From contig NZ_CP063845.1 of NCBI RefSeq assembly GCF_021018745.1, positions 3,782,001 to 3,846,000 of the forward strand: DNA of 64,000 nucleotides. The letters are read 5' to 3'. A model generated the notes under the pieces. That model ran no database searches. It saw only the letters and a list, made by a program, of their open reading frames with translations, and had not been told where the DNA came from. The position numbers and the translations under genes were made by a program. Origin of the DNA: Gloeobacter morelensis MG652769. GTDB taxonomy: Bacteria; Cyanobacteriota; Cyanobacteriia; Gloeobacterales; Gloeobacteraceae. Shown here one piece after another: positions 1-64,000 of the stretch (its first letter is position 1; every line of letters begins with the position of its first letter).

Positions 1-447
1 ACCCCCGAGCCCATAGCAGCCCGAGCGGATCACGGGATCCAGATTGCGGTGGTGGGCGCCCACCTGAGCGGCCAGCCCCTCAATCATCAACTCACCGAGC
101 TGGGCGGTGCGCTGGTGCGCGCCTGCCGGACGGCTGCGCACTACCGGCTGTTTGCCCTGGTTGGTGAAAAAGTTCCGAAGCCCGGGTTGGTGCGCACCGA
201 CAACGGCAACGGTGCGGCTATCGCACTGGAAGTCTGGAAGCTTCCTGCCGAAGGGTTCGGCCGTTTTGTGGCCAACATCCCGCCGCCCCTTGGGATCGGC
301 ACGCTGCTGCTTGAAGACGGCGAACAGGTGAAAGGTTTTCTGTGCGAAAGCTACGCCCTGGCCGGTGCGCCGGAGATTACCGGCTTCGGCGGTTGGCGGG
401 CCTATCTGGCCGCCAATGGCTCTTCAGCCGGGATCGCGCACGGGTAA
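1..447 (+). CDS. atzF: Allophanate hydrolase, C-terminal part (cut by window start)
   Basis: The reading frame is open from base 1, so the gene starts upstream. The visible 148 residues match the C-terminal domain of allophanate hydrolase: a [12 protein letters not shown] segment, then [18 protein letters not shown] and a closing GFGGWRAYL. In the family the amidase domain lies N-terminal and hydrolyses allophanate to ammonia and CO2 after urea carboxylase; that part is outside the window. Its 3' end overlaps the convergent open frame ending at 424 by 24 bases. The family call rests on motif recall. I cannot say whether the upstream part is intact. Confidence 0.85.
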
Positions 448-711
448 GGGCAGCGCCGGGACAAAACCCGGCGGATGGCATTCGACGGGCAGCGCGTCAA
501 TGACCACCAGACCGCCGCCGCCGATGGGCCGGTAAGGCAGGTACACGGGTCGTCCCCAACCCTTGCGCTCCCAAATTTCTGCCGATTCCCCAAAAAAATT
601 GACGATCAGCCCGGCGCTGGTCATCGCCAGAGGTAGGGGCACAGGCATGATGTCGTGGGGCTCTGCGAATCCCCAGATCCGTCCATCGACATTGTAAAAC
701 CCCAAGTTCAC
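424..711 (-). CDS. Hypothetical protein, possibly frameshifted at its N terminus
   Basis: A 95-residue frame from a GTG start. It has protein-like composition ([20 protein letters not shown], then [20 protein letters not shown]) but no family that I recognise. Immediately upstream, in another frame (793 down to about 705), lies a stretch rich in Leu, Arg, Asp and Glu ([20 protein letters not shown]) that looks like a lost N terminus. The two frames meet at a GGGGTTTT run near 696-703. A single-base slip there would give one protein of about 120 residues. The gene may therefore be broken, or the start at 711 may simply be real. Confidence 0.4.
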
Positions 712-976
712 TGCGCAACCCCCGCAGCCGTGCTTCGTCGTCCAGCCGGTAAAGGGCCCGCGTTCGCAGCCCCCGCCGGTTTACCTGCTGCAATACTTTC
801 GCACGATCTTCCCATTTCTTCTACCTAGGGCAATACATCCTACTGGCATCGGTTTCGGTGATTCATGCGGCAGCCCGCGGCGGCGGCGTTGCGCTCAACG
901 GCGTAAATTTCGGCACCCAAGGCGGCGGTAGCCACCGCCGCACCCCTAGCCCGAACGCTTCGCGCGGCCGGTGTTC

Positions 977-1462
977 TTAAAATTCGAAGACAGCCCGCAA
1001 AGTGCCGACGGCAAGCCCATTGGAGTTACGCGAATGAACAGGCTGGACAATGGATTGCAGATCCGGGGTGAGGCTCACCCGATCGTTGAGCCGCAGGCGG
1101 TAGAAAATTTCGATATTGCCCTCCGTGCCGCTCGGGACCAAAGAGGTGGTCAGGCCGGCAGTAGCAAGACCGCGGTGGCCGTGCCGGCAAAAACGCGGAC
1201 GGGCTGGCCATCAGCGATGCTCAGGTTGTCGCCGGGGGCAAAAAGATAGGGTACTCAAAGCCCGGCGAGTCCAACTTTCGGGCTCCACATTCTCCAGGCT
1301 CGACACGGCGTCAACGGCCACCATTTGAGTCGGTCCGGACCAGGAATCTTTACCTTGAGCGGACGCAACGTTCGGGGCTATCACTATCCAAGCCGCCGTT
1401 CCTGCCACTATCCACCGCCGTACGGCACCCCCGCTTCGCCTACCGACATGCGGCAATTGCAC
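977..1462 (-). pseudogene. Relic of an SLH/OprB-type outer-membrane porin
   Basis: The 5' piece (GTG at 1462) encodes a signal-peptide-like start ending near VASAQG. It is followed by AVSSLENVEPESW, which matches the start of the SLH motif in cyanobacterial OprB porins. The frame then breaks. Further on, other frames give GDNLSIADGQPVRVFAG up to a stop. Finally a typical porin C terminus appears, with YRLRLNDRVSLTPDLQ and AVGTLRAVFEF before TAA at 977-979. The terminal Phe is the usual BamA signal. About 160 codons remain of a family normally above 500 residues, so most of the barrel is deleted and the rest is frameshifted. Confidence 0.7.
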
Positions 1463-1545
1463 CTACGTATCACCCACAGGTGCTGCGGACAATGATCTCG
1501 GGGCGCAATCTGGAGGCTACAGGGGAGCTGTGGGAAATTTTCGGA

Positions 1546-1800
1546 CTAACAGCAAACCCAGCAGCTCTCCAGCCAGTCGATCATGTCGCCGCGCCGACCG
1601 CGAAAGCGAAATAGCACCGATCGAATCTGGCGGGCCTGCTGGACCCCCGCTTCTCCCGATTCGATCAGGGCCAGCAATTGTCCCTGGGCTGAAACTTGCG
1701 TGCGAATGCCAAGATCTTCGAGGCGTTGCTGGACCATCGTCCGTTCCCAGGGATGCACAGAGACGAGTTGGGCACACTCCGGCGCTTTCGTAAATTCCAT
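1546..1800 (-). CDS. Small conserved cyanobacterial hypothetical protein
   Basis: 84 residues from ATG. A GAGGA sequence lies upstream but further from the start than usual. The pattern (ECAQLVSVHPWERTMVQQRL at the start, a conserved-looking DWLESCW at the end) resembles a family of short cyanobacterial proteins of unknown function ending in WLERCW-like motifs. No signal peptide or membrane segment is visible. It reads away from the amidase gene at 2030, across a 230-base spacer. The function is unknown. Confidence 0.6.
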   Translation of the reverse strand: MEFTKAPECAQLVSVHPWERTMVQQRLEDLGIRTQVSAQGQLLALIESGEAGVQQARQIRSVLFRFRGRRGDMIDWLESCWVCC

Positions 1801-2012
1801 ATCTGGCGACGCTTTCCTCGGGAGGCGGTTGGCTCTTGCTGCTATTTATTCTCAACTATCCACAATGTAAGGTCAGCCCGGGGGGATGTCAACCGGTGGG
1901 GGCCTCCAAATTTTGGTGGGAATGGCCGAACAGGAGCAAGGAAGGAGGATTTATTAAGCGGTTGGTGCCGAAAAATGCGCTCGATCGCAACAGAAAACGC
2001 ACCAAAGGTTGC

Positions 2013-2018
2013 TATAGT
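2013..2018 (+). promoter_or_regulatory. Possible -10 box of the amidase gene
   Basis: TATAGT sits 12 bases before the TTG codon at 2030, in an AT-rich patch that contrasts with the GC-rich surroundings. No good -35 hexamer is seen. If used, the transcript would begin almost at the start codon, or translation would start at the in-frame GTG at 2042. Confidence 0.3.
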
Positions 2019-2029
2019 AATTAAAAATT

Positions 2030-3778
2030 TTGGCACGGCGTGTGAGGAACAAACGGGTTGTACTGTGGTCTGCAAGCAGCGTGCTCGCCTGGGCGTCCTG
2101 TCTTGCCTGCTGCTCCACCGCCCTGGCGATGCCGCAACTGACCGGCTGGCAATTCGACTCCCAGGCTCAGCAGCTTTCATTTTTTACCCGCGGCAGCGTG
2201 CAACCGCGCATTCAGATTGTCGAAAAACCCCGACGGGTTGTTGTTGATTTGCCGGGGGCCGATGTGTTCGCGCCCTCCGATGCGCCGGTGCGCAGCGGCC
2301 CGGTGCGCTTCGTGCGCGCCGGGCAATTCGACCCGCAGACGGCGCGCATGGTGATGGAACTGGCCGAGGATGCCCCGCAGCTGCAGCCTGAGCAGGTGCG
2401 CGTGCGCCAGGTAGCCCCCGACCAATGGCTGGTGCAACTGCTGCCGAACGTGCCGCCGCCACCAGGCGCCCCGAGCGCGCCACCGGTGGTCGCGCCGCCG
2501 CTGACGATGCCGCCTGCGGTCGGTCGCCGGGTCCTGGTAGGCGGGATCGAGGTGCGCCCCGAAGGATTTTTGGTCAAAACGGGCGGCTACGTGCGCTCCG
2601 ACGCCCGGCTGCTGGAGGAGCAGCCGCCGCGCGTCGTCGTCGACATCGAGGAGGCCGAACTGGCCAAGAATTTTGCCGAGCGCAATCTGGCCGTCAACCA
2701 GCAGGGCGTCACCCGCCTGCGCACCGGTCAATTTCAAGACGACCCGCCGCTGGTGAGGGTGGTGCTCGATCTGGGAGCAGGGGCGGCCAATGCCTGGGAA
2801 GCGCGCTACAGCGTCGATTTGGGCGGGGTGCTCATCCGCCCGGCCGGTTCTGCACCCGCCGCCACGGCTCCCACTGGCGAGAAAGTGTCGTTGCAATCGG
2901 CCCAATTGACCCCCGAGGGGCTGGTGTTTCACAGCGACCTGCCGCCACGGCTGGAGACCAACTGGGAGAATCCCAACGAATTTCGGATTGTCTTTAGCCC
3001 TGCGCAGCTACCGGCCAACTTCTCCGGACCGCTCATCGACGCGGCCAGCCCCATCGACAACCTCAATATTCGCCAGGTCGACGATCGCACGGTGGTGGCG
3101 CTGGTGCGGGTGTCGCCCGGCACGCGGGTGGGCGATCCGAGGCCACTCGACGGCGAGCGGCGCCGGGTGCTGGTGCCTCTGTACCGGCGCAGCGCCACAC
3201 CGACGAGCCCCGTCGTTCCTGATACCTACGACCCGCTTCCCAACGGCAGCGGCCGACGCATCGTCCTCGACGCCGGGCACGGCGGCAAAGATCCCGGCGC
3301 CATGCGCGAGGGGGTGCGCGAAAAAGACCTCAACCTGGCCATCGTCCGCCGGCTCAACAATAAGCTGCGCGCCGCCGGCTACTACACGATCCTGGCGCGC
3401 TCCGACGACACGTTTATCTCGCTGGGCGAGCGCGTCGACATCACCAAGGCGACCCAGGGCGACATCTTCGTGAGCGTCCACGTCAACACGATGCCCAGCC
3501 GCAGCGACATCCAGGGCATCGAGACTTACTACACCCATTCCCGAAGCGCCCGCCTCGCCTACGTGCTGCACCGCCGCCTGGTCGAGCGCACCGGCAAGCC
3601 CGATCGCGGCGTGCGGGTGCGCGGTCTCTATGTAACCCGCCACAACGCCGTGCCTGCGGTGTTGCTGGAGGTGGGGTTTCTGACCAATCCCGAGGAACGC
3701 GCCCAGTTGCAGCAGCCTGAGTATCAGGAACTGATCGCCGACGCCATTGCCCAGGGATTGCAGGACTACGCCCGTTAG
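2030..3778 (+). CDS. amiC: N-acetylmuramoyl-L-alanine amidase with AMIN domains
   Basis: The enzyme cleaves the amide bond between MurNAc and the stem peptide and acts in the periplasm during cell separation. The 582 residues begin with a signal peptide ending near STALA (about residue 33). AMIN-type beta domains follow at roughly 34-140 and 165-275, and probably a third at 285-385. The amidase_3 catalytic domain occupies about 408-580. Zinc ligands are visible in DAGHGGKDPG (His), EKDLNL (Glu) and SVHVN (His), and the catalytic Glu in LLEVGFLTN. Start options are TTG 2030 and GTG 2042; neither has a clear ribosome site. Confidence 0.92.
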   Translation: MARRVRNKRVVLWSASSVLAWASCLACCSTALAMPQLTGWQFDSQAQQLSFFTRGSVQPRIQIVEKPRRVVVDLPGADVFAPSDAPVRSGPVRFVRAGQFDPQTARMVMELAEDAPQLQPEQVRVRQVAPDQWLVQLLPNVPPPPGAPSAPPVVAPPLTMPPAVGRRVLVGGIEVRPEGFLVKTGGYVRSDARLLEEQPPRVVVDIEEAELAKNFAERNLAVNQQGVTRLRTGQFQDDPPLVRVVLDLGAGAANAWEARYSVDLGGVLIRPAGSAPAATAPTGEKVSLQSAQLTPEGLVFHSDLPPRLETNWENPNEFRIVFSPAQLPANFSGPLIDAASPIDNLNIRQVDDRTVVALVRVSPGTRVGDPRPLDGERRRVLVPLYRRSATPTSPVVPDTYDPLPNGSGRRIVLDAGHGGKDPGAMREGVREKDLNLAIVRRLNNKLRAAGYYTILARSDDTFISLGERVDITKATQGDIFVSVHVNTMPSRSDIQGIETYYTHSRSARLAYVLHRRLVERTGKPDRGVRVRGLYVTRHNAVPAVLLEVGFLTNPEERAQLQQPEYQELIADAIAQGLQDYAR

Positions 3779-3961
3779 GCCGGACCGGTCGATGAGCGAT
3801 CGCCGACGGTTTGTCAACGGCTTAGCGCGCCGTTTGTCGGTGGTGCGGGCGAAGGAAATTCTGGTGCTTCGCGTATATATCGCCGGACCGATGCTTGAAC
3901 CCCAGGGCAGTGCCTAGCATCGAAAGAAGGTAGATATCATTTGTGCGAAGGAGCCTTTCCA

Positions 3962-4408
3962 ATGCTGGACAAAGTACGCGGTTATATCCGGGTGGCTGCC
4001 GTTGGCGGTATCACCTGCGCCCTTGCTTTCGGTCTGATGGTCGGTGCAGCCTCGGCCGCGGACCGCGACAACAATCCGCCGGGTCGGGTGGGCGGACCGG
4101 GGACCAACTGGGAAAACCCCCGCGGACCCGCGGGTGGAACGGGGGCGAGCCCCGACCGCCGTCGGTGTCTCCCGGCGGATCGCGACGGCAATCCGCCGGG
4201 CCGGGTAGGCGGGCGCGGCACCAATTGGGAAAATCCGCCTGGGCCGACGGGCGGGCCGGGTAGCAGCCCCGACCGGCGCGGGTATTATGCGGCGCGCGAC
4301 CGCGACGGCAACCCGCCGGGAGCCGTGGGTGGCCCCGGAACGAACTGGGAGAATCCTCGCGGGCCGGTGGGCGGGCCAGGAGCAAGCCCCGACCGGCGGC
4401 GCTGCTAG
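3962..4408 (+). CDS. Secreted Gly/Pro-rich protein with three tandem repeats
   Basis: AAGGAG upstream selects the ATG at 3962 over the longer frame from 3941. The 148-residue product has a signal peptide (hydrophobic GGITCALAFGLMVGA, cleavage near ASAA). Three repeats of 36-40 residues follow, each running DRDGNPPGRVGG, PGTNWENP, GGPGASPDRR. Repeats one and three end in RRRC, leaving one Cys after each. There is no catalytic signature. Such Gly/Pro modules suggest a cell-surface structural or matrix role, but this is inference. It lies alone between amiC and the convergent UDP-glucose dehydrogenase gene. Confidence 0.8.
   Translation: MLDKVRGYIRVAAVGGITCALAFGLMVGAASAADRDNNPPGRVGGPGTNWENPRGPAGGTGASPDRRRCLPADRDGNPPGRVGGRGTNWENPPGPTGGPGSSPDRRGYYAARDRDGNPPGAVGGPGTNWENPRGPVGGPGASPDRRRC
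4061..4405 (+). repeat. Three tandem coding repeats (117-120 bp period)
   Basis: Repeat units start at 4061, 4178 and 4298, each opening with GAYCGCGAC. The spacing is a multiple of three, so the repeats preserve the reading frame of the secreted protein. Confidence 0.8.
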
Positions 4409-4432
4409 CGCACCCTGCACACCCGGTCCACC

Positions 4433-5803
4433 TCAGCGACCGATGCCGACGTAGACCAGGCCCAGTTCCTGGACCATCTCGCGCTTGAGGCAGTTTCGGC
4501 CGTCGATAATCACGCGACCGCGCAAGCGGCGGCCGACCTCACCCAAGTCAAGTGCCGGGTACTCGGGCCATTCGGTCATTACTACCAGGGCGTCGGCTTG
4601 ATCGAGAGCGCCGAGGGCACTGTCGGCTATCTGGAGATCCGGCACCTGAGTGTGGGCTTGAGCGGCGGTCACCACCGGGTCGTGGGCCACCACCCGACAG
4701 CCTAGATTGAGCAACTGGTTGGCCACCTCCAGGGCCGGGGCGCTGCGGATGTCGTCGGTGTGCGGCTTGAAGGCCAGTCCCCAGATGGCGATCGTCCGGC
4801 CCTTGAGGATGCGCAGTTCTCGCTGCAGCTTCTCGATGATCCGTTTTCTTTGGGTGTCGTTGACCGACAGCGTCGCTTTGAGCAGGGCGCACTCGTAGCC
4901 GTATTCCTGACCGGTGCTTACCAGGGCCGAGACGTCTTTAGGAAAGCACGACCCGCCCCACCCGGCGCCGGCATTGAGAAACTGGTGGCCGATGCGCTTA
5001 TCGAGACCGATCGCCTGGGCTACCCGCGAGACGTCGGCGCCCACCCGTTCGCAGATGTTGGCGATCTCGTTGATGAACGAAATCTTGGTGGCCAGAAAAG
5101 CGTTTGCAGCGTACTTGATCATTTCGGCGGAGGCCAGATCGGTCACCACCAGCGGCACAGGCTCGCGCCCGGGCTCATCGGGGCTCACCCAGTGGCGGTA
5201 CAGCTCACGCATCACCTGTTCGGCGCGCCCGGATTCGGCACCGATGACGATGCGGTCGGGATGGAAGGTGTCCCAGACGGCGCTGCCTTCGCGCAGGAAC
5301 TCGGGGTTGCTGACGACGTTGAAGTCGGGCTCACCCGCCTGCACACCTGGACTGCCGCCGTCGGTGAGGGTCGGCACGGTTTTGCGGGCACCGTCCTCGA
5401 CCAGCATCCGTACCCAGTTGCCCGAGCCGACCGGGACGGTCGATTTATTGACAATGACGCGGTAGCGTCCGTCTAGATGCTGACCGATGCTCCGGGCCAC
5501 AGCCCGGACGGCGGAAAGATCCGGCGATCCGTCCGGACGCGAAGGGGTACCGACGGTGATGAACAGCACTTCGGCATGCTCGACAACCGCAGCCAGAGCG
5601 TCCGTAAATTCCAGCAACCCCTCCCCGACGCCCTGGCGGACCAGTTCTTCCAACCCGGGCTCATAGATGGGCATCATTCCCCGCTGGAGGCGCTCAACCT
5701 TGGCGGTGTCGTTGTCCATGCAGCGCACCCGATGGCCGACCCGGGCCAGACAGGCGCCGGTAACCAGACCGACGTACCCTGTGCCAATCACTCCCACTTT
5801 CAT
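4433..5803 (-). CDS. ugd: UDP-glucose 6-dehydrogenase
   Basis: The enzyme oxidises UDP-glucose to UDP-glucuronate with NAD+ and feeds exopolysaccharide or lipopolysaccharide synthesis. The 456 residues are full length. An N-terminal Rossmann motif GTGYVGLVTGACLA is followed by the central domain. The catalytic Cys lies in GWGGSCFPKDV near residue 275, and a C-terminal nucleotide-binding domain contains AFKPHTDDIRSAPAL. The ATG at 5803 is preceded by GAGGAAAA. The gene is convergent with the repeat protein. The GDP-mannose branch of the family is a less likely alternative. Confidence 0.92.
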   Translation of the reverse strand: MKVGVIGTGYVGLVTGACLARVGHRVRCMDNDTAKVERLQRGMMPIYEPGLEELVRQGVGEGLLEFTDALAAVVEHAEVLFITVGTPSRPDGSPDLSAVRAVARSIGQHLDGRYRVIVNKSTVPVGSGNWVRMLVEDGARKTVPTLTDGGSPGVQAGEPDFNVVSNPEFLREGSAVWDTFHPDRIVIGAESGRAEQVMRELYRHWVSPDEPGREPVPLVVTDLASAEMIKYAANAFLATKISFINEIANICERVGADVSRVAQAIGLDKRIGHQFLNAGAGWGGSCFPKDVSALVSTGQEYGYECALLKATLSVNDTQRKRIIEKLQRELRILKGRTIAIWGLAFKPHTDDIRSAPALEVANQLLNLGCRVVAHDPVVTAAQAHTQVPDLQIADSALGALDQADALVVMTEWPEYPALDLGEVGRRLRGRVIIDGRNCLKREMVQELGLVYVGIGR

Positions 5804-5941
5804 GCAGCGTTTTCCTCAATCAGCATTCGGCGTCCCCGGAAGGTCACTGCGGCGCTTCACATTAGAGTACGCTAAAAGAAAAACTCTTCAACAGACAAAA
5901 CTCGACAATTGCGCACAAGCGCAGGCGGGCAGGCCGACACG

Positions 5942-6985
5942 ATGCAGCAGACGCCTCCTCCTTTTCTGGCCATTACCATAGGCGATCCGGCGGGGATAGG
6001 CCCCGAGGTGGTGCTCAAGGCCCTGGCCGACGACACCGTGCACGGGCTTTGTCGGCCGCTGGTCTTCGGCAGCCACCGTCTGCTGGAGCAAGCCTATTTG
6101 TACCTGCGCGCCTTGAGCCCGGACCCGCTCGCCAACCCCGACGACCTTGAAATCGTCGATCTGCCGTCCTCGCAGCCGATTGAGACCGGTAAGCTCTGTG
6201 CCCACGCCGGGGATTTGAGCTTTGCCTATTTGCAGGCGGCTATCGAAGCGACGCAGGTGGGCCGCTGCGCCGGGGTGGTCACCGCTCCCATCCACAAATC
6301 CGCCTGGCATCTGGCCGGACACCGCTATCCGGGGCAGACCGAAGTCCTCGCCCGTGCCTGCGGCGCCGAACGCTACGGAATGCTCTTCGTGGCGCGCTCT
6401 CCTGTCAACGGCTGGCCCCTCCGGGTGCTGCTCGCCACCACCCACATTCCCCTTGCTGCAGTTCCTACGACCTTGATCCCTGAACTGGTGCGCTCCAAGC
6501 TCGCACTGTTGTTCGACAGTCTTGATTGCGACTTCGGCCTGAGCGACCCGCAAGTCGCCGTGGCGGGCCTCAATCCCCACAGCGGCGAAAACGGCCAGCT
6601 CGGCAGCGAGGAGCGCGACTGGCTGGCGCCGCTGATTGCCGACTGGCCGGGAGACCGATTGCTTGGCCCGGTGCCGCCCGATACGCTGTGGATAGAAGCG
6701 GCGCGCGCCTGGGCCGGGACCGCCCACCACGGCGCCTGCGACGCCTATCTGGCCCTCTACCACGACCAGGGCCTCATCCCGGTCAAAATGCTCGCCTTCG
6801 ATCAAGCCGTCAACACGACTATTGGTCTATCCATCGTCCGCACTTCCCCCGATCACGGCACCGCCTTCGATATCGCCGGCCGCGGCATCGCCCGTCCCCA
6901 GAGCATGGTTGCGGCCGTCGCCCTGGCGGCCGAACTGGCGAACCGGCGGGCCGCCCGTTCCCTTGCTGCTCCTGCTGCGTTGTGA
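5942..6985 (+). CDS. pdxA: 4-hydroxythreonine-4-phosphate dehydrogenase
   Basis: PdxA oxidises 4-phosphohydroxy-L-threonine in the DXP-dependent pathway to pyridoxal phosphate. The protein begins with the family signature [18 protein letters not shown]. It carries metal-binding His residues in [16 protein letters not shown], in the central GLNPHSGE and in the late [11 protein letters not shown] chose the ATG at 5942; the longer frame from TTG 5909 adds an unconserved leader. The L,D-transpeptidase gene follows after 9 bases, so the two are probably cotranscribed. The upstream region also serves ugd divergently. Confidence 0.93.
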
Positions 6986-6994
6986 GGTAGTCCC

Positions 6995-8365
6995 TTGAGC
7001 GAAGTCAAACAAGTTTTCAGCTGGGAACCGGTCACCCGCTGGTTTGCCGTCGCGGTGACGGCGGCGGGTCTCGGATTTTTTGCCTGGTGGCAGGTGATTC
7101 CGCTGGGGGTGGGCATGGTTCCCACCGACGGTGCCGCCGAGGTCGATCCGCGCGAGCCGGTCGTCATCGAGACTATCGGCCTCGGCAGCCGCCTGAGCGA
7201 GGTGCAAGTGCAGGACCATCTCGGCCGACCGGTGGCAAGCGAAAGTGATGAGCGGCGCCTCACCCTCAAGCCGCCCCTGGCCTTTGGGACCCGCTACACG
7301 ATCACTGCGCGCGTCGAGCGCGAGTGGACGCAGCAGGTGGTGAGCACAGTAATGCACTTCGAGACCGTCGCCATCCCCAGACTATCCGGTCCCACCGAGC
7401 GGACGTTTAAGCCCGATCGCTCGGTGACGCTCCAGTTCGACCGACCGGTGGGCGAATTGAGCGTGCTTGGCGATCTGGCCGTTGCTGTCGAGCCCGCCGC
7501 CGATCGCCGCTCCTTTCGCCTCGCGGCGAGCAATCCCACCCAGGGCAAGCGCTACCCGGTGCAGCTCGTCTGGTCCACTACCACCGGCGTGCCGTTGCCG
7601 CCCCTGAAACTCGACCTGGTCGCGCCGCCGCCGTTGACGGTCAAGGCCAACACCCGCGGCCTCGACAATCTCGGGCTGGCGTTGCCGCTGCAGTTTACCT
7701 TCAGCGAGCCTCTGCTGGAGCGTGAGCAAGCGAGCAGCCACATCGCCGTGCAAACCGACCAAGGCGAGGCGATCGCAGGCAAGTGGCGCTGGGTGGGCAC
7801 TCGGCGGCTGCGCTTCACGCCCGCGGGCGGCTGGCCGGCTGTGAGCACCATTCGGGTGAGCGTCGGTGCGGACGGTCTTGCGGCCGTGGGCGGCGGTTAT
7901 CTGGAGAAGCCCCTTGATTTCAGCTTCACCACCGGCACCGACCGGCACATCTACATCTACCTCGACACCCAGAAAGTGGCGGCGGTCGAAAATGGCCGGG
8001 TAGTGCGTACTTTCCGGGTGAGCACCGGCAAAGCGGGCACCCCGACGGTCACCGGCAATTTCTACATCTACGACCGCTACGCCATCAAGACGATGCGCAG
8101 CCGCGCCGACCCGGGCGAGCCCGGCCACTACGTGGTCGAGAACGTTCCTTACGCTCAGTTTTTTCACGAGGGTTACGCCTTTCACGGTGCCTGGTGGCAC
8201 AATGCTTTCGGCACCCGCGTCAGCCACGGCTGCGTGAATATGGCCACCCGCCGCTTCAACAAGCGCTCCGGCGTCTCTGAGGATGCTGGCTGGCTGTGGA
8301 AATGGGCGGCGATGGGCGTGCCGGTGACGGTGCTGGCGAAGACGCCTGCCCGGGCGGCTTCGTAG
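6995..8365 (+). CDS. L,D-transpeptidase (YkuD) with Ig-like N-terminal domains
   Basis: The 456-residue envelope protein starts at TTG after GAGGTAG. A membrane anchor at about 19-38 is followed by beta-rich Ig-like domains to about residue 310. A YkuD catalytic domain lies at the C terminus. Its active-site pattern is clear: HGAWWHNAFG, then SHGCVNM with the catalytic Cys, plus IYIYLDTQKVAAVENGRVV at its start. Family members form 3-3 peptidoglycan crosslinks or attach proteins to the wall. The long Ig-like front half resembles actinobacterial Ldt architecture. It is close behind pdxA. Confidence 0.9.
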   Translation: MSEVKQVFSWEPVTRWFAVAVTAAGLGFFAWWQVIPLGVGMVPTDGAAEVDPREPVVIETIGLGSRLSEVQVQDHLGRPVASESDERRLTLKPPLAFGTRYTITARVEREWTQQVVSTVMHFETVAIPRLSGPTERTFKPDRSVTLQFDRPVGELSVLGDLAVAVEPAADRRSFRLAASNPTQGKRYPVQLVWSTTTGVPLPPLKLDLVAPPPLTVKANTRGLDNLGLALPLQFTFSEPLLEREQASSHIAVQTDQGEAIAGKWRWVGTRRLRFTPAGGWPAVSTIRVSVGADGLAAVGGGYLEKPLDFSFTTGTDRHIYIYLDTQKVAAVENGRVVRTFRVSTGKAGTPTVTGNFYIYDRYAIKTMRSRADPGEPGHYVVENVPYAQFFHEGYAFHGAWWHNAFGTRVSHGCVNMATRRFNKRSGVSEDAGWLWKWAAMGVPVTVLAKTPARAAS

Positions 8366-8387
8366 AAAACTCCAGGAAGTACCTACC

Positions 8388-8753
8388 ATGAAAGGCTGGC
8401 ATTGTGTGCAAAATTGCGGCGCCTGCTGCTACTTGGCTCCCGAGGAGCGGCCGTTTCTAGCGGAGTACCTCAGTCCTGGGGTGCTGCAGCTCTATCATTC
8501 GCTGGTGGGCACCGACGGCTGGTGCGTTCACTTCGACAAGTCCAGGCGCACCTGCGCTATCTACCAGACGCGCCCGGCATTTTGCCGGGTGAGCCCGGAA
8601 GTATTGCGCGATCTTTACGGCGAAGATCCGGCGGATCTGTCCGCCTGGGCCGTCCACTGCTGCCGCGAGCACATCGATTCGGTCTGGGGAGCACAGAGCC
8701 CCGAGCGCCGACGCTTCGAGCAAGAAGTGGGTGGGGCGGTCCCCGGCGCCTGA
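8388..8753 (+). CDS. YkgJ-family cysteine-cluster protein
   Basis: 121 residues with the YkgJ (CxxCxxCC-type) metal-cluster pattern: CVQNCGACC at the N terminus, then CVHF, TCAIYQTRPAFCR and a late CC. Members are thought to bind zinc or an Fe-S cluster; the reaction is unknown. It lies between the transpeptidase and cyclophilin genes on the same strand with short spacers, so an operon is possible. The start is ATG at 8388, with AGGAAG upstream. Confidence 0.85.
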   Translation: MKGWHCVQNCGACCYLAPEERPFLAEYLSPGVLQLYHSLVGTDGWCVHFDKSRRTCAIYQTRPAFCRVSPEVLRDLYGEDPADLSAWAVHCCREHIDSVWGAQSPERRRFEQEVGGAVPGA

Positions 8754-8804
8754 CACTCACGGTACAATCTCTGGGCGGCAAAAACGTTTGAGGAATCTGC
8801 TTCC

Positions 8805-9533
8805 ATGCAACGGATACGATGGTTGGCCGGCGCGCTCGCGGTCATCGCCTTCGTCCTGGCTACGACCGCCTGCACCCAGGCCGGACTACCACCGGCCGAC
8901 CCACAGGAGAATCCCACGGTGAACAATCCCAGCGGCGCCCGGGCCGATTTGCCCTCCCTCGCGGGCAAGGCCACCGTCGAGCTGAACACCTCCAAAGGCC
9001 GCATCCTCCTCGAGGTCGACGGCGACAACGCTCCGCTCTCCGCCGGCAACTTCGTCGACCTGGTCAAGCGCGGGTTTTACAACAATCTGGCATTTCACCG
9101 GGTGGTGTCGGGGTTTGTCATCCAGGGCGGCGACCCGCTCGGCAACGGCACCGGCGGCTTCATCGACCCGGCCACGCGCCAGCCGCGCTCGCTGCCTTTG
9201 GAGATCCGCGCCACTACCGGCGACGGCCAGCCGGGCGAGATTCTCTATGGCCAGACTTTTAGCCTCAGCGGGCGCAACCCCCGCACCCAGCCGCCGGTAC
9301 TCGTCCATAGCCGGGGGGCTCTCGCCATGGCCCGGTCGCAAAATCCCAACTCGGCCTCGTCGCAGTTCTATATCACCCTGGCGGAGACCCGGCAGCTCGA
9401 CGGCGAATACGCCGTCTTCGGCAAAGTGCTCGAAGGCCAGGATGTGGTCGACAAAATTCAGGTGGGCGACAAGATTGTCTCGGCTACCGTCGTCTCCGGG
9501 GGCAACCCGGCCACCGGCTCGGCTCCCGGTTAG
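8805..9533 (+). CDS. Exported lipoprotein cyclophilin (peptidyl-prolyl isomerase)
   Basis: 242 residues. The N terminus is a lipoprotein signal with lipobox LATTAC (Cys about residue 26), so the protein should be anchored in the envelope. The cyclophilin domain contains FVDLVKRGFYNNLAFHRVV, FVIQGGDPLGNGTGGF and NSASSQFYITL. GAGGAA precedes the ATG. A paralogue of the same layout lies at 26082-26765. The gene overlaps the convergent gene ending at 9530 by four bases. Confidence 0.9.
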   Translation: MQRIRWLAGALAVIAFVLATTACTQAGLPPADPQENPTVNNPSGARADLPSLAGKATVELNTSKGRILLEVDGDNAPLSAGNFVDLVKRGFYNNLAFHRVVSGFVIQGGDPLGNGTGGFIDPATRQPRSLPLEIRATTGDGQPGEILYGQTFSLSGRNPRTQPPVLVHSRGALAMARSQNPNSASSQFYITLAETRQLDGEYAVFGKVLEGQDVVDKIQVGDKIVSATVVSGGNPATGSAPG

Positions 9534-10417
9534 CGCGAGGCTGTCTGCAGGCGGCGCTGCGCTTCGCGCAGGCTGATCTGGGCGAGGGAGCGGTAGAAAA
9601 CCACCAGCTCCTCCGACGGGGTGGCGTTCGCCACCCCCAGGCAGCGGCGCGCCGATTCGACCGCCGCCTGGTAAAACTCGGGGTCGGAGGCGACGATCCC
9701 CGCCGAGAGCTGGTAGAAGCTGTTGACGGCGGCGGCCACCGTGATGGCGAGCTTGTCGTCGGAGTGCAGCCGCGAGAGTTGCTGGGCGATGCGCCGGGCG
9801 GAGGCCAGTTCGGCGAGCAGTTCGTCGGGGGAGACAGCCCGCGACTCGCTTACCTGCCACAGGGTTTCTTTGAGCCCGAGGGCCACCCCGCGCACATCGC
9901 CGTCGGCGGTGGGTGAAGAGACCGGTGCGGCGCCACCCATGGCGCGACTGAGCTGCAGACGGGCATCGGGCAGGCTCCAGGCGATACCCAGGGTGCCGGC
10001 CAGGATCGCGGCGATGCCCAGGCCGGCGAAGGCCGCCACCGCCAGATAGCGGGTCCACGGCCAGCCCTGCCCCCCCAAGCTGTTGACGAACAAGAAGACG
10101 CCCGGTTGGTTCTCGTCGGGCAAACTCACATTGCTCACCACCGCCGTCAGGCCGTCGGCGCGCTCGAGCTGATCGCCCGGGGCGAGGCGCTGTTCGCGAT
10201 CGAGGGACAGACCGTTGAGCTTGATGGCCTCGGCGGGCACGCAGCGCACCCGGCAGCCGTTCTCGTGCTGATAGAAAACCAACAGCGGTCGGCGGGTGCG
10301 CCCGGCTACCAGCCTGCCGTCGCTGTCCCAGCTGACGCGGATGATATTGCCCTGGAAGCGGAAGATTTCTTCCTCGGCAAATTCGTCGTTTTTGAGCACG
10401 CGCAACTGCAGCAGCAT
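9530..10417 (-). CDS. Hypothetical membrane protein
   Basis: 295 residues with no family I recognise. Residues 1-120 are beta-rich and could be an FHA-like fold (FRFQGNIIRVSWDSDGRLVAG, later LAPGDQLERADG), but the diagnostic FHA residues are not evident. A single membrane helix lies at about 125-150 (YLAVAAFAGLGIAAILAGTLGIAW). The C-terminal half is helical. The gene is divergent from the histidine kinase at 10485 with 67 bases between, so shared regulation is possible. Confidence 0.7.
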   Translation of the reverse strand: MLLQLRVLKNDEFAEEEIFRFQGNIIRVSWDSDGRLVAGRTRRPLLVFYQHENGCRVRCVPAEAIKLNGLSLDREQRLAPGDQLERADGLTAVVSNVSLPDENQPGVFLFVNSLGGQGWPWTRYLAVAAFAGLGIAAILAGTLGIAWSLPDARLQLSRAMGGAAPVSSPTADGDVRGVALGLKETLWQVSESRAVSPDELLAELASARRIAQQLSRLHSDDKLAITVAAAVNSFYQLSAGIVASDPEFYQAAVESARRCLGVANATPSEELVVFYRSLAQISLREAQRRLQTASR

Positions 10418-10484
10418 CGCTTGGGGATCCCTTCTTGTGATAGCTTAGCGGACCGTTCGGGGCGCTTTTGCTAAGTTAAAGGGC

Positions 10485-12131
10485 ATGCAGACCACCTGGA
10501 CCCAGCGGCAACTGCGCAAAGCCGTGCGGCGCACAGCCAAACTTTTGCGGCGGCAGGCGCCCCCGCGGCCCTTGCGTCCGCCCCCCCGGCCGCCCCGGCC
10601 ACCGGCTACGGTCGCCCCACGCCCACAGCGCGACCCCCAGGCTTTTTTGCGTCAGTTCCTCCTGGCCCTCAGAGGCATCGGTCTGGGCATTTTTTTGAGC
10701 GCCGCCGTTTTGTGGACTCTGCAGCTGGCCCTTCCCCAGGGACAGTACCACGCGCGGGTGCAAATTCCCCTCGCCCGGCACTGGGGGCTGCTTGAGCGCG
10801 AGGTGATGGGCTGGTCGAGTTACGCCGAAGCGCTCGTCAAAGCCGGCAAACCGGACCAGGCCCGCTCAGCCTACGGTATCGCCCAGGGCCTGCTCGACAC
10901 CCGGGCCGAACCCACCCCGACCAGTCTCGAACTGCAGCGCCGATTGCAGGAGCAGACGAAGGCGCTCGACCCTTTGCGCGGCAAAGTCGACTTTCCGGTG
11001 ATGATGCGCCCCGGCTGGGGGGAGACGCTGCTACAGCTGGCGCGCGCCCCTTTTGCCCCGGATCACTGGTTGGACGCCCTGGTGGCCTATCCGCTGGTCC
11101 AGGAGCCGCAGATAGCGGCGCTGTTGGTGTTGAGCTTGTGGCTTGCCCTCAGTTTTGTGCACGCGCTTCAAAACCAGATGGCCTGGACGCGCATTCTCGA
11201 TCAGGAGCGGCCCCTATCGATTGGCCGGGTGCTGCCGCTGGTTTTGGGAGCGGCCCTGTTGGCGCTGTTGCTCGCGGCCCTGGTAACGCTGTCGCCTTCT
11301 GAGCCGGTGATTGTGGCGGTGGTTTGCGGTGCGGCGGTGCCGGGGTTGTTTGTACAGATTCTCAACCGCGCCTACCAGTTGCGCGCCCGGCGGGCGCTCG
11401 CCGCCTGGGAATCCCAGCACCGGGCCGAATTTAGCAGCGAACTGCACAATACCGCCCAGCAGAGCATCATGGCGGCCCAGGGGCTGCTGCGCGAAATCAT
11501 CCACGATCTCGAAGCTTCCGACGACCCGGAGGCGGGGCATTATGCCTGGCGGCTGGCGGAGGCGATGGAGCGCTGCCAGGAGGTCGAAAACGAACTGCGG
11601 GTCCTGCGCAACGGCACCGAGGACAAATTTGCCCGCGGCCAGGCCTTTGCCGACGCCATCGAGCCCATCTGCGATCGCCTCATCCGCCGGGGGGTGGACA
11701 GCCACTTTCACTGGCTGTGGGAGGGCCAGCCCGTGGACGCCGCCACCTGGGGCACCTGGGCTTTGAACCTGGCCGAGAGCGCCCGCGACCGCCGCATCGC
11801 CGCCACGTTCTACCAGGTGCTCTCGGAACTGACCTGGAACGTCATCAAGTACGCCTGCCTGGACAGTACCCCGGTGCACGTCGACGTCGTCTTCAATTGC
11901 ACCCGCCAGAAGCATCTGGTGCGCTACACCCTCGAAGTGAGCGACAACGGCCCCGGCTTCGACGTCCAATCGGCGCAAGATCGCCGCCCCCACTCGGGTA
12001 TCTTTTCGCTGGAGCGCTATTTGCGCCGCGTCGAGATTGTCGGCGCCCAGGCCCACAGCACCCTGCACACCGCCCCCGGTCAGGGCACCCGCATTATTAC
12101 GGAGATCGTGGCGACCGCCCAGCGGGCATGA
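10485..12131 (+). CDS. Membrane histidine kinase, NarL/DesK-like, atypical H box
   Basis: 548 residues. The N-terminal tail is basic and Pro-rich. Membrane helices lie at about 65-85, 205-225, 248-268 and 272-292. A dimerisation region contains SELHNTAQQSIMAAQGLLREI, equivalent to the HisKA_3 box H-D-x-x-x-Q but with Asn after the His. A HATPase_c domain follows with N-box ELTWNVIKYA and G-box SDNGPGFD. No response regulator is adjacent, so it is an orphan kinase. The stop falls in front of a Lys-rich exported protein on the same strand. Confidence 0.82.
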   Translation: MQTTWTQRQLRKAVRRTAKLLRRQAPPRPLRPPPRPPRPPATVAPRPQRDPQAFLRQFLLALRGIGLGIFLSAAVLWTLQLALPQGQYHARVQIPLARHWGLLEREVMGWSSYAEALVKAGKPDQARSAYGIAQGLLDTRAEPTPTSLELQRRLQEQTKALDPLRGKVDFPVMMRPGWGETLLQLARAPFAPDHWLDALVAYPLVQEPQIAALLVLSLWLALSFVHALQNQMAWTRILDQERPLSIGRVLPLVLGAALLALLLAALVTLSPSEPVIVAVVCGAAVPGLFVQILNRAYQLRARRALAAWESQHRAEFSSELHNTAQQSIMAAQGLLREIIHDLEASDDPEAGHYAWRLAEAMERCQEVENELRVLRNGTEDKFARGQAFADAIEPICDRLIRRGVDSHFHWLWEGQPVDAATWGTWALNLAESARDRRIAATFYQVLSELTWNVIKYACLDSTPVHVDVVFNCTRQKHLVRYTLEVSDNGPGFDVQSAQDRRPHSGIFSLERYLRRVEIVGAQAHSTLHTAPGQGTRIITEIVATAQRA

Positions 12132-12172
12132 GGACCAAGTGCTATCCTGGCTTGCAATTGTCGGGGGGTGCC

Positions 12173-12697
12173 GTGCGTCCGGTCGTGCGCTTGTGGCTGG
12201 TGTTGATCGCTCTGTGCGTCGGTCTGGGTTGGACGGCGGCCGATAGTGCGGCCAAGCCGAAGCGCAAGAGCAACGATACTTCCCGCAGCGAGCGCGTCGA
12301 GCGCGGCAAAACGGCAAAAGCGAAAAGTACGAAGCGGACCAAAAAATCGGAACGCTCCGAGAAATCAGTGAAGTCGGCCCGCAAAAAACCAGAACGGCCC
12401 GCCAAACAAGCAAAAGTCTCCCGCTCCGGGCGGGTCGCTAAATCGACGCAGAACCGTTCGATAAAGACGGCGGCACGGAAAAGCCCCCAGAAGAGCGCCA
12501 AGGCCAAGCCGACAAAACCCGCCCGTAGTGTCGAAGTGGCGAATGTCGAGCGCAAAGCGCCTTCCCGAGCGGATTACGCTACCCGGACCATCACCTTTGC
12601 CGACCCCTACGCCGGTTGCAATTCCCAACTCAAGGGCACCAACTGGGTCGATTACCAGCGCTGTATTGAGCAGAAGTACCGTCAGCGCCCGCGTTGA
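12173..12697 (+). CDS. Exported Lys/Ser-rich basic protein
   Basis: The middle of the protein is an extreme low-complexity run of Lys, Ser, Ala and Arg, like histone H1 tails. The end is a short folded-looking piece with two Cys (FADPYAGCNSQLKGTNWVDYQRCIEQKY). GTG at 12173 has GGGGGGTG just before it and gives a signal peptide (LWLVLIALCVGLGWTAA), so I prefer it. An in-frame ATG at 12128 overlaps the kinase stop and would add 15 residues. The role is unknown; a polyanion- or wall-binding surface protein is inference. Confidence 0.65.
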   Translation: MRPVVRLWLVLIALCVGLGWTAADSAAKPKRKSNDTSRSERVERGKTAKAKSTKRTKKSERSEKSVKSARKKPERPAKQAKVSRSGRVAKSTQNRSIKTAARKSPQKSAKAKPTKPARSVEVANVERKAPSRADYATRTITFADPYAGCNSQLKGTNWVDYQRCIEQKYRQRPR

Positions 12698-12725
12698 AAT
12701 TCTATTATTTAGGGAATTTCTGTGA

Positions 12726-12938
12726 TGGAATTATTATTACAAGAGCCGCCCAGGCAGCTACGCACCAGGGTTCTACGAAACCTGGATGCAGCCAGGCACC
12801 CCCGGAAATGGGCGGCCTCGACTGCGCGTCGTTTTTCATGGGCAGCACGCAATCTACCCCATGCCGTCACAGAGCGAGCTGGTGATCCTGCGTGTGCTGC
12901 ACGGTGCCTGCGACCTAAGGGGCGGATTCGAGTCGTAA
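12726..12938 (+). pseudogene. Relic of a RelE/ParE-type toxin gene
   Basis: The frame ending in TAA at 12936-12938 encodes RLRVVFHGQHAIYPMP, SQSELVILRVLHGACDL and a GGF tail. This strongly resembles the C-terminal strands of ParE/RelE toxins, whose hallmark is RVLHG. Upstream the frame runs to a stop at 12723 without a start codon or the usual N-terminal helices, and no antitoxin is present. It is therefore a truncated remnant. The assignment rests on motif recall over about 45 residues. Confidence 0.5.
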
Positions 12939-12977
12939 AGCCACAGTACCAACCAACATCGATCGATGAGGAAACCC

Positions 12978-13490
12978 ATGCGTACCGAGTGCTTTTGGCT
13001 CCGCCGACAACTGACCTCAATGGGTTTGCTCGGCCAGCTTGCGGCAATAATTGCAATTTGCCTGGCCATGGCCGCTGCGGGCAGCCCTGCGGTCGCCCAG
13101 GAGAAAGCCCAGGCCACAAGCCCGAATGGCGAAACAGCTCTGCTCGTCGAATTCGACGTCAAGCCTGGATCGGAGGCCGAGTTCGAACAGGCCCTCGCCA
13201 TTCTCACGCGCTGCGCGAAACTCGATCCAGGCGCCATAGTCTTCAATGCCCACAAAGTGCGTGACCAAGCGGGGCGATACACGCTCTATGAGATCTGGCG
13301 CAGCCCTGAGGCCTTGATGTCGCATTGGCGGCGCCCCTACGTGAAGAACCTACTCAAGACCGCAGAACGCACCCTCGCCAAACCGATTGCAAACGGCGGA
13401 ATCGTGCGCCGGTTCATCAGCGAAATCGAACCAGCGAAACGCTCTGCTCCCGTCACCGGTGATCCGTCGAGCGTTACGGAATGCAGGTGA
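12978..13490 (+). CDS. Exported antibiotic biosynthesis monooxygenase (ABM) domain protein
   Basis: GAGG upstream favours the ATG at 12978 over 12966. The 170-residue product has a signal peptide (hydrophobic AAIIAICLAMAAAG, cleavage near AVAQE). An ABM-type ferredoxin-like domain follows: LLVEFDVKPGSEAEFEQAL, then VFNAHKVRDQAGRYTLYEIW and a SHWRRPYVKNLL end. ABM domains include quinone monooxygenases and small signalling modules; a periplasmic one is less usual. No partner gene is adjacent. Confidence 0.8.
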   Translation: MRTECFWLRRQLTSMGLLGQLAAIIAICLAMAAAGSPAVAQEKAQATSPNGETALLVEFDVKPGSEAEFEQALAILTRCAKLDPGAIVFNAHKVRDQAGRYTLYEIWRSPEALMSHWRRPYVKNLLKTAERTLAKPIANGGIVRRFISEIEPAKRSAPVTGDPSSVTECR

Positions 13491-13760
13491 TCAGCCGCGC
13501 CAGCAGCGCACTGCAGCTGTAGCGCATGTAAGCGAAAATCCGCTCACCAATTCGACGGCAATACGCACTCGCTCGGCGGTCGGTCCGGCCTCACCAACAA
13601 CGGAGGGGAGGCCGAGTTCTTACCGGAGCGGGAGGCGGCGGGCAGGCATATTGGGGTCAATAGATTTAAGGGACATCCAGCAGATCGATGATTCTGTGGT
13701 GTGTCTTTCATCATAAAGTGCATCTTTCCATGGTGCCCATCCGTTCCGTGGAGCGTTCCT

Positions 13761-15629
13761 GTGAAAACACCCGAAGACATCTCCAGAGCAGACCTGCCAG
13801 CACAGCTTGCCCGGTTGCAGCAAGAGGTCGAAGCGTTGCGCTCCAGCAACCAGTTGCATCGCGAGGCAGCCGAAGAGTGCGCCCGGCTTAAAGCCCAGCA
13901 AAAAAGTGCTGCCGAGCGTTCTCATTTTTTGGCCAATGCCGTTGCCATCCTGGCTTCTTCGCTCGATTATGCCGCCACGCTGAGCACGGTGGCTCAACTC
14001 GCCGTAGCGCACCTGGCCGACATCTGCATCATCGATTTGCTCGAAGATGACCAGACCATCCGGCGACTGATTACCGCCAACGCTGCATTGCGGCGCACGG
14101 GCCTTGCCTGGGAAGTCGAGCGGCGCTATCCGTTTGTGCCCGATGCTCTGTACGGACCGGCCCGGGTGGTAAGCACCGGCCTGCCTGAGCTCGTACCGGT
14201 GGTCGAAGACTGGCTGAGCGCCGCCCACAGTATCGGCTGCGAGCACCTGGAATTGATTCGCTGTTTTGGGGTGGGTTCCTACCTGTGCGTGCCCCTGGTG
14301 GCAGGGGGCCGTACTCTCGGGTCACTGACTTTTGTAGGTGGCCGCACTTCCCGGCGCTACGGCAGTGACGACCTGGCGTTGGCGCAGGAACTGGCCAATC
14401 GTGCCGCCCAGGCGATCGAAAATGCCCGGCTGCACCGGGCTGAGAGCCAGGCGCGCGCCGAAGCTGAGGCGGCCAACCGCACCAAGGACGAATTTCTGGC
14501 TACCCTGAGCCACGAACTGCGCACCCCCCTCAACTCGATCATCGGCTTCAGCCAGCTGCTGCGGCGCGGCCGAATGAACCCCGCCGCCATCGAGCAGGCC
14601 GCCGAGGCGATCGAGCGCAACGGCCGCCTGCAGGCCCAACTGGTGGACGACCTGCTCGATGCGTCCTACATGCTGCGTGGCCAGCTGCGTCTGCGCTGCT
14701 GCAGCGTCGATCTGCGCGCGGTGGTCGAAAACGTGCTGACTTCCATGCGGGCACAAATCCGCGACAAGGGCCTGGTCCTCAGAACCCGCATCGCCCAGAA
14801 CCTCGAGCTGCTCTGGGGCGATCCGCGCCGTCTCCAGCAGATCGCCGCCAACTTGATTGCCAACGCCATCAAGTTCACCCCCCCCGGGGGGATGATGAGT
14901 GTAAATCTGGAGGCGGTAGCGGGTCAGGTGCAGCTGACGGTACGCGACACGGGCGTGGGCATCGACGCTGAATTTCTGCCGCACGTTTTTGAAGTGTTTC
15001 GTCAAGCCGACGGCACCTCCACCCGTCGCCACGGCGGCTTGGGGTTGGGGTTGAGTTTGGTGCAGCATCTGGTGCACCTGCACAAGGGCACCATCGAAGT
15101 GCAAAGCGACGGCAAAAACCGGGGCAGTAGCTTTACAGTCCGCCTTCCCCTGGAGGCCACACGCAGCGGTGGGGCGAAGGCCGCCGAGGATGGGGCAGAG
15201 GCTGCCACCCTGAGCGGCTTGCGGTTGCTGCTGGTGGTGGAAGATGCCGAACTGTGCCGCACACTCCGTGCCACCCTTGCCGCTCAAGGAGCGCGGGTGC
15301 TGGGTGTCGATCGCATCGAGGCGGCCCTCGAGCAGTTCGAGAGTTACCGCCCGGACGTGCTTATCACCGCCGCTCCCGCCGACAATCGCGAGGGACTCTG
15401 CTGCTCCCTGGTGCGCAAGCTTGGCGAGCAGGAGGAGCCTTACCCCGCGGCAGAAATCGAAGCACAGGAGCGCCGGATGGTGCTCGCAAGCTTCGCTATC
15501 CAGCCTCCCCGGCCCGTCGAGCCGGAGGACCTCGCCTCGGAGGTGGCGCGGTTGGTCGGCAGACAGGTGATCACCCGCATGCCGGGTGAATCGAGCACGG
15601 CCCCAAGTCGCCTATTGCGGGGAGATTAG
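13761..15629 (+). CDS. GAF-histidine kinase with degenerate receiver domain
   Basis: GGAG at 13750 and spacing favour GTG 13761; the 20 extra residues of the longer frame look non-coding. Domains in order: coiled coil to about 60, GAF sensor about 60-225, HisKA with the phospho-acceptor His (about 251) in LSHELRTPLNSI, HATPase_c with LIANAIKFTPPGG and DTGVGID, and a receiver-like domain from about 480. That receiver keeps the acidic VVED but has DVLITAAPAD where the phospho-acceptor Asp should follow, so it probably cannot be phosphorylated. No transmembrane helix is seen. It overlaps the convergent pentapeptide gene by 18 bases. Confidence 0.88.
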   Translation: MKTPEDISRADLPAQLARLQQEVEALRSSNQLHREAAEECARLKAQQKSAAERSHFLANAVAILASSLDYAATLSTVAQLAVAHLADICIIDLLEDDQTIRRLITANAALRRTGLAWEVERRYPFVPDALYGPARVVSTGLPELVPVVEDWLSAAHSIGCEHLELIRCFGVGSYLCVPLVAGGRTLGSLTFVGGRTSRRYGSDDLALAQELANRAAQAIENARLHRAESQARAEAEAANRTKDEFLATLSHELRTPLNSIIGFSQLLRRGRMNPAAIEQAAEAIERNGRLQAQLVDDLLDASYMLRGQLRLRCCSVDLRAVVENVLTSMRAQIRDKGLVLRTRIAQNLELLWGDPRRLQQIAANLIANAIKFTPPGGMMSVNLEAVAGQVQLTVRDTGVGIDAEFLPHVFEVFRQADGTSTRRHGGLGLGLSLVQHLVHLHKGTIEVQSDGKNRGSSFTVRLPLEATRSGGAKAAEDGAEAATLSGLRLLLVVEDAELCRTLRATLAAQGARVLGVDRIEAALEQFESYRPDVLITAAPADNREGLCCSLVRKLGEQEEPYPAAEIEAQERRMVLASFAIQPPRPVEPEDLASEVARLVGRQVITRMPGESSTAPSRLLRGD

Positions 15630-16277
15630 CTGGCGTTCGCGGTCGGGAGGCGGTTCGACATTGAGCGCTCCCAGTTCGATGAGCCCTGAGGCCCAGGCCG
15701 GGTCGAGTTCGCGGCATTCGTAAAAATCGGCCCTCGCCGCCTCGCCGGTCTCGTCGAAGGCCGCGCCCCGCAGGCAACTGCGGCTAAAATCCGCCCCCGC
15801 CAGGTTGGCGGCACTCAGACAGGCTTCCTCCAGGCTGCTGTCGCGCAAGTTTGCCCCGCGCAGGTCCGCCCCGCGCAAGTTTGCCCCGCGCAGGTCCGTG
15901 CGCGAAAGGTCCGCCTCGCGCAGATTCGCCCCGCCCAGGTCCGCCCCGCGCAGGTTCGCCCGCGAAAGGTCCGCCTTTTCGAGCACCGCCCGGCCGCCGC
16001 TGACAGCAGTCAGGTCCGCGTCGCGCAGGCAGGCGGCCCCCAGATCCGTCTCCTCGAGCACCGCCCCGACCAGGCTAGCTCTGTGCAGGTCCGCTCCTGC
16101 AAGCCTCGCTCCGCGCAGGTTGGCGAGCACCAGAGCAGCCCGCCCCAGCTTTGACCCCACCAGATTGACACCCTGCAGGTCCGCGCGCAGCAGGTCCGCC
16201 TCGGACAAGTCGATGAAAGGTGCCTCGCCGGAGCGGATCCGCTCGATCAAAGCCGTTTTTGCCGATGGATGACCCAC
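15612..16277 (-). CDS. Pentapeptide-repeat protein
   Basis: From GTG 16277 (GGAG seven bases upstream) the product has 221 residues. The longer frame from 16370 would overlap the GH57 gene. About 25 consecutive A(D/N)LXX pentapeptides (for example ADLSRANLRGADLGGANLRE) predict a right-handed quadrilateral beta-helix. A non-repeat C terminus (DFYECRELDPAWASGLIELG) follows. DNA coding for two pentapeptides is duplicated exactly with a 30-base period at about 15842-15901. Functions in this superfamily vary, and nothing here points to gyrase protection specifically. Confidence 0.85.
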   Translation of the reverse strand: MGHPSAKTALIERIRSGEAPFIDLSEADLLRADLQGVNLVGSKLGRAALVLANLRGARLAGADLHRASLVGAVLEETDLGAACLRDADLTAVSGGRAVLEKADLSRANLRGADLGGANLREADLSRTDLRGANLRGADLRGANLRDSSLEEACLSAANLAGADFSRSCLRGAAFDETGEAARADFYECRELDPAWASGLIELGALNVEPPPDRERQLISPQ

Positions 16278-16339
16278 GGGTTTGCTCCAAAATGGGGATA
16301 ACCGCTGTCCATTGTACGATTTCAGTCTCTTGCGGTCCT

Positions 16340-17623
16340 TCAAGGCGTTGGCAGCAGCGTCCGCGCCCACCCGAGACAGCGGTAAGCCTGCTCGGTCCAG
16401 AACTCACTATCCCAGTAAACATAGCAACTTGTCTCGCAGACCAGCAGGGCGTGGGCGGCCTGCTCCAGCGCCCATTCGTCGCGGGGAGAGGCGCCCAGGC
16501 GCGCCCGGGCGACGTCGCGGCTAAGTTGCTCGACCGCCTCGAGTACCTGCACCCGGCGCTCTCCCGCTTTCCAACTGTGGTGGCCGCCAATCCAGGAGCC
16601 GCCCCCGGCTGCAAGTCGTACCTGCGAGGCCGGACCGTCCGGCAGATATCGGTCGAGGTATTGACTCACAGTCAGAAATTCGATATCCCGCCAGTGGGCC
16701 TGGTTCTCAAACAGCGGCGCAAACCCGTTCGGGAAAAACTCGAACATCATCACATTGCCGTTCTCGCCGTCGGAGGTGGGCACCACCAGAGCAGGAGCCT
16801 GCCTGCTTGCTTGTTGGAGCGCTCCTGCGCGCTGGCGGGCGGTGCCGATGCAGCCGTCGGCGTTCTGGCCGCTTTGCTGGCGGATGCCCATCTCGGTGTC
16901 GCGCACGACGCAGACGATTTCTTCGTGTTCGCCCTCCGCCTCGATGATCAACCGGTGCACCTGGTTTTCGAGATCCGCCGTCGACCAATCTTCGGGGCGG
17001 GCGAGGGCGGAGGCGGGCAGAATCACCCACTCATAACCGCACTTTTTCATCAGCCGCACCAGACGCACAGCCTCGATGCCGTCCCCGAGCATGCCCATCT
17101 CCGGCAGCCAGAAGCCGCGCACGCGCGCCAGGGCCTTCTCACCGAACAATTCCGCGAAAACCGCCCGCCATTCCATGATCTGCGCCTCGTGGTCGCGCTC
17201 AGGCGTGGCCGGGAAGTAGCAGTGGCTGTAGGCCGTCCCGGCAAATTCGACCGCCTCGGGATACTCGGCAAGCATCTTGCGCAGTTGGGCAATGACGTTG
17301 CCCAAGGGTTCGCCCTGCACGTGGTAGTGGGCAAAGGTGCCGTCGTGGGAGAGTTTGTCGAGTTCTTCGAGCAGCACCCCCGAGTAATCGAGCATCAGCC
17401 GGGGCGCATACCCCTGTTCGCTGAGCCTTTGCACGTAGCGGGCGGGGTTGAGGTAAGCCTGCGCGTACCAGCCCGCATTCCAACGCTCCTCGGAATTTTC
17501 CGGACCGTGAAGCATCTTTTCGAGATTGCCAATCAGCCGCCCCTCTTCGCCATCACCCACCCAGATGGGCGGCTGATGCATGTGCAACCACGGAACGAAC
17601 ACAGCTAGTGGCATTCCACTCAC
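16340..17623 (-). CDS. Glycoside hydrolase family 57 protein
   Basis: 427 residues; the family acts on alpha-glucans (amylase, branching or 4-alpha-glucanotransferase activities). GH57 regions are visible in order: HMHQPP (region 1), FAGTAYSHCYFP (region 2), GFWLPEMGM with the probable nucleophile Glu (region 3), and PTSDGENGNVMMFEF with the probable acid Asp (region 4). GTG 17623 has AGGGGGA upstream; ATG 17614 is an alternative. The substrate cannot be deduced. The pentapeptide gene follows downstream and may be cotranscribed. Confidence 0.85.
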   Translation of the reverse strand: MSGMPLAVFVPWLHMHQPPIWVGDGEEGRLIGNLEKMLHGPENSEERWNAGWYAQAYLNPARYVQRLSEQGYAPRLMLDYSGVLLEELDKLSHDGTFAHYHVQGEPLGNVIAQLRKMLAEYPEAVEFAGTAYSHCYFPATPERDHEAQIMEWRAVFAELFGEKALARVRGFWLPEMGMLGDGIEAVRLVRLMKKCGYEWVILPASALARPEDWSTADLENQVHRLIIEAEGEHEEIVCVVRDTEMGIRQQSGQNADGCIGTARQRAGALQQASRQAPALVVPTSDGENGNVMMFEFFPNGFAPLFENQAHWRDIEFLTVSQYLDRYLPDGPASQVRLAAGGGSWIGGHHSWKAGERRVQVLEAVEQLSRDVARARLGASPRDEWALEQAAHALLVCETSCYVYWDSEFWTEQAYRCLGWARTLLPTP

Positions 17624-17856
17624 AGCTTCCCCCTTATGCCTGGCGAACGATGCCCCCAGTATCGTGCTTCAGTTACCAACGCACCAAAATTTACCCAGGC
17701 GGTTGTCCTTCCCGTGATTATGTTCCCCACGGAGCCGCCAGCAAAGCCGGGCCGCTTCAGCCCTCGCAAAACCAGAGAAAAGTGGAGTTGGAATAGGTGC
17801 GAAGCGGCTCGCTTCGCCGTTGTTGAAAGGAGCTTGTGAAGATGCTCCCCGCTTCT

Positions 17857-18060
17857 CTAATTAAAAGGCGCATGCCTCGCATGTAGATGAAGCAAAGACA
17901 ACAGTTCTGAAAATCCGAGCAGACCCTCTACTTCTTTGCGTTCGTGGGCCGTCAACTCCTCACCCGCCTCCTGGCGGGACAATAAAGTCTGCAGACGTTG
18001 TTGAGCCGTCTCAGGCAACTGAAAGCGGGTGGATTCAAAGGGAATACCTAGATTTTCCAT
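17857..18060 (-). CDS. Small hypothetical protein next to Uma2 gene
   Basis: From ATG 18060 the product has 67 residues. It is helical and charged, with EELTAHERKEVEGLLGFSEL followed by a Leu/His-rich end. The form resembles short cyanobacterial proteins often found beside Uma2-type or toxin-like genes, but the assignment is loose. A longer frame from 18102 lacks support. It follows the Uma2 gene on the same strand after about 110 bases. The function is unknown. Confidence 0.55.
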   Translation of the reverse strand: MENLGIPFESTRFQLPETAQQRLQTLLSRQEAGEELTAHERKEVEGLLGFSELLSLLHLHARHAPFN

Positions 18061-18168
18061 CGGGCGACTGCTGGGTTTGGTCTTTATGTAGAATAGCGGC
18101 AAAATGGCTTGTACTTGAAATACTGACCGCGGAGAAACAGCGGATTTTCGGGGGCGATTTGCCGTGCG

Positions 18169-18852
18169 TCAGGACTTGCTACGCATCCTGTTGCGGAAAG
18201 CCCGGTATTCAGGGGTATCAAGGCGTTGCTGCACCGTACCGAGCACCTGGGCCAGATCGCCCGCCAGCAGCGCAGGGGCGGCCAGACACAGTCCCGGAAA
18301 AATCCGGCTGCACAGGGTGCCGTGCTCATCGGGGCTGAGAGGTTCGTACTCCCCTTGCTCCAGGCTGAACCATTCGAGGCGTTGCTCCTCGACCAACCAG
18401 AGCAGATACTCCCGCACCCCATTGCGCCGATAGACGCGCAGTTTCGTATTGCGATCGTAAGAAGCGGAGCTGGCCGCAATTTCCACCACCAGTTCCGGTG
18501 GTCCCTCTACGTAGCCGTCGCCGCTAAGCCGTGAGCGGCCTCCCACGGCCGGGTCGAGCCGTAGCAGAACATCGGGCTGGGGCTCATTGTCACCGTCAAG
18601 CCGGACCGTCGCGTTGTCTCCGAGCCGGACACCCGGCGTGGCGGCCCGGTACACCCCCAACCAGGTAATGAGCAAGGCATGGGGTTCGGCATGGGACTCA
18701 AATCGGACGGCTGAGGACAAGTGGACTACTCCTTCGATCAGTTCCGCCTTCTTGAGGTGGGGCATCGCTGCGTAGCGTCGCTCAAATTCCACACGGCTCA
18801 AATGGTCGCCGTTTTCTAGAGGGAGAATTTTTTGATCCGAAGGTAGGAACAT
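18169..18852 (-). CDS. Uma2-family (DUF820) putative nuclease
   Basis: 227 residues with the Uma2/DUF820 restriction-endonuclease-like fold. The N-terminal KKAELIEGVVHLSS is followed by PQPDVLLRL, then PELVVEIAASSASYDRNTKLRVYRRNGVREYLLW. These contain the Asp and Glu-x-x of the PD-(D/E)XK core. The family is greatly expanded in cyanobacteria; the biological role is unsettled. The ATG is at 18852, and a MITE-like element lies 120 bases upstream. Confidence 0.88.
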   Translation of the reverse strand: MFLPSDQKILPLENGDHLSRVEFERRYAAMPHLKKAELIEGVVHLSSAVRFESHAEPHALLITWLGVYRAATPGVRLGDNATVRLDGDNEPQPDVLLRLDPAVGGRSRLSGDGYVEGPPELVVEIAASSASYDRNTKLRVYRRNGVREYLLWLVEEQRLEWFSLEQGEYEPLSPDEHGTLCSRIFPGLCLAAPALLAGDLAQVLGTVQQRLDTPEYRAFRNRMRSKS

Positions 18853-18975
18853 AGAACTAAACTTGGCTCCCTGGCTTGGGAGCGCCTGCCTGCCGTCATT
18901 GTCGCATCGGCCCGCGCGGAACGACTGCCGGCAAAACCGTCCCGGCGGGTCGGTGCCGGCAATACGTTAAGAATA

Positions 18976-19155
18976 CGTCAATTCGGGATAAGGAAGCGCC
19001 AAAAGCCTCACTGGCCAAGGAACCTGCTGAATGCAGTTCCCAAAACTACTACTGGGTAACCCGCGTACCAGGGTTTCAGGGCGTAACTCCTTGCCCCCAA
19101 TCGGAGGAAAGCTGACCAGGCAAGGATTTCAGCCTGAGCTTATCCCGAACTGACG
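18976..19155. mobile_element. MITE-like element with 17-bp terminal inverted repeats
   Basis: The ends are CGTCAATTCGGGATAAG (18976-18992) and, reverse-complemented, CGTCAGTTCGGGATAAG (19139-19155), a 16/17 match. TTAAGAAT flanks both sides (18967-18974 and 19156-19163), which suggests an 8-9 bp target duplication. The 180-bp interior has no convincing gene. The size, inverted ends and direct flanks fit a non-autonomous element mobilised by a transposase elsewhere. The rest of 18853-19282 shows no gene. Confidence 0.7.
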
Positions 19156-19282
19156 TTAAGAATGCTTATTGCGCTACCGGCAAATGCGTGGCTCAAGTGG
19201 CGTTCATGTAAAATCCTCGCGGGAAGTTTTGGCGTAAATGCCGATACGTAGCTATTCCCGTAGTCTGCGCAGGAGGACCAGA

Positions 19283-19735
19283 ATGGTTGTCGGGGAGTAC
19301 GACAGTGTGTTCAACAGCACCGCCGTGAGCAACGAACAGTTGAGCGCCAAGGAGGCGAAGCTGGCCATCGGCGCCCTGGCGATGTTCAGCGACGGCGTTG
19401 TCCAGACCGAAGAACTCGGGGTAATGGCGGACCATCTGCTCGACGCCGAATTCGATGCCGCCGCCATGCAGGCCGCCAGTACCAAAGTCAATCGCATCTA
19501 TCAAGAAGAAGGGGCGGGGGCGCTATTCAACGGAGCGATGCGGGCGCTCGCCCCAGACGAGATGGAGGCCGCCTTCGAGTTGGCGGTCCGGACCGCCCTG
19601 GCCGACCGGGAAGTCTCCGATGAAGAGCGCGATTACGTGGTCGCTCTCGCCCGGGCGATGCGCATCGCCCCCGAGAAGCTGCAGGAATTGATCGCGGGCT
19701 ACACCGGCAATCAGCCGGAACTATTCCACGGTTGA
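19283..19735 (+). CDS. TerB-like protein
   Basis: AGGAGG at 19271 selects the ATG at 19283, giving 150 residues. The all-helical product has acidic segments typical of TerB/DnaJ-N-like domains: AIGALAMFSDGVVQTEEL, then AVRTALADREVSDEERDYVV. These repeat the D-G/E-x-x-x-x-E pattern of the family. In cyanobacteria such genes are common and usually stand alone; a link to tellurite resistance is not implied. A promoter would lie next to the MITE-like element. Confidence 0.78.
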   Translation: MVVGEYDSVFNSTAVSNEQLSAKEAKLAIGALAMFSDGVVQTEELGVMADHLLDAEFDAAAMQAASTKVNRIYQEEGAGALFNGAMRALAPDEMEAAFELAVRTALADREVSDEERDYVVALARAMRIAPEKLQELIAGYTGNQPELFHG

Positions 19736-19797
19736 ATCCAGGGCATGAACATTTGACCAGATTTGCTAGAATGGCGTCGTCCGTGTTCCCGACAACT

Positions 19798-20532
19798 ATG
19801 TTTCAGTACGACCCGCTGCGGTGCCTGCCCTCTTCGGCGGAATTGCCCGACTCCGACGAAACGCCTGTGGACAACGAACTGCAAGATCTGGTTCCCGCCC
19901 TGTTGCGCTCGATCCTGGTGTTGCTGTGGGCTGAGCGCAACGACTGGTTTTTTGCCATCGACATGGGCATTTACTACGACCCGCTCCAGCCGCCCGTCGT
20001 CCCGGACGGTTTTTTGAGTGTCGGGGTGGAGCGGCGCGTCGATCCGAACGGTCGCCTCAGCTATGTGCTGTGGGAAGAAAACGGCACCGTCCCGATTTTT
20101 GGGCTCGAAGTGGTCTCCCAGACTTACCGGGGCGAGTACGACCGCAAGCTGGAGCTGTACCGCCAATTGGGCGTGCTGTACTACGCCATCTATAACCCTC
20201 GGCCGGGACGGCGCACACCCAAGCCGCAGCCGCTGGAAGTTTACAAGCTCACCGATACGGGCTATGTGTTGCAGCCCGGCGAGCCGGTGTGGCTACCAGA
20301 ATTGAACCTGGGTCTGGGTCGCGCCGAGGGCGAATTCGAAGGTTGGCAGCGCGAGTGGCTCTACTGGTACGACGCGCAGGGACAGCGGTTGCTGCCGGCC
20401 TGGGAGCGGTACCGACAGGCCGAAGGGCGTATCGTCCTGGAGCGGCAGCGCGCCGAGCAGGAGCGCCAACGGGCCGAGCGGCTCGCCGACTACTTGCGCT
20501 CCCGGGGCATCGATCCCGATGCCCTGGGTTGA
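19798..20532 (+). CDS. Uma2-family (DUF820) protein with C-terminal coiled coil
   Basis: From ATG 19798 the product has 244 residues. The Uma2 core is visible: FAIDMGIYYDPLQPP, PIFGLEVVSQTYRGEYDRKL, then YRQLGVLYYAIYNP. The family's nuclease residues are only partly retained (the E-V-V remains). The C terminus (about 205-240) is a heptad-like run of Glu, Arg and Gln, EQERQRAERLADYLRS. This is the common second cyanobacterial form of the family. It ends four bases before the convergent guaA gene. Confidence 0.85.
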   Translation: MFQYDPLRCLPSSAELPDSDETPVDNELQDLVPALLRSILVLLWAERNDWFFAIDMGIYYDPLQPPVVPDGFLSVGVERRVDPNGRLSYVLWEENGTVPIFGLEVVSQTYRGEYDRKLELYRQLGVLYYAIYNPRPGRRTPKPQPLEVYKLTDTGYVLQPGEPVWLPELNLGLGRAEGEFEGWQREWLYWYDAQGQRLLPAWERYRQAEGRIVLERQRAEQERQRAERLADYLRSRGIDPDALG

Positions 20533-20536
20533 AACC

Positions 20537-22192
20537 TTACTCCCACTCGATGGTGCCGGGCGGCTTGGAGGTGATGTCCAGCACCACCCGGTTGATACCC
20601 GGCACCTCGTTGACGATGCGGTTGGAAATTTGCTCCAGCAGATCGTAGGGAACCCGCGCCCAGTCGGCGGTCATGCCGTCCTCGCTGGTCACAAAGCGCA
20701 GGGCGAGGGCGTAGGCGTAGGTGCGCCGGTCGCCCATCACCCCCACGGTCTTGACCGGCAGCAGCACCGCAAACGACTGCCAGTAGTCGTTGTAGCGGCC
20801 GGAGCGGTTCACTTCCTGGCGCAAAATAAAGTCGGCCTCGCGCAGGAGGTCGACTTTGTCCTTGGTGATTTCGCCCAGGACGCGGATGGCAAGACCCGGT
20901 CCTGGAAAAGGCTGGCGCTGGACGATCTCCTCCGGTAGCCCGAGGGCGCGGCCCACCTGGCGCACTTCGTCTTTGAAGAGTCGCTTGAGCGGTTCGACCA
21001 GCTTGAAGCGCAAATTTTCGGGCAAGCCGCCGACGTTGTGGTGGGATTTGATTTTGACTGCCACCCGCTCGCCAGTCTTGGGGTCGATATTTTCGCCCGC
21101 CGATTCGATGATATCGGGATAGAGCGTGCCCTGGGCCAGATAGTCAAAAGGCCCGAGCCGCTGGGACTCCGACTCGAATACCCGGATAAATTCGTCGCCG
21201 ATAATCTTGCGCTTTTGCTCTGGGTCGCTCACCCCCTCCAGCCGGACAATAAAGCGCTCGGCCGCATCGACGTAGGCCACCGGGATGTGGAACTGTTCTT
21301 TGAAAAGCTTGACCAACCGCTCGGGCTCGTTCTTGCGCATGAAGCCCTGGTCGATGAACATACACGTCAGGTTGTCGCCGATCGCCCGGTGCAACAAAAA
21401 GGCGAGCGTCGAAGAATCGACCCCGCCGGAAAGGGCGAGCAATACCCGTTTGTCGCCCACCCGGGCGCGCACCTCGCGGATCGCCTCTTCGATAAAGGCG
21501 GCGGTCGTCCACTCGGGTTCGCAGCCGCAGATGTGGTAGACGAAGTTGCGCAACAGGGCCATGCCGCCGCGCGAGTGAACCACCTCCGGGTGGAACTGCA
21601 CGCCGTAAAGGTGGCGGGTATGGTGGGCGATGGCGGCGCAGGGGGTGTTCTCGGTGTGGGCCAACAGCTCAAAACCTTCGGGCATCCGCAGGACCGAGTC
21701 GGCGTGGCTCATCCACATGGTGGTGCCGTCTTCGACGTTGGTGAACAGGTCCGTCGGATCGTTGATAAATAGCGACGCCTTGCCGTACTCGGCCCGCTCG
21801 GCCCGCTCGACCACCCCGCCCAACTGCTGGACCATCAGTTGCATCCCGTAGCAGACGCCCAGGATCGGAATGCCCAGCTCCCACAAAGCCGGATCGCACT
21901 GGGGCGCGTAGGCCTCGTAGACCGAATTGGGACCGCCGGAGAGGATGATCCCCTTGGGGGCCAGGCGCCGGATTTCGGCGATTGGCGTCTGGTAGCTCAG
22001 CACCTCGGAGTAGACTTTGGTCTCGCGGATGCGGCGGGCGATCAACTCCGAGTACTGCGAACCAAAATCGAGGATCGCGACCATCTCGCGGGCGAGCCCA
22101 GGGTGCTGGGCATTTGCGCTTTCGACCTGGGTCGGCACGGCGGGGGCGGCTTCCCCTTCGGTCCGTGCAGCGGCGGTCGGGCTGGAGGTCAT
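20537..22192 (-). CDS. guaA: GMP synthase (glutamine-hydrolysing)
   Basis: GuaA converts XMP to GMP using glutamine and ATP. The 551 residues are full length with a roughly 35-residue N-terminal extension. The class I glutaminase domain has [18 protein letters not shown], a nucleophile Cys in GVCYGMQLM and a His in GVQFHPEV. The ATP pyrophosphatase P-loop is [11 protein letters not shown]. The C-terminal dimerisation domain ends [14 protein letters not shown]. It starts 33 bases after nanE and probably belongs to an operon with it. Confidence 0.97.
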
Positions 22193-22225
22193 GGTAGTGC
22201 GCTCACCGAAAGATTATTCAGCACA

Positions 22226-22957
22226 TCATAGCGACTGGTTGGCCCGATTGTGGAAAGCCGTACCCGGATCGGTCCGCATCGCGGGCGACACGGCCCGCTC
22301 GGCAAAGGCGCGCACGCGCGCGTCGAGGCCCGTCAGAGCGGTGCCCACCACCACCGCCCGGGCACCGCGGGCGAGGGCAAGGGCGACTTGCTCGGGGTTT
22401 TGCACCCCCCCTTCGCACCAGACCGGTACGGTAAGCCGTCCGGCCAGCGCTCCCACCAGGTCCAAAGCCGGAAGCGGTGTGCCGAGGGTCGCCTCGGTGT
22501 AGCCGCACAGGGTTGTGACCACAATATCGGCACCGAGGCGGGCGGCCTCCTCGCCCTCGGCCACGGTGGCCACGTCCGCGAGCACGGGCTTATCCAGTTC
22601 GCGGTGGATGCGCCCAATCAGATCCGCCAGGGACTCGCCCTGCGGCCGGGGTCTGCCGGTGGCGTCGATGGCGACAATATCGGCGCCACTTTGGGCCACC
22701 GCCGCCGCATCGCCAAAAGTCGGGGTGATGTAGACGGCGCTATGCGGGTAGGGGCGCTTCCAGAGACCCACGATCGGCACCTCCACGCGGGCGCGCACCG
22801 CCCGGATGTGTTCGGGCGATTCGATGCGCACGGCCACCGCCCCGTGCAAGCCGGCAGTCGCCGCCATGGCGGCGATGATCGTCGGATCGCGCAGGGGAGA
22901 ACCCTCCGGAGCCTGGCAGGAGACAATCAGCCCCCGCAGGGCGATCACGGCGTTCAT
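22226..22957 (-). CDS. nanE: N-acylglucosamine-6-phosphate 2-epimerase (NanE)
   Basis: The enzyme interconverts N-acetylmannosamine-6-phosphate and N-acetylglucosamine-6-phosphate. The 243-residue TIM barrel shows the family motifs GLIVSCQAPEGSPLRDP, VPIVGLWKR, ADIVAIDATGRPRP, TTLCGYT and VWCEGGVQNPEQ. No nanA, nanK or transporter gene is nearby, so it may serve amino-sugar salvage rather than sialic-acid use. Its ATG overlaps the stop of the upstream gene (ATGA), which implies translational coupling. Confidence 0.92.
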   Translation of the reverse strand: MNAVIALRGLIVSCQAPEGSPLRDPTIIAAMAATAGLHGAVAVRIESPEHIRAVRARVEVPIVGLWKRPYPHSAVYITPTFGDAAAVAQSGADIVAIDATGRPRPQGESLADLIGRIHRELDKPVLADVATVAEGEEAARLGADIVVTTLCGYTEATLGTPLPALDLVGALAGRLTVPVWCEGGVQNPEQVALALARGARAVVVGTALTGLDARVRAFAERAVSPAMRTDPGTAFHNRANQSL

Positions 22958-23367
22958 CCCGGGCGGGAGACGAGGGCGGGGGCGGTGTCGAGCGAACCGG
23001 TGGTCTTGGCGCGCTGGTCGCGGGGGACATAGACAAGGGCGATGTAGATGAGCCCCGCCAACATGATGATGAAGGTGATCGTATTAAAAATGCCGGCGCG
23101 GTACTGAAAGGCGGTGTAGGCCCACAGCCAGGGAAAACGGCTCGCCAGGTGGGCGCGCAGGTTCTCGTCGGACCCCCCCTCAAACGGCCCGCGCGGGAAA
23201 TCTTTGATCAAAATTTGTTTGGCCAGTTCCCGGTCGCCGCCACTCAGCTGCACCCACATGTTGTAGTCGCCCACCAGCTGGGCACGGGCTTTGGCCACGG
23301 AGTCGTCGTCGCTGGTCAACCAGGGAGGATCGCCGTAGGATGGCCGATTGGACTCGCTTTCCTGCAT
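22954..23367 (-). CDS. Conserved hypothetical protein with one membrane helix
   Basis: The sensible start is ATG 23367, giving 137 residues; the much longer open frame above it runs antisense to trpA. The soluble N-terminal part includes ARAQLVGDYNMWVQLSGGD, then DENLRAHLASRFPW. One helix follows (NTITFIIMLAGLIYIALVYV, about 95-114) with a positive stop-transfer end. It resembles unassigned cyanobacterial proteins. It is the first gene of a likely three-gene unit with nanE and guaA, and is divergent from trpA. Confidence 0.75.
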   Translation of the reverse strand: MQESESNRPSYGDPPWLTSDDDSVAKARAQLVGDYNMWVQLSGGDRELAKQILIKDFPRGPFEGGSDENLRAHLASRFPWLWAYTAFQYRAGIFNTITFIIMLAGLIYIALVYVPRDQRAKTTGSLDTAPALVSRPG

Positions 23368-23469
23368 ACTGTCACCGGACGGTAACGGCATCGCCGCTTC
23401 ATATTTCACAATCAACGTTAACACCGATCCCGCCGCCGGGAACCCCCGCGCCACCCAAGGAGAACGCCC

Positions 23470-24300
23470 ATGTCCAGTCCTGCTTCCCCCGGCCGCATCG
23501 CCCGCGTTTTTGCCGCCTTGCACGCGCGGCGGGAAGTCGCCTTTATCCCGTTTATCACCGCGGGAGACCCGAATCTGGAGACCACCGCCGAGGCGCTGCT
23601 CACCCTCGACCGCAACGGCGCCGATGTGCTGGAATTGGGCGTGCCTTACTCCGATCCGCTCGCCGACGGACCGACCATCCAGGCGGCGGCTACCCGCGCC
23701 CTTGCCCGGGGCACCACCCCCGGCGCCGTGTTGGATCTGGTGGCCCGCCTCACCCCCGAGTTGCGCGCGCCGCTGATTGTCTTCATCTACTTCAACTTGA
23801 TCCTGGCGGTGGGAATCGAAGCATTTGTCGAGCGGCTCGCCGCCAGTGGCGCCAGCGGCCTGCTGGTGCCGGATCTGCCCGTCGAAGAAGGCGATGCGCT
23901 CCAGACGGCCGCGAACGTCCACGGGCTCGATATCATCTGGCTGGTGGCGCCGACTAGCCCCCCCGAGCGGCTCAGACGGATCGCCGAGCGCACCACCGGC
24001 TTTGTCTATCTGGTGAGCACCACCGGGGTGACCGGCGCGCGCGCCCAGGTCGCCTCCTCGGTGCGCACGTCCCTTGCCCAGTTGCGCGCCCTCACCACCC
24101 GTCCGGTGGCCGTGGGTTTCGGCATCTCCACTCCTGAGCAAGCCCACGAAGTGGCTTCCCTGGGCGCCGACGGCGTCATCGTCGGTTCCGCCTGCGTGCA
24201 ACTGCTGGCCACCACGGCCCCGCAAGAGCGCCTCGGGAAGCTCGCCGAGTTCTGCCGCCAATTGAAGGAGGCCAGCCAAACTCTTCCGGCAAAAAGTTAA
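23470..24300 (+). CDS. trpA: Tryptophan synthase alpha subunit
   Basis: The alpha subunit cleaves indole-3-glycerol phosphate to indole and glyceraldehyde-3-phosphate and passes indole to TrpB. The 276 residues are normal in length. Motifs: PFITAGDPNLETT, the catalytic Glu in LELGVPYSDPLADGP, the catalytic Asp in LLVPDLPVEE, and VGFGISTPEQA with the phosphate-binding GSA near the end. AAGGAG lies upstream of the ATG. trpB is not in the window, as usual for dispersed cyanobacterial trp genes. Confidence 0.96.
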   Translation: MSSPASPGRIARVFAALHARREVAFIPFITAGDPNLETTAEALLTLDRNGADVLELGVPYSDPLADGPTIQAAATRALARGTTPGAVLDLVARLTPELRAPLIVFIYFNLILAVGIEAFVERLAASGASGLLVPDLPVEEGDALQTAANVHGLDIIWLVAPTSPPERLRRIAERTTGFVYLVSTTGVTGARAQVASSVRTSLAQLRALTTRPVAVGFGISTPEQAHEVASLGADGVIVGSACVQLLATTAPQERLGKLAEFCRQLKEASQTLPAKS

Positions 24301-24453
24301 GGAACATTAAGCGGGCTCACGGCAAAAAGCCCCGCCGTGTATTCTCGGGGCAGAGGGAAACACGACAGAGCTCAGTCGGGATATGTCCGATTGTCCAGGG
24401 GGGAATTTCTGGGCTCTCTTCTTAATCCACCCAGCCCAATAGACCGCCCGCCG

Positions 24454-25968
24454 CTACTGCGCCAGCACGAAGCGTACCAGCGTGCGCACGCCGAAGCCAG
24501 TACCGCCCCGGTTGGTGTAGCCTTTCTGCTTTTCGGTCCACACCGGACCGGCGATGTCGAGGTGCACCCAGGGGGTCTTCTCGACGAACTGCTTGAGAAA
24601 GAGCGCCGCGGTGATCGTGCCACCTTCGCGCGAGCCGGTGTTGCGCATGTCGGCCACCACCGACTTCATCCCTTCGAAGTAGCTCTCTTCCATGGGGAGC
24701 TGCCAGAACTTTTCGCCGCTCGCCTCACCCGCCGCGCGGATCTGCCGGGCCAGTTCTTCGTTTTCGGTGAGCAGCCCCGCGATGTCGTTGCCCAGGGCGA
24801 CGACGCAGGCGCCGGTAAGGGTGGCCAGGTCGACAATCGCATCGACACCCAGTTTCTCGGAGAAGACCAGCGCGTCCGCCAGGGTGAGCCGTCCCTCGGC
24901 GTCGGTGTTGTCGACTTCGATGGTCTTGCCGTTGGAGGCGGTGAGGATGTCGCCGGGGTGGATGGCGTGGCCTGAGACCATGTTCTCGGTGGCCGCCACG
25001 ATAAAGTGCACTTCGATGTCGGGTTTGAGCTGACCCAGGACCTTGGCCGCTCCCAGGGCGGCGGCGGCCCCGCCCATGTCGACTTTCATCAATTCCATGC
25101 CCTTGGCAGGTTTGATGGACAGTCCACCCGAGTCGAAGGTGATGCCCTTGCCGATGATGGCGACGCGCTTGCGCGGGGCGCCGTGGGCGGGTTTGTAGGT
25201 GAGGTGGATGAATTTGGGCGGCAAATCGGTGCCCTGGGCCACTCCCAGGTACGCGCCCATGCCCAGCCGTTCGCAATCTTCTTTTTCGAGGATCTCGCAC
25301 TCCAGGCCGTTCGCCTCGGCAATGGCTGTCGCCTGCTCAGCCAGGGTGACGGCGGTGACGTAGTTGGCGGGGGCGGAGACCAGTTCGCGCGCAAAGATTG
25401 TCCCTTCAGCCAGGATGTTGCCCCGGCGGACAGCCTCGGCGTAGTCGCCTTCGCCCGCCACCAGCAGGCTCACTTGGGTCAGTTTGCTCTCGCCGCCGTT
25501 GTTGCTGTTGCCGTTTTCTTCGCTGTCCGATTTTTTGGAGCGAAAGCGCCTGTCCTCGTGCAGGGCCAGGCGGATCGCCTCGACGAGCGCTTCGACGGTC
25601 GCCTCTTCGCCGCCCTCGCCCAGGGGCGGCACCCACACCCCGGCGGTGGTCGCCTTGATCGCCTTGAGGGCGCGGGCTCCTTCGCCGATGCACTGGCGCA
25701 GCGACTCGGGTTTGTACTTGGCCTGCTCACCCAGACCCACCAGCACCACCTTGCGCAGGCCGGTGTCGCCGCCCACGCGCACCGTGAGCTTCTGACGGCT
25801 TTTCGGTTTAAATTCTTCTTCAGAAATGACTTCGAGCACCACCGCCGCCACCGCCGCATCGAGGGCGGCCAGGGCCTGGGCCGGTTCCGGCCCGTCCTGG
25901 AACAGGCCCACCAGCAGGGCGTCCCCCCGATATTCCCCCGGAGAGATCCGGACCGCTTCAAATTCCAT
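24454..25968 (-). CDS. pepA: Leucyl aminopeptidase (M17)
   Basis: A cytosolic two-metal exopeptidase. The 504 residues comprise the N-terminal macrodomain-like part and the C-terminal catalytic domain. That domain has GKGITFDSGGLSIKPAKGM (metal Asp, catalytic Lys) and the NTDAEGRL signature. A charged, low-complexity loop (KKSDSEENGNSNNGGESK) at about 148-165 interrupts the N-terminal domain. It is convergent with trpA across a 150-base spacer that holds a weak CACGGC/GCCGTG hairpin without a T-run. Confidence 0.95.
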   Translation of the reverse strand: MEFEAVRISPGEYRGDALLVGLFQDGPEPAQALAALDAAVAAVVLEVISEEEFKPKSRQKLTVRVGGDTGLRKVVLVGLGEQAKYKPESLRQCIGEGARALKAIKATTAGVWVPPLGEGGEEATVEALVEAIRLALHEDRRFRSKKSDSEENGNSNNGGESKLTQVSLLVAGEGDYAEAVRRGNILAEGTIFARELVSAPANYVTAVTLAEQATAIAEANGLECEILEKEDCERLGMGAYLGVAQGTDLPPKFIHLTYKPAHGAPRKRVAIIGKGITFDSGGLSIKPAKGMELMKVDMGGAAAALGAAKVLGQLKPDIEVHFIVAATENMVSGHAIHPGDILTASNGKTIEVDNTDAEGRLTLADALVFSEKLGVDAIVDLATLTGACVVALGNDIAGLLTENEELARQIRAAGEASGEKFWQLPMEESYFEGMKSVVADMRNTGSREGGTITAALFLKQFVEKTPWVHLDIAGPVWTEKQKGYTNRGGTGFGVRTLVRFVLAQ

Positions 25969-26081
25969 GCCTTGACTCCGTTGCTTTGCTGATTTCTCTA
26001 AGTTAGCTTTGCCGGGGGATCGCCGTGGCGGCGGGCGGTGTGTTGTTTTACTATCGTTGCGGTGGTTTTGGACGTGTCTGC

Positions 26082-26765
26082 ATGCTTCGACTGTGCGCTT
26101 CAGCCCTCGCGTTGCTTCTGGTGATTCCCGGCCTTGCCCTGGCGGTGGACCCGCCTTCCGGGCCGCTCCCGGCCGCCGCTTCGCCCGATCGGCTCAAAAC
26201 TCTGCCCCAGCTCGCTTCCAAAGCCTACGTCAAGCTTGAGACAACCAAAGGTGCCATCGTGCTTGAACTGGACGGCCCGAACGCCCCAGTCTCCGCCGGT
26301 AATTTTTTGGATCTGGTCAAGCGCAAATTTTACGACGGCCTGGTCTTCCACCGGGTGGTCCCGGATTTTGTGATCCAGGGCGGTGACCCTAAAGGCAACG
26401 GCACCGGCGGCTTTATCGACCCGGCCACCGGCCGCGAGCGCACCATCCCGCTGGAAATTAAACCCACCGGCGCCAAGGAACCCGTCTACGGCCGCATCGT
26501 CGAACCCACCACCCCGCCGGTGCTTCCCCACGCCAAGGGTGCGCTTGCCTGGGCGCGCGAAAACAACCCCAACTCGGCCAGTTCCCAGTTCTATATCGCC
26601 CTTTCCGACAACCCCTCGATCCGCGCCCTTGACGGCCGCTACGCGGTCTTCGGGCGGGTGGTGAGCGGCATGGAGGTGGTGGCCAATATCCGGGCGGGCG
26701 ACAAGATTCTCAAGGCCACCGAGGCTTCCGTACCACCCGCCGGATCCGTCCCCAAGGCTCCCTAG
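26082..26765 (+). CDS. Exported cyclophilin (second copy)
   Basis: From ATG 26082 the product has 227 residues with a cleavable signal (LRLCASALALLLVIPGLALA). The longer frame from 26025 adds an implausible leader. The cyclophilin domain matches the lipoprotein copy at 8805-9533: FLDLVKRKFYDGLVFHRVV, FVIQGGDPKGNGTGGF, NSASSQFYIAL. Here no lipobox Cys follows, so it should be free in the periplasm. The two copies differ mainly in their targeting. Confidence 0.9.
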   Translation: MLRLCASALALLLVIPGLALAVDPPSGPLPAAASPDRLKTLPQLASKAYVKLETTKGAIVLELDGPNAPVSAGNFLDLVKRKFYDGLVFHRVVPDFVIQGGDPKGNGTGGFIDPATGRERTIPLEIKPTGAKEPVYGRIVEPTTPPVLPHAKGALAWARENNPNSASSQFYIALSDNPSIRALDGRYAVFGRVVSGMEVVANIRAGDKILKATEASVPPAGSVPKAP

Positions 26766-26807
26766 CCAGGCGAACCGCAGTAGCAGCGCAGAAGGTAGGC
26801 TCCTGAT

Positions 26808-27242
26808 TCACAAAGCAGGGTTATCGCCGAGAATTTCGAGGAACTGGACGGCACTGACTATCTTGATGTTCTGGTACATGTCCAAAGCCAAAAGGTCCGA
26901 CTTGTCGCCGCTCACAAAATAGTCGGCGCCACCAGCCGCTGCTCTTGCCAGTAAAACCGCATCTGCCGGATCGGAGATGGCCGGCAACGGTCCTGCTTGA
27001 CAAACGACCATAGACGTTTTGCTCAGTAGCAAAGCCAATATTTGCTCCAACGCCTCGACTGCGTGGGGATAGCGCTGCCGGATCTTTGGGCGGCCAAAGA
27101 CTGAGACGATTTCTTCGGCCAGCTCAACACAACTCACCAACTCAAAGCGTCGCTCGCGCAGGGCGTGCAAGATCCGCCCCGGCGATCCGTTGGGAGTGAT
27201 TACCCCACTGACGACAATGTTCGTGTCCAGAAAGACGCGCAC
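26808..27242 (-). CDS. PIN-domain toxin
   Basis: 144 residues of the COG1569-type PIN family of putative toxin ribonucleases. Acidic metal-binding residues are visible in FLDTNIVVSG, in the central ELAEEIVSVFGRPK, in ISDPADAVLLARAAAGGADYFVSGD and in the following KSD. The GTG start directly follows the TAA stop of the gene upstream (27243), a gene order and spacing typical of antitoxin-toxin pairs. Confidence 0.85.
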   Translation of the reverse strand: MRVFLDTNIVVSGVITPNGSPGRILHALRERRFELVSCVELAEEIVSVFGRPKIRQRYPHAVEALEQILALLLSKTSMVVCQAGPLPAISDPADAVLLARAAAGGADYFVSGDKSDLLALDMYQNIKIVSAVQFLEILGDNPAL

Positions 27243-27662
27243 TTACAAAGAAGCCCGCTCCTCGCGCACTTCGCGCAAAGCCTCGGCAACATCGTCTTCG
27301 ACGGCCTGCGGCTCAAAATTTTGTCCCTGCTGCCAGGCTTGATCTATACCGGGCCAGGGATCTATGCCTGCAATGGCCCGGTGCAGCATTCGATTTTCTG
27401 TGACGATGTCCCCAACCGACTGCTCACCGCACACAGACCGGCTATCCAGTACGACGAGCCGAGCGCGTCCTATCTGCTCCAATAATTCCGAAATCGATAA
27501 ACCGAGTTTTCCAGCCACAGACTCCAATCCCACCCAACCTGCAGCACTCACAGAAACTCCGTGGCGGGTCTTTGTCCGGTCGCCGGGAACCCTCCGGCCT
27601 GCGGAGTGCAAGCTTTGCTGCGAACTTTCGATGTCCTTCGAACCGACCGGATACTCGCCCAT
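27243..27662 (-). CDS. Putative antitoxin paired with PIN toxin
   Basis: 139 residues. The segment RHGVSVSAAGWVGLESVAGK, then LGLSISELLEQIGRARLVVL, looks like the ribbon-helix-helix or short helical DNA-binding motif seen in cyanobacterial antitoxins. The acidic C terminus (ALREVREERASL) would suit toxin neutralisation. It ends immediately before the PIN gene. The N-terminal 30 residues look less conserved, so the true start may be internal. Confidence 0.6.
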   Translation of the reverse strand: MGEYPVGSKDIESSQQSLHSAGRRVPGDRTKTRHGVSVSAAGWVGLESVAGKLGLSISELLEQIGRARLVVLDSRSVCGEQSVGDIVTENRMLHRAIAGIDPWPGIDQAWQQGQNFEPQAVEDDVAEALREVREERASL

Positions 27663-27792
27663 GGAGCCAGTCTAAAAGCATTTCGCATCACCCGGGTTCG
27701 GAGCGAATACAGCACCGCCCACTGCAGCCCGCAGCTGCTGCCAAACGTCCCAAGCAGCTTGCCTGAGAACTCAGCTCAGTATTGCTTTAGTT

Positions 27793-28107
27793 TCAATCCC
27801 GGCCGGTCCAGCCCAAGATGCGCTGCCAGTCGGCCACCGGTTGCGCTGCCAGCGACTGCTCGGCCTGCGGCTTTTCAGGCTCGGTTTCGACAACGGCGGC
27901 AACGACCGAAGCTTCGGGCTCCTCCAGCACTGCAGCCGGCTCGATTTGGGGAGCAGGCTTTTCGGGTTGCTCGGGAGCCACCGCAATGAGCGCCGGGGCG
28001 GGAGCCACCGCCTTTGGTTGCGTGCGGGGGGCTTCACTGTGCACTTCGCCCTCGGGCGCGAGGAATCCGTCGAACATCAACAGATTGCGGAACCAGTTGC
28101 TAGACAT
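27793..28107 (-). CDS. Hypothetical Ala/Pro/Glu-rich protein
   Basis: 104 residues with a distinctive start (SSNWFRNLLMFDGFLAPEGE). A long disordered Ala/Pro/Glu/Val stretch follows, then a short ending VADWQRILGWTGRD. The two ordered tips joined by a flexible linker suggest a small tether or adaptor; that is inference. No signal peptide is seen. I do not recognise a family. It is divergent from the dockerin-type gene. Confidence 0.5.
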   Translation of the reverse strand: MSSNWFRNLLMFDGFLAPEGEVHSEAPRTQPKAVAPAPALIAVAPEQPEKPAPQIEPAAVLEEPEASVVAAVVETEPEKPQAEQSLAAQPVADWQRILGWTGRD

Positions 28108-28212
28108 TACAAAACTTTATAGTGTGTTTCCATCCTACTGCGCCTGCGGGGGCTCGATCCCACCTGCCGTTCGTTACCCCATCGATTAGATTGAAGGCGG
28201 TCGCTTCGGATT

Positions 28213-29298
28213 GTGGCCGTGGCCGTCTATGCCTTGCTCAGCGCGATTGCAGCAGTTCTGGTTGTGCTGGCTGTCCCGGCAGCGGCCCAGAGCGGCGATG
28301 CCAATGGCGATGGACGCTTCGATCAAAAAGATATCGAGACCATCGACGCCTATCTGACGGGGAGCGCACTGTTGCAGGAGGAGCAGATCCGCGCTGCCGA
28401 CGGCGATGGCGATGGGCGGATCACCAATGCGGATCGCGAGAAGTTGGCCGTCCGACTGGCCGGTATGGCCCGCGGAACCGGTCCGGGTGAAATCCAGGCC
28501 GAGAGCGCCGACAGCGGTGTGGTGGTCGATCGGGCCACGGGCAAACCGCTGGCGGGGGTGGAAGTGTCGCTTCCTGATGAAGGGGTAAGCGTGCGCACCG
28601 ACGACGAGGGCCGCTTCAAGCTGCCCCAATCGAGTGCCGGCAAGATCCTCACCGCCAAGGCCGACAACTACGCGCCTTCGGCCGCAGCGGGCGGCAAGCG
28701 CCGGGGGTTCCGGTTGGAATTGGAGCGGCTCTCGCCGCGTCTGGTGGTGCTCGACGACCGGGTGCACCACCTGGGGGACGACAAGTACGGCTATGGTTCA
28801 GCCAACTACAGCGAATTTCGCCTCCAGGCCCAGGGACCGCGCCTGGAGCGCGCCTTCGAGATCGACGGCGAACCTGAGGATTTGACGCTGCGCATCGGTT
28901 CGCTGATCGGCCTCGATACGGCCCACTCCGTCGCCGCCGGCCAATCGGCCCTCAGCCAGTTTGCCGGCAGCCGCCCGGACGGCTTGCGCATCTATCTCAA
29001 CGACCGGCCGCTGCAGAAGATTTATCTTAACGGCGACAACATTGCCGTCAGGCTGCCCGCCGCCCTGCTGCGCCGCGGCGAGAATCGCCTGCGTCTGGAG
29101 ACCCACCCGCTGCGGCTGCCGGGGGCGGTGGGCGACGAGTTGGAGGATCTGCGTCGGCGCTTCGGCCTGGTCAACTACGACGATGTCGAGCTGGCCCATC
29201 TGCTACTGGTAGACAGCAGCGCCTCCGGTCAGCGCCTCCGCGTGCGCGGCGACGTGGTGCGCACCCCCAGAGCGGACAACGACAGGACCAATCCTTGA
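28213..29298 (+). CDS. Exported dockerin-type protein with carboxypeptidase-like domain
   Basis: 361 residues from GTG. A signal peptide (LLSAIAAVLVVLAVPAAAQ) is followed by two calcium loops of dockerin/EF-hand type, DANGDGRFDQKD and DGDGDGRITNAD (about 28-70). A carboxypeptidase-regulatory-like beta sandwich comes next, with VVDRATGKPLAGVEVSLPDE. The remainder (about 165-361) has no family I know but looks like a carbohydrate- or surface-binding domain. Isolated dockerins without cellulosomes occur widely in cyanobacteria. Confidence 0.75.
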   Translation: MAVAVYALLSAIAAVLVVLAVPAAAQSGDANGDGRFDQKDIETIDAYLTGSALLQEEQIRAADGDGDGRITNADREKLAVRLAGMARGTGPGEIQAESADSGVVVDRATGKPLAGVEVSLPDEGVSVRTDDEGRFKLPQSSAGKILTAKADNYAPSAAAGGKRRGFRLELERLSPRLVVLDDRVHHLGDDKYGYGSANYSEFRLQAQGPRLERAFEIDGEPEDLTLRIGSLIGLDTAHSVAAGQSALSQFAGSRPDGLRIYLNDRPLQKIYLNGDNIAVRLPAALLRRGENRLRLETHPLRLPGAVGDELEDLRRRFGLVNYDDVELAHLLLVDSSASGQRLRVRGDVVRTPRADNDRTNP

Positions 29299-29421
29299 TC
29301 GCATCGGACCCGACGTGCTTGACTGGTGTGCTCGACAGCGCTCCAGTCTTCGATCAAGGGCGAGCCGTAGGCGCTTTCTGGGACTTTGCGAGCGAACTGT
29401 GAACTGCATGAAGGTGGATAT

Positions 29422-30054
29422 ATGGAAATTATCGGCGCGGGTTTTGGCAGGACAGGCACCCTGTCGCTCAAGATTGCTCTGGAGATGCTGGGATTCGGAC
29501 CTTGCTATCACATGGTGGAGGTGCTGGACGGGCAGAAAAATCCCGGACACCTGCAGATGTGGGAGGACGCCTCCCTGGGCAAACCGGTTGATTGGAAAGT
29601 GCTGTACCAGAATTTTCGCTCCTCGGTGGACTGGCCGACCTGCGCGTTCTACCGGGAATTGATCCAGATCTTCCCGGCGGCGAAGGTGCTGCTGAGCGTG
29701 CGCGACCCCTACAAGTGGTACCAGAGCGCCTTTGAGACCATCTACAGTTCCGGCAAGCCGCCGATTCCTGAGCAGGCCCAGTTCAGCCGCATGGTGGACA
29801 GGATCATCTGGGAGGGCACCTTTGGCGGCCGCTTCGAAGACCGCGAGCACGCCGTGGCGGTGTTCAACCGCCACATCGAAGCGGTTAAAGCCGCGGTTCC
29901 TGTCGAGCGGCTGCTGGTTTTCGAAGTCAAGGAAGGTTGGGAACCGCTCTGCCGGTTTTTGGGTGTCGCTGTGCCGGAGGCACCTTTTCCCCACGCCAAC
30001 GACACCGCCGAATTTAAGGCGCGCATCGCCACCTTCAGTGGCACCGACAGCTGA
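29422..30054 (+). CDS. Sulfotransferase-family protein
   Basis: From ATG 29422 the product has 210 residues. The N-terminal GAGFGRTGTLSLKIALEMLG is the PAPS 5'-phosphosulfate loop of the Sulfotransfer_4-type family. The central KVLLSVRDPYKWYQSAFE carries the 3'-phosphate-binding Arg and Ser. The protein should transfer sulfate from PAPS, but the acceptor is unknown. It lies alone between the dockerin-type gene and a small acidic protein. Confidence 0.85.
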   Translation: MEIIGAGFGRTGTLSLKIALEMLGFGPCYHMVEVLDGQKNPGHLQMWEDASLGKPVDWKVLYQNFRSSVDWPTCAFYRELIQIFPAAKVLLSVRDPYKWYQSAFETIYSSGKPPIPEQAQFSRMVDRIIWEGTFGGRFEDREHAVAVFNRHIEAVKAAVPVERLLVFEVKEGWEPLCRFLGVAVPEAPFPHANDTAEFKARIATFSGTDS

Positions 30055-30178
30055 GGATTGCCTCTTTACTTCTTGCCGGCATTCCCTAGCATGAAACGAC
30101 TTGCCTGATTGTCGGTACTGCCCGGGAGCGGGTGATCGTGGATATCCGGGCCGGTCAGGGTTGTGATTGGAGGGAAGT

Positions 30179-30574
30179 ATGGCCGGACCCGGGGAAGCGA
30201 ACGAACAGGAAGACCTCAACGAAGCACAAGAAGCTGAAGACACTCTGGCAGATAGGTTTTCGGAGGGGATGCCCAAGATAAGCGACGACCAATTCCTGGG
30301 GCTAGATCTCGATATGAGCAAAGGTACCTTCCTGGGGCTGGACGGTGAAACCTGGGGAGCCATCGGCGTCGGCGTCGGTGTCGGTGCTGCTGTGCTGGTC
30401 ACGGGCGGTCTCGGCGCCGCTCCTGCTGCCGCGGCCTACGGCCTGATCGGTGGATTGGCCGCCAACGAAATCTTCAGCTCAGGCGAGGAAGCGGTTTACT
30501 CGGAAGATTCCTGCGACGCACCGCAAAGCTGCTCCCAGATACCCTTCAGCGAAGAAGACGACCGCGTTGTGTAG
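30179..30574 (+). CDS. Small acidic protein with a Gly-rich hydrophobic core
   Basis: GGAGGGAAGT just before the ATG at 30179 is a strong ribosome site. The 131 residues have an acidic N-terminal third and a central Gly/Val/Ala hydrophobic stretch of about 35 residues (GAIGVGVGVGAAVLVTGGLG and beyond). An acidic tail with two Cys follows. There is no signal peptide. The Gly-zipper pattern is typical of membrane-inserting small proteins and some bacteriocins, but no maturation or export genes are near. Family unknown. Confidence 0.6.
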   Translation: MAGPGEANEQEDLNEAQEAEDTLADRFSEGMPKISDDQFLGLDLDMSKGTFLGLDGETWGAIGVGVGVGAAVLVTGGLGAAPAAAAYGLIGGLAANEIFSSGEEAVYSEDSCDAPQSCSQIPFSEEDDRVV

Positions 30575-30668
30575 GATGGCGCAGGCCTGAAACCTTCTTT
30601 CTCAACTGCTGCGGGCTGCAAAGACACAGGTTACGATCTGTTGCAGAGCTTCAACCTTAGGATTTGCG

Positions 30669-31907
30669 ATGGATCGGGTAGTCCGCCCTGCGACAGCTTT
30701 TGCCCTTTGCCTGGCGGTCAGTGCCCCGGCAGTACCTTTTGCTGCGGCCAAGGAGATGCTGCCCCAGCCCTTTGCCACTCCTTCTGTGACAAAGCGCTCC
30801 AAAGCAATCGGCTGGCCCTCCGGCCGCACGCCCGTCGCCCCGGCGGGTTTTCAGGTAAGCCGCTTCGCCGCGGAACTCGACAATCCGCGCTGGCTGTACG
30901 CGCTGCCCAACGGCGATGTGCTGGTAGCCGAGTCTCGCACCCCAAGCTACGGTCCTTCCGCCAACCGCATCACCCTGCTGCGCGATACGAACGGCGACGG
31001 CACCCCCGAGGTGCGATCGGTGTTTCTCGGCGGCCTCAACCTGCCCTTCGGCATGCTGGTGCTGGGCGACAGTTTCTACGTGGCCAACACCGACGGCCTG
31101 CTGCGCTACCCCTACAAAAGCGGCCAACTGCGCATCGACGCGCCGGGAACCAAGATCGTCGATCTGCCTGGCACCGGCTACAACAACCACTGGACGCGCA
31201 ATCTGACAGCCAGCCCGGACGGCAAAAAAATCTATATCTCCGTAGGCTCAGCCACCAACGTCGATGAAGAAAACATCGACGCCAAAGACCCAAGGCGCGC
31301 GGCGATTCTGGAGGTCAACCCGGACGGGAGCGGCCTGCGCGTGTTTGCCGGCGGCCTGCGCAACCCGGTGGGCATGGACTGGCTGCCCGGCGAGAACGGC
31401 CTCTGGACCGTCGTCAACGAGCGCGATCACCTGGGGGACGACCTGGTGCCCGATTACCTCACCCGCGTGCGCGAGGGTGCCTTCTACGGCTGGCCCTACG
31501 CCTACTTCGGCCCCAACGAAGATCCGCGCCAGAAGGGCAAGCGCCCCGACCTGGTGGCCAAGGCCGTCGAGCCGGATTTTGGCCTGGGCGCCCACACCGC
31601 TTCGCTCGGGCTCGCCTTCTACCGGGGTCGCACTTTTCCGGCCACCTACCACGGCGGTGCTTTTATCGGTCAGCGCGGCTCCTGGAACCGCTCGCGCTTC
31701 GCAGGCTACAAGGTGCTGTTTGTACCGTTTCGCAACGGTCAGCCCACCGGTCCCGCCCAGGACTTTTTGAGCGGTTTTATCGCCGATGAGGCCCGCTCCC
31801 AGGTCTACGGCCGACCGGTAGGAGTGACCACCCTCGCGGACGGATCGCTGTTGGTGGCCGACGACGCGGGCAATACCGTTTGGCGCGTGGCGTACACCGG
31901 CCGCTAA
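30669..31907 (+). CDS. PQQ-dependent sorbosone/glucose dehydrogenase-like protein
   Basis: 412 residues with a signal peptide (ending near PFAAAKE). A six-bladed beta-propeller of the GSDH/sorbosone dehydrogenase family follows. Characteristic stretches are LDNPRWLYALPNGDVLVAES, GYNNHWTRNLTASPDGKKIY, FAGGLRNPVGMDWLPGENGL and WTVVNERDHLGDDLVPDYLT. The soluble periplasmic family oxidises aldoses using PQQ; whether this host makes PQQ cannot be seen here. It ends four bases before the convergent dioxygenase gene. Confidence 0.85.
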   Translation: MDRVVRPATAFALCLAVSAPAVPFAAAKEMLPQPFATPSVTKRSKAIGWPSGRTPVAPAGFQVSRFAAELDNPRWLYALPNGDVLVAESRTPSYGPSANRITLLRDTNGDGTPEVRSVFLGGLNLPFGMLVLGDSFYVANTDGLLRYPYKSGQLRIDAPGTKIVDLPGTGYNNHWTRNLTASPDGKKIYISVGSATNVDEENIDAKDPRRAAILEVNPDGSGLRVFAGGLRNPVGMDWLPGENGLWTVVNERDHLGDDLVPDYLTRVREGAFYGWPYAYFGPNEDPRQKGKRPDLVAKAVEPDFGLGAHTASLGLAFYRGRTFPATYHGGAFIGQRGSWNRSRFAGYKVLFVPFRNGQPTGPAQDFLSGFIADEARSQVYGRPVGVTTLADGSLLVADDAGNTVWRVAYTGR

Positions 31908-31911
31908 GCGC

Positions 31912-32565
31912 TCAGGCGGCGGTGTTGTACTGCCCGCCCGCAAACACATTCGCCGTGAAGACGAAGGCGTCGCGCACTCCCCGGCCCGGCTGCTGCACCC
32001 GGATAGGCGAGGTGTAGTGAAACAGCTCGCGGTCGTTGATGACCAGCAGTTCGCCAGGATCGAGCGTCCAGCGCAAAATCGGCTTGCCGTGCTTCTCGCG
32101 GTACAGAAGCGTCTCGCCCCCCTGTAGGTTGTCCACACCCACCACGTAGATGCCGATCACCTGGAAGCCGTCCTGGTGGATGCCCTCGGGAGCGGGATAG
32201 CCCAAATGCCCCTCGCTGCAGCTAATCTCGAGCTGGTGCACTCCGATTTCGACGGCCTCGCCGCGCAATCCCGACAGGCGGGCAAAGGTTTGCAACAGCT
32301 GAGCGAAACTTGCCAGTCCGGTCAACTCGTCGGCCAGAGGCTGATAGGAGCGCACAATCCCGCCCAGCTTGGGATTGTAATCGCTGCTCTGGTAAAAATC
32401 TTGATGAGGCAGTTTTGCCAGCCCTGCAGCTGACAGCTTGAAACGATCAAATCGGCGCGTGCGGTAACCGCCGGGCGTGTACTGATCGGCTGGGAGCGAT
32501 GCAAAATAGGTACGAATTTCAGAGACATCAAAATCCAGCCGCTGCAGGGTAAACAACTGTTCCAT
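31912..32565 (-). CDS. 2-oxoglutarate/Fe(II) dioxygenase, 2OG-Fe_Oxy_2 family
   Basis: 217 residues resembling the family that includes L-isoleucine 4-hydroxylase. The iron motif is visible: His and Asp in PEGIHQDGFQVIGIY, and a distal His in ELFHYTSPI. DPGELLVINDR precedes it, and an Arg for 2-oxoglutarate follows in GVRDAFVF. The substrate is likely a free amino acid (inference from the family). It is divergent from the class V aminotransferase gene across about 140 bases, a pairing that suggests a shared substrate or regulation. Confidence 0.8.
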   Translation of the reverse strand: MEQLFTLQRLDFDVSEIRTYFASLPADQYTPGGYRTRRFDRFKLSAAGLAKLPHQDFYQSSDYNPKLGGIVRSYQPLADELTGLASFAQLLQTFARLSGLRGEAVEIGVHQLEISCSEGHLGYPAPEGIHQDGFQVIGIYVVGVDNLQGGETLLYREKHGKPILRWTLDPGELLVINDRELFHYTSPIRVQQPGRGVRDAFVFTANVFAGGQYNTAA

Positions 32566-32708
32566 GCGCGCTTTCCTCTGCTGCGTCTAGGCCCATTATA
32601 AATCGCAGCCCGAACAGAATGTGGTGGGATAAACATTTTTTACAGGGGCCAGGCTCCACGACGATACCATCCGGGATAGATTAGAAAAGGTGCTCGGCAA
32701 ACCGAATC

Positions 32709-33947
32709 ATGAAAGATGCGCTCGATCTCGATTTTGTGCGGCGGCAGTTTCCGGCGCTGATGGGTGAGTGGACTTTTTTAGACAACGCGGGCGGTTCACA
32801 GATTCTGGGTCGGGTGGTCGAGCGGATTGCCGATTTTTTGCTGACCACCAACGTCCAGATTGGCGCCTCCTACGCGATCTCCGAGGCAGCCACCGCCCGG
32901 CTTGACCTGGCCCGCGCCCGGATGGCCGCCTACTTGAATGCCGAGTATCCCGAGGAGATTGTCCACGGCTCCTCCACCACCCAACTGCTGGCCAACCTGG
33001 CGGCGGCGATGGCTCCCGGCCTGCAGCCCGGCGATGAGATCGTCGTCACCGACTGTGACCACGAATCGAACATTGGTCCCTGGGTGCGCCTGGCCCAACA
33101 GCGGGGACTCATCCTCAAAACCTGGAAAATCAACCCCGAGACCTGGACGCTGGAACCGGAAGATCTGGAGATGCTGCTTGGGGATCGCACGCGGCTGGTG
33201 TGCTTCACCTACGCTTCCAACGTCGTAGGCACCATCCAGCCTGTAGCCCAGATCGTTCGGCTGGCCCACCGCTACGGAGCGCGCGTCTGCATCGACGCGG
33301 TCGCCTACGCTCCACACCGCGCCATCGACGTGGGCGCCACTGGTGTCGATTTTCTGACCTTCAGCACCTATAAGACCTACGGTCCCCACGCGGCGGTGCT
33401 CTACGGCAAGCGCGACTGGCTGTTGGAGTTGGCGAGTCTCAACCACTACTTCATCGGCAAAGAGGACATTCCCTACAAGCTGCAGCCCGGCAACGCCAAC
33501 TTCGAACTGGCCTGGGGGATGAGCGGCCTGGTCGATTATTGCGAACAGCTCGCCGCGCTGCACGCCCAGACACCGGCCGACACCGTCCACGGCCGGGTGG
33601 AGCAGGCTTTTGAACCGATCGCCCGCCATGAGGAGTACCTGGCGGAGCGTCTGCTCAGCTATTTGACCGGCAAGCCGAACGTGCGCATCCTGGGTCTACC
33701 CGAGGCGGACGGCAGGCGGCGCGTCCCGACGGTAAGTTTCTGGATTCCGGGCCGCCACGCCTCGGAGATCCCCAGCCAGATCGACCCGCTTAAGATCGGC
33801 ATCCGCTGGGGCGACTTTTACGCCCGCCGCCTCATCGACAACCTTGGCCTCACCCCCGCCGGGGGAATCGTGCGCGTCTCGATGGTGCACTACAACACAC
33901 CCGCAGAGATCGACCGGCTCATCGCGGGGCTGGAGACCGTCTTGTAG
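32709..33947 (+). CDS. Cysteine desulfurase-like class V aminotransferase
   Basis: 412 residues, PLP-dependent fold type I. The protein shows FLDNAGGSQILGRVVERIAD, SSTTQLLANLA, VVTDCDHESNIGPW, CIDAVAYAPHRAIDV and the PLP-Lys in TFSTYKTYGPHA. The family (COG0976-like, NAD-free SufS relatives) contains many members without a catalytic desulfurase Cys; I do not see the SufS active-site loop. The substrate is therefore open. It reads divergently from the 2OG dioxygenase. Confidence 0.85.
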   Translation: MKDALDLDFVRRQFPALMGEWTFLDNAGGSQILGRVVERIADFLLTTNVQIGASYAISEAATARLDLARARMAAYLNAEYPEEIVHGSSTTQLLANLAAAMAPGLQPGDEIVVTDCDHESNIGPWVRLAQQRGLILKTWKINPETWTLEPEDLEMLLGDRTRLVCFTYASNVVGTIQPVAQIVRLAHRYGARVCIDAVAYAPHRAIDVGATGVDFLTFSTYKTYGPHAAVLYGKRDWLLELASLNHYFIGKEDIPYKLQPGNANFELAWGMSGLVDYCEQLAALHAQTPADTVHGRVEQAFEPIARHEEYLAERLLSYLTGKPNVRILGLPEADGRRRVPTVSFWIPGRHASEIPSQIDPLKIGIRWGDFYARRLIDNLGLTPAGGIVRVSMVHYNTPAEIDRLIAGLETVL

Positions 33948-33953
33948 AGCACT

Positions 33954-35141
33954 TCAGGTGCGTACGGCCAGGCACTGGCGTACAAATTGTCCAAGCCGTT
34001 CGACGCCTTGGTCGATGGTGTCGAGGTCGGTGGCGTAAGAAAGGCGGACGTGGCTATCGGAGCCGAAGGCGATGCCGGGGACTGCGGCGACGTAGAATTG
34101 CTCGATGAGTTGTTCGCAGAAGGCCGTCGAAGTGAGGCCCGTGGCGGAAATATCCGGCAGCAGGTAAAAAGCTCCCTGGGCGCGGGCGCAGCGCAGGCCC
34201 GGGATCGCCGCCACCGCTTCGTACATGGCGGTGCGCCGCTCAGCAAAGATACCCACCATCCGCTCCACTTCGAGCGCCACCTGCGGATCTTCGAGGGCAG
34301 CGATTGCCCCGGCTTGCGAGTAGGCGGCAACATTGGAGGTGCTGTGGCTCTGGATGGCGCTGGCGGCTTTAATCAGATCCGTAGGACCGGCCAGGTACCC
34401 GAGCCGCCAGCCGGTCATCGCAAAAGCCTTGCTGAAGCCGCTGCTGGTGATCGTGCGCGCAAACACCTCGCGCCCCAGGCTGCCGATGCTGTGGTGCTGC
34501 ACGCCGTCGTAGACGAGTTTTTCGTAGATTTCGTCGGAGAGGACCATCAGGTCGTGGCGGAGGATTACCCCGGCAATCGCCTCCAGTTCGGCGCGGCTGT
34601 AGACCATCCCGGTCGGGTTGGAGGGGGAATTGAGAATGAGCAGCCGGGTGCGGGGGGTGATGGCGGCCTCCAGTTGCGCAGGGGTGATCTTGAAACCGGT
34701 TGCCTCGGTGGTGGGCAAGAGTACCGAGGTACCGCCCGCGAGCGAAACCATCTCCGGGTAGCTCAGCCAGTAGGGACTCGGGATGAGCGCTGCATCGCCG
34801 GGCTCGATGAGGGCCATGATCGCGTTGTAGAGGGCCTGCTTGCCGCCGTTGGTGACCAGAATCTGCTCGGGGGTGTAGGGCAGACCGTTTTCGCGCTCCA
34901 GCTTCCGGGCAATCCGTTCGCGCAGGCGCGGCTGCCCCGCCACCGGTCCGTACTTGGTCTCGCCGCGGTCGAGGGCCGCCTTGGCCGCCGCCTTGATGGG
35001 AGCTGGAGTATCGAAATCGGGTTCCCCGGCACTCAGGCCGCACACATCGACGCCGCCCGCCGCCAGCGCCTTGGCCCTGGCGGCGATGGCAAGGGTGAGC
35101 GATGGGGTCAGCGAAGCGACGCGGGTAGCCAGGCGGGACAT
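33954..35141 (-). CDS. aspC: Aspartate aminotransferase, class I
   Basis: From ATG 35141 the product has 395 residues; the longer frame from 35246 extends into the upstream gene. Fold type I motifs: LSAGEPDFDTPAPIKAAA, NSPSNPTGMVYS, DEIYEKLVYDG, the PLP-Lys in SSGFSKAFAMTGWRLGY and RLSYATDLDTIDQG at the end. This is the cyanobacterial Asp/aromatic or Asp/prephenate type, so prephenate is a possible second substrate. It follows the TPR-CHAT gene on the same strand with a 101-base gap and may or may not share its transcript. Confidence 0.9.
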   Translation of the reverse strand: MSRLATRVASLTPSLTLAIAARAKALAAGGVDVCGLSAGEPDFDTPAPIKAAAKAALDRGETKYGPVAGQPRLRERIARKLERENGLPYTPEQILVTNGGKQALYNAIMALIEPGDAALIPSPYWLSYPEMVSLAGGTSVLLPTTEATGFKITPAQLEAAITPRTRLLILNSPSNPTGMVYSRAELEAIAGVILRHDLMVLSDEIYEKLVYDGVQHHSIGSLGREVFARTITSSGFSKAFAMTGWRLGYLAGPTDLIKAASAIQSHSTSNVAAYSQAGAIAALEDPQVALEVERMVGIFAERRTAMYEAVAAIPGLRCARAQGAFYLLPDISATGLTSTAFCEQLIEQFYVAAVPGIAFGSDSHVRLSYATDLDTIDQGVERLGQFVRQCLAVRT

Positions 35142-35242
35142 GGTGAGGTTGCTCCAGATAACGTCGGCACAAATGGGCCGTTTTCCCAGCTTGACACACA
35201 ACCGCAGGCGGCGGGAGTGAAGTGATCGCTCTATAAGCGGGC

Positions 35243-37855
35243 TCAAGGACGCCGCCCCGGCCGCGCAAACAATTCAGCCATGGGCCGCCAGTCCCCGGAA
35301 GGGATGAACGCCGACCAGTAGTAGGGGTGGCGGTAATGGCGGCTACGGAGCATGGTCAGTTGCACCCGGCGCAACGCATCGCCACTGCCTGCCCCGGCGC
35401 GCAATTCTCGATAGAAACCGACCATCAGATCTCTGGTCGCGGCGTCCTCCACCCGCCAGAGGCTCACCAGTTGGCTTTTGGCTCCCGCCAGGGTCAGGGC
35501 ACGCCGCAGACCATAGACGCCCTCACCGCCTTCGACATCCCCAAGTCCGGTCTCGCAGGCGGAAAGTACGGCAAGTCGGGTTCCGCGCAAGTCGAGCCCG
35601 GCCACCTCCAGGGCGGTAAGCACACCGTCATCGCCGCCGCTTTTGCGGACATTCACCCCCGCCAGGGCCAGCCCCGAGCGCAACAGTGGGTTTTCCGCCT
35701 GGGCAGTCGGGTGCAAAAAGAAGCCGTGGGTGGCAATGTGCAGAATGCTCGGGGCGGACGAACGCTTGAGGGCACTTTCGGTGGCCGCCGCCTGGGTGAG
35801 CACCTGTGCGTCCGGCAGCAGTTCGGCAAGGGCCGCGACTTCTTTGGCGGTGGCAGGGAGCGCCGCAAAACCGAGTGCATCAAACTTTCCCGCCCGCGTT
35901 TCGATTTTGCCCGCCGCAGCGAGGCGATCGACAACGGTACCCGCCCGGTCAAAATCCGGATCGGCCATCAATAGCGGTGGGCGTCGAAGACTGGCCGGGC
36001 GAGCCAGCCGCAGCAGATCCCGGCCGGAACCCAGGTACTGGATGGTAAAGCGTTCCACCAGAAATCGACCCTGCTCATCTACCAGAGCCGCAAAGGGGAT
36101 CAAATTGAGCGCCCCGTCGGGGGAGACCAGCAGCCTTCGCCGCCCGCCGAGCTTGGCGCGCACCGGCTCCATCAGCGCTCGGTCGAGTCGGCGGGCGGCG
36201 GCTTTGAGTTCAGCTGTCGGCAGGGCGCTGTTGCGCACGGCATTGCGAAAGACCTGGGCTGTCGCGTCGATCGCCTGGGCCTCGCCTAGATCCACCCAGT
36301 CCAGTGCGCCGCGCCCGTCGAACAGGTAGACCGCGTAACGCGGCGCCGCGAACTGCTCGCTAAAGCGGGTGGCTTGCAAGTTGAGTGGCCGGTAGAGCAT
36401 CAATTCCACCAGGACAGTCGCGTCTGGAATCTGCCTTTGTACCGACTGCGGGTCGGCCGGAGCAGAAAGGGCGACAAACTCGGCGCTGCGGCGGCTGAGG
36501 GCGGCTTCGAGGCGTTCGGCTTCGCGCTGCAAAGACTGCGCCGCGCCGGCGTCCGCCGCCACCGGCACCTCCTCCCCCAGACCCCCGAAAGCCAGGGTGG
36601 CAAGCCGCGTGCGGGCGGTAGTCCACTGGTCGAGAAGCACCTGGTCGGCGGGGGCAAGGTGCGCGCGCAGTGCTGCGAGGCTGCCGCTCTGGACATCGAG
36701 GATACGGCCCTTGCGCCGCAGGACGGTCGCGAAGGCCAGCCGGGCGGCGGCGGGGTCGGCGGGGGAAGAACGCAGGTGCAGCGAGATGGCCGTGTCGGCG
36801 GCGGCGGTCAGAACCTGCAAGTAATCGCGCTTGTGGCGTTCTGAACCCGCGGCGAGCGAATCCGCCAGATTGTGCTCCTGGATCTCAAGGGCGCGGGCAA
36901 TCGACGTTCTGGCAAGCTCGGGCTCCCCCTGGCGGACCGCGAGCTGTGCCAAACCCTGCAGCGACTGGGCCAGACCGGGGTGGTTCGTCCCGAGCGAGGC
37001 TTCGCGGATGGCCAAGGCGCGGCGAAACAGCGGTTTCGCCTCGTCCAGGCGACCTTGATCGAGGTAGAGCCCGGCCAGATTGTGGAGACTGCGGGCCACA
37101 TCCGGGTGCTCCGGACCGTAGGCTTGTTCCCAGATGGCCCGGACGCGCAAGAACAGCGCCTCTGCACGCTCGACTTCGCCCCGCAACCGGCACAGTATCG
37201 CGAGACCGTGCAGGCTGCGGGCCGCCTCCGGGTGCTCCTCGCCCAGAGTTTGCTTCCAGACCGCCAGCGCCTCCAGAAAATACCCTTCTGCCGCCGCATC
37301 GCCGGTGCCGCGGGCCATCAGCAGCATCGCCAGGCCGTGCAGGCTCTTGGCCACCAGCGGGTGGTCCGCACCCAGAGTCTGGCGACGGATGGCCAGGGCC
37401 CGTTCGGCGAGCGGCTGCGCCTCGGTGAGGTTGCCGCGCGCCCCGTAGAGCATCGCCAGACCATAGAGACCCTTGGCGACCAGCGGGTGCGTTGGGCCAA
37501 AAGCGCGCTCGCGCAGGGCGAGCGTCCGCTCGAACAAAGCCTCCGCCTCGGCGTAATCGCCCAGCACCCCGTGCAAAACGGCCAGGTTGTTGAGGCTGTC
37601 GGCTACCCGCGGATGCTCCGCTCCAAGCGTCTGCTCCAGCAATTCCAGCCGCCGCCGATCTAGAACGATCGCCTCTGCAAACCGCCCGGCCATCTGCAGC
37701 GATTGGATTTGAGCGCTCAGGCGGTCCACTTCGGCCGCAGGCTGGTCCTGGGCGAAAAGTGCTCCAGGACAGCTCACCAGCAGCAGCACAGACGCCGCCA
37801 GCGACGCCAGCCCTCTTGCAAGCCGACGGGGCGGCTGATACTCGGATGCGGCCAT
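35243..37855 (-). CDS. Exported TPR-CHAT protease
   Basis: 870 residues: a signal peptide (LASLAASVLLLVSCPGALFA, an uncertain lipobox) and about six TPR repeats at 60-325, each with the kinesin-light-chain-like pattern HPEAARSLHGLA. A helical linker follows. A caspase-like CHAT domain lies at about 520-850, with the catalytic His (about 710) in ILHIATHGFF and Cys (about 767) in LAVLSACETGLG. The gene starts 21 bases after the DUF928 gene. CHAT is the protease fold of separase-like and CRISPR-associated TPR-CHAT enzymes. The target here is unknown. Confidence 0.9.
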   Translation of the reverse strand: MAASEYQPPRRLARGLASLAASVLLLVSCPGALFAQDQPAAEVDRLSAQIQSLQMAGRFAEAIVLDRRRLELLEQTLGAEHPRVADSLNNLAVLHGVLGDYAEAEALFERTLALRERAFGPTHPLVAKGLYGLAMLYGARGNLTEAQPLAERALAIRRQTLGADHPLVAKSLHGLAMLLMARGTGDAAAEGYFLEALAVWKQTLGEEHPEAARSLHGLAILCRLRGEVERAEALFLRVRAIWEQAYGPEHPDVARSLHNLAGLYLDQGRLDEAKPLFRRALAIREASLGTNHPGLAQSLQGLAQLAVRQGEPELARTSIARALEIQEHNLADSLAAGSERHKRDYLQVLTAAADTAISLHLRSSPADPAAARLAFATVLRRKGRILDVQSGSLAALRAHLAPADQVLLDQWTTARTRLATLAFGGLGEEVPVAADAGAAQSLQREAERLEAALSRRSAEFVALSAPADPQSVQRQIPDATVLVELMLYRPLNLQATRFSEQFAAPRYAVYLFDGRGALDWVDLGEAQAIDATAQVFRNAVRNSALPTAELKAAARRLDRALMEPVRAKLGGRRRLLVSPDGALNLIPFAALVDEQGRFLVERFTIQYLGSGRDLLRLARPASLRRPPLLMADPDFDRAGTVVDRLAAAGKIETRAGKFDALGFAALPATAKEVAALAELLPDAQVLTQAAATESALKRSSAPSILHIATHGFFLHPTAQAENPLLRSGLALAGVNVRKSGGDDGVLTALEVAGLDLRGTRLAVLSACETGLGDVEGGEGVYGLRRALTLAGAKSQLVSLWRVEDAATRDLMVGFYRELRAGAGSGDALRRVQLTMLRSRHYRHPYYWSAFIPSGDWRPMAELFARPGRRP

Positions 37856-37876
37856 GGTTCAGATGAACCCTCAGGT

Positions 37877-38734
37877 CTAGGGTCGGACGTTCGGCACAGA
37901 AATTCGGTTCAAGGCCACGGGAAATGGCGAGATTCCTGTGAACATCGGTACGGGCAGAGCACCGGCGATCACATCGAGTCCCTCGGAGCGCAACAGCGAT
38001 TGCCAGCGCCCGGCGGCCAGTGGTGCGCCGGTTGCGGTGCGGTGCAGCGCCGTCAATGCCGGCAGCAGATCGTACCAGTAGGCTTCCTCGGCCAGCAAAG
38101 CGGTCCGTTCCGCCGGTGGCGCCTGCTCCAGCCGCCGCTTCCAGGCAACACCCGGTACGACCCGGCTGATCCAGGCATCCACCGTCACATTGGCCGAAGG
38201 ATCGTCTGGATCGCACAGCAGCGTCACCGACCAGTGGTAATCCTGGCCGGGGGTCAGCGGCGGCGCCTCGGACGGCAGAGCGAGGGCGACGCCGCCGGGG
38301 GCAAGGCCGCTGGTGTCCAGGTGGGCCTGATAGAGCAGGTGCCCCTCGCGCGATTCCAGGGTAAACAGCACCGGCGGGGCGGCGGTGCCCAGGGTCGGCA
38401 GATGCCAGAGGAAGGTGGGATGGGCAACCTGGGTCAATCCGGGCGAACTTCCGGGCGCCAGGGCGGTCAGCGGTGCCGGCACCGGTAGATCGCATCCCGC
38501 CGAGCGCAGTTGCCTGACCCGCTGCGCCGGCAGGCGGCGATCGCGCGTGCGCACGAGCTTGAAGAAGTTCTGACCCGGCGCGGCCGGTTTTTGCACCGGC
38601 CGCTCGCCAGGGTTGCGCCTGGCGGGTGGGGGAGCTTTTGGCGTTTCCCCGGCCGCCGCAGGCGCTTCCCACCCTCGCCAGACCACGCTCATTGCGAGCA
38701 GGGCCCAGGCCAGTCGATAAAGCAGTATGGGCAT
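37877..38734 (-). CDS. DUF928 exported protein
   Basis: From ATG 38734 the product has 285 residues; the longer frame runs antisense into a neighbour. An N-terminal signal segment (YRLAWALLAMSVVW) is followed by DUF928 signatures: the early Cys, LTALAPGSSPGLTQVAHPTF, LWHLP, then YHWSVTLLCDPDDPSANVTV and DAWISRV. DUF928 genes are known as frequent neighbours of CHAT genes in cyanobacteria. The function is unknown. It lies between the caspase-WD40 gene (37 bases) and the CHAT gene (21 bases), clearly in one unit. Confidence 0.85.
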   Translation of the reverse strand: MPILLYRLAWALLAMSVVWRGWEAPAAAGETPKAPPPARRNPGERPVQKPAAPGQNFFKLVRTRDRRLPAQRVRQLRSAGCDLPVPAPLTALAPGSSPGLTQVAHPTFLWHLPTLGTAAPPVLFTLESREGHLLYQAHLDTSGLAPGGVALALPSEAPPLTPGQDYHWSVTLLCDPDDPSANVTVDAWISRVVPGVAWKRRLEQAPPAERTALLAEEAYWYDLLPALTALHRTATGAPLAAGRWQSLLRSEGLDVIAGALPVPMFTGISPFPVALNRISVPNVRP

Positions 38735-38771
38735 AGGCGGTCTTTGGCTCCGGTTCGGCACAGGCAACTGA

Positions 38772-41700
38772 TCAATATTTGCACGGGCGGTTGGGCGTGT
38801 TGTCGGGACCGGCTGCAAGCCAATCGCAGCCGCGGGCGACAAGGCCCGCCACATCGAGCTGCCAATCATTCCAGAGCAACACAGTTTTGTCGAGTCCTGC
38901 AGAAATCACCGTCCGGCTGTCGGGGCTGAATCCGACGCTCGTCACCGGGGCAGCGTGTCCTTCGAGCACTTTGAGCAGCGTCCCGTCAAGACTCCACAGC
39001 TTGACCAGGCGATCGTGCCCGGCGGTGGCGAGGGTGCGGCCGTCGGGGCTGAAGGCGAGCGCGCCGATCCAGTCTGCGTGGGCGGCCCAGCTCTGCCGTA
39101 GACGGCCGTCGGTGTCCCAAATCCGCACCATGCCCTCCTCGCCGGCGGCGGCGAGGAGGTGTCCGTCGGGGCTGTAGCGCAGCGAGTGCACCGGGCCGGT
39201 GTGCCCGCTCAATTGCCCGAGGGCGATGCCGTCGCGCCGCCATAGCCGCACCGTGCCGTCGCCGCCGCCGGTGGCGAGGCGATCGCCCCTGGGGCTGAAG
39301 GCGACATCGAGCACACCTCCTGGCGCGCCTCCAAAGGCGGGCTGCAATGCCCCCTGCGCATTCCAGAGGCGAACGGTCTCGCCGGCGGCGGCGAGGAGGT
39401 GTCCGTCGGGGCTGTAGCGCAGCGAGTGCACCGGGCCGGTGTGCCCGCTCAACTGCCCGAGGGCGATGCCGTCGCGCCGCCATAGCCGCACCGTGCCGTC
39501 GCCGCCGCCGGTGGCGAGGCGATCGCCCCTGGGGCTGAAGGCGACATCGAGCACCGCCTGCGCGTGGCCGCGCAGGATTGCCAGCGGCTTGCCGTCGCGG
39601 CTCCACAGGCGAATCGTCCGATCGTCACCCGCACTGGCGACGATCGCTCCGTCCGGGCTGAAGCGGGCACTCAGCACCCCGTCGGTGTGGCCATAAAGGG
39701 TCCGGCGCAGGGGCGGCTGCAGCCGCCACAGCCGCACGGTGCGGTCGAGGCTGGCGGTGGCGAGGGTCTGGCCGTCGCCACCGAAGCTGAGGGAGGTGAT
39801 GTCGGAACTATGGCCCTGCAGCACCCCGGCGGGAGTACCGTCGGGCCGCCATAGCCGCACGGTGCGGTCGAAGCCGGCGGTGGCCAGAAGCGCGCCGTCC
39901 GGGCTGAAGGCCACCGCAAAGACGGCTTCGCTGTGGCCGCGCAGGGATTTGAGCGCATGGCCCTCCCGGCTCCAGAGCCTGACCGCCCCGGTGCGATCGC
40001 CGGAGGCGATGACGCGCCCATCGGGACTGACCGCCACCGCCAGCGCCCAGTCGCGGTGACCGCGTAGCGTGGCGCTCAGACGGCCGTCGCGCCGCCATAG
40101 CCGGATGGCGCCGTCGGCCGAGGCGGCGGCAATCAAGTCGCCGTTGGGACTGAAGGCCAGGGCAAACACCGGATTGCCCGGAGCGGCCAGGGTCCGCAGC
40201 AACCGGCCTTCGACGCTCCACACCCGCACATAACCGTCGGAGCTGGCGGTGGCCAGGGTCGCCTCCCCGGGTGAGAAGCGCACGTCGTAGACACCGCGCG
40301 CATGGCGCAGCGTCGTCACCGGTCCGCCCTCGGACCGCTGCAGCGCCACGATGCCGTCGTCGCGGGCCACCGCCAGCAGCCCGCCGTCGGGGCTGAAGCG
40401 CACCTGAAGATTGGGTTTGTGATCGGCGCGGGTGCCGAGGGCCGCTATCTTGCGCACCAGGGTGCCGTCGGGGCGCCACAGCCGCACCTGCCCATCGACG
40501 CTGCCGCTTGCCAGCAGCGCTGCGCCGGGACTGAAGGCGACGCTTGTCACCCACTGCGGATGCTCGATGCGATTCCACTGCTGAACGGTGCTGAGCGCTT
40601 CGCGCAGGATGCTCTCTGTCTGGCGGGTCTGCCCGGCGCCCGCAGACAGGGTCTGCAACTGCTGTCTACCGGCTCGGAGGGCAGCCTGCAGACCCTCCAG
40701 CCCGCGGTGGGTGCTCAAAAAGCTGCGGGCGTAGGCGGTATGGGTGACGATCTCGTTGCGTTGGAGGTCGCCCACGAGCTTGAAGAGCACCCCGCCCAAC
40801 ACCGCCACCACCAGCGCCAGGGCTCCCATCGCCCCGGCCGCCAGCCTGGTGCGCACCAGGGCGCGTTGCTGGCGGTGCTGCAGGGCTGCCCGCTGCGCCA
40901 GGCCCGCCTCGATAAAGCGGTTGCTGGTGACGGTCAGCTCGTCGGCACAGCCCTGGTGCAACTCCTCAGCCTCCGCCAGCCGCGCGCCGCTGAGTAAAAA
41001 TTCGTCGCTGCGGCCGCTTTGCAACCACAGGTGCGCCGCCTGCTCGATCTGCCGCTGCACCCGCAATCGGGCCCGGTTTTCTTCGAGCCACCAGCGCAAA
41101 GTCGACCAGTTGCGGATCAGCACCTCGTGGGCGACCTCCACGGTCACCTCGGCGTGCAGCTGCTCGACGGCCCCGGCAACGTCATCGTCGGCAGCGGCGC
41201 CGCGTCCGACGCCGGTACCGGCGGTCTGCCCCCTGTCTTCCTCGGCGCCAATCACAATCAAACGTGCGTCGCTGAAAGCTTTGAGCGTCTGTTCGACCAG
41301 AGCCTCGCCATAGCGCGGCACCAGCAGATCCGCCCTGCGCACCCGCCTGCGGGTGTCGGGCATGCCTTCTCCCAACTGGGTGAGCGACAGAAAAAGCCAG
41401 TGGGCGCAGGCGCGGGCCTGGGGGCAGAGCGCGCCGAAAACCTCCTCGGCTTTGCGCTCCAGGGCGCCTTCGATGCCGCCTATCTGCTGCCGGTAGGCCC
41501 GCAGGGTGAGCCAGCCGCCCGCGCGCCGCTCCCACAACTGCTCCAGGACAAATTCAAGCAGCGCCAGTTCGCCGCGGCTGCGCTCGAGGTCCCGCAACAG
41601 CACCTCCACCAGTTGCGGCTCTACCTGCAGGCTGACCTGGGCGGCCGGTTTGAGGATAATGTCGCGGTAGTCAGCCTGGCTGAGTTCGGCGGACAGGTAG

Positions 41701-43808
41701 ACCACCGAGCGCTCCAGCAGCTGGTGCAACCCCCGCAACCGCAAAGCGCCCTCGGCACAATCCGCCCGCAGCGTGATCACCAGCTTGAAGCGGTCGGGCG
41801 CATGTTCTAGGGCGCCGAGCACCAGTTCGATAAATCGGTCGCACTCCAGGGCGGCGCTGAGGGTCAAAAGCTCCTCGAATTGGTCGACCACCAGCACCAG
41901 CACCGGCTCCGGCCGGGTGCGCAGCCAGCGGACAAACCCCTCCGCCCCCAGGTACACCAACCCCTCCAACTCCTGGCGCTCTGTCTCCCCTGCGCCCATC
42001 GTCCCCGACTCCCCCAGCCGTGCGATCAGATTCGCGAGCGGGTGGGTGCCCGGCTGCATCGCGCAAAGGCGCCAGCGCCCGCTGCCGGGAATCAGGCTCC
42101 CCTGCCGCAGCTGCGCCATCAACCCCGCCTGCACCAGGGACGATTTGCCACTGCCGCTCGCGCCAACCACCGCCACAAACGACCGCTCGTGCACCGCATG
42201 GAGCAACCGGGCGATGAGCGGCCCGCGACCGTAAAAAAATGGGGCCGCCACCTCTGCGAAGGCCCTTAGCCCCATATAAGGGCAAATCTTGATGTCAAAC
42301 GGTGCCGCCGGGTCGCCGGGGAGCACCTCGACAATGCCCTCGACCGAAGAAAGCCAGCTTTCGAAGTGTATGGCGTCTGCGGCCGCCTGATCTTGCAATT
42401 TAGCTATCCATTCAGCAACGCTCAATCCGGCTGCGGTGGCGACCAGGGTGCCCACTAGCGCCTCCCCAAAGCGCCCAGCTTCGCCGGGCGCCGACAACCC
42501 GGCCATCAGGCACAGGCCGGGGGTTTGCGGCCGCTGCTGGCTGTGTATCCAGCGGCGCACCGCCTCCAGGTTCTCAGGCTCCACGACCCAGTCGCAAATC
42601 CAGATGCGCCGGTTGGGGCACCCCGCCTGCATCTGCTGGCCCAACCACAAAAGACCCACGGCGGTGCCGCCGAGATCCAGATGCAGATCCCCAGCCCCAG
42701 TGGCGGTGATGCGCCCCCTAAGATAAATCAGCACCGTCTGCGCCACCACCGGTGGCTCGCCCGCCAGTTGCAGGGCCAGCCATGATCTGGGGACAAATTC
42801 AGCCGACCAATAGCGAATGTCGAACTGACCGAGGCGGGCCAGTTCGCGGCTAAGTTTCACGCCCACGCCTCGACCGAGCAGCGATTCGAGCACCAGCGCC
42901 CGGCGAGGCTGCGAAGCCCCTGTTGCCCGCGGCGAGCGGCCGAGCACCACCGGGGCCACTCCGCCGACAAAGCGCTTGGGAGTCTGCAGAGGATAGAGCC
43001 GAAAGCGCTCGCTCTCACCCAGGCGCCCTTTCTGGCGGTTCAACAGGCGCAACTGTTTGTTGATCTGATCGACATAGCGCAGGGTCTGGTAGTAGACGAA
43101 TTTGTACAGGCCGTCGATATCGATCACACCCTGGCGGTCCGCCGCTTCGCCGCGCAGACCGCGGATGAGATGGTAGGTGAACACGCCGTGGCCCAGTTCG
43201 GGAAACTCCCACGAGCGCTCGCCCGCGTCGCACGAAAGCAGCGCGTAGAGATTGCGCCGCTGGTGGGCATGCCGCTGCAGAGCCGCCACCAGCCGGCCGG
43301 CCGCATCGTCGGCCGGGACGAATCCGGCGCCGCTGTGGCAGGCATCCAGCCAGAGCAGCTGCTGATGGGCACGGCAACTGGCCAGGGACCCCAGCAACTC
43401 CGGCAGTCCCAGGGCAGTCTGCTCCAGAGCGCCCAGGCGCGTATCGGCCAGGCAAAAGAACACTTCGGTGCCGTGCCGGTCGAGCACGCCGTGACCGGAA
43501 AAATAAAACACCACCGTGTCCTCCGGCTGTGCCTCAGCGACCAGTTGCGCCAGACTGGCGCGCACCGCCCCCAGCCGCGGCGGTCGTCCGTCCTGGGCGT
43601 GGTGCACCAATTCCACGCGCCGCTCGAAGCGGCCGGTGAGCTCGGCCAGGGCCCCAGCCAGTTCCCGACAATCACAGACGGCGCATCCCAGCACTCCCAG
43701 CCCGGGATCTGCGTAGATATCGACGCCGACCATCAGCATCCAGAGCCTTCCCACCGCCGCGTGCAGCAGGCGGTCGTCTCGACTGGTGCGCAGACCCAAC
43801 GGCGGCAT
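38772..43808 (-). CDS. Caspase-STAND ATPase-WD40 protein
   Basis: 1678 residues with GGAG before the ATG. An N-terminal C14 caspase-like domain (about 20-240) has His106 in YFSGHG and Cys157 in LDACHSG. A linker domain runs to about 500. An nSTAND1-type NTPase follows from about 505 (CPYMGLRAFAEVAAPFFYGR), with Walker A GASGSGKSS and Walker B VLVLVVDQFEELL. A membrane helix lies near 1030 (AGAMGALALVVAVLGGVLFK). Fourteen WD40 repeats make two seven-bladed propellers to the end. The plan is sensor (WD40), switch (STAND) and protease effector, like eukaryotic Apaf-1. The trigger and substrates are unknown. Confidence 0.92.
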   Translation of the reverse strand: MPPLGLRTSRDDRLLHAAVGRLWMLMVGVDIYADPGLGVLGCAVCDCRELAGALAELTGRFERRVELVHHAQDGRPPRLGAVRASLAQLVAEAQPEDTVVFYFSGHGVLDRHGTEVFFCLADTRLGALEQTALGLPELLGSLASCRAHQQLLWLDACHSGAGFVPADDAAGRLVAALQRHAHQRRNLYALLSCDAGERSWEFPELGHGVFTYHLIRGLRGEAADRQGVIDIDGLYKFVYYQTLRYVDQINKQLRLLNRQKGRLGESERFRLYPLQTPKRFVGGVAPVVLGRSPRATGASQPRRALVLESLLGRGVGVKLSRELARLGQFDIRYWSAEFVPRSWLALQLAGEPPVVAQTVLIYLRGRITATGAGDLHLDLGGTAVGLLWLGQQMQAGCPNRRIWICDWVVEPENLEAVRRWIHSQQRPQTPGLCLMAGLSAPGEAGRFGEALVGTLVATAAGLSVAEWIAKLQDQAAADAIHFESWLSSVEGIVEVLPGDPAAPFDIKICPYMGLRAFAEVAAPFFYGRGPLIARLLHAVHERSFVAVVGASGSGKSSLVQAGLMAQLRQGSLIPGSGRWRLCAMQPGTHPLANLIARLGESGTMGAGETERQELEGLVYLGAEGFVRWLRTRPEPVLVLVVDQFEELLTLSAALECDRFIELVLGALEHAPDRFKLVITLRADCAEGALRLRGLHQLLERSVVYLSAELSQADYRDIILKPAAQVSLQVEPQLVEVLLRDLERSRGELALLEFVLEQLWERRAGGWLTLRAYRQQIGGIEGALERKAEEVFGALCPQARACAHWLFLSLTQLGEGMPDTRRRVRRADLLVPRYGEALVEQTLKAFSDARLIVIGAEEDRGQTAGTGVGRGAAADDDVAGAVEQLHAEVTVEVAHEVLIRNWSTLRWWLEENRARLRVQRQIEQAAHLWLQSGRSDEFLLSGARLAEAEELHQGCADELTVTSNRFIEAGLAQRAALQHRQQRALVRTRLAAGAMGALALVVAVLGGVLFKLVGDLQRNEIVTHTAYARSFLSTHRGLEGLQAALRAGRQQLQTLSAGAGQTRQTESILREALSTVQQWNRIEHPQWVTSVAFSPGAALLASGSVDGQVRLWRPDGTLVRKIAALGTRADHKPNLQVRFSPDGGLLAVARDDGIVALQRSEGGPVTTLRHARGVYDVRFSPGEATLATASSDGYVRVWSVEGRLLRTLAAPGNPVFALAFSPNGDLIAAASADGAIRLWRRDGRLSATLRGHRDWALAVAVSPDGRVIASGDRTGAVRLWSREGHALKSLRGHSEAVFAVAFSPDGALLATAGFDRTVRLWRPDGTPAGVLQGHSSDITSLSFGGDGQTLATASLDRTVRLWRLQPPLRRTLYGHTDGVLSARFSPDGAIVASAGDDRTIRLWSRDGKPLAILRGHAQAVLDVAFSPRGDRLATGGGDGTVRLWRRDGIALGQLSGHTGPVHSLRYSPDGHLLAAAGETVRLWNAQGALQPAFGGAPGGVLDVAFSPRGDRLATGGGDGTVRLWRRDGIALGQLSGHTGPVHSLRYSPDGHLLAAAGEEGMVRIWDTDGRLRQSWAAHADWIGALAFSPDGRTLATAGHDRLVKLWSLDGTLLKVLEGHAAPVTSVGFSPDSRTVISAGLDKTVLLWNDWQLDVAGLVARGCDWLAAGPDNTPNRPCKY
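39138..39554 (-). repeat. Near-identical 240-bp tandem duplication of two WD40 blades
   Basis: Bases 39138-39314 and 39378-39554 (177 bp each, offset exactly 240) differ at one position (39212 versus 39452). They encode blades 9-10 and 11-12. The unit between them has diverged, and blade 10 has lost two residues relative to blade 12 (AAAGETVRLW against AAAGEEGMVRIW). Confidence 0.85.
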
Positions 43809-43915
43809 CGCTTTTCTCCTCGTACCTTCGGCGCAGCAGCGCCCGGGCCTTGCCGGCGCCGACTCTGCCTGCTTGTAGGGATAACCCTAGAACATCTATG
43901 CACACAAAAGCGGTC

Positions 43916-44326
43916 CTAGCTTTTGTGCGGTCCGCTCTCGCTGTCGGGTGCAGGCTGGATGCAGGACTGGTAGGCGTCGATATCTGTACAGGTTCCAAAC
44001 CACTGGGCGATCCGGCCCTCGGCGTTGCGGATCGGCTGCACCTGCATCAGGTGCCATCGGTAATTCCCGTCGCCGGCGCGCAGCCGATATTCCATGGCGT
44101 ACGATTCGCCGTTGCGCATAGCTTTGTACCCACGCTGTAGACAACTGGGCAGATCCTTCGGGTGGACAACCGCCTTCCATCCCCAACCCTGCAGCTGCTC
44201 CGTGCTCATGCCCGTGTAGTCCAGGGCTCGCTTGTTACAACAATCGAGAGCACCGTTTGCTCTCGCAGTCCAGGCAATTTGTGGTAAACATTCAAGAAGA
44301 TATCGCAGGCGCCAGTCGTCGAACAT
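43916..44326 (-). CDS. Single PAS-domain protein
   Basis: AGGAGGT nine bases upstream selects ATG 44326. The 136 residues form one PAS_3-type domain: LPQIAWTARANGALDCCNKR, YTGMSTEQLQGWGWKAVVHP, then YRWHLMQVQPIRNAEGRIAQ and WFGTCTDID. No output domain or membrane helix is present, so it would have to signal by protein contact. It sits between the DUF1822 gene and the caspase-WD40 gene with about 110-160 base gaps on each side and the same direction. Confidence 0.85.
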   Translation of the reverse strand: MFDDWRLRYLLECLPQIAWTARANGALDCCNKRALDYTGMSTEQLQGWGWKAVVHPKDLPSCLQRGYKAMRNGESYAMEYRLRAGDGNYRWHLMQVQPIRNAEGRIAQWFGTCTDIDAYQSCIQPAPDSESGPHKS

Positions 44327-44486
44327 TGGGAACTTACCTCCTAGCGTCATTGATAGCTATCAATGCCACCTGGTGGCTACGTATTCAGATGGAATTTGGT
44401 GTCGGAAAATCTATTTGAGCCGAACCTATCGCCGGATTTCGCGACAATTTTTTACATATTTGCCTTCGGTGCAAGCGATAGGTCGC

Positions 44487-45644
44487 TCAAGCCAACCGCA
44501 AAATCTCCCGGTCGAAATCTTCCGGCTCCGGCTCGATTTCCCAGGTGAGGGTGTCGCCCGGGTCGACGGCCACTTCGACGTACAGCCGCTCGACGGGTTG
44601 CTCGGCACTGTCTTCGTTGTTGGCAAATCCCTGCAGGTCTTCAGCCAAAAGGCGCAGCACGAAGCCGGGCGGCACAGGTGCGCCGACTTCGGCCGCCTGC
44701 AGTTCGAATCGCCAGACGCTCCCGTCCGGCGATTCGACAGGCTGCAGTTGCAGCTCGTAGTCTGCTCCGGCGATGCGCAGACGGCGGGTGAGCAGCACGC
44801 CCACGGGCGGCCCCCCGGGCGGGAGGCCGCGGGCACGGGTGCCCCCCGGTTCGGCCCGAAGCCGCCAGCGCCGCCAGCCTGCGAGTTCGCCCAGTGGGCT
44901 GACACCCGCTTGGATCCAGTCGGGTACCGAGCGCTGTTCAGGCAGGCCCAGACGCAGCTCGTAGAGCTTTTGCCGCCAGCCGCCGTGGGCTATCAGCGCC
45001 CCCCACAGGCCAAACGGTACCGTCCACTGGGGCATCGGGAGGACCGGGTCACCCAGCCGGGCCAGCAACTGCCGGGCCTGGCCCAGCGGCAGGGTCGGCA
45101 GGGCGGCGAGCGGGGCGCGGGTCGGCTCCGCCAGTTCGAGGTGCAGAGCGGCCGGCAAACAGGCCATCTCCCGCACCAGATGGCCTGCGATCAGGCAGTA
45201 CTGACGGCGCTGAGCGTCGTAAACGGCCACTTCCTTGAGGCGGCGGTGGCTGATAAACCCCCACAGCTGCACCGCTCCCGCCTCCGGCTCCACCTGGGCG
45301 GCCAGGTAATAATCCGCCGCCCAGCCGGGAATATCTATCCACTCCTGCGGCACGCGCAGTTCGTCAGCCATCGATGCTTCGTCTGCAACCACCAGCAACC
45401 GCCGCTTGCCGACGGCGAGGGCTGTCCCCGCCACCCATGGCCAGAAACTTGGCAAAGCCGCCTCCCCCGGCCAGATCCGAGTCGCGCAGCCCGCCTCGCA
45501 CAGCCAGTCCTGCACACCTGCCAGCGCCAGGCCCGCCAGGTAAGCCCGCCAGACCGCCGGCGGGGCGCCGAGCGGCTCGGCGCGCCGGCGGGCAGCTTCG
45601 CGCCCAGCTTCAGAGATTTCAAGCCAGAGGTCGTTTGAATCCAT
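44487..45644 (-). CDS. DUF1822 family protein
   Basis: From ATG 45644 the product has 385 residues. The pattern fits DUF1822: an early AVWRAYLAGLALAGVQDWL, the central IPGWAADYYLAAQVEPEAGA, IAGHLVREMACLP, then YELRLGLPEQRSVPDWIQ. No catalytic motif is known. DUF1822 genes often sit beside sigma-70-like genes in cyanobacteria, as here. The start is uncertain: the open frame reaches 45749, overlapping the sigma gene, and no ribosome site stands out. Confidence 0.8.
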   Translation of the reverse strand: MDSNDLWLEISEAGREAARRRAEPLGAPPAVWRAYLAGLALAGVQDWLCEAGCATRIWPGEAALPSFWPWVAGTALAVGKRRLLVVADEASMADELRVPQEWIDIPGWAADYYLAAQVEPEAGAVQLWGFISHRRLKEVAVYDAQRRQYCLIAGHLVREMACLPAALHLELAEPTRAPLAALPTLPLGQARQLLARLGDPVLPMPQWTVPFGLWGALIAHGGWRQKLYELRLGLPEQRSVPDWIQAGVSPLGELAGWRRWRLRAEPGGTRARGLPPGGPPVGVLLTRRLRIAGADYELQLQPVESPDGSVWRFELQAAEVGAPVPPGFVLRLLAEDLQGFANNEDSAEQPVERLYVEVAVDPGDTLTWEIEPEPEDFDREILRLA

Positions 45645-45712
45645 AGGTACGACGAAAGTGAGAGAGTCCACAGACAAAAAGGCGTCGATGGCGAGGGCAA
45701 GGACCGCTGCGT

Positions 45713-46948
45713 TTATTCGCAGCGGTCGCCGTGGTAAGCCTGCAACCACTCCTCCAGGACTGTGCCTATAGCTTCGAGTAGGGCGAGCGAAAGCGGCCTA
45801 TGCAGAACCTGCGCGCAGCGCGGGGCCAACTGTTCGAGCAATTGCGCCTTGAGGCGCTTGAGGCGGCGGTGAACCGTCCATTGCCGGATACCGAAGCGCT
45901 CGCCAATCTCGCTCTGGGTCATCCCACTCTGGTAGTACAACTGCAACAGATCCCGGTCGGCCTGCGCCTGCACCTGGATGATGGCCTCGCCCAAAAGCGC
46001 GTTGAGCCGTTCGTGCAACGCCTCGCGCTCCTGTTCTTGCTCCTCGGCGATTAGTCGCTCGAATTCGGACGGCTGCTGGACGACAGGCAGCGTCTCCAGC
46101 CGGTCGAGGGCGGTGCTGTCCCCAGGCGCACCCCCCAGCGAACGGACATCCGGAACGAGCGCTGCGCGGACGGCCACCGCACACTGGCGCAGCCATTGCT
46201 CGAGCAGTTGCGGGGTGGGCGGCGGTCCGGCGGCAAGGCCCTGGCCGAAGCTTTCGCGGTGGTACAGGGCGCAGACACTCTGCCAGGTGGCCGAATCCGG
46301 GTCCGCAAGCCGGGCGGAATCGCGCCGGGGCGCCGGGCAGTACAGTTCACGAAAGCAAATCCAGGCGAGCACATAACAGCGGATGGTGCGTGCATCGTAG
46401 GGTACCTGCCCCAGCGACGCGCTTAAAAACCGCTGAGTGACCCGCCGCAACAGCGCCCAGGGCGAGCTGATGTCGGCTTCTTGATGCTGGCGCAGCGCTT
46501 CGCCGATGATGCTGTGGAAGACCGAAATAGCATAATTGTCAAGACTGTCGCCGCGTTCCGGCTGAAAACCGCGCAAAACCCGGTCGCACTTGAGCATGCC
46601 GATCTGAAACAAATCGAACACTTCAAAACGGGTACTGGTAAAGCGGGTACTGGCCCGGCGGGCTGCCCGGTAACAGGCTTCCTGCAAATAGGCGCACAGG
46701 TGGCGCGCCGCCAGGCGGCGCGCCTCAGCGCCGACGGTCTGGTCGTCCTGCCAGATGCGATGCCAGTACAGCACCCAGAAGCGCCGGGAGGCATCCGCCT
46801 GGGCCAGGCGGCCGAGGGATTGTTCGATACTCGATTGCAACTGGGCATCGGCGATCCAACCCGCCGGACGGCCCATGTCCCAGCTCAAATAGGTCGAGAA
46901 AAGTTCAACAATTTCTGTACGACGATAGAAGGGGAAGGGGCTCCTCAC
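45713..46948 (-). CDS. Divergent sigma-70 family RNA polymerase sigma factor
   Basis: AAGGAGGT at 46954-46961 selects GTG 46948, giving 411 residues. A region-2-like segment contains FDLFQIGMLKCDRVLRGFQP and SLDNYAISVFHSIIGEAL. A long acidic middle follows. A C-terminal region-4 helix-turn-helix reads LYYQSGMTQSEIGERFGIRQ and WTVHRRLKRLKAQLLEQL. It lacks the housekeeping region 1.2 and 2.1 sequences and has a large insertion, as in SigI/SigJ-like cyanobacterial factors. It heads the DUF1822-PAS-caspase-DUF928-CHAT unit and may drive it. Confidence 0.85.
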   Translation of the reverse strand: MRSPFPFYRRTEIVELFSTYLSWDMGRPAGWIADAQLQSSIEQSLGRLAQADASRRFWVLYWHRIWQDDQTVGAEARRLAARHLCAYLQEACYRAARRASTRFTSTRFEVFDLFQIGMLKCDRVLRGFQPERGDSLDNYAISVFHSIIGEALRQHQEADISSPWALLRRVTQRFLSASLGQVPYDARTIRCYVLAWICFRELYCPAPRRDSARLADPDSATWQSVCALYHRESFGQGLAAGPPPTPQLLEQWLRQCAVAVRAALVPDVRSLGGAPGDSTALDRLETLPVVQQPSEFERLIAEEQEQEREALHERLNALLGEAIIQVQAQADRDLLQLYYQSGMTQSEIGERFGIRQWTVHRRLKRLKAQLLEQLAPRCAQVLHRPLSLALLEAIGTVLEEWLQAYHGDRCE

Positions 46949-47086
46949 ACTGACCTCCTTGGTAGGGGAGAGCATCCATACTCTATCTGAGGTGCACTTT
47001 TCGAGATAAAGCAAGTATGAAATAATTCGGAAAATTGGAATCGGGCTGCGAAGCCGCGGGTGCTCCTCCGCAGCCCGACGCTGAAC

Positions 47087-49444
47087 TTAAGGAAGCGAAT
47101 CGGCCGCCGCCTGGGCGTCGACCAGACCAAAACCGTCGAAGGGCGTGTAGCCGCCGCCAATAGTATTGACAAAAGTGCCGCTCAGGGTGCCCGTGGCGGT
47201 CGTGGCGGTGAAGGTTGCTCCGGCCAGGGCGTCGGCGGAGTTGCCGAAGCCGCCGGTGGCCAGATCCCGGTCGATGCCGAAGTTGAGGGTGTCGCCGGAG
47301 TTGAAGCTTGTGAAGGTGAGGGTGAGCGTTGCGGTGGGCGCACTTGGTCCGGCGGAGGTGATGGCGGGGAGGGTGGCGCCAGTCCTGGTGCCGGTGGTGA
47401 GCGGGAAGCCGCCGCTGGCGCTCGGGTCGAAGACGAGGCCCGCCGGGGCAAGATTGAGGGTGAGGGCGGTGAGGGTGACGCCGCTGCCCCCCAGGCCGAT
47501 GCGAAAGAAATTGGCATCGGTGCTGCCGGCGCCGTTGCCGGTGAGGCTCACTACCCCTGCCCCGGCGGCGGCGAAGAGCGGGTCGATGTCGCGGGGCGGG
47601 GCGGTGCTCTGCAGGGCCGTGCGGATCGCCGCCGCACTCAGCGAGTTTGGACCGCCCGCTTTTTGCAGCAGCAGGGCGGCGATCCCGGCGGCGTGGGGAG
47701 CGGCGGCACTGGTGCCGAAGAAATTCGGAAAGCCGTCCCCCTCGACGTCGGTGCTGCTGAGCGGCCCGGGCGGAAAGAAGGTGGTATTGACGCCATCGGC
47801 CGCAGCAAAGTCGGGTTTGTTGCGCACCTCGGGGGGGGTGAGGCGGTTGCCCGCTTTGTCGAAGGCGATGGTGACCGGGCCGGGGGAAGAAAAGTCTTCT
47901 AAGACCGGGTTGAAGGGCGGCGCCCCAAAAGTGTCGTCGTAGGCGTAGGCGGCGACCCCATTGCCGTTGAGGGCCGAGTTGTGGCCGTAGGTCGCCACGA
48001 AGGTGCCGGGGGCGTCGTTGAATTCACCGGTGTAGGTGCCCCCGAAGACGACATAGCGCAGGCGGCTTGCCTGCTGGGGTACGCCGGGGGCGCGGGTGGC
48101 GCTGCTTTTGGCAATGACAATCCGGTAGGTTTGACCGGCGGCAAGGTCGCTTGCCGGAATTTCCAGCGGCTGGTTGGTCGAAAAATTGTTGGCGATACCG
48201 CTGCGGGAGGCCACATAACGGCCGCGGCTGTCGAAGACCAGGAGATTAAAATCGGTGCTCACCCCGCCGCCCGGCACATTGAACGGGTCATCCCACTGGA
48301 AGACGATAGTACCGGTGTCGCCGTCCACTTTCACCGTCTGGGAGATATCGACGCCAGGGCCTGGATCAAAGTCGTGAAAGCCGCCCTGGGTGTTGAGGGA
48401 GCGGGGTAGGCGGCTCAGGTTGATGGTGGTGTCGGCCGCATCGATGGCGCCGCGCGCGTCGCTGTTGGAGACAAGGCGAAAGTCCGAAGCGAAACCCTTG
48501 CCGCGGTTACCTGCCGAGGAGAAGTAGGTGACTTTTTTGCCGGCGAGGGTCGAACTGGTCACAACTTCGTCTACCGCCTGGGCCACCTGCCCGTCGGAGA
48601 ACATCGGCTCGGCAAGGTAGATGATGTCATCGACGATCACATCGGCACTGCAGGCGGCGTTGGTGCGCAGGGTGCGGATGTTGTTGGCGAAGGCGGGCTC
48701 GCCGCCGAGCGCGGTGGCGAAGCACAGATCCACCCCCGGAGCGAGGTCGTAGACGATCTGGGCCATGCCCCGGCCCTCGTCGGAGCCGCCGGGCGAATCG
48801 AGCAAAAATTTGACGCCGGGGCTGTTGGGGTTGGAGTTGGTGAGGGCGGGCAGGTCGCCGGTGGCCACATCGTCCGGGGCGCGGGTGCTGGCTGTGGTGT
48901 TGGTGTTGAAGCTGTCGGAGAGAACCCCCACGGTAATGCCCGCGCCGGTGAGGCCGCCCAAGTTCAACTGGCCGGTCTTGTGCACCACCGCTCCCTGGGA
49001 GGTGGTGAGGCCGACGCTGGTGACCGGCTTGTGCGAGAGGGCGACAGCACTCACCCCGGGCGCCCGGCTCGCCTCGGCGGCGCGCCCGAGGGGCAGATAA
49101 GCAGAAATGGCCCCGGCCCGGTAGTGGGCATTGACGGCCACCACCTGAACGCCCAGTGTTTCGAGCGCCGGCAGCAGTTGGGCAAGGGGCACCCGTCCAT
49201 CGGGGTAGATCACCACCAGGACTTTGTCGTTTTTGATTTCCAGACGCCGGTTGGCGCGCAGTTGCCGAAAGTTCTCAGGTTCGCCCAGGTAACTTTGCAC
49301 CAGTTCTTTAAGACCCGCACCGAGGTTGTCGGGTACGGCGGTTTGGGACCAGGCGGGGGAGAGGGCGGCCCCCAACCCAAAGGTCGCAGCTAAAAGCGCG
49401 AGGGTCCGGACCAGGGAGGCGGGCTTGGAGTGTGCTGGATTCAT
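47087..49444 (-). CDS. Exported subtilase-like serine peptidase lacking the canonical His
   Basis: AGGAAA before ATG 49444 gives 785 residues. A signal peptide (LVRTLALLAATFGLGAALSP) is followed by an inhibitor-like pro-region to about 140. The S8 core shows the Asp motif GITVGVLSDSF and the Ser motif FFGTSAAAPHAAGIAALLL. Where S8 enzymes carry HGTHVAG, this has GSDEGRGMAQIVYDLAPG, suggesting a Ser-Glu-Asp arrangement as in sedolisins. A beta-sandwich insert (about 340-510) and a C-terminal beta domain complete it. It probably processes surface proteins; the substrate is unknown. Confidence 0.85.
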   Translation of the reverse strand: MNPAHSKPASLVRTLALLAATFGLGAALSPAWSQTAVPDNLGAGLKELVQSYLGEPENFRQLRANRRLEIKNDKVLVVIYPDGRVPLAQLLPALETLGVQVVAVNAHYRAGAISAYLPLGRAAEASRAPGVSAVALSHKPVTSVGLTTSQGAVVHKTGQLNLGGLTGAGITVGVLSDSFNTNTTASTRAPDDVATGDLPALTNSNPNSPGVKFLLDSPGGSDEGRGMAQIVYDLAPGVDLCFATALGGEPAFANNIRTLRTNAACSADVIVDDIIYLAEPMFSDGQVAQAVDEVVTSSTLAGKKVTYFSSAGNRGKGFASDFRLVSNSDARGAIDAADTTINLSRLPRSLNTQGGFHDFDPGPGVDISQTVKVDGDTGTIVFQWDDPFNVPGGGVSTDFNLLVFDSRGRYVASRSGIANNFSTNQPLEIPASDLAAGQTYRIVIAKSSATRAPGVPQQASRLRYVVFGGTYTGEFNDAPGTFVATYGHNSALNGNGVAAYAYDDTFGAPPFNPVLEDFSSPGPVTIAFDKAGNRLTPPEVRNKPDFAAADGVNTTFFPPGPLSSTDVEGDGFPNFFGTSAAAPHAAGIAALLLQKAGGPNSLSAAAIRTALQSTAPPRDIDPLFAAAGAGVVSLTGNGAGSTDANFFRIGLGGSGVTLTALTLNLAPAGLVFDPSASGGFPLTTGTRTGATLPAITSAGPSAPTATLTLTFTSFNSGDTLNFGIDRDLATGGFGNSADALAGATFTATTATGTLSGTFVNTIGGGYTPFDGFGLVDAQAAADSLP

Positions 49445-49671
49445 CGGTGTTTCCTGTGGCAAAGGGCAATGGGCCTTGGGTGCGGACGGCAATGCGAAAA
49501 TCAGGCAATCGACACTGCCCGTCGCAGCGCAATTTAGCCAGGGATTTTACCAGGGGTCCAGCCACGAATTGTATAAAGTAATAATGCGTCCTCCGGTCCA
49601 AACGGACGCCTGCCCCAAACTACCGTCTCGTGCGTATGATAGTTCCAAGTCGCCTCATGCTGGTGAGTTCT

Positions 49672-50013
49672 ATGCGCCTATTTCTTTGTCTGTTGGGCCT
49701 GTTGGTGTTGAATACGGCGGCGGCCGAAGCCCAATCGACTTCGACTGTGACGCCCAACACCGCGACCGGCCAGCCCCAGCCCGGTTCCGAGCGAGACACG
49801 ACCTTCGGCACCCCCGGCGGTGGCCTGAACATGATGGATCTCATCCACCAGGCCAACATGGGCTCCGTCCGCAACATGGATCAATACAAGCGCGATCGCG
49901 ACCGCGGCCTCGACGATGCGATCAACAATTTCCGCCGCACCGACGTGCGCATCACTCCGAAGATTATCAGCCCCGCTCCTGCCGGCGAGACGGTTCCAGC
50001 CGAAAAACCCTGA
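49672..50013 (+). CDS. Small exported hypothetical protein upstream of gpsA
   Basis: From ATG 49672 the product has 113 residues with a signal peptide (LFLCLLGLLVLNTAAAEAQ). The mature part is Ser/Thr/Pro-rich, then DLIHQANMGSVRNMDQYKRD with paired charges and DDAINNFRRTDVRITPK. I do not recognise a family. Its TGA overlaps the gpsA ATG (TGATG), so the two are probably translationally coupled. Confidence 0.7.
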   Translation: MRLFLCLLGLLVLNTAAAEAQSTSTVTPNTATGQPQPGSERDTTFGTPGGGLNMMDLIHQANMGSVRNMDQYKRDRDRGLDDAINNFRRTDVRITPKIISPAPAGETVPAEKP

Positions 50014-50930
50014 TGCGCATTGCCGTACTCGGGGGCGGCGCCTGGGGAACGACCCTGGCGGGCCTTGCTGCGGCTCAGGATCATCAGGTGCGGGTGTGGT
50101 CGCGTTCGGGAGCATTATCTCTGGGTGAAGTTCTGGCCCAGGCGGAGGCAGTGTTCAGTTGTCTGCCGATGGCGGCGGTGGCCGGGGCAATCGATCAGGT
50201 CCTAGCCCTTGGGCTACCGGCGGGGGCGATCGTGCTCAACGCCACCAAGGGACTCGATCGCCGCACGGCCCGCCCCGCCTCCAGCCTCTGGCAGGCCCGC
50301 TTTGCCGACCATCCGCTGGTGGTGCTGTCCGGACCGAATTTGGCTGCTGAGATCCGCGCCGGGCTACCGGCGGCCACGGTGGTGGCAAGCGCCGACGGCC
50401 AGGCGGCCGGACGCATCCAGCAATGCCTCGCCTCCGAACGCTTTCGGGTTTACACCAGTGCCGACTGGCGGGGTGTCGAGTTGGGGGGCGTGCTCAAAAA
50501 CGTGATCGCCATCGCCGCCGGGGTCAGCGACGGCCTGGGCCTGGGCGCCAACGCCAAGGCCGCCCTGATTACCCGCGGTCTGGCTGAGATGATCCGGGTA
50601 GGCACCCACTGGGGAGGGCTTGCCGAGACTTTTTACGGTCTGTCGGGGCTGGGCGATTTGCTCACCACCTGCAACAGTCCCCTGAGCCGCAACTACCAGG
50701 TAGGCTTTGGCCTGGGCAAAGGCCAACCTCTAGAAGCGGTCCTTGAGCATCTTCAAGGGACCGCCGAGGGGGTTGCGACCGCCGCCATCCTCGCCGAATA
50801 CGCCCGGCGCAGCGCGCTCGAAGTGCCGATTACTGAGCAAGTCTGCGCCGTGCTCGACGGTCTGCGCCCCCCCACCGAGGCGCTCGCAGCCCTGATGACT
50901 CGCCGATTGCGCGAAGAGGGCGGTGGTTAG
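50013..50930 (+). CDS. gpsA: Glycerol-3-phosphate dehydrogenase [NAD(P)+]
   Basis: GpsA reduces dihydroxyacetone phosphate to sn-glycerol-3-phosphate for phospholipid and glycolipid synthesis. The 305 residues start at ATG 50013; the longer frame in front runs through an unrelated region. Motifs: VLGGGAWGTTLAGLAA, NATKGLD, VLSGPNLAAEI, then the catalytic Lys in LGGVLKNVIAIAAGVSDGLG and the GLSGLGDLLTTC substrate loop. Length is slightly short but all domains are present. Confidence 0.95.
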   Translation: MRIAVLGGGAWGTTLAGLAAAQDHQVRVWSRSGALSLGEVLAQAEAVFSCLPMAAVAGAIDQVLALGLPAGAIVLNATKGLDRRTARPASSLWQARFADHPLVVLSGPNLAAEIRAGLPAATVVASADGQAAGRIQQCLASERFRVYTSADWRGVELGGVLKNVIAIAAGVSDGLGLGANAKAALITRGLAEMIRVGTHWGGLAETFYGLSGLGDLLTTCNSPLSRNYQVGFGLGKGQPLEAVLEHLQGTAEGVATAAILAEYARRSALEVPITEQVCAVLDGLRPPTEALAALMTRRLREEGGG

Positions 50931-50956
50931 GAAATACATTCAACCGAAATCTACAA

Positions 50957-51178
50957 ATGTCTCCCGCTCCGGAACAATTGCTGGCTTTTTTCTTGCGATG
51001 CCGGGAACTGACCGAACGCTACAATCGCCCTATCGAGGTCATTGTGATCGACAGCGACGATAGCATTTGCATTACCGCCGGGTACAGCCAAAGGCAAACT
51101 GGTCCGAAAGATACGGTGTACATCGAAATTACTCCCCAAGGGCAGGTGACGCTCTATGGAACACGAGAAGATGACTGA
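50957..51178 (+). CDS. Small hypothetical protein, DUF6888-like
   Basis: 73 residues: ECxx-type alpha start (EQLLAFFLRCRELTERYNRP), then a beta-rich remainder ending QGQVTLYGTREDD. Form and gene order recall the DUF6888 half of a common cyanobacterial small pair. No ribosome site stands out. It overlaps the next gene by 23 bases, indicating coupled translation. A toxin-antitoxin role has been guessed for such pairs but is not shown. Confidence 0.6.
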   Translation: MSPAPEQLLAFFLRCRELTERYNRPIEVIVIDSDDSICITAGYSQRQTGPKDTVYIEITPQGQVTLYGTREDD

Positions 51179-51356
51179 CAAGGAACTTTACGAATACGTA
51201 AAGTCACATCGCAACGACACCAATGCCTGGGAAGCTTTTCGGATGCGTATGCACGAAAGGCCCAGCATCACGTTGCCCCCGGGGGATAACACTCCCCTCT
51301 CCAGGGTCTGGGAAGCTTTGCACTCATTGAAATCCCAATCCGAAGAGTCTCACTGA
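51156..51356 (+). CDS. Small hypothetical protein, DUF6887-like
   Basis: 66 residues; the recognisable core is MTDKELYEYVKSHRNDTNAW, matching the M-T-x-x-E-L-x-x-Y-x-x-x-H-R-x-D pattern of DUF6887-like proteins. Translation may start at 51156 or at the internal ATG 51171, where this motif begins. It forms a pair with the preceding gene and lies two to five bases before the pyrC start. Confidence 0.65.
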   Translation: MEHEKMTDKELYEYVKSHRNDTNAWEAFRMRMHERPSITLPPGDNTPLSRVWEALHSLKSQSEESH

Positions 51357-51360
51357 TGTG

Positions 51361-52740
51361 ATGCCCCATCCTCCCCAGTATGCTGATGAAGCATTGATGA
51401 ACGGGGATGGGCTGTTGACTGGCTCGCTGCTATTGCGCGACGTGCGCATGGTCCTTGACGACGGCTCGCTCTATGCGGGCGACCTGCTTTGCCAGGGCGG
51501 TCTTATCCAGGCGATGGACCGCGCTTTGAATAGTCCCACCGACCGGGTGATCGACGGCGGGGGGCGGGTGCTGCTGCCGGGGGTGATCGACCCGCAGGTG
51601 CACTTTCGCGAGCCGGGCAAAGAATACAAAGAAGATTTGCAAACCGGCTCCTGGGCCTGCGCCCGCGGTGGGGTGACCTCGTTTTTAGAGATGCCCAATA
51701 CTTCGCCCCCCACGACCACCGTCGAGCGGCTCGAAGACAAACTGGCGCGCGCAGCAAGTAAGTGCGTGGTCAACTACGGATTTTTCGCGGGCGCCACCGC
51801 CGACAATATCGAGGCGTTGCAACAATCGGCGGGCCTCAGTTGCGGCGTCAAGATCTTCATGGGCGCTTCCACAGGCGATCTCCTCGTAGACGATCCGGTG
51901 GCCCTTGAGCGCATCTTCAAGGAAGTCCCGCGCCTGATTGCCGTCCACGCCGAGGACGAAGCGCGCATCCGCGAGCGCACGCGGCTATTTGCCGGACGCA
52001 CCGACCCCCACGTCCACTCTCAACTGCGCGACAACGAGTGCGCCCGCCTTGCTACCGCCCAGGCTCTAGAACTCTCGCGGCGCTACCGCAGGCGCCTGCA
52101 CATCCTGCACCTGTCGGCGGCCGAAGAACTGGCATTGCTGAGAGCCGACAAACCCGCCTGGGTGACGGCCGAAGTGATCCCGCAGCATCTGTTTCTTTCG
52201 ACGGCCGCCTACGACACGATCGGCATGCGCGCCAAGCAAAACCCGCCCCTGCGCTCGGAAGCCGACCGCCAGGCGATGTGGGCGGGGTTGCGCTCGGGGC
52301 TCATCGATTTTGTCGCCACCGACCACGCCCCGCACCTGCTGAGCGAAAAGGACCGCGATTACGCAGAGGCCCCGGCCGGGATGCCCGGTGTCGAGACTTC
52401 GCTGCCCTTGATGCTCACGGCCCTCGCGCGCGATGAGGTGAACTTCGCGCAGATCGTCCGCTGGATGAGCCGGGGGGCGGCAAAAGCCTACGGCATTCCC
52501 AACAAAGGCTCGCTGCGGCCCGGTTTCGACGCAGACCTGGTGCTGGTAGATCTGGAAAGTTACGAGCCGGTGCGCGCCGAGCGCATGGCGAGCAAGTGCG
52601 GCTGGAGTCCTTTTGAAGGCTGGTCGCTCACCGGCTGGCCGGTGCTCACGGTGGTGGGCGGCCGGGTGGCCTTCGAAGCGGGGGAGGTGCAGACCGACAC
52701 CCGTGGCAGCGCCCTTAGCTTTCAGCCGCCGGAATTCTGA
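51361..52740 (+). CDS. pyrC: Dihydroorotase, class I
   Basis: The enzyme cyclises carbamoyl-aspartate in pyrimidine synthesis. Metal ligands: His in DPQVHFREPG, the probable carboxylated Lys or Asp near GVKIFMGASTGD, HAEDEA, LHILHLS and the Asp in VATDHAPH. 459 residues with a short N-terminal tail. GTG 51358, ATG 51361 and ATG 51397 are all possible starts. The 3' end overlaps the convergent lipoprotein gene by 26 bases. Confidence 0.93.
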   Translation: MPHPPQYADEALMNGDGLLTGSLLLRDVRMVLDDGSLYAGDLLCQGGLIQAMDRALNSPTDRVIDGGGRVLLPGVIDPQVHFREPGKEYKEDLQTGSWACARGGVTSFLEMPNTSPPTTTVERLEDKLARAASKCVVNYGFFAGATADNIEALQQSAGLSCGVKIFMGASTGDLLVDDPVALERIFKEVPRLIAVHAEDEARIRERTRLFAGRTDPHVHSQLRDNECARLATAQALELSRRYRRRLHILHLSAAEELALLRADKPAWVTAEVIPQHLFLSTAAYDTIGMRAKQNPPLRSEADRQAMWAGLRSGLIDFVATDHAPHLLSEKDRDYAEAPAGMPGVETSLPLMLTALARDEVNFAQIVRWMSRGAAKAYGIPNKGSLRPGFDADLVLVDLESYEPVRAERMASKCGWSPFEGWSLTGWPVLTVVGGRVAFEAGEVQTDTRGSALSFQPPEF

Positions 52741-53176
52741 CTACGAAGATATTGACCTCGGGCGTCTCGCCGTAATAAAGCTTCATTGCCCCCGGCCCGG
52801 GCAGCTTTAACCACAGCTCACCCTCGGTCGCTTCGCGGGGCACCAGTTCTTTTGGCACCAGGGTCGTCCGCGCCGCATCCACCGAACGCACCGGCAAGCC
52901 GGCCCCTTCGTCGGGGCCGACAAAAAAATAATCCGGCCCCACTTTTTGGGGCAGCGGCACCGCCCCGGGGTTGAAAATGCGCACCGTCAGCTTTGCTTCT
53001 TCGGAGGAGAGGCGTTCGAGGGTTTTGACTTGCAAGATCACCCCCTGGGCCGTGCGCACCCCGACCACCTGGCCCCGGCTGCTGCGGGGGGCAGCGGTCT
53101 TCTCGGCAGGCCGATCGCCCCCGGCGCACGCGACCACCAACCCCAGCATCAATCCCGCCACGATCGTCCATTTCAC
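52715..53176 (-). CDS. Putative lipoprotein
   Basis: From GTG 53176 the product has 153 residues and a lipoprotein signal (WTIVAGLMLGLVVACAGG, lipobox LVVAC). The mature domain is a single beta sandwich: VILQVKTLERLSSEEAKLTV, then a closing MKLYYGETPEVNIFVVRIP. It resembles DUF4352-like extracellular Ig folds, but I cannot assign it. The longer frame from 53272 is unlikely to be the start because it places residues before the signal. Confidence 0.7.
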   Translation of the reverse strand: MKWTIVAGLMLGLVVACAGGDRPAEKTAAPRSSRGQVVGVRTAQGVILQVKTLERLSSEEAKLTVRIFNPGAVPLPQKVGPDYFFVGPDEGAGLPVRSVDAARTTLVPKELVPREATEGELWLKLPGPGAMKLYYGETPEVNIFVVRIPAAES

Positions 53177-53312
53177 ACTGTGTACCCTGCTCGCCCTTTC
53201 TATCGAACCACACCAACTGTACAAAAATTCATTTCGGCACTGCGGTGAACGCTTGCGCCGATAAATTAACACTGATAGACTAAAGTCGATTGAGCTTACT
53301 CAAGGCAAACCA

Positions 53313-53519
53313 ATGCTATCGCTGTTCCTGAAGTTGGCCCTGGCGCTGTTCACCCTGGTGGTACTGGGCACCGCCCTCAAGATCATCGTGTTACCCCTGG
53401 CTTTGGTGGCGGGGCTGCTGGGATTTCTGGCCCAGTACGCACTGCCTATCGCCCTGGTGGGCGGTGTGATCTGGCTGATCCGACGCGACCGGTCCCAAAA
53501 GCGCCTGCCCGGCAGCTAA
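53313..53519 (+). CDS. Small two-helix membrane protein
   Basis: 68 residues: a hydrophobic hairpin, LFLKLALALFTLVVLGTALK and LPLALVAGLLGFLAQYALPI, then GGVIWLIRRDRSQKR with a positive end that would stay in the cytoplasm. No family or neighbours suggest a role. A strong hairpin with T-run follows directly, so it is probably transcribed alone. Confidence 0.65.
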   Translation: MLSLFLKLALALFTLVVLGTALKIIVLPLALVAGLLGFLAQYALPIALVGGVIWLIRRDRSQKRLPGS

Positions 53520-53548
53520 TCGGGGCAAAACAATCGAATAATTTTTGG

Positions 53549-53576
53549 GGCGCTGGGCTTTAGCTCAGCGCCTTTT
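53549..53576 (+). terminator. Rho-independent terminator
   Basis: Stem GGCGCTGGGC / GCTCAGCGCC with loop TTTA (one G-T pair), followed by TTTT. It stops transcription of the small membrane protein gene. The stem overlaps the last codons and stop of the convergent ABC gene, and the opposite strand has an A-rich to T-rich flank, so it may work both ways. Confidence 0.75.
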
Positions 53577-55296
53577 CCAGTTCCTGCTGCTCCCACAGTT
53601 GGCGGTAGAGGCCACCCCGGCGCAATAGTTCGGCGTGGGAGCCGCTTTCGGCAATCTGTCCGCGCTCCATGACCAGAATCCGGTCGCAGGCGGCAGCGGC
53701 GCTCAGGCGGTGGGTGATGAGTAGGAGTGTGCGCTTCTGACGGGCGAGGTGCTGGAGAATCTCTTCGGCAGTTTGGTTGTCGACGCTCGCCAGCGAGTCG
53801 TCGAGCACCAGCACCGGTGCGTCCATCAAAAAGGCGCGGGCGAGGGCGACGCGCTGGCGCTGCCCGCCGGAGAGCGTGATCCCCCGCTCGCCCACCAGCG
53901 TCCGGTAGCCTCTGGGAAAATCGGTGATCTCGTCGTGGATGCGCGCCTGCCTGGCTGCCGCCACCACCGCCTGTTCGCTTGCGTCGGGGCGGCCGTAGCG
54001 GATATTCTCCTCGACGGTGGCGCTAAACAGAAAGCTCTCCTGCGGAACGTAGGCGATGGCGGTGCGCAAGCTGTCGAAGCGCAGGTAGGTCACATCGACA
54101 CCATCGAGAAACACCTGGCCGGGGGCAATCTCCAACAGGCGCGGCAGGACGTTGGCCAGGGTCGATTTGCCCGAGCCGATCGCACCGACGATCGCTACAC
54201 TCTCGCCCGGCTCGATGTGGAAATTGACCCCGTCGAGGGCCGGCCGGTCGCTGTCTTCAAAAAAGTAGGTGAGCGCTTTGACATCGATGGCGCCGCGCAC
54301 CGGCTCGAGGCTCACCGCATCGGAGCGCTCGACGATCGAAGGAGCCACCGAAAGGATGCGCTCGATGCGCTCGATGCTCACCTGGCCGCGCTGGTAGGAG
54401 GTGATTGTAAAACCCAAGAGCGCGGTCGGAAAGACCAGACGCTCGATATAAATGGCCAGGGCGGCAAAGGCACCGATGGTCAGGCTGCCCTCCGCGAGAC
54501 GCGGCCCCCCAAACCACAGCAACACCAGTAAACTGCCGCTCGCCAGACCGCCCAACAGCGGAAAGATCAAGTTGCGGCTCAGGGCAAGACTCAAATTGGC
54601 CTTCAGCAGCTGCTCGTTTTTTTGATCGAAGGCGCGGCGCTCGTTTTCTTCCTGGGCGTAGACCTTGATGAGGGAGATGCCGTTGATATCCTCCTGAATG
54701 AGCGAACTGAGGCCATCGAGGCCACGCTGTACGGCAATCTGTTCACTGCGCAGCCGGTCTGAAAACAGCCACACCGCCAAAAACATCAGCGGATAGACCG
54801 CGAGGCACTGCAGCGTCAGCGCCCCATCGAGGCCGAGCATCACCGGCAAAGTCAGGGTGTAGGCAAAAAAGGTGTTGATGATGCTCAGGAGTGCAAAACC
54901 CAGCAGCCGCCGGACGTTCTCCACATCGCTGGTGGCGCGGTTGATCAAGTCTCCCACCGGGTTCTGGGCAAAGTACGCAGGGGACATGCGCAGCAGGTGG
55001 GCGAAGATGCGGCCTTTGAGGTCGAATTCGACGCGCCTGCCGATGCTAAACAGCAGTACCCGTGACCAGACACGGATGAGGCCCATGACCGTGGCGAGCC
55101 CCAAAATCAGCAGCGTGTAGTAAAGCAATCCGCCGCTGGTGAGCTTACGCCCCAGATCGTCGATCGCCTGGGCGAGCAGCCAGGGAATCGCCACCCCAAG
55201 GGCATTGGTCGTCAGAAGGGTGAAGACACCCAGCAGCAGGCTGCCCCGGTGCGGCTTGAGGTAGCTGTAAAGCTGAGACAAAGACGAGCTGGCCAT
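53560..55296 (-). CDS. ABC exporter half-transporter, degenerate-site type
   Basis: 578 residues with six membrane helices to about 320, then the nucleotide-binding domain: Walker A VGAIGSGKST, signature TLSGGQRQR and Walker B PVLVLDDSLASVD. After the Walker B Asp the usual catalytic Glu is Asp, as in the MdlA-type half of heterodimeric exporters. A partner subunit is not adjacent. Substrate unknown; lipid or peptide export is typical. The ATG at 55296 is divergent from the DUF39 gene. Confidence 0.9.
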   Translation of the reverse strand: MASSSLSQLYSYLKPHRGSLLLGVFTLLTTNALGVAIPWLLAQAIDDLGRKLTSGGLLYYTLLILGLATVMGLIRVWSRVLLFSIGRRVEFDLKGRIFAHLLRMSPAYFAQNPVGDLINRATSDVENVRRLLGFALLSIINTFFAYTLTLPVMLGLDGALTLQCLAVYPLMFLAVWLFSDRLRSEQIAVQRGLDGLSSLIQEDINGISLIKVYAQEENERRAFDQKNEQLLKANLSLALSRNLIFPLLGGLASGSLLVLLWFGGPRLAEGSLTIGAFAALAIYIERLVFPTALLGFTITSYQRGQVSIERIERILSVAPSIVERSDAVSLEPVRGAIDVKALTYFFEDSDRPALDGVNFHIEPGESVAIVGAIGSGKSTLANVLPRLLEIAPGQVFLDGVDVTYLRFDSLRTAIAYVPQESFLFSATVEENIRYGRPDASEQAVVAAARQARIHDEITDFPRGYRTLVGERGITLSGGQRQRVALARAFLMDAPVLVLDDSLASVDNQTAEEILQHLARQKRTLLLITHRLSAAAACDRILVMERGQIAESGSHAELLRRGGLYRQLWEQQELEKALS

Positions 55297-55363
55297 ATAG
55301 CCAGCTTATCCCCTGTGGCCGCCGCCCGGCATAGCCGCATCCGAGCCGCTAGCATAGTAAGCC

Positions 55364-56524
55364 ATGGCTACCGAGCGCTCCATCGACGAGATCAACGCCA
55401 AAATCCGCCGGGGAACTGTACGGGTCCTCACCGCGGCCGAACTCAAAGCGGCCGTTCGTGCGGCCGGGGTGGCGGCGGTGGCCGCCGAGGTGGATGTGAT
55501 CGCCACCGGCACCTTCGAGCCTATGGAATCGTCCGGGGCGATTCTCAACATCGGACACACCGACCCGCCCATTCGCCTCGCCAAAGCCTGGCTCAACGGC
55601 GTGGAGGCGTACTGTGGCTTCGGGGCGGTCGACCTGTACCTGGGGGCGGCCCAGATGGGGGAGAGTCTCGACTACGGCGGCGGCCATGTGATCGCCGAAC
55701 TGGTGGCCGGGCGGGCGGTGCGCCTTCGGGCAACGGGACTGCCCGCCGACTGCTACCCGCGCCGCGAATACGAATGCCAGGTTCAGCTCGACGGCATCAA
55801 CCAGGCGTACCTGTTCAATCCGCGCAATGCCTATCAAAACTTTATTGTCGGGGTCAACGGCGGGGATCGGCCGCTCTATACCTATCTGGGTACACTCCAG
55901 CCACGCCTGGGCAACGCCGTCTACGCGAGCGTCGGTGCGCTGAGCCCTCTGCTCAACGACGCCCACCTGCGCTCGGTGGGCATCGGCACCCGCATCTTTC
56001 TGGGCGGGGGCATCGGCTATATCGCCTGGGAGGGCACCCAGCACTTTTCCTCCCAAAGGCGGCTGCCGAACGGCTCCCCGGTCGGCCCTGCGGCCACCCT
56101 GGCTCTCATCGGCGACCTCAAGCAAATGGATCCGTTCTGGGTGCGCGGCTGTCGCTTTTATAACTACGGTCCGTCGCTGATGCTGGGGGTGGGTATTCCC
56201 CTGCCGGTCACCGACGAAGCGGTCGTGGCCGCTGCGAGTCTTGCCGACGGCGATCTGGTCGCCCCGGTTATCGACTTTTCGATCCCCCGGCGCGTGCGAC
56301 CCACCTTTGGGCTGGTGAGTTACGCCCAACTCAAAAGCGGCCAGATCATTATCGAGGGCCAAAAGGTGCGCACTGCCCCCCTGGCGAGCACCGCCCTCTC
56401 GCTGCGGGTGGCGCAGGTGCTCAAAGAATGGATCGCCTCCGGCCGCTTCGAGCTGACCCGACCGGTGGCATCCCTGCCTGCCGAGCGCCCACTGCTGGCC
56501 CAGGAGCGCCCATTGCTCGGCTGA
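55364..56524 (+). CDS. Homocysteine biosynthesis protein (DUF39/HcyBio)
   Basis: 386 residues of the HcyBio (COG1900) family. In methanogens and sulfate reducers it helps convert aspartate semialdehyde to homocysteine by direct sulfide incorporation. Typical stretches are RSIDEINAKIRRGTVRVLTA at the start, GTFEPMESSGAILNIGHTDP, GLPADCYPRREYECQVQLDG with two Cys, and NAYQNFIVGVNG. The usual 4Fe-4S/CBS partner is not beside it. Divergent from the ABC gene. Confidence 0.87.
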   Translation: MATERSIDEINAKIRRGTVRVLTAAELKAAVRAAGVAAVAAEVDVIATGTFEPMESSGAILNIGHTDPPIRLAKAWLNGVEAYCGFGAVDLYLGAAQMGESLDYGGGHVIAELVAGRAVRLRATGLPADCYPRREYECQVQLDGINQAYLFNPRNAYQNFIVGVNGGDRPLYTYLGTLQPRLGNAVYASVGALSPLLNDAHLRSVGIGTRIFLGGGIGYIAWEGTQHFSSQRRLPNGSPVGPAATLALIGDLKQMDPFWVRGCRFYNYGPSLMLGVGIPLPVTDEAVVAAASLADGDLVAPVIDFSIPRRVRPTFGLVSYAQLKSGQIIIEGQKVRTAPLASTALSLRVAQVLKEWIASGRFELTRPVASLPAERPLLAQERPLLG

Positions 56525-56704
56525 ATCCCCAAAACCCGTCCGAAGCACCGGAGCCTGTGCCTGTGCCGAATCGGTTCATAAATTGTTGCATTTATATCTA
56601 GTGTATTTTTCACCTCGGCGCTGCAAAAATTGGGTTCATATAGAGGTTCTCCCCACCAATTCGGTATCCATCCGTGGACATTGCTAACAATCAAAGGTTT
56701 GTAC

Positions 56705-57589
56705 ATGCTTTCAGAAGAAACGACAGGGGCGTTCAACTTGCTCAGCCTCGGCCAGCGCGGTGTGGGCAAGACCGTCTTTCTGGCGGGCAGTTATGCCGAG
56801 CTGCACGCCTGCCATCCCTCCCAGGCAAAATTGCCGCTGTGGTTTGACTGCAAAGATCACCAGTCCCAGGAAAATATCGAAAAGGTGCTCGGTTACATTG
56901 TCCGCAACGGCCAGTACCCGCCGGGAACCATGAAAATTACCCACTTCGACTTCAGCTTGAAGCGCCAAGGGCTGTGGGGACCGTCGGCGGTGTGCGACTT
57001 CCGGCTGCGGGACATGCCCGGCGAAGCCTGCCACAACGCCAACCCTGCCTTTCGGGAGATCGTGCTGACTTCCCACGGCTGCTGTGTCTGTATCGACGGG
57101 CAGGCCCTTGTGCACAGCCACACCTACCTCGACGATCTGCGCGACTTGATTGTGCAGGTGATGGCGATTGCCACCCTGGTACAGCTCAACCGCCTCAAGT
57201 ACGCCTTTGCCCTGGTGATCACCAAGTGCGATTTGATTGCCGACGGCGCCACGGGCGAGCAGCCCAGCCTGCGGGATCGCCAGCGCATCGAGCGGCGGTT
57301 GCAGGCGCTCACCGAACCTCTCGACGAGTTGGGTACCCGCTACCGGTTGTTTTATTCGGCCATCCCGCTGGTGAGCCGGGGTGGGGATATCGGACTGGCG
57401 CCCTCGGGAGGTGCTGCTCCCCTGTTGTGGCTGGTGGGAGAATTGAGCCGCGCCCACAATGCCGGAGCGGTCGGCCAACTGATGCGCCAGTTGCGCCAGT
57501 TGCTGCCGGGGCGTTTCCAGCGGCGACAGCAGGCCGGTAAGAGTCCCCTGCACCATCTGTTGCAAACGGGCACGCCTCCCCACCCCTGA
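56705..57589 (+). CDS. Stand-alone P-loop GTPase
   Basis: From ATG 56705 the product has 294 residues. GTPase motifs: Walker A GQRGVGKTV (about 16-24), G3 DMPGE and G4 TKCD. Between them is a Cys-rich segment HGCCVCIDGQALVHSHTYLD. The C terminus (about 240-294) is basic and unstructured-looking. It lacks the effector domains of Era, Obg or dynamin-type proteins. It resembles the regulatory 'GTPase-associated' and DO-GTPase groups only loosely. A longer frame from 56630 is not supported. It lies in an isolated position. Confidence 0.75.
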   Translation: MLSEETTGAFNLLSLGQRGVGKTVFLAGSYAELHACHPSQAKLPLWFDCKDHQSQENIEKVLGYIVRNGQYPPGTMKITHFDFSLKRQGLWGPSAVCDFRLRDMPGEACHNANPAFREIVLTSHGCCVCIDGQALVHSHTYLDDLRDLIVQVMAIATLVQLNRLKYAFALVITKCDLIADGATGEQPSLRDRQRIERRLQALTEPLDELGTRYRLFYSAIPLVSRGGDIGLAPSGGAAPLLWLVGELSRAHNAGAVGQLMRQLRQLLPGRFQRRQQAGKSPLHHLLQTGTPPHP

Positions 57590-58148
57590 GCGCGAAGCGC
57601 ACCGGGGTTGGCAATCTTGGCAGGCTTTTGGGACTCCCGTCCGTTGCCAGGCAAAATGGACCGTTCGCTGCGTCCACGGTCACTATTGGTATTTCTCTAT
57701 CGTAGGTCAATCGCATTGACAAACATTTGTTAAGCAATGCGCATCCGGCGTTCCAAAATTTTAGTTTTTCTTCAAAATTGAGAGTAGGAGTGCTCAGGCA
57801 GTAGCTTGCCAAATTGCCTGGGTAGTGCGGTTGATCCATGGGAGTACGCCCCTGGGTGAACGTCTTTCGAGGTAACCAAATGCGGAAATTTCCGCATACA
57901 TTGCAGACGCAATCATGGTCGATGCTAGCCATTGGTCTAACAAGTTTTTATCGGCGAATCCGAAAGGAGTTTTGTTGCAGCACCCCTGTGCCGTCCGTCC
58001 TGCGTATACCCGGATAAATGGTAGATGCTGTTTCCGTAGTTTGAGTGGGTAGTCTCAAGACGGTGGCCCCAGGCCGTGGTTGCTGTTCAACCCGGCCCGG
58101 TCATAGGCGATCCCTGTTGCTCATCAGACTTCTTAGGTACTGAGAACC
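57590..58148. other. 559-base intergenic region without a convincing gene
   Basis: Open frames here lack protein-like composition. The sequence includes an 18-bp perfect palindrome and, towards 58148, AT-rich patches suitable for the promoter of the histidine kinase that follows. No tRNA or terminator is recognised. An untranslated RNA or regulatory leader cannot be excluded. Confidence 0.55.
57880..57897. promoter_or_regulatory. 18-bp perfect palindrome, possible operator
   Basis: ATGCGGAAATTTCCGCAT is fully self-complementary and lies 250 bases upstream of the kinase gene at 58149. Such a symmetrical site suits a dimeric regulator, but it does not match an operator I know. Confidence 0.4.
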
Positions 58149-59690
58149 ATGCTTAAAAATCGACCCGTTTACCACCGAGACCGCTCATTTCCGGTGCCGG
58201 GCGCAGTGCAAAGAGCCGGCCGGCCGATGCCCTCTTGGGGGCGCAGTCTTGGAGGCTTTAAGCTCTTTCGCCCGCGGGACATATTCGGCCGATTCGGGGT
58301 GCGGCTGCGGCTGCTTGCATGGTGCATATTGCTGATGATTCTCTTTGGGATAGTCTCCAGTCTGCTCATTGACCAGGTGCTTTTTTTCTATCTGGAAGAT
58401 CGCATCGAAGCGGCCCTCGCCCAGGAAGCGGCCGAATTTCGAGCGCTGACCACCAGCGACCGGCCAGGCGGCTCGCTTCCGGTGGTCGGGAAGCCTCTTA
58501 CAGGAGTTCTCGATGAATTTCTGACCCACAATATTCCACCCCAGAATACGTTCTATCTCACGTTTGCCGATGGAGCGTTTCACAAAGCCAGCCCGCAGGC
58601 ATTGCCGCCCCTGCTCGCACCGGATTCGCCCCTCACCCGGCGGCTTGCGGGGGTGAGCCTGCCGCAGCGCAGCGAAGTGGTGACCGCCGACGGGCAGCGC
58701 TATGTCTATCTGAGCGAGCCGTTGAAAGCGGCGGGCCGGACGCGCGGCGGGTTGGTTCTGGCCCACTGCGTTTCCTGCGAGCGCCAGTTTCTCGATCAGT
58801 GCCTCGCCGTCATCGGGGTCATCTTTCTCTTGGCGCTCGCCCTCGCTTCAGTGATCGCCTGGTTCGGGACCGGGCGCGTGCTTGCTCCCCTGCAGCAGCT
58901 ACTGCGCACCGTGCGCGCCATCGACGAATCGGATCTTACCCGGCGGGTGCACCTGCACGAACAGAGCAACGAATGGAGCGAATTGGCCTGTGCCTTCAAT
59001 GCCATGCTCGGCCGTTTGGAGGGGGCCTTTCAAACGCAGCGCCACTTTGTCAACGAAGTCAGCCACGAACTGCGCACACCGCTTACGATCATCCGTGGGC
59101 ACCTCGAACTCATCGGCGACGACCCCCACGAGCGCGCCGAGACGATGCACATCGTCCACGACGAGCTGGGCCGCATGCACCGCTTTGTCGAAAGTTTGTT
59201 GCTGCTGGACCGCCTGGAGCGGCACGACGGCTTGCATCTGGAGCCCCTCGAAGTGGACGCGCTGACGCGCGAGTGTTTCGCCAAGGCCCGCGGTCTGGGA
59301 CGACGCCAGTGGCAGTTGCCCTCCACCGCTTCCGGCTGCCGCATCCACGCCGATCGCCACTGCCTGACCCAGGCGGTGCTCAACCTCGCCCAAAACGCCG
59401 TCAAATTCACCACCCATCAAGATCGCATCGCCATCGGCTCCAGCCTGGTAGACGGCCGGGTGCATCTGTGGGTAACCGACAGCGGCCCCGGTGTGCCCCT
59501 CGAAGCCCAGGGGCGCATCTTCGAGTGCTTCGAGCGGGGAAGCTGCCACCGCCACATCGAAGGCAACGGCCTGGGTCTTGCCATCGTGCGCTCGATTGCC
59601 GTCGCCCACGGTGGTGAAATCCGCCTGCAGAGCGTCCCCGGCCACGGCGCTACATTCATACTCGTGCTGCCCCTCGCGCCTCAAAACTGA
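58149..59690 (+). CDS. Two-helix membrane sensor histidine kinase (HAMP-HisKA)
   Basis: 513 residues: membrane helices at about 54-76 and 217-238 flank a periplasmic sensor domain of about 140 residues that includes GLVLAHCVSCERQFLDQCL with paired Cys. HAMP (FGTGRVLAPLQQLLRTVRAI) is followed by HisKA with the phospho-acceptor His in VSHELRTPLTIIRGHLELI, then HATPase_c with NLAQNAVKFT, VTDSGPGVP and GNGLGLAIVRSI. No response regulator is adjacent. The basic N terminus is long for the family; translation may start later. A palindrome lies upstream. Confidence 0.9.
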   Translation: MLKNRPVYHRDRSFPVPGAVQRAGRPMPSWGRSLGGFKLFRPRDIFGRFGVRLRLLAWCILLMILFGIVSSLLIDQVLFFYLEDRIEAALAQEAAEFRALTTSDRPGGSLPVVGKPLTGVLDEFLTHNIPPQNTFYLTFADGAFHKASPQALPPLLAPDSPLTRRLAGVSLPQRSEVVTADGQRYVYLSEPLKAAGRTRGGLVLAHCVSCERQFLDQCLAVIGVIFLLALALASVIAWFGTGRVLAPLQQLLRTVRAIDESDLTRRVHLHEQSNEWSELACAFNAMLGRLEGAFQTQRHFVNEVSHELRTPLTIIRGHLELIGDDPHERAETMHIVHDELGRMHRFVESLLLLDRLERHDGLHLEPLEVDALTRECFAKARGLGRRQWQLPSTASGCRIHADRHCLTQAVLNLAQNAVKFTTHQDRIAIGSSLVDGRVHLWVTDSGPGVPLEAQGRIFECFERGSCHRHIEGNGLGLAIVRSIAVAHGGEIRLQSVPGHGATFILVLPLAPQN

Positions 59691-59699
59691 GGACAAGTG

Positions 59700-60039
59700 T
59701 GAGGTACCAGGCTGATTGGCTGATACCCATACCGCCATACCGATACCCGGCAACGTCGAAAGCACATTCAGACCGGGGATCAACCCACCGACATCTATCA
59801 GCAACTGCAACGCCCCGACCACCCCGACCAGATCCAGATGGGCCGAGGGAGGAGCGGTCGAGGCACTGACCTTGAAACTGGAAGCAGCGGTCAGATTCAC
59901 TCCCGCCACCTTGACTAGTGCTGGCGTTCTCAAGCAGCGATACCTGGATCTGCATGGCACTAACCGCGACGGCATAAGCCGCCACCCCGTTGATGGTCAC
60001 AGAGCTGAGGTTGTTTAGATTCGTGCCATTGATTAACAA
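59700..60039 (-). pseudogene. Relic of an IPT/TIG-domain surface protein
   Basis: Reading down from 60039, one frame gives LINGTNLNNLSSVTINGVAA and AVSAMQIQVSLLENAST, a typical IPT/TIG beta-sandwich start. The frame then breaks near 59930, and another frame continues KVAGVNLTAASSFKVSAS with the strand pattern of the domain end. No start codon, signal peptide or stop in proper context is present. The remainder runs antisense into the kinase gene. It is therefore a frameshifted fragment of a larger surface protein. Confidence 0.5.
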
Positions 60040-60090
60040 GGTTGAGGAGCGGGGAGAGCGCTTCCGCGCCCTGGTCGCCGCGCTCGCACG

Positions 60091-60198
60091 CTAGGACGGG
60101 TCGCGCTCGATGATAAACAGCAGTGCCGCCGCCGCCATAAAGGGCACCACCAGGGTGGTGATGATCACCAGGGCCGGGAACACGTTGTAGGACTGCAT
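60091..60198 (-). CDS. psaZ: Photosystem I subunit PsaZ (35 residues)
   Basis: Too short for most gene calls. A single membrane helix (FPALVIITTLVVPFMAAAAL, then LFIIERDPS) follows the N-terminal MQSYNV. I recognise it as the Gloeobacter-specific PSI subunit PsaZ, which occupies the place of PsaI. The end also resembles PsaI (LLF-IxE). AGGAGG at 60205-60210 precedes the ATG by seven bases. It is alone, with its own promoter and a possible light-regulatory element upstream. Identity rests on recall, not a search. Confidence 0.75.
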   Translation of the reverse strand: MQSYNVFPALVIITTLVVPFMAAAALLFIIERDPS

Positions 60199-60229
60199 GG
60201 TAGACCTCCTGACGGTGCTTCAGCCTCAG

Positions 60230-60235
60230 AGTATA
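60230..60235 (-). promoter_or_regulatory. Possible -10 box of psaZ
   Basis: TATACT (minus strand, 5 of 6 bases of the consensus) lies 32 bases upstream of the psaZ start and gives a short leader with the ribosome site. A matching -35 hexamer is poor, which would fit an activated promoter. Confidence 0.4.
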
Positions 60236-60262
60236 GCGCCTCGGGCACAGCAGACCGCCTGC

Positions 60263-60280
60263 TTTACAACTTGTTAAGCA
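60263..60280 (+). promoter_or_regulatory. HLR1-like element upstream of psaZ
   Basis: TTTACAACTTGTTAAGCA has two direct half-sites in the 8+2+8 layout of the HLR1 box bound by RpaB. It matches about 12-13 of 16 defined positions; the second half deviates (GTTAAG for GTTACA). It sits about 28 bases upstream of the -10 candidate, where HLR1 boxes of PSI genes often activate. Confidence 0.35.
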
Positions 60281-60379
60281 GCTGCTGCCGCGAGTCCGGT
60301 AGGTGCGCCCTTGACCCGGTACCGCCACCTGTGGCATGCTCCCCTGAGCAGTTAGGCAAGCACAGTCCAGGAGGAGAAT

Positions 60380-61252
60380 ATGGAGCCCCGTCATCCCGAG
60401 CGCTGGTCGATCCGGATTGCCCGTTCAGGGCGCGAAGCGGTGGTCATCGACGTGAGGCCGGCGGCGGCAGTGTGCGCGGCGGTGCTGGCCCTGGTGGGGC
60501 TTTTTGCGGGAGTGCGTCTGGCACTGAACCATTTTGAGCTCACCGTGAGCGGCTTTGAGCGCACGGTGAGCGGCGAGCGCGAGCGCAACACGGCGCTTGA
60601 GGCGCAGGCGGGCCGGCTGCTCGGGCGGCTCGAGCAACTCGAAGCGGAGGTGCGCTCTTTACAGCGCCAGGCGAACCTCGCGCCGACCATCGACGCCACC
60701 GCTCAAGGGGGAGCGGGCGCCCCCGAACCGGGGGCCGGAGCGGGAATGATGCTTTCGATCGCCAATTTGCGCCTCGACAAACTCTCCAAGGCGATGCGCG
60801 CCAAAAAGACGATCGCCCTGGCCCTTGCGGAGCGCTCCGCCCGCCCGGCGGGATTGCCCGTGGCGGGGGCGCGCCTTACCTCGGGCTTCGGGCCGCGCCG
60901 CGACCCGGTGATGGGCGGCGCCGAATTTCATAGCGGCCTCGATTTTGCCGGCCCTTACGGTCTACCCATTCGCGCCACCGCCCCCGGCCGGGTGAGCCGG
61001 GCGGGCTGGGGGAGCGGCTGGGGTCAGCATGTCGTGATCGATCACGGACACGGCTTCGAGACGCTTTACGCGCACCTTTCGCGCCTTGAAGTGCGCGCAG
61101 GCGACAGCCTGGGGCGCGGCGACCTGGTCGGGCGCATGGGCAGCACCGGCCGCTCTACGGGCACCCACCTGCACTACACGGTCTACCTCGACGGCCAGGC
61201 GGTCGATCCAAGCCCATACCTGGGCGAAGCGCCGAGCGCTCCTGCCCTATGA
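60380..61252 (+). CDS. M23 metallopeptidase (LytM type)
   Basis: 290 residues. A membrane anchor at about 30-50 is followed by a coiled coil at about 60-100. The LytM domain lies at about 165-285, with the zinc His and Asp in EFHSGLDFAGP and the second site in STGTHLHYTVYLDG. It cuts peptidoglycan crosslinks or activates other hydrolases. The ATG has GGAGGAGA upstream. The 3' end overlaps the convergent HNH gene by six bases. Confidence 0.92.
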   Translation: MEPRHPERWSIRIARSGREAVVIDVRPAAAVCAAVLALVGLFAGVRLALNHFELTVSGFERTVSGERERNTALEAQAGRLLGRLEQLEAEVRSLQRQANLAPTIDATAQGGAGAPEPGAGAGMMLSIANLRLDKLSKAMRAKKTIALALAERSARPAGLPVAGARLTSGFGPRRDPVMGGAEFHSGLDFAGPYGLPIRATAPGRVSRAGWGSGWGQHVVIDHGHGFETLYAHLSRLEVRAGDSLGRGDLVGRMGSTGRSTGTHLHYTVYLDGQAVDPSPYLGEAPSAPAL

Positions 61253-61744
61253 CATGCCGATCACGTACTTGCGCCACTCTTCGTTGATGCCGCCGCGCAG
61301 GTGCTTGGTGATCTCAAAGTGCAAAGAGCTGTGGGGCCGGCGCGGCATGGTGGTCAGGGGCATGGCCGCCTCCTTGGGGGTGCGGTTGCCTTTTTTGATG
61401 TTGCAGCGCACGCAGGCGGTGGTCACGTTCTCCCAGGCGTCCTCTCCCCCCTTCGAACGGGGCACGACGTGGTCGATGGTGAGATCCTCTTTGGAGCCGC
61501 AGTACTGGCAGGTGTGACCGTCGCGGTGCAACACGTTGCGGCGGGTGAGGGGAATTTCTTTATAGGGGACCTGTACGTACTGCCTCAGGCGGATCACTGT
61601 GGGAAGCGGAAAACTGCTTTTGAGGATCCTGCCGTTGTGCTCGACCTGCTCCGCCTTCTCTTTGAGCAATAGAACCACCGCCCGACGCCAACTGGTAATA
61701 TTCAGCGGTTCGTACGAAGCATTGAGAACGAGCACTTTACCCAT
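61247..61744 (-). CDS. HNH endonuclease
   Basis: 165 residues. The HNH motif is complete: HTCQYCGSKEDLTIDHVVPR with the first Cys pair and His, then ENVTTACVRCNIKKGNRTP. This is the widespread cyanobacterial and actinobacterial form of about 165 residues with an N-terminal VLNASYEPLNITSWRRAVVL. It is not part of an intron or phage block here. It overlaps the preceding LysM-like gene by eight bases and is the last gene of a three-gene run. Confidence 0.92.
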   Translation of the reverse strand: MGKVLVLNASYEPLNITSWRRAVVLLLKEKAEQVEHNGRILKSSFPLPTVIRLRQYVQVPYKEIPLTRRNVLHRDGHTCQYCGSKEDLTIDHVVPRSKGGEDAWENVTTACVRCNIKKGNRTPKEAAMPLTTMPRRPHSSLHFEITKHLRGGINEEWRKYVIGMS

Positions 61745-62336
61745 ATATGGATGTTAGAGCAGTGCTGTACAAGGTTTGCCAGATCTTAACATGTTGTCGA
61801 GCGAACCACGGCGCGGTCATCGATACACGGCTGCGCGCTTTATTTTTTGGTGACGGTCGCCTGGGCAGCGGCGGCAGCGCGGGCGGCGGCGGCAATTGCA
61901 ATAAAGTCGGAACGCCCTTCACAGCAGCGGGGGGCGGCGCATCGGCGACGGGTGCGGCAGGAGGCTTCCAAAGCACCCCGGGCACAAAAAGCCGCTCGCC
62001 CATCCGGCAGCCGTTCATCTCAAAAAGCACCTCGCCGCGCACGCGAAAGCGCGCCGCCACCTCCGGGAAGCCTTCGCCCGGCTCCGGACGGTACAAGATG
62101 CCGTCGCGCGGCAAGATCACCAGCGCGTCGCCTTGGCGCACGGGTCGCTTCTGGATGGCGGGGTTCGCCCCCAGCAGGGTCTCGATCTTGAGGGCGCGGG
62201 CGCGGGCAATCGCTGCGGCGCTCTCGCCCCGCGCGGCAACGTAGGTTTCAATGGGCAAGCCGCTGCAGGCTGCCTCCGGCTGCACCTGGGCCAGCGCCGC
62301 CCACCCTCCGATCGCCATACCCCAGGCCCATTCCAT
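61737..62336 (-). CDS. Exported LysM-like protein
   Basis: 199 residues with a signal peptide (AIGGWAALAQVQPEAA) and two LysM-like segments (about 30-75 and 78-118): AARGESAAAIARARALKIET then GDALVILPRDG, and LYRPEPGEGFPEVAARFRVR ending RLFVPGVLW. Pro-rich spacer then an odd charged tail. LysM binds peptidoglycan. The tail overlapping the HNH gene may reflect a late frameshift. The ATG follows the upstream stop by three bases. Confidence 0.72.
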   Translation of the reverse strand: MEWAWGMAIGGWAALAQVQPEAACSGLPIETYVAARGESAAAIARARALKIETLLGANPAIQKRPVRQGDALVILPRDGILYRPEPGEGFPEVAARFRVRGEVLFEMNGCRMGERLFVPGVLWKPPAAPVADAPPPAAVKGVPTLLQLPPPPALPPLPRRPSPKNKARSRVSMTAPWFARQHVKIWQTLYSTALTSIYG

Positions 62337-62339
62337 CGG

Positions 62340-62936
62340 CTAGTTTTGTGGTGAGTCGGCTTCGTGCCACAGGCGCGTCAACTTCAGCCGCCAGACCTGC
62401 AGCGTCAGCTCGCGGTCCTCGCGCGTCGACTGCAAGGTGCCCAGCACGCCTTCGTCGTAGAGCCGCTCCAGCAGTTGCAACGCCTCTTCGAGGCTCTTGG
62501 CCTGATCCTGCAGGGCCAGCACAATCTGGCGCAGCTTGGCGTCGGCCAGATCTTCAAAAGCCTGCTGGAAACCCCGATCGTGCAGTTGCTGCAGTTGCTC
62601 GACGGCCGCCTGAAGATCTTCGCTGCCGATCGTGGAGAGGCGGTGCTGGTACATGCCCCACAACAGACCGTTCTGAAAGGCAAAGCGCGTCTCGCGCGTG
62701 CGGTCGAAATTGGCTTCCAACAGCTGTGCGGCCAGTGGCATCGCCTCCTCCTGGGGCACCAGCGGAATCATCATCCGCAGCCAGTCGCGCTCGACGCTAG
62801 TAAGCACCAACAGCCGCCACTGACCGGTTTCGATCTGCCACTGGCCGGGGGCCATCTCGCTGAGGGTGCCGCCGGCCGCCGCCAGGGTCTGTTGCAAGGC
62901 CGTCAAATCCAAAGGGCGCCACCAGAGAATACTCAC
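62340..62936 (-). CDS. Conserved cyanobacterial hypothetical protein
   Basis: 198 residues, beta then helical: ETGQWRLLVLTSVERDWLRM, MIPLVPQEEAMPLAAQLLEA, NFDRTRETRFAFQNGLLWGM and helical repeats after. The fold resembles YbjN/type III chaperone-like domains in layout, but I cannot confirm that. It is divergent from cobS and leads the tightly coupled run hypothetical-LysM-HNH. Confidence 0.7.
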   Translation of the reverse strand: MSILWWRPLDLTALQQTLAAAGGTLSEMAPGQWQIETGQWRLLVLTSVERDWLRMMIPLVPQEEAMPLAAQLLEANFDRTRETRFAFQNGLLWGMYQHRLSTIGSEDLQAAVEQLQQLHDRGFQQAFEDLADAKLRQIVLALQDQAKSLEEALQLLERLYDEGVLGTLQSTREDRELTLQVWRLKLTRLWHEADSPQN

Positions 62937-63007
62937 CCAATTTTACCGCCCGGTAGTCAAGCGGGCCTGCACAGGAGACACTATAACCTGACCTTCGCCC
63001 CGGTCCG

Positions 63008-63736
63008 ATGCGCGACTGGCTTGCCGCTTTGTTGTTCTATACCGCTTTGCCATTGCCCCTGGGCTCTGTGTCTTTCGATCGCATCGCCCGCTGGCTGCCG
63101 GCGGTGGGCCTGGTGGTGGGTGGCCTGAACGCCGGGGTGTACGCGCTGCTGTTGGCGCTGGGGTTTGCAGCCCACCTGGCTGCACTGCTGGCGGTCGTGG
63201 CGGGGTTGTGGATCACCGGCGGGCTGCACCTCGACGGGCTCATCGACACCGCCGACGGTTGGGCCGCAGGCCCCGAGCGGCGTCTTGCCGCTATGGCCGA
63301 CAGCGCCGTGGGTGCCTTCGGGGTGATGGCCGCCATTGCCCTGTTGGCCACCAAGACCTTTGCCCTGGCCGAACTGGCCGGTGCTGCCGCCCCCCCGGCC
63401 CTGGTGCTCGCGGCGGTCACCGCCCGCTGGGGACAACTGGTCGCCATCGGCTGGTTTCCCTATCTCAAAAGCGAAGGCAAGGGCAAGTTCTTGAAGGACA
63501 ACACCCACTGGCCCGCCGACGGCTGGTTCGGTAGTGTCTGGTGGCTGGCGAGTCTGATCGCCCTGGGGAGCGCGTACCCGGCGGTGGCCCTTGCCGCCGG
63601 GATTGGAGGAGCACTCGGCGCCCTACTGAGCGGTGCGCTCGTCGCCCGCCGCTTCGGAGGCCACACCGGCGACACCTACGGAGCGGTGATCGAAGTGGGC
63701 GAGGCGATGGCACTGGTGCTTGCCACCCTCGTCTAA
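63008..63736 (+). CDS. cobS: Adenosylcobinamide-GDP ribazoletransferase (cobalamin synthase)
   Basis: CobS joins adenosylcobinamide-GDP to alpha-ribazole at the membrane in the final steps of vitamin B12 synthesis. The 242 residues are mostly membrane helices with the conserved TGGLHLDGLIDTADGWAAG and the C-terminal GGHTGDTYGAVIEVGE. ATG at 63008. The 71-base upstream spacer is too short for a cobalamin riboswitch, and the gene lies apart from other cob genes here. It overlaps the next convergent gene by four bases. Confidence 0.93.
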   Translation: MRDWLAALLFYTALPLPLGSVSFDRIARWLPAVGLVVGGLNAGVYALLLALGFAAHLAALLAVVAGLWITGGLHLDGLIDTADGWAAGPERRLAAMADSAVGAFGVMAAIALLATKTFALAELAGAAAPPALVLAAVTARWGQLVAIGWFPYLKSEGKGKFLKDNTHWPADGWFGSVWWLASLIALGSAYPAVALAAGIGGALGALLSGALVARRFGGHTGDTYGAVIEVGEAMALVLATLV

Positions 63737-63999
63737 CCGACCTGGGACAATCCCGCCAGCGCCCTGAGTTTGCGTTCGCTGCGCGCTGTGGTGGCGTGAC
63801 CCGCCGCTGCAAACCCGGTAGAGAACAGCGGTTCATCGGCAGGCGCATCGCTTACCGGGGTGACGATCGGCTGCCAGACTTCCTTGAGCACCAGGCGCTG
63901 AAATTCGCGATCGAAACTGAGGCGAGGTTGACCGCGCCGCTGCCAGCAACGCAAAATTTGACCGACAGAGGTCAGTTTGTAGCGGCCCTGGTGCAGCGA
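63733..63999 (-). CDS. Hypothetical protein, C-terminal part (cut by window end)
   Basis: The frame is open to the window edge, so the gene starts beyond it. The visible 88 residues begin SLHQGRYKLTSVGQILRCWQ, with FDREFQRLVLKEVWQPIVTP later and a basic ending ERKLRALAGLSQ. I do not recognise a family. No membrane helix is seen in the part present. Confidence 0.6.
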   Translation of the reverse strand, partial: SLHQGRYKLTSVGQILRCWQRRGQPRLSFDREFQRLVLKEVWQPIVTPVSDAPADEPLFSTGFAAAGHATTARSERKLRALAGLSQVG

Positions 64000-64000
64000 T

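Follow-up and report, generated by a model that had tools for sequence, protein, structure and literature searches.

Small membrane subunits are easily overlooked in genomes, and a 35-codon open reading frame in a spacer of a genome of Gloeobacter, a cyanobacterium that lacks thylakoids, raises two questions: is it a true photosystem I (PSI) gene, and if so, which subunit does it encode? The frame lies in a window of 64,000 nucleotides, the whole stretch of DNA analyzed here (G000:C1:3782001-3846000), in a genome of 5.10 Mb on three contigs (G000). The initial annotation had named it psaZ and had used it to anchor a taxonomic reading as Gloeobacter, which proved right, as the genome is of that genus. 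For PsaZ, the papers on which we draw below cite Inoue et al. 2004 as their source. The best explanation, to which we assign a probability of roughly 97%, is that psaZ is the gene for PSI subunit VIII (PsaI) of the Gloeobacterales, a 35-residue single-helix membrane protein at the PsaI position. As an annotation, psaZ is correct and ordinary; earlier publications already cover the protein, where it sits in PSI, and the failure of annotations to include it.

The reading frame and its upstream region

Positions 60091-60198 contain exactly one 35-residue frame with a stop codon. It runs on the minus strand from 60198 to 60091 and reads MQSYNVFPALVIITTLVVPFMAAAALLFIIERDPS before its TAG stop, with one transmembrane helix. 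The plus-strand frame of the same positions is unrelated to PsaZ. In a PDB sequence search, residues 2-35 are identical (34/34, E 2.2e-17) to chain aI of entry 7f4v, the "Photosystem I reaction center subunit Z" of G. violaceus PSI, so a chance match to PsaZ can be excluded. At E<=10 the search returned only two further chains, both of subunit VIII, namely 9e0j_Q (E 5.1e-06) and 7qco_I (E 0.11). The proposed 35-codon gene is thereby borne out, the minus strand now being added to it, and the lack of similarity over the helix that had been named as grounds for rejecting it is not what alignment gives, the peptides being the same.

The strong AGGAGG site that had been reported is indeed present on the minus strand (60210-60205), six bases 5' of the ATG; it is retained in G000, G001, and G002 and is inexact in G003 and G004. 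Further upstream, TATACT (60230-60235, minus strand) is a candidate -10-like box, found as TATACT, TATATT, or TATAGT among the Gloeobacteraceae copies. A promoter and terminator scan of 59700-60420 gave no full sigma-70 match and no terminator. A block that is conserved before psaZ in the Gloeobacteraceae copies, TTAACAAGTTGTAAAGC (60260-60278, minus strand), may be a regulator site, its likeness to HLR1 being at chance level only. In five Gloeobacteraceae genomes, the best HLR1 (RpaB) site upstream of psaZ scored 12-14 of a possible 16, and the regions before psaA, psaB, psaD, psaF, and psaL scored 9-12. Since 38 of 300 random stretches of the window (400 bases each) likewise score at least 12, we make no HLR1 claim for psaZ.

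Distribution and selection

The gene is present as a single copy in its own genome (100% identity). When 39 genomes were searched with psaZ, 10 gave a match at E<=10, eight of which come from Gloeobacterales, the order of the window genome, represented by nine genomes (G000-G008); their E-values run from 2.0e-17 to 0.11. Two matches outside the order were set aside: the match in G031 lies inside a 632-residue frame and was discarded as chance, and that in G027 falls at the same place as a match to the PsaI family PF00796 and is a genuine PsaI. The ninth Gloeobacterales genome, G005, yielded no psaZ match, likely because of an assembly gap, as a full murD match is missing there as well. Four complete Gloeobacterales genomes are recorded, those of G. 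violaceus, G. morelensis, G. kilaueensis, and Anthocerotibacter panamensis (PMC13237429).

All 35 residues are the same in G000, G001, and G002, and the codon differences between the pairs of these genomes (3, 2, and 3 of 35) are all synonymous, two of them separating G000 from G001. Replacements occur in other pairs: of 33 codons compared between G000 and G003, 8 differ synonymously and 7 non-synonymously, and of 32 compared between G008 and G007, 14 and 4, respectively. Judged by these codon comparisons, psaZ is under purifying selection among close relatives.

Relationship of PsaZ to PsaI

Two profile tests, one in each direction, bear on the homology of PsaZ and PsaI. An earlier search with alignment A1 was abandoned as circular, because three PsaI rows were included in it, and was replaced by a profile restricted to six PsaZ sequences from Gloeobacterales. 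Among 177,635 distinct PDB sequences, this profile found 50 matches at E<=1: one PSI subunit Z, 49 chains of subunit VIII / PsaI, and nothing else. The best PsaI chain apart from those of 7f4v and 9e0j had an E-value of 5.5e-06.

In the reverse direction, a PsaI profile built from 20 cyanobacterial sequences was applied to the six PsaZ sequences, with 1200 shuffled PsaZ sequences as a control. The scores were 25.0, 22.1, 20.7, 19.4, 14.2, and 8.7 bits, compared with 12.0 bits for the best shuffle and at most 1.3 bits for PsaJ. The five other Gloeobacterales sequences (14.2-25.0 bits) hence stand clear of the control; the lowest value is that of the window's own PsaZ, which two of the listed shuffles (12.0 and 9.7 bits) exceed, so that its link to PsaI needs the intermediate sequences. 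Profile-profile comparison by hhalign gave a probability of 95.2% for PsaZ-PsaI and 1.7% for PsaZ-PsaJ; an identity with PsaJ (PF01701) was rejected on the latter value and on the 1.1 bits that the PsaJ profile gives the window peptide.

Both proteins fall into the same length class, have one helix, and share a conserved P, L, and IE near the end, and they occupy the same site in PSI (PMC9000952). They differ in that PsaZ lies under the Pfam detection limit: the window PsaZ is below the cut-off of PF00796, a model tuned to non-Gloeobacterales sequences. Across the class, PF00796 exceeds its cut-off in 0/9 Gloeobacterales and in 28 of the 30 other genomes, and the distributions of PsaZ and PsaI therefore complement each other. 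Chain Q of 9e0j, a 32-residue member of the same family deposited as PsaI (subunit VIII), aligns with residues 4-32 of the query (34 residues) and reads, in the aligned part, as in G007, whose PsaZ is 53% identical to that of the window. On sequence grounds, then, PsaZ is the Gloeobacterales form of PsaI and no separate kind of subunit, a conclusion also drawn in PMC10694217 (2023). The initial reading accordingly stands as regards the identity of the gene and is refined as regards the nature of its product, while the status of psaZ as missed by annotation was already in print.

Gene order and the rearranged spacer

Among the 28 genomes with psaI over the cut-off, 18 have psaI no more than about 1 kb from psaL; for psaZ, this holds in none of the seven Gloeobacterales in which both genes were found. 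The initial annotation had placed psaZ apart from other photosynthesis genes, and this is what we see: Pfam scans of 48 long open reading frames of the window detected no photosystem family, at least about 0.95 Mb separates psaL, psaF, and psaAB from psaZ, and the closest PSI gene seen, psaD, is 32.6 kb off, beyond the window edge. Elsewhere, the window encodes a 1678-residue nSTAND1 NTPase with WD40 repeats (38772-43808, minus strand) and, near it, a CHAT-TPR protein (35243-37855).

A second small PSI gene came to light next to psaF. In all eight Gloeobacterales genomes with psaF, a single-helix frame of 36-41 residues begins 10-18 bases 3' of it (L057-L064). This is PsaJ missed by Pfam, PF01701 being over its cut-off in 0/9 Gloeobacterales, and it has been described before (PMC10694217).

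The sequence beside psaZ had been called decayed, and it is. A remnant of the 3' end of murD (60042-60094, plus strand) converges on psaZ, their stop codons overlapping in CTAG (60091-60094), and a degenerate repeat copy (59691-60041) stands in for the rest of murD. Intact murD converges on psaZ in the Gloeobacteraceae genomes G001, G003, and G004, with the same CTAG overlap of stops in G001; that of the window genome is displaced to G000:C1:1998265-1999584, about 1.84 Mb from psaZ. The repeat has longer copies elsewhere in the genome (76-83% similar), and its family gave five matches in the own genome (itself included), seven in G001, one in G002, and none in G003. The minus-strand frame 59656-60039 has no Pfam match. 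Because collinearity with G001 starts only at 60042 and runs rightwards from there (94.1% over 3,959 bases), because murD is displaced, and because the counterpart of the histidine kinase at 58149-59690 lies some 60 kb away from psaZ in G001, the spacer is a rearrangement junction when compared with G001, G003, and G004. This agrees with the low conservation of gene order described for the group (PMC13237429).

There is a break at this place in G002 too, where separate contigs carry psaZ and murD. These contigs (L056:1-264 and L066) end in the same sequence beside the break, and on the psaZ contig, which opens with it, this sequence begins an IS4/5-type transposase (PF13340, E 9e-09), so a mobile element sits at the same junction in this genome. 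Tentatively, and with more doubt than confidence, these observations could be joined into one picture: psaZ of the Gloeobacteraceae would be a stand-alone psaI that has its own conserved upstream element and is detached from psaL, and its junction with murD would have been broken at nearly the same place in two congeneric genomes (the window genome and, beside the IS4/5-type transposase, G002), leaving each time a duplicate murD tail that preserves the psaZ stop.

Alternative explanations

With the murD remnant and the degenerate repeat next to it, psaZ might itself be taken for a chance or decayed frame in a rearranged spacer, without expression. We consider this highly improbable: the peptide is identical to a protein observed in the isolated PSI complex of G. 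violaceus (PMC9000952), close relatives differ by silent changes only, and the start, stop, and Shine-Dalgarno sequence are intact, the decay ending outside the reading frame.

A little less improbable, but still very unlikely, is that PsaI was replaced by convergence at the same site, PsaZ being a Gloeobacter-specific subunit unrelated to it. Older papers do report that PsaI is missing and that only this group has PsaZ (PMC8386580, PMC7368068), pairwise identity to Synechocystis PsaI is just 20.0% (PMC9000952), and PF00796 is blind to PsaZ. Yet the Gloeobacterales-only profile singles out PsaI-type chains in the PDB, the PsaI profile recognizes the five other PsaZ above every shuffle and far above PsaJ, and the cryo-EM structure of G. 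violaceus PSI, which has PsaZ at the PsaI position, shows fold and site to be shared (PMC9000952). We therefore retain psaZ as the Gloeobacterales psaI.

Role in PSI and consequences for annotation

As the Gloeobacterales PsaI, PsaZ would take the PsaI position in every PSI monomer, the site and pigments being taken from published work; the published structure covers residues 3-33 and assigns two beta-carotenes (2 BCR) and no chlorophyll to it (PMC9000952). Its most likely role, which we infer, is to help stabilize the PsaL region and the trimer and to position carotenoids. In the window organism, psaZ is presumed to be expressed alone from the minus strand, from a putative promoter of its own and with a strong Shine-Dalgarno sequence.

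The peptide matches no Pfam or NCBIfam family at E<=10, so that automatic annotation misses psaZ or leaves it unnamed. This supports the initial remark that gene callers easily miss it, as do the unannotated copies reported in G. violaceus, G. morelensis, and A. panamensis (PMC10694217). A core PSI subunit of the earliest-branching cyanobacteria is thus confirmed to be without a model in automatic annotation, and claims that Gloeobacterales "lack PsaI" therefore rest on missed or misnamed genes. The profile built here from six distinct PsaZ sequences would be a remedy for this gap.
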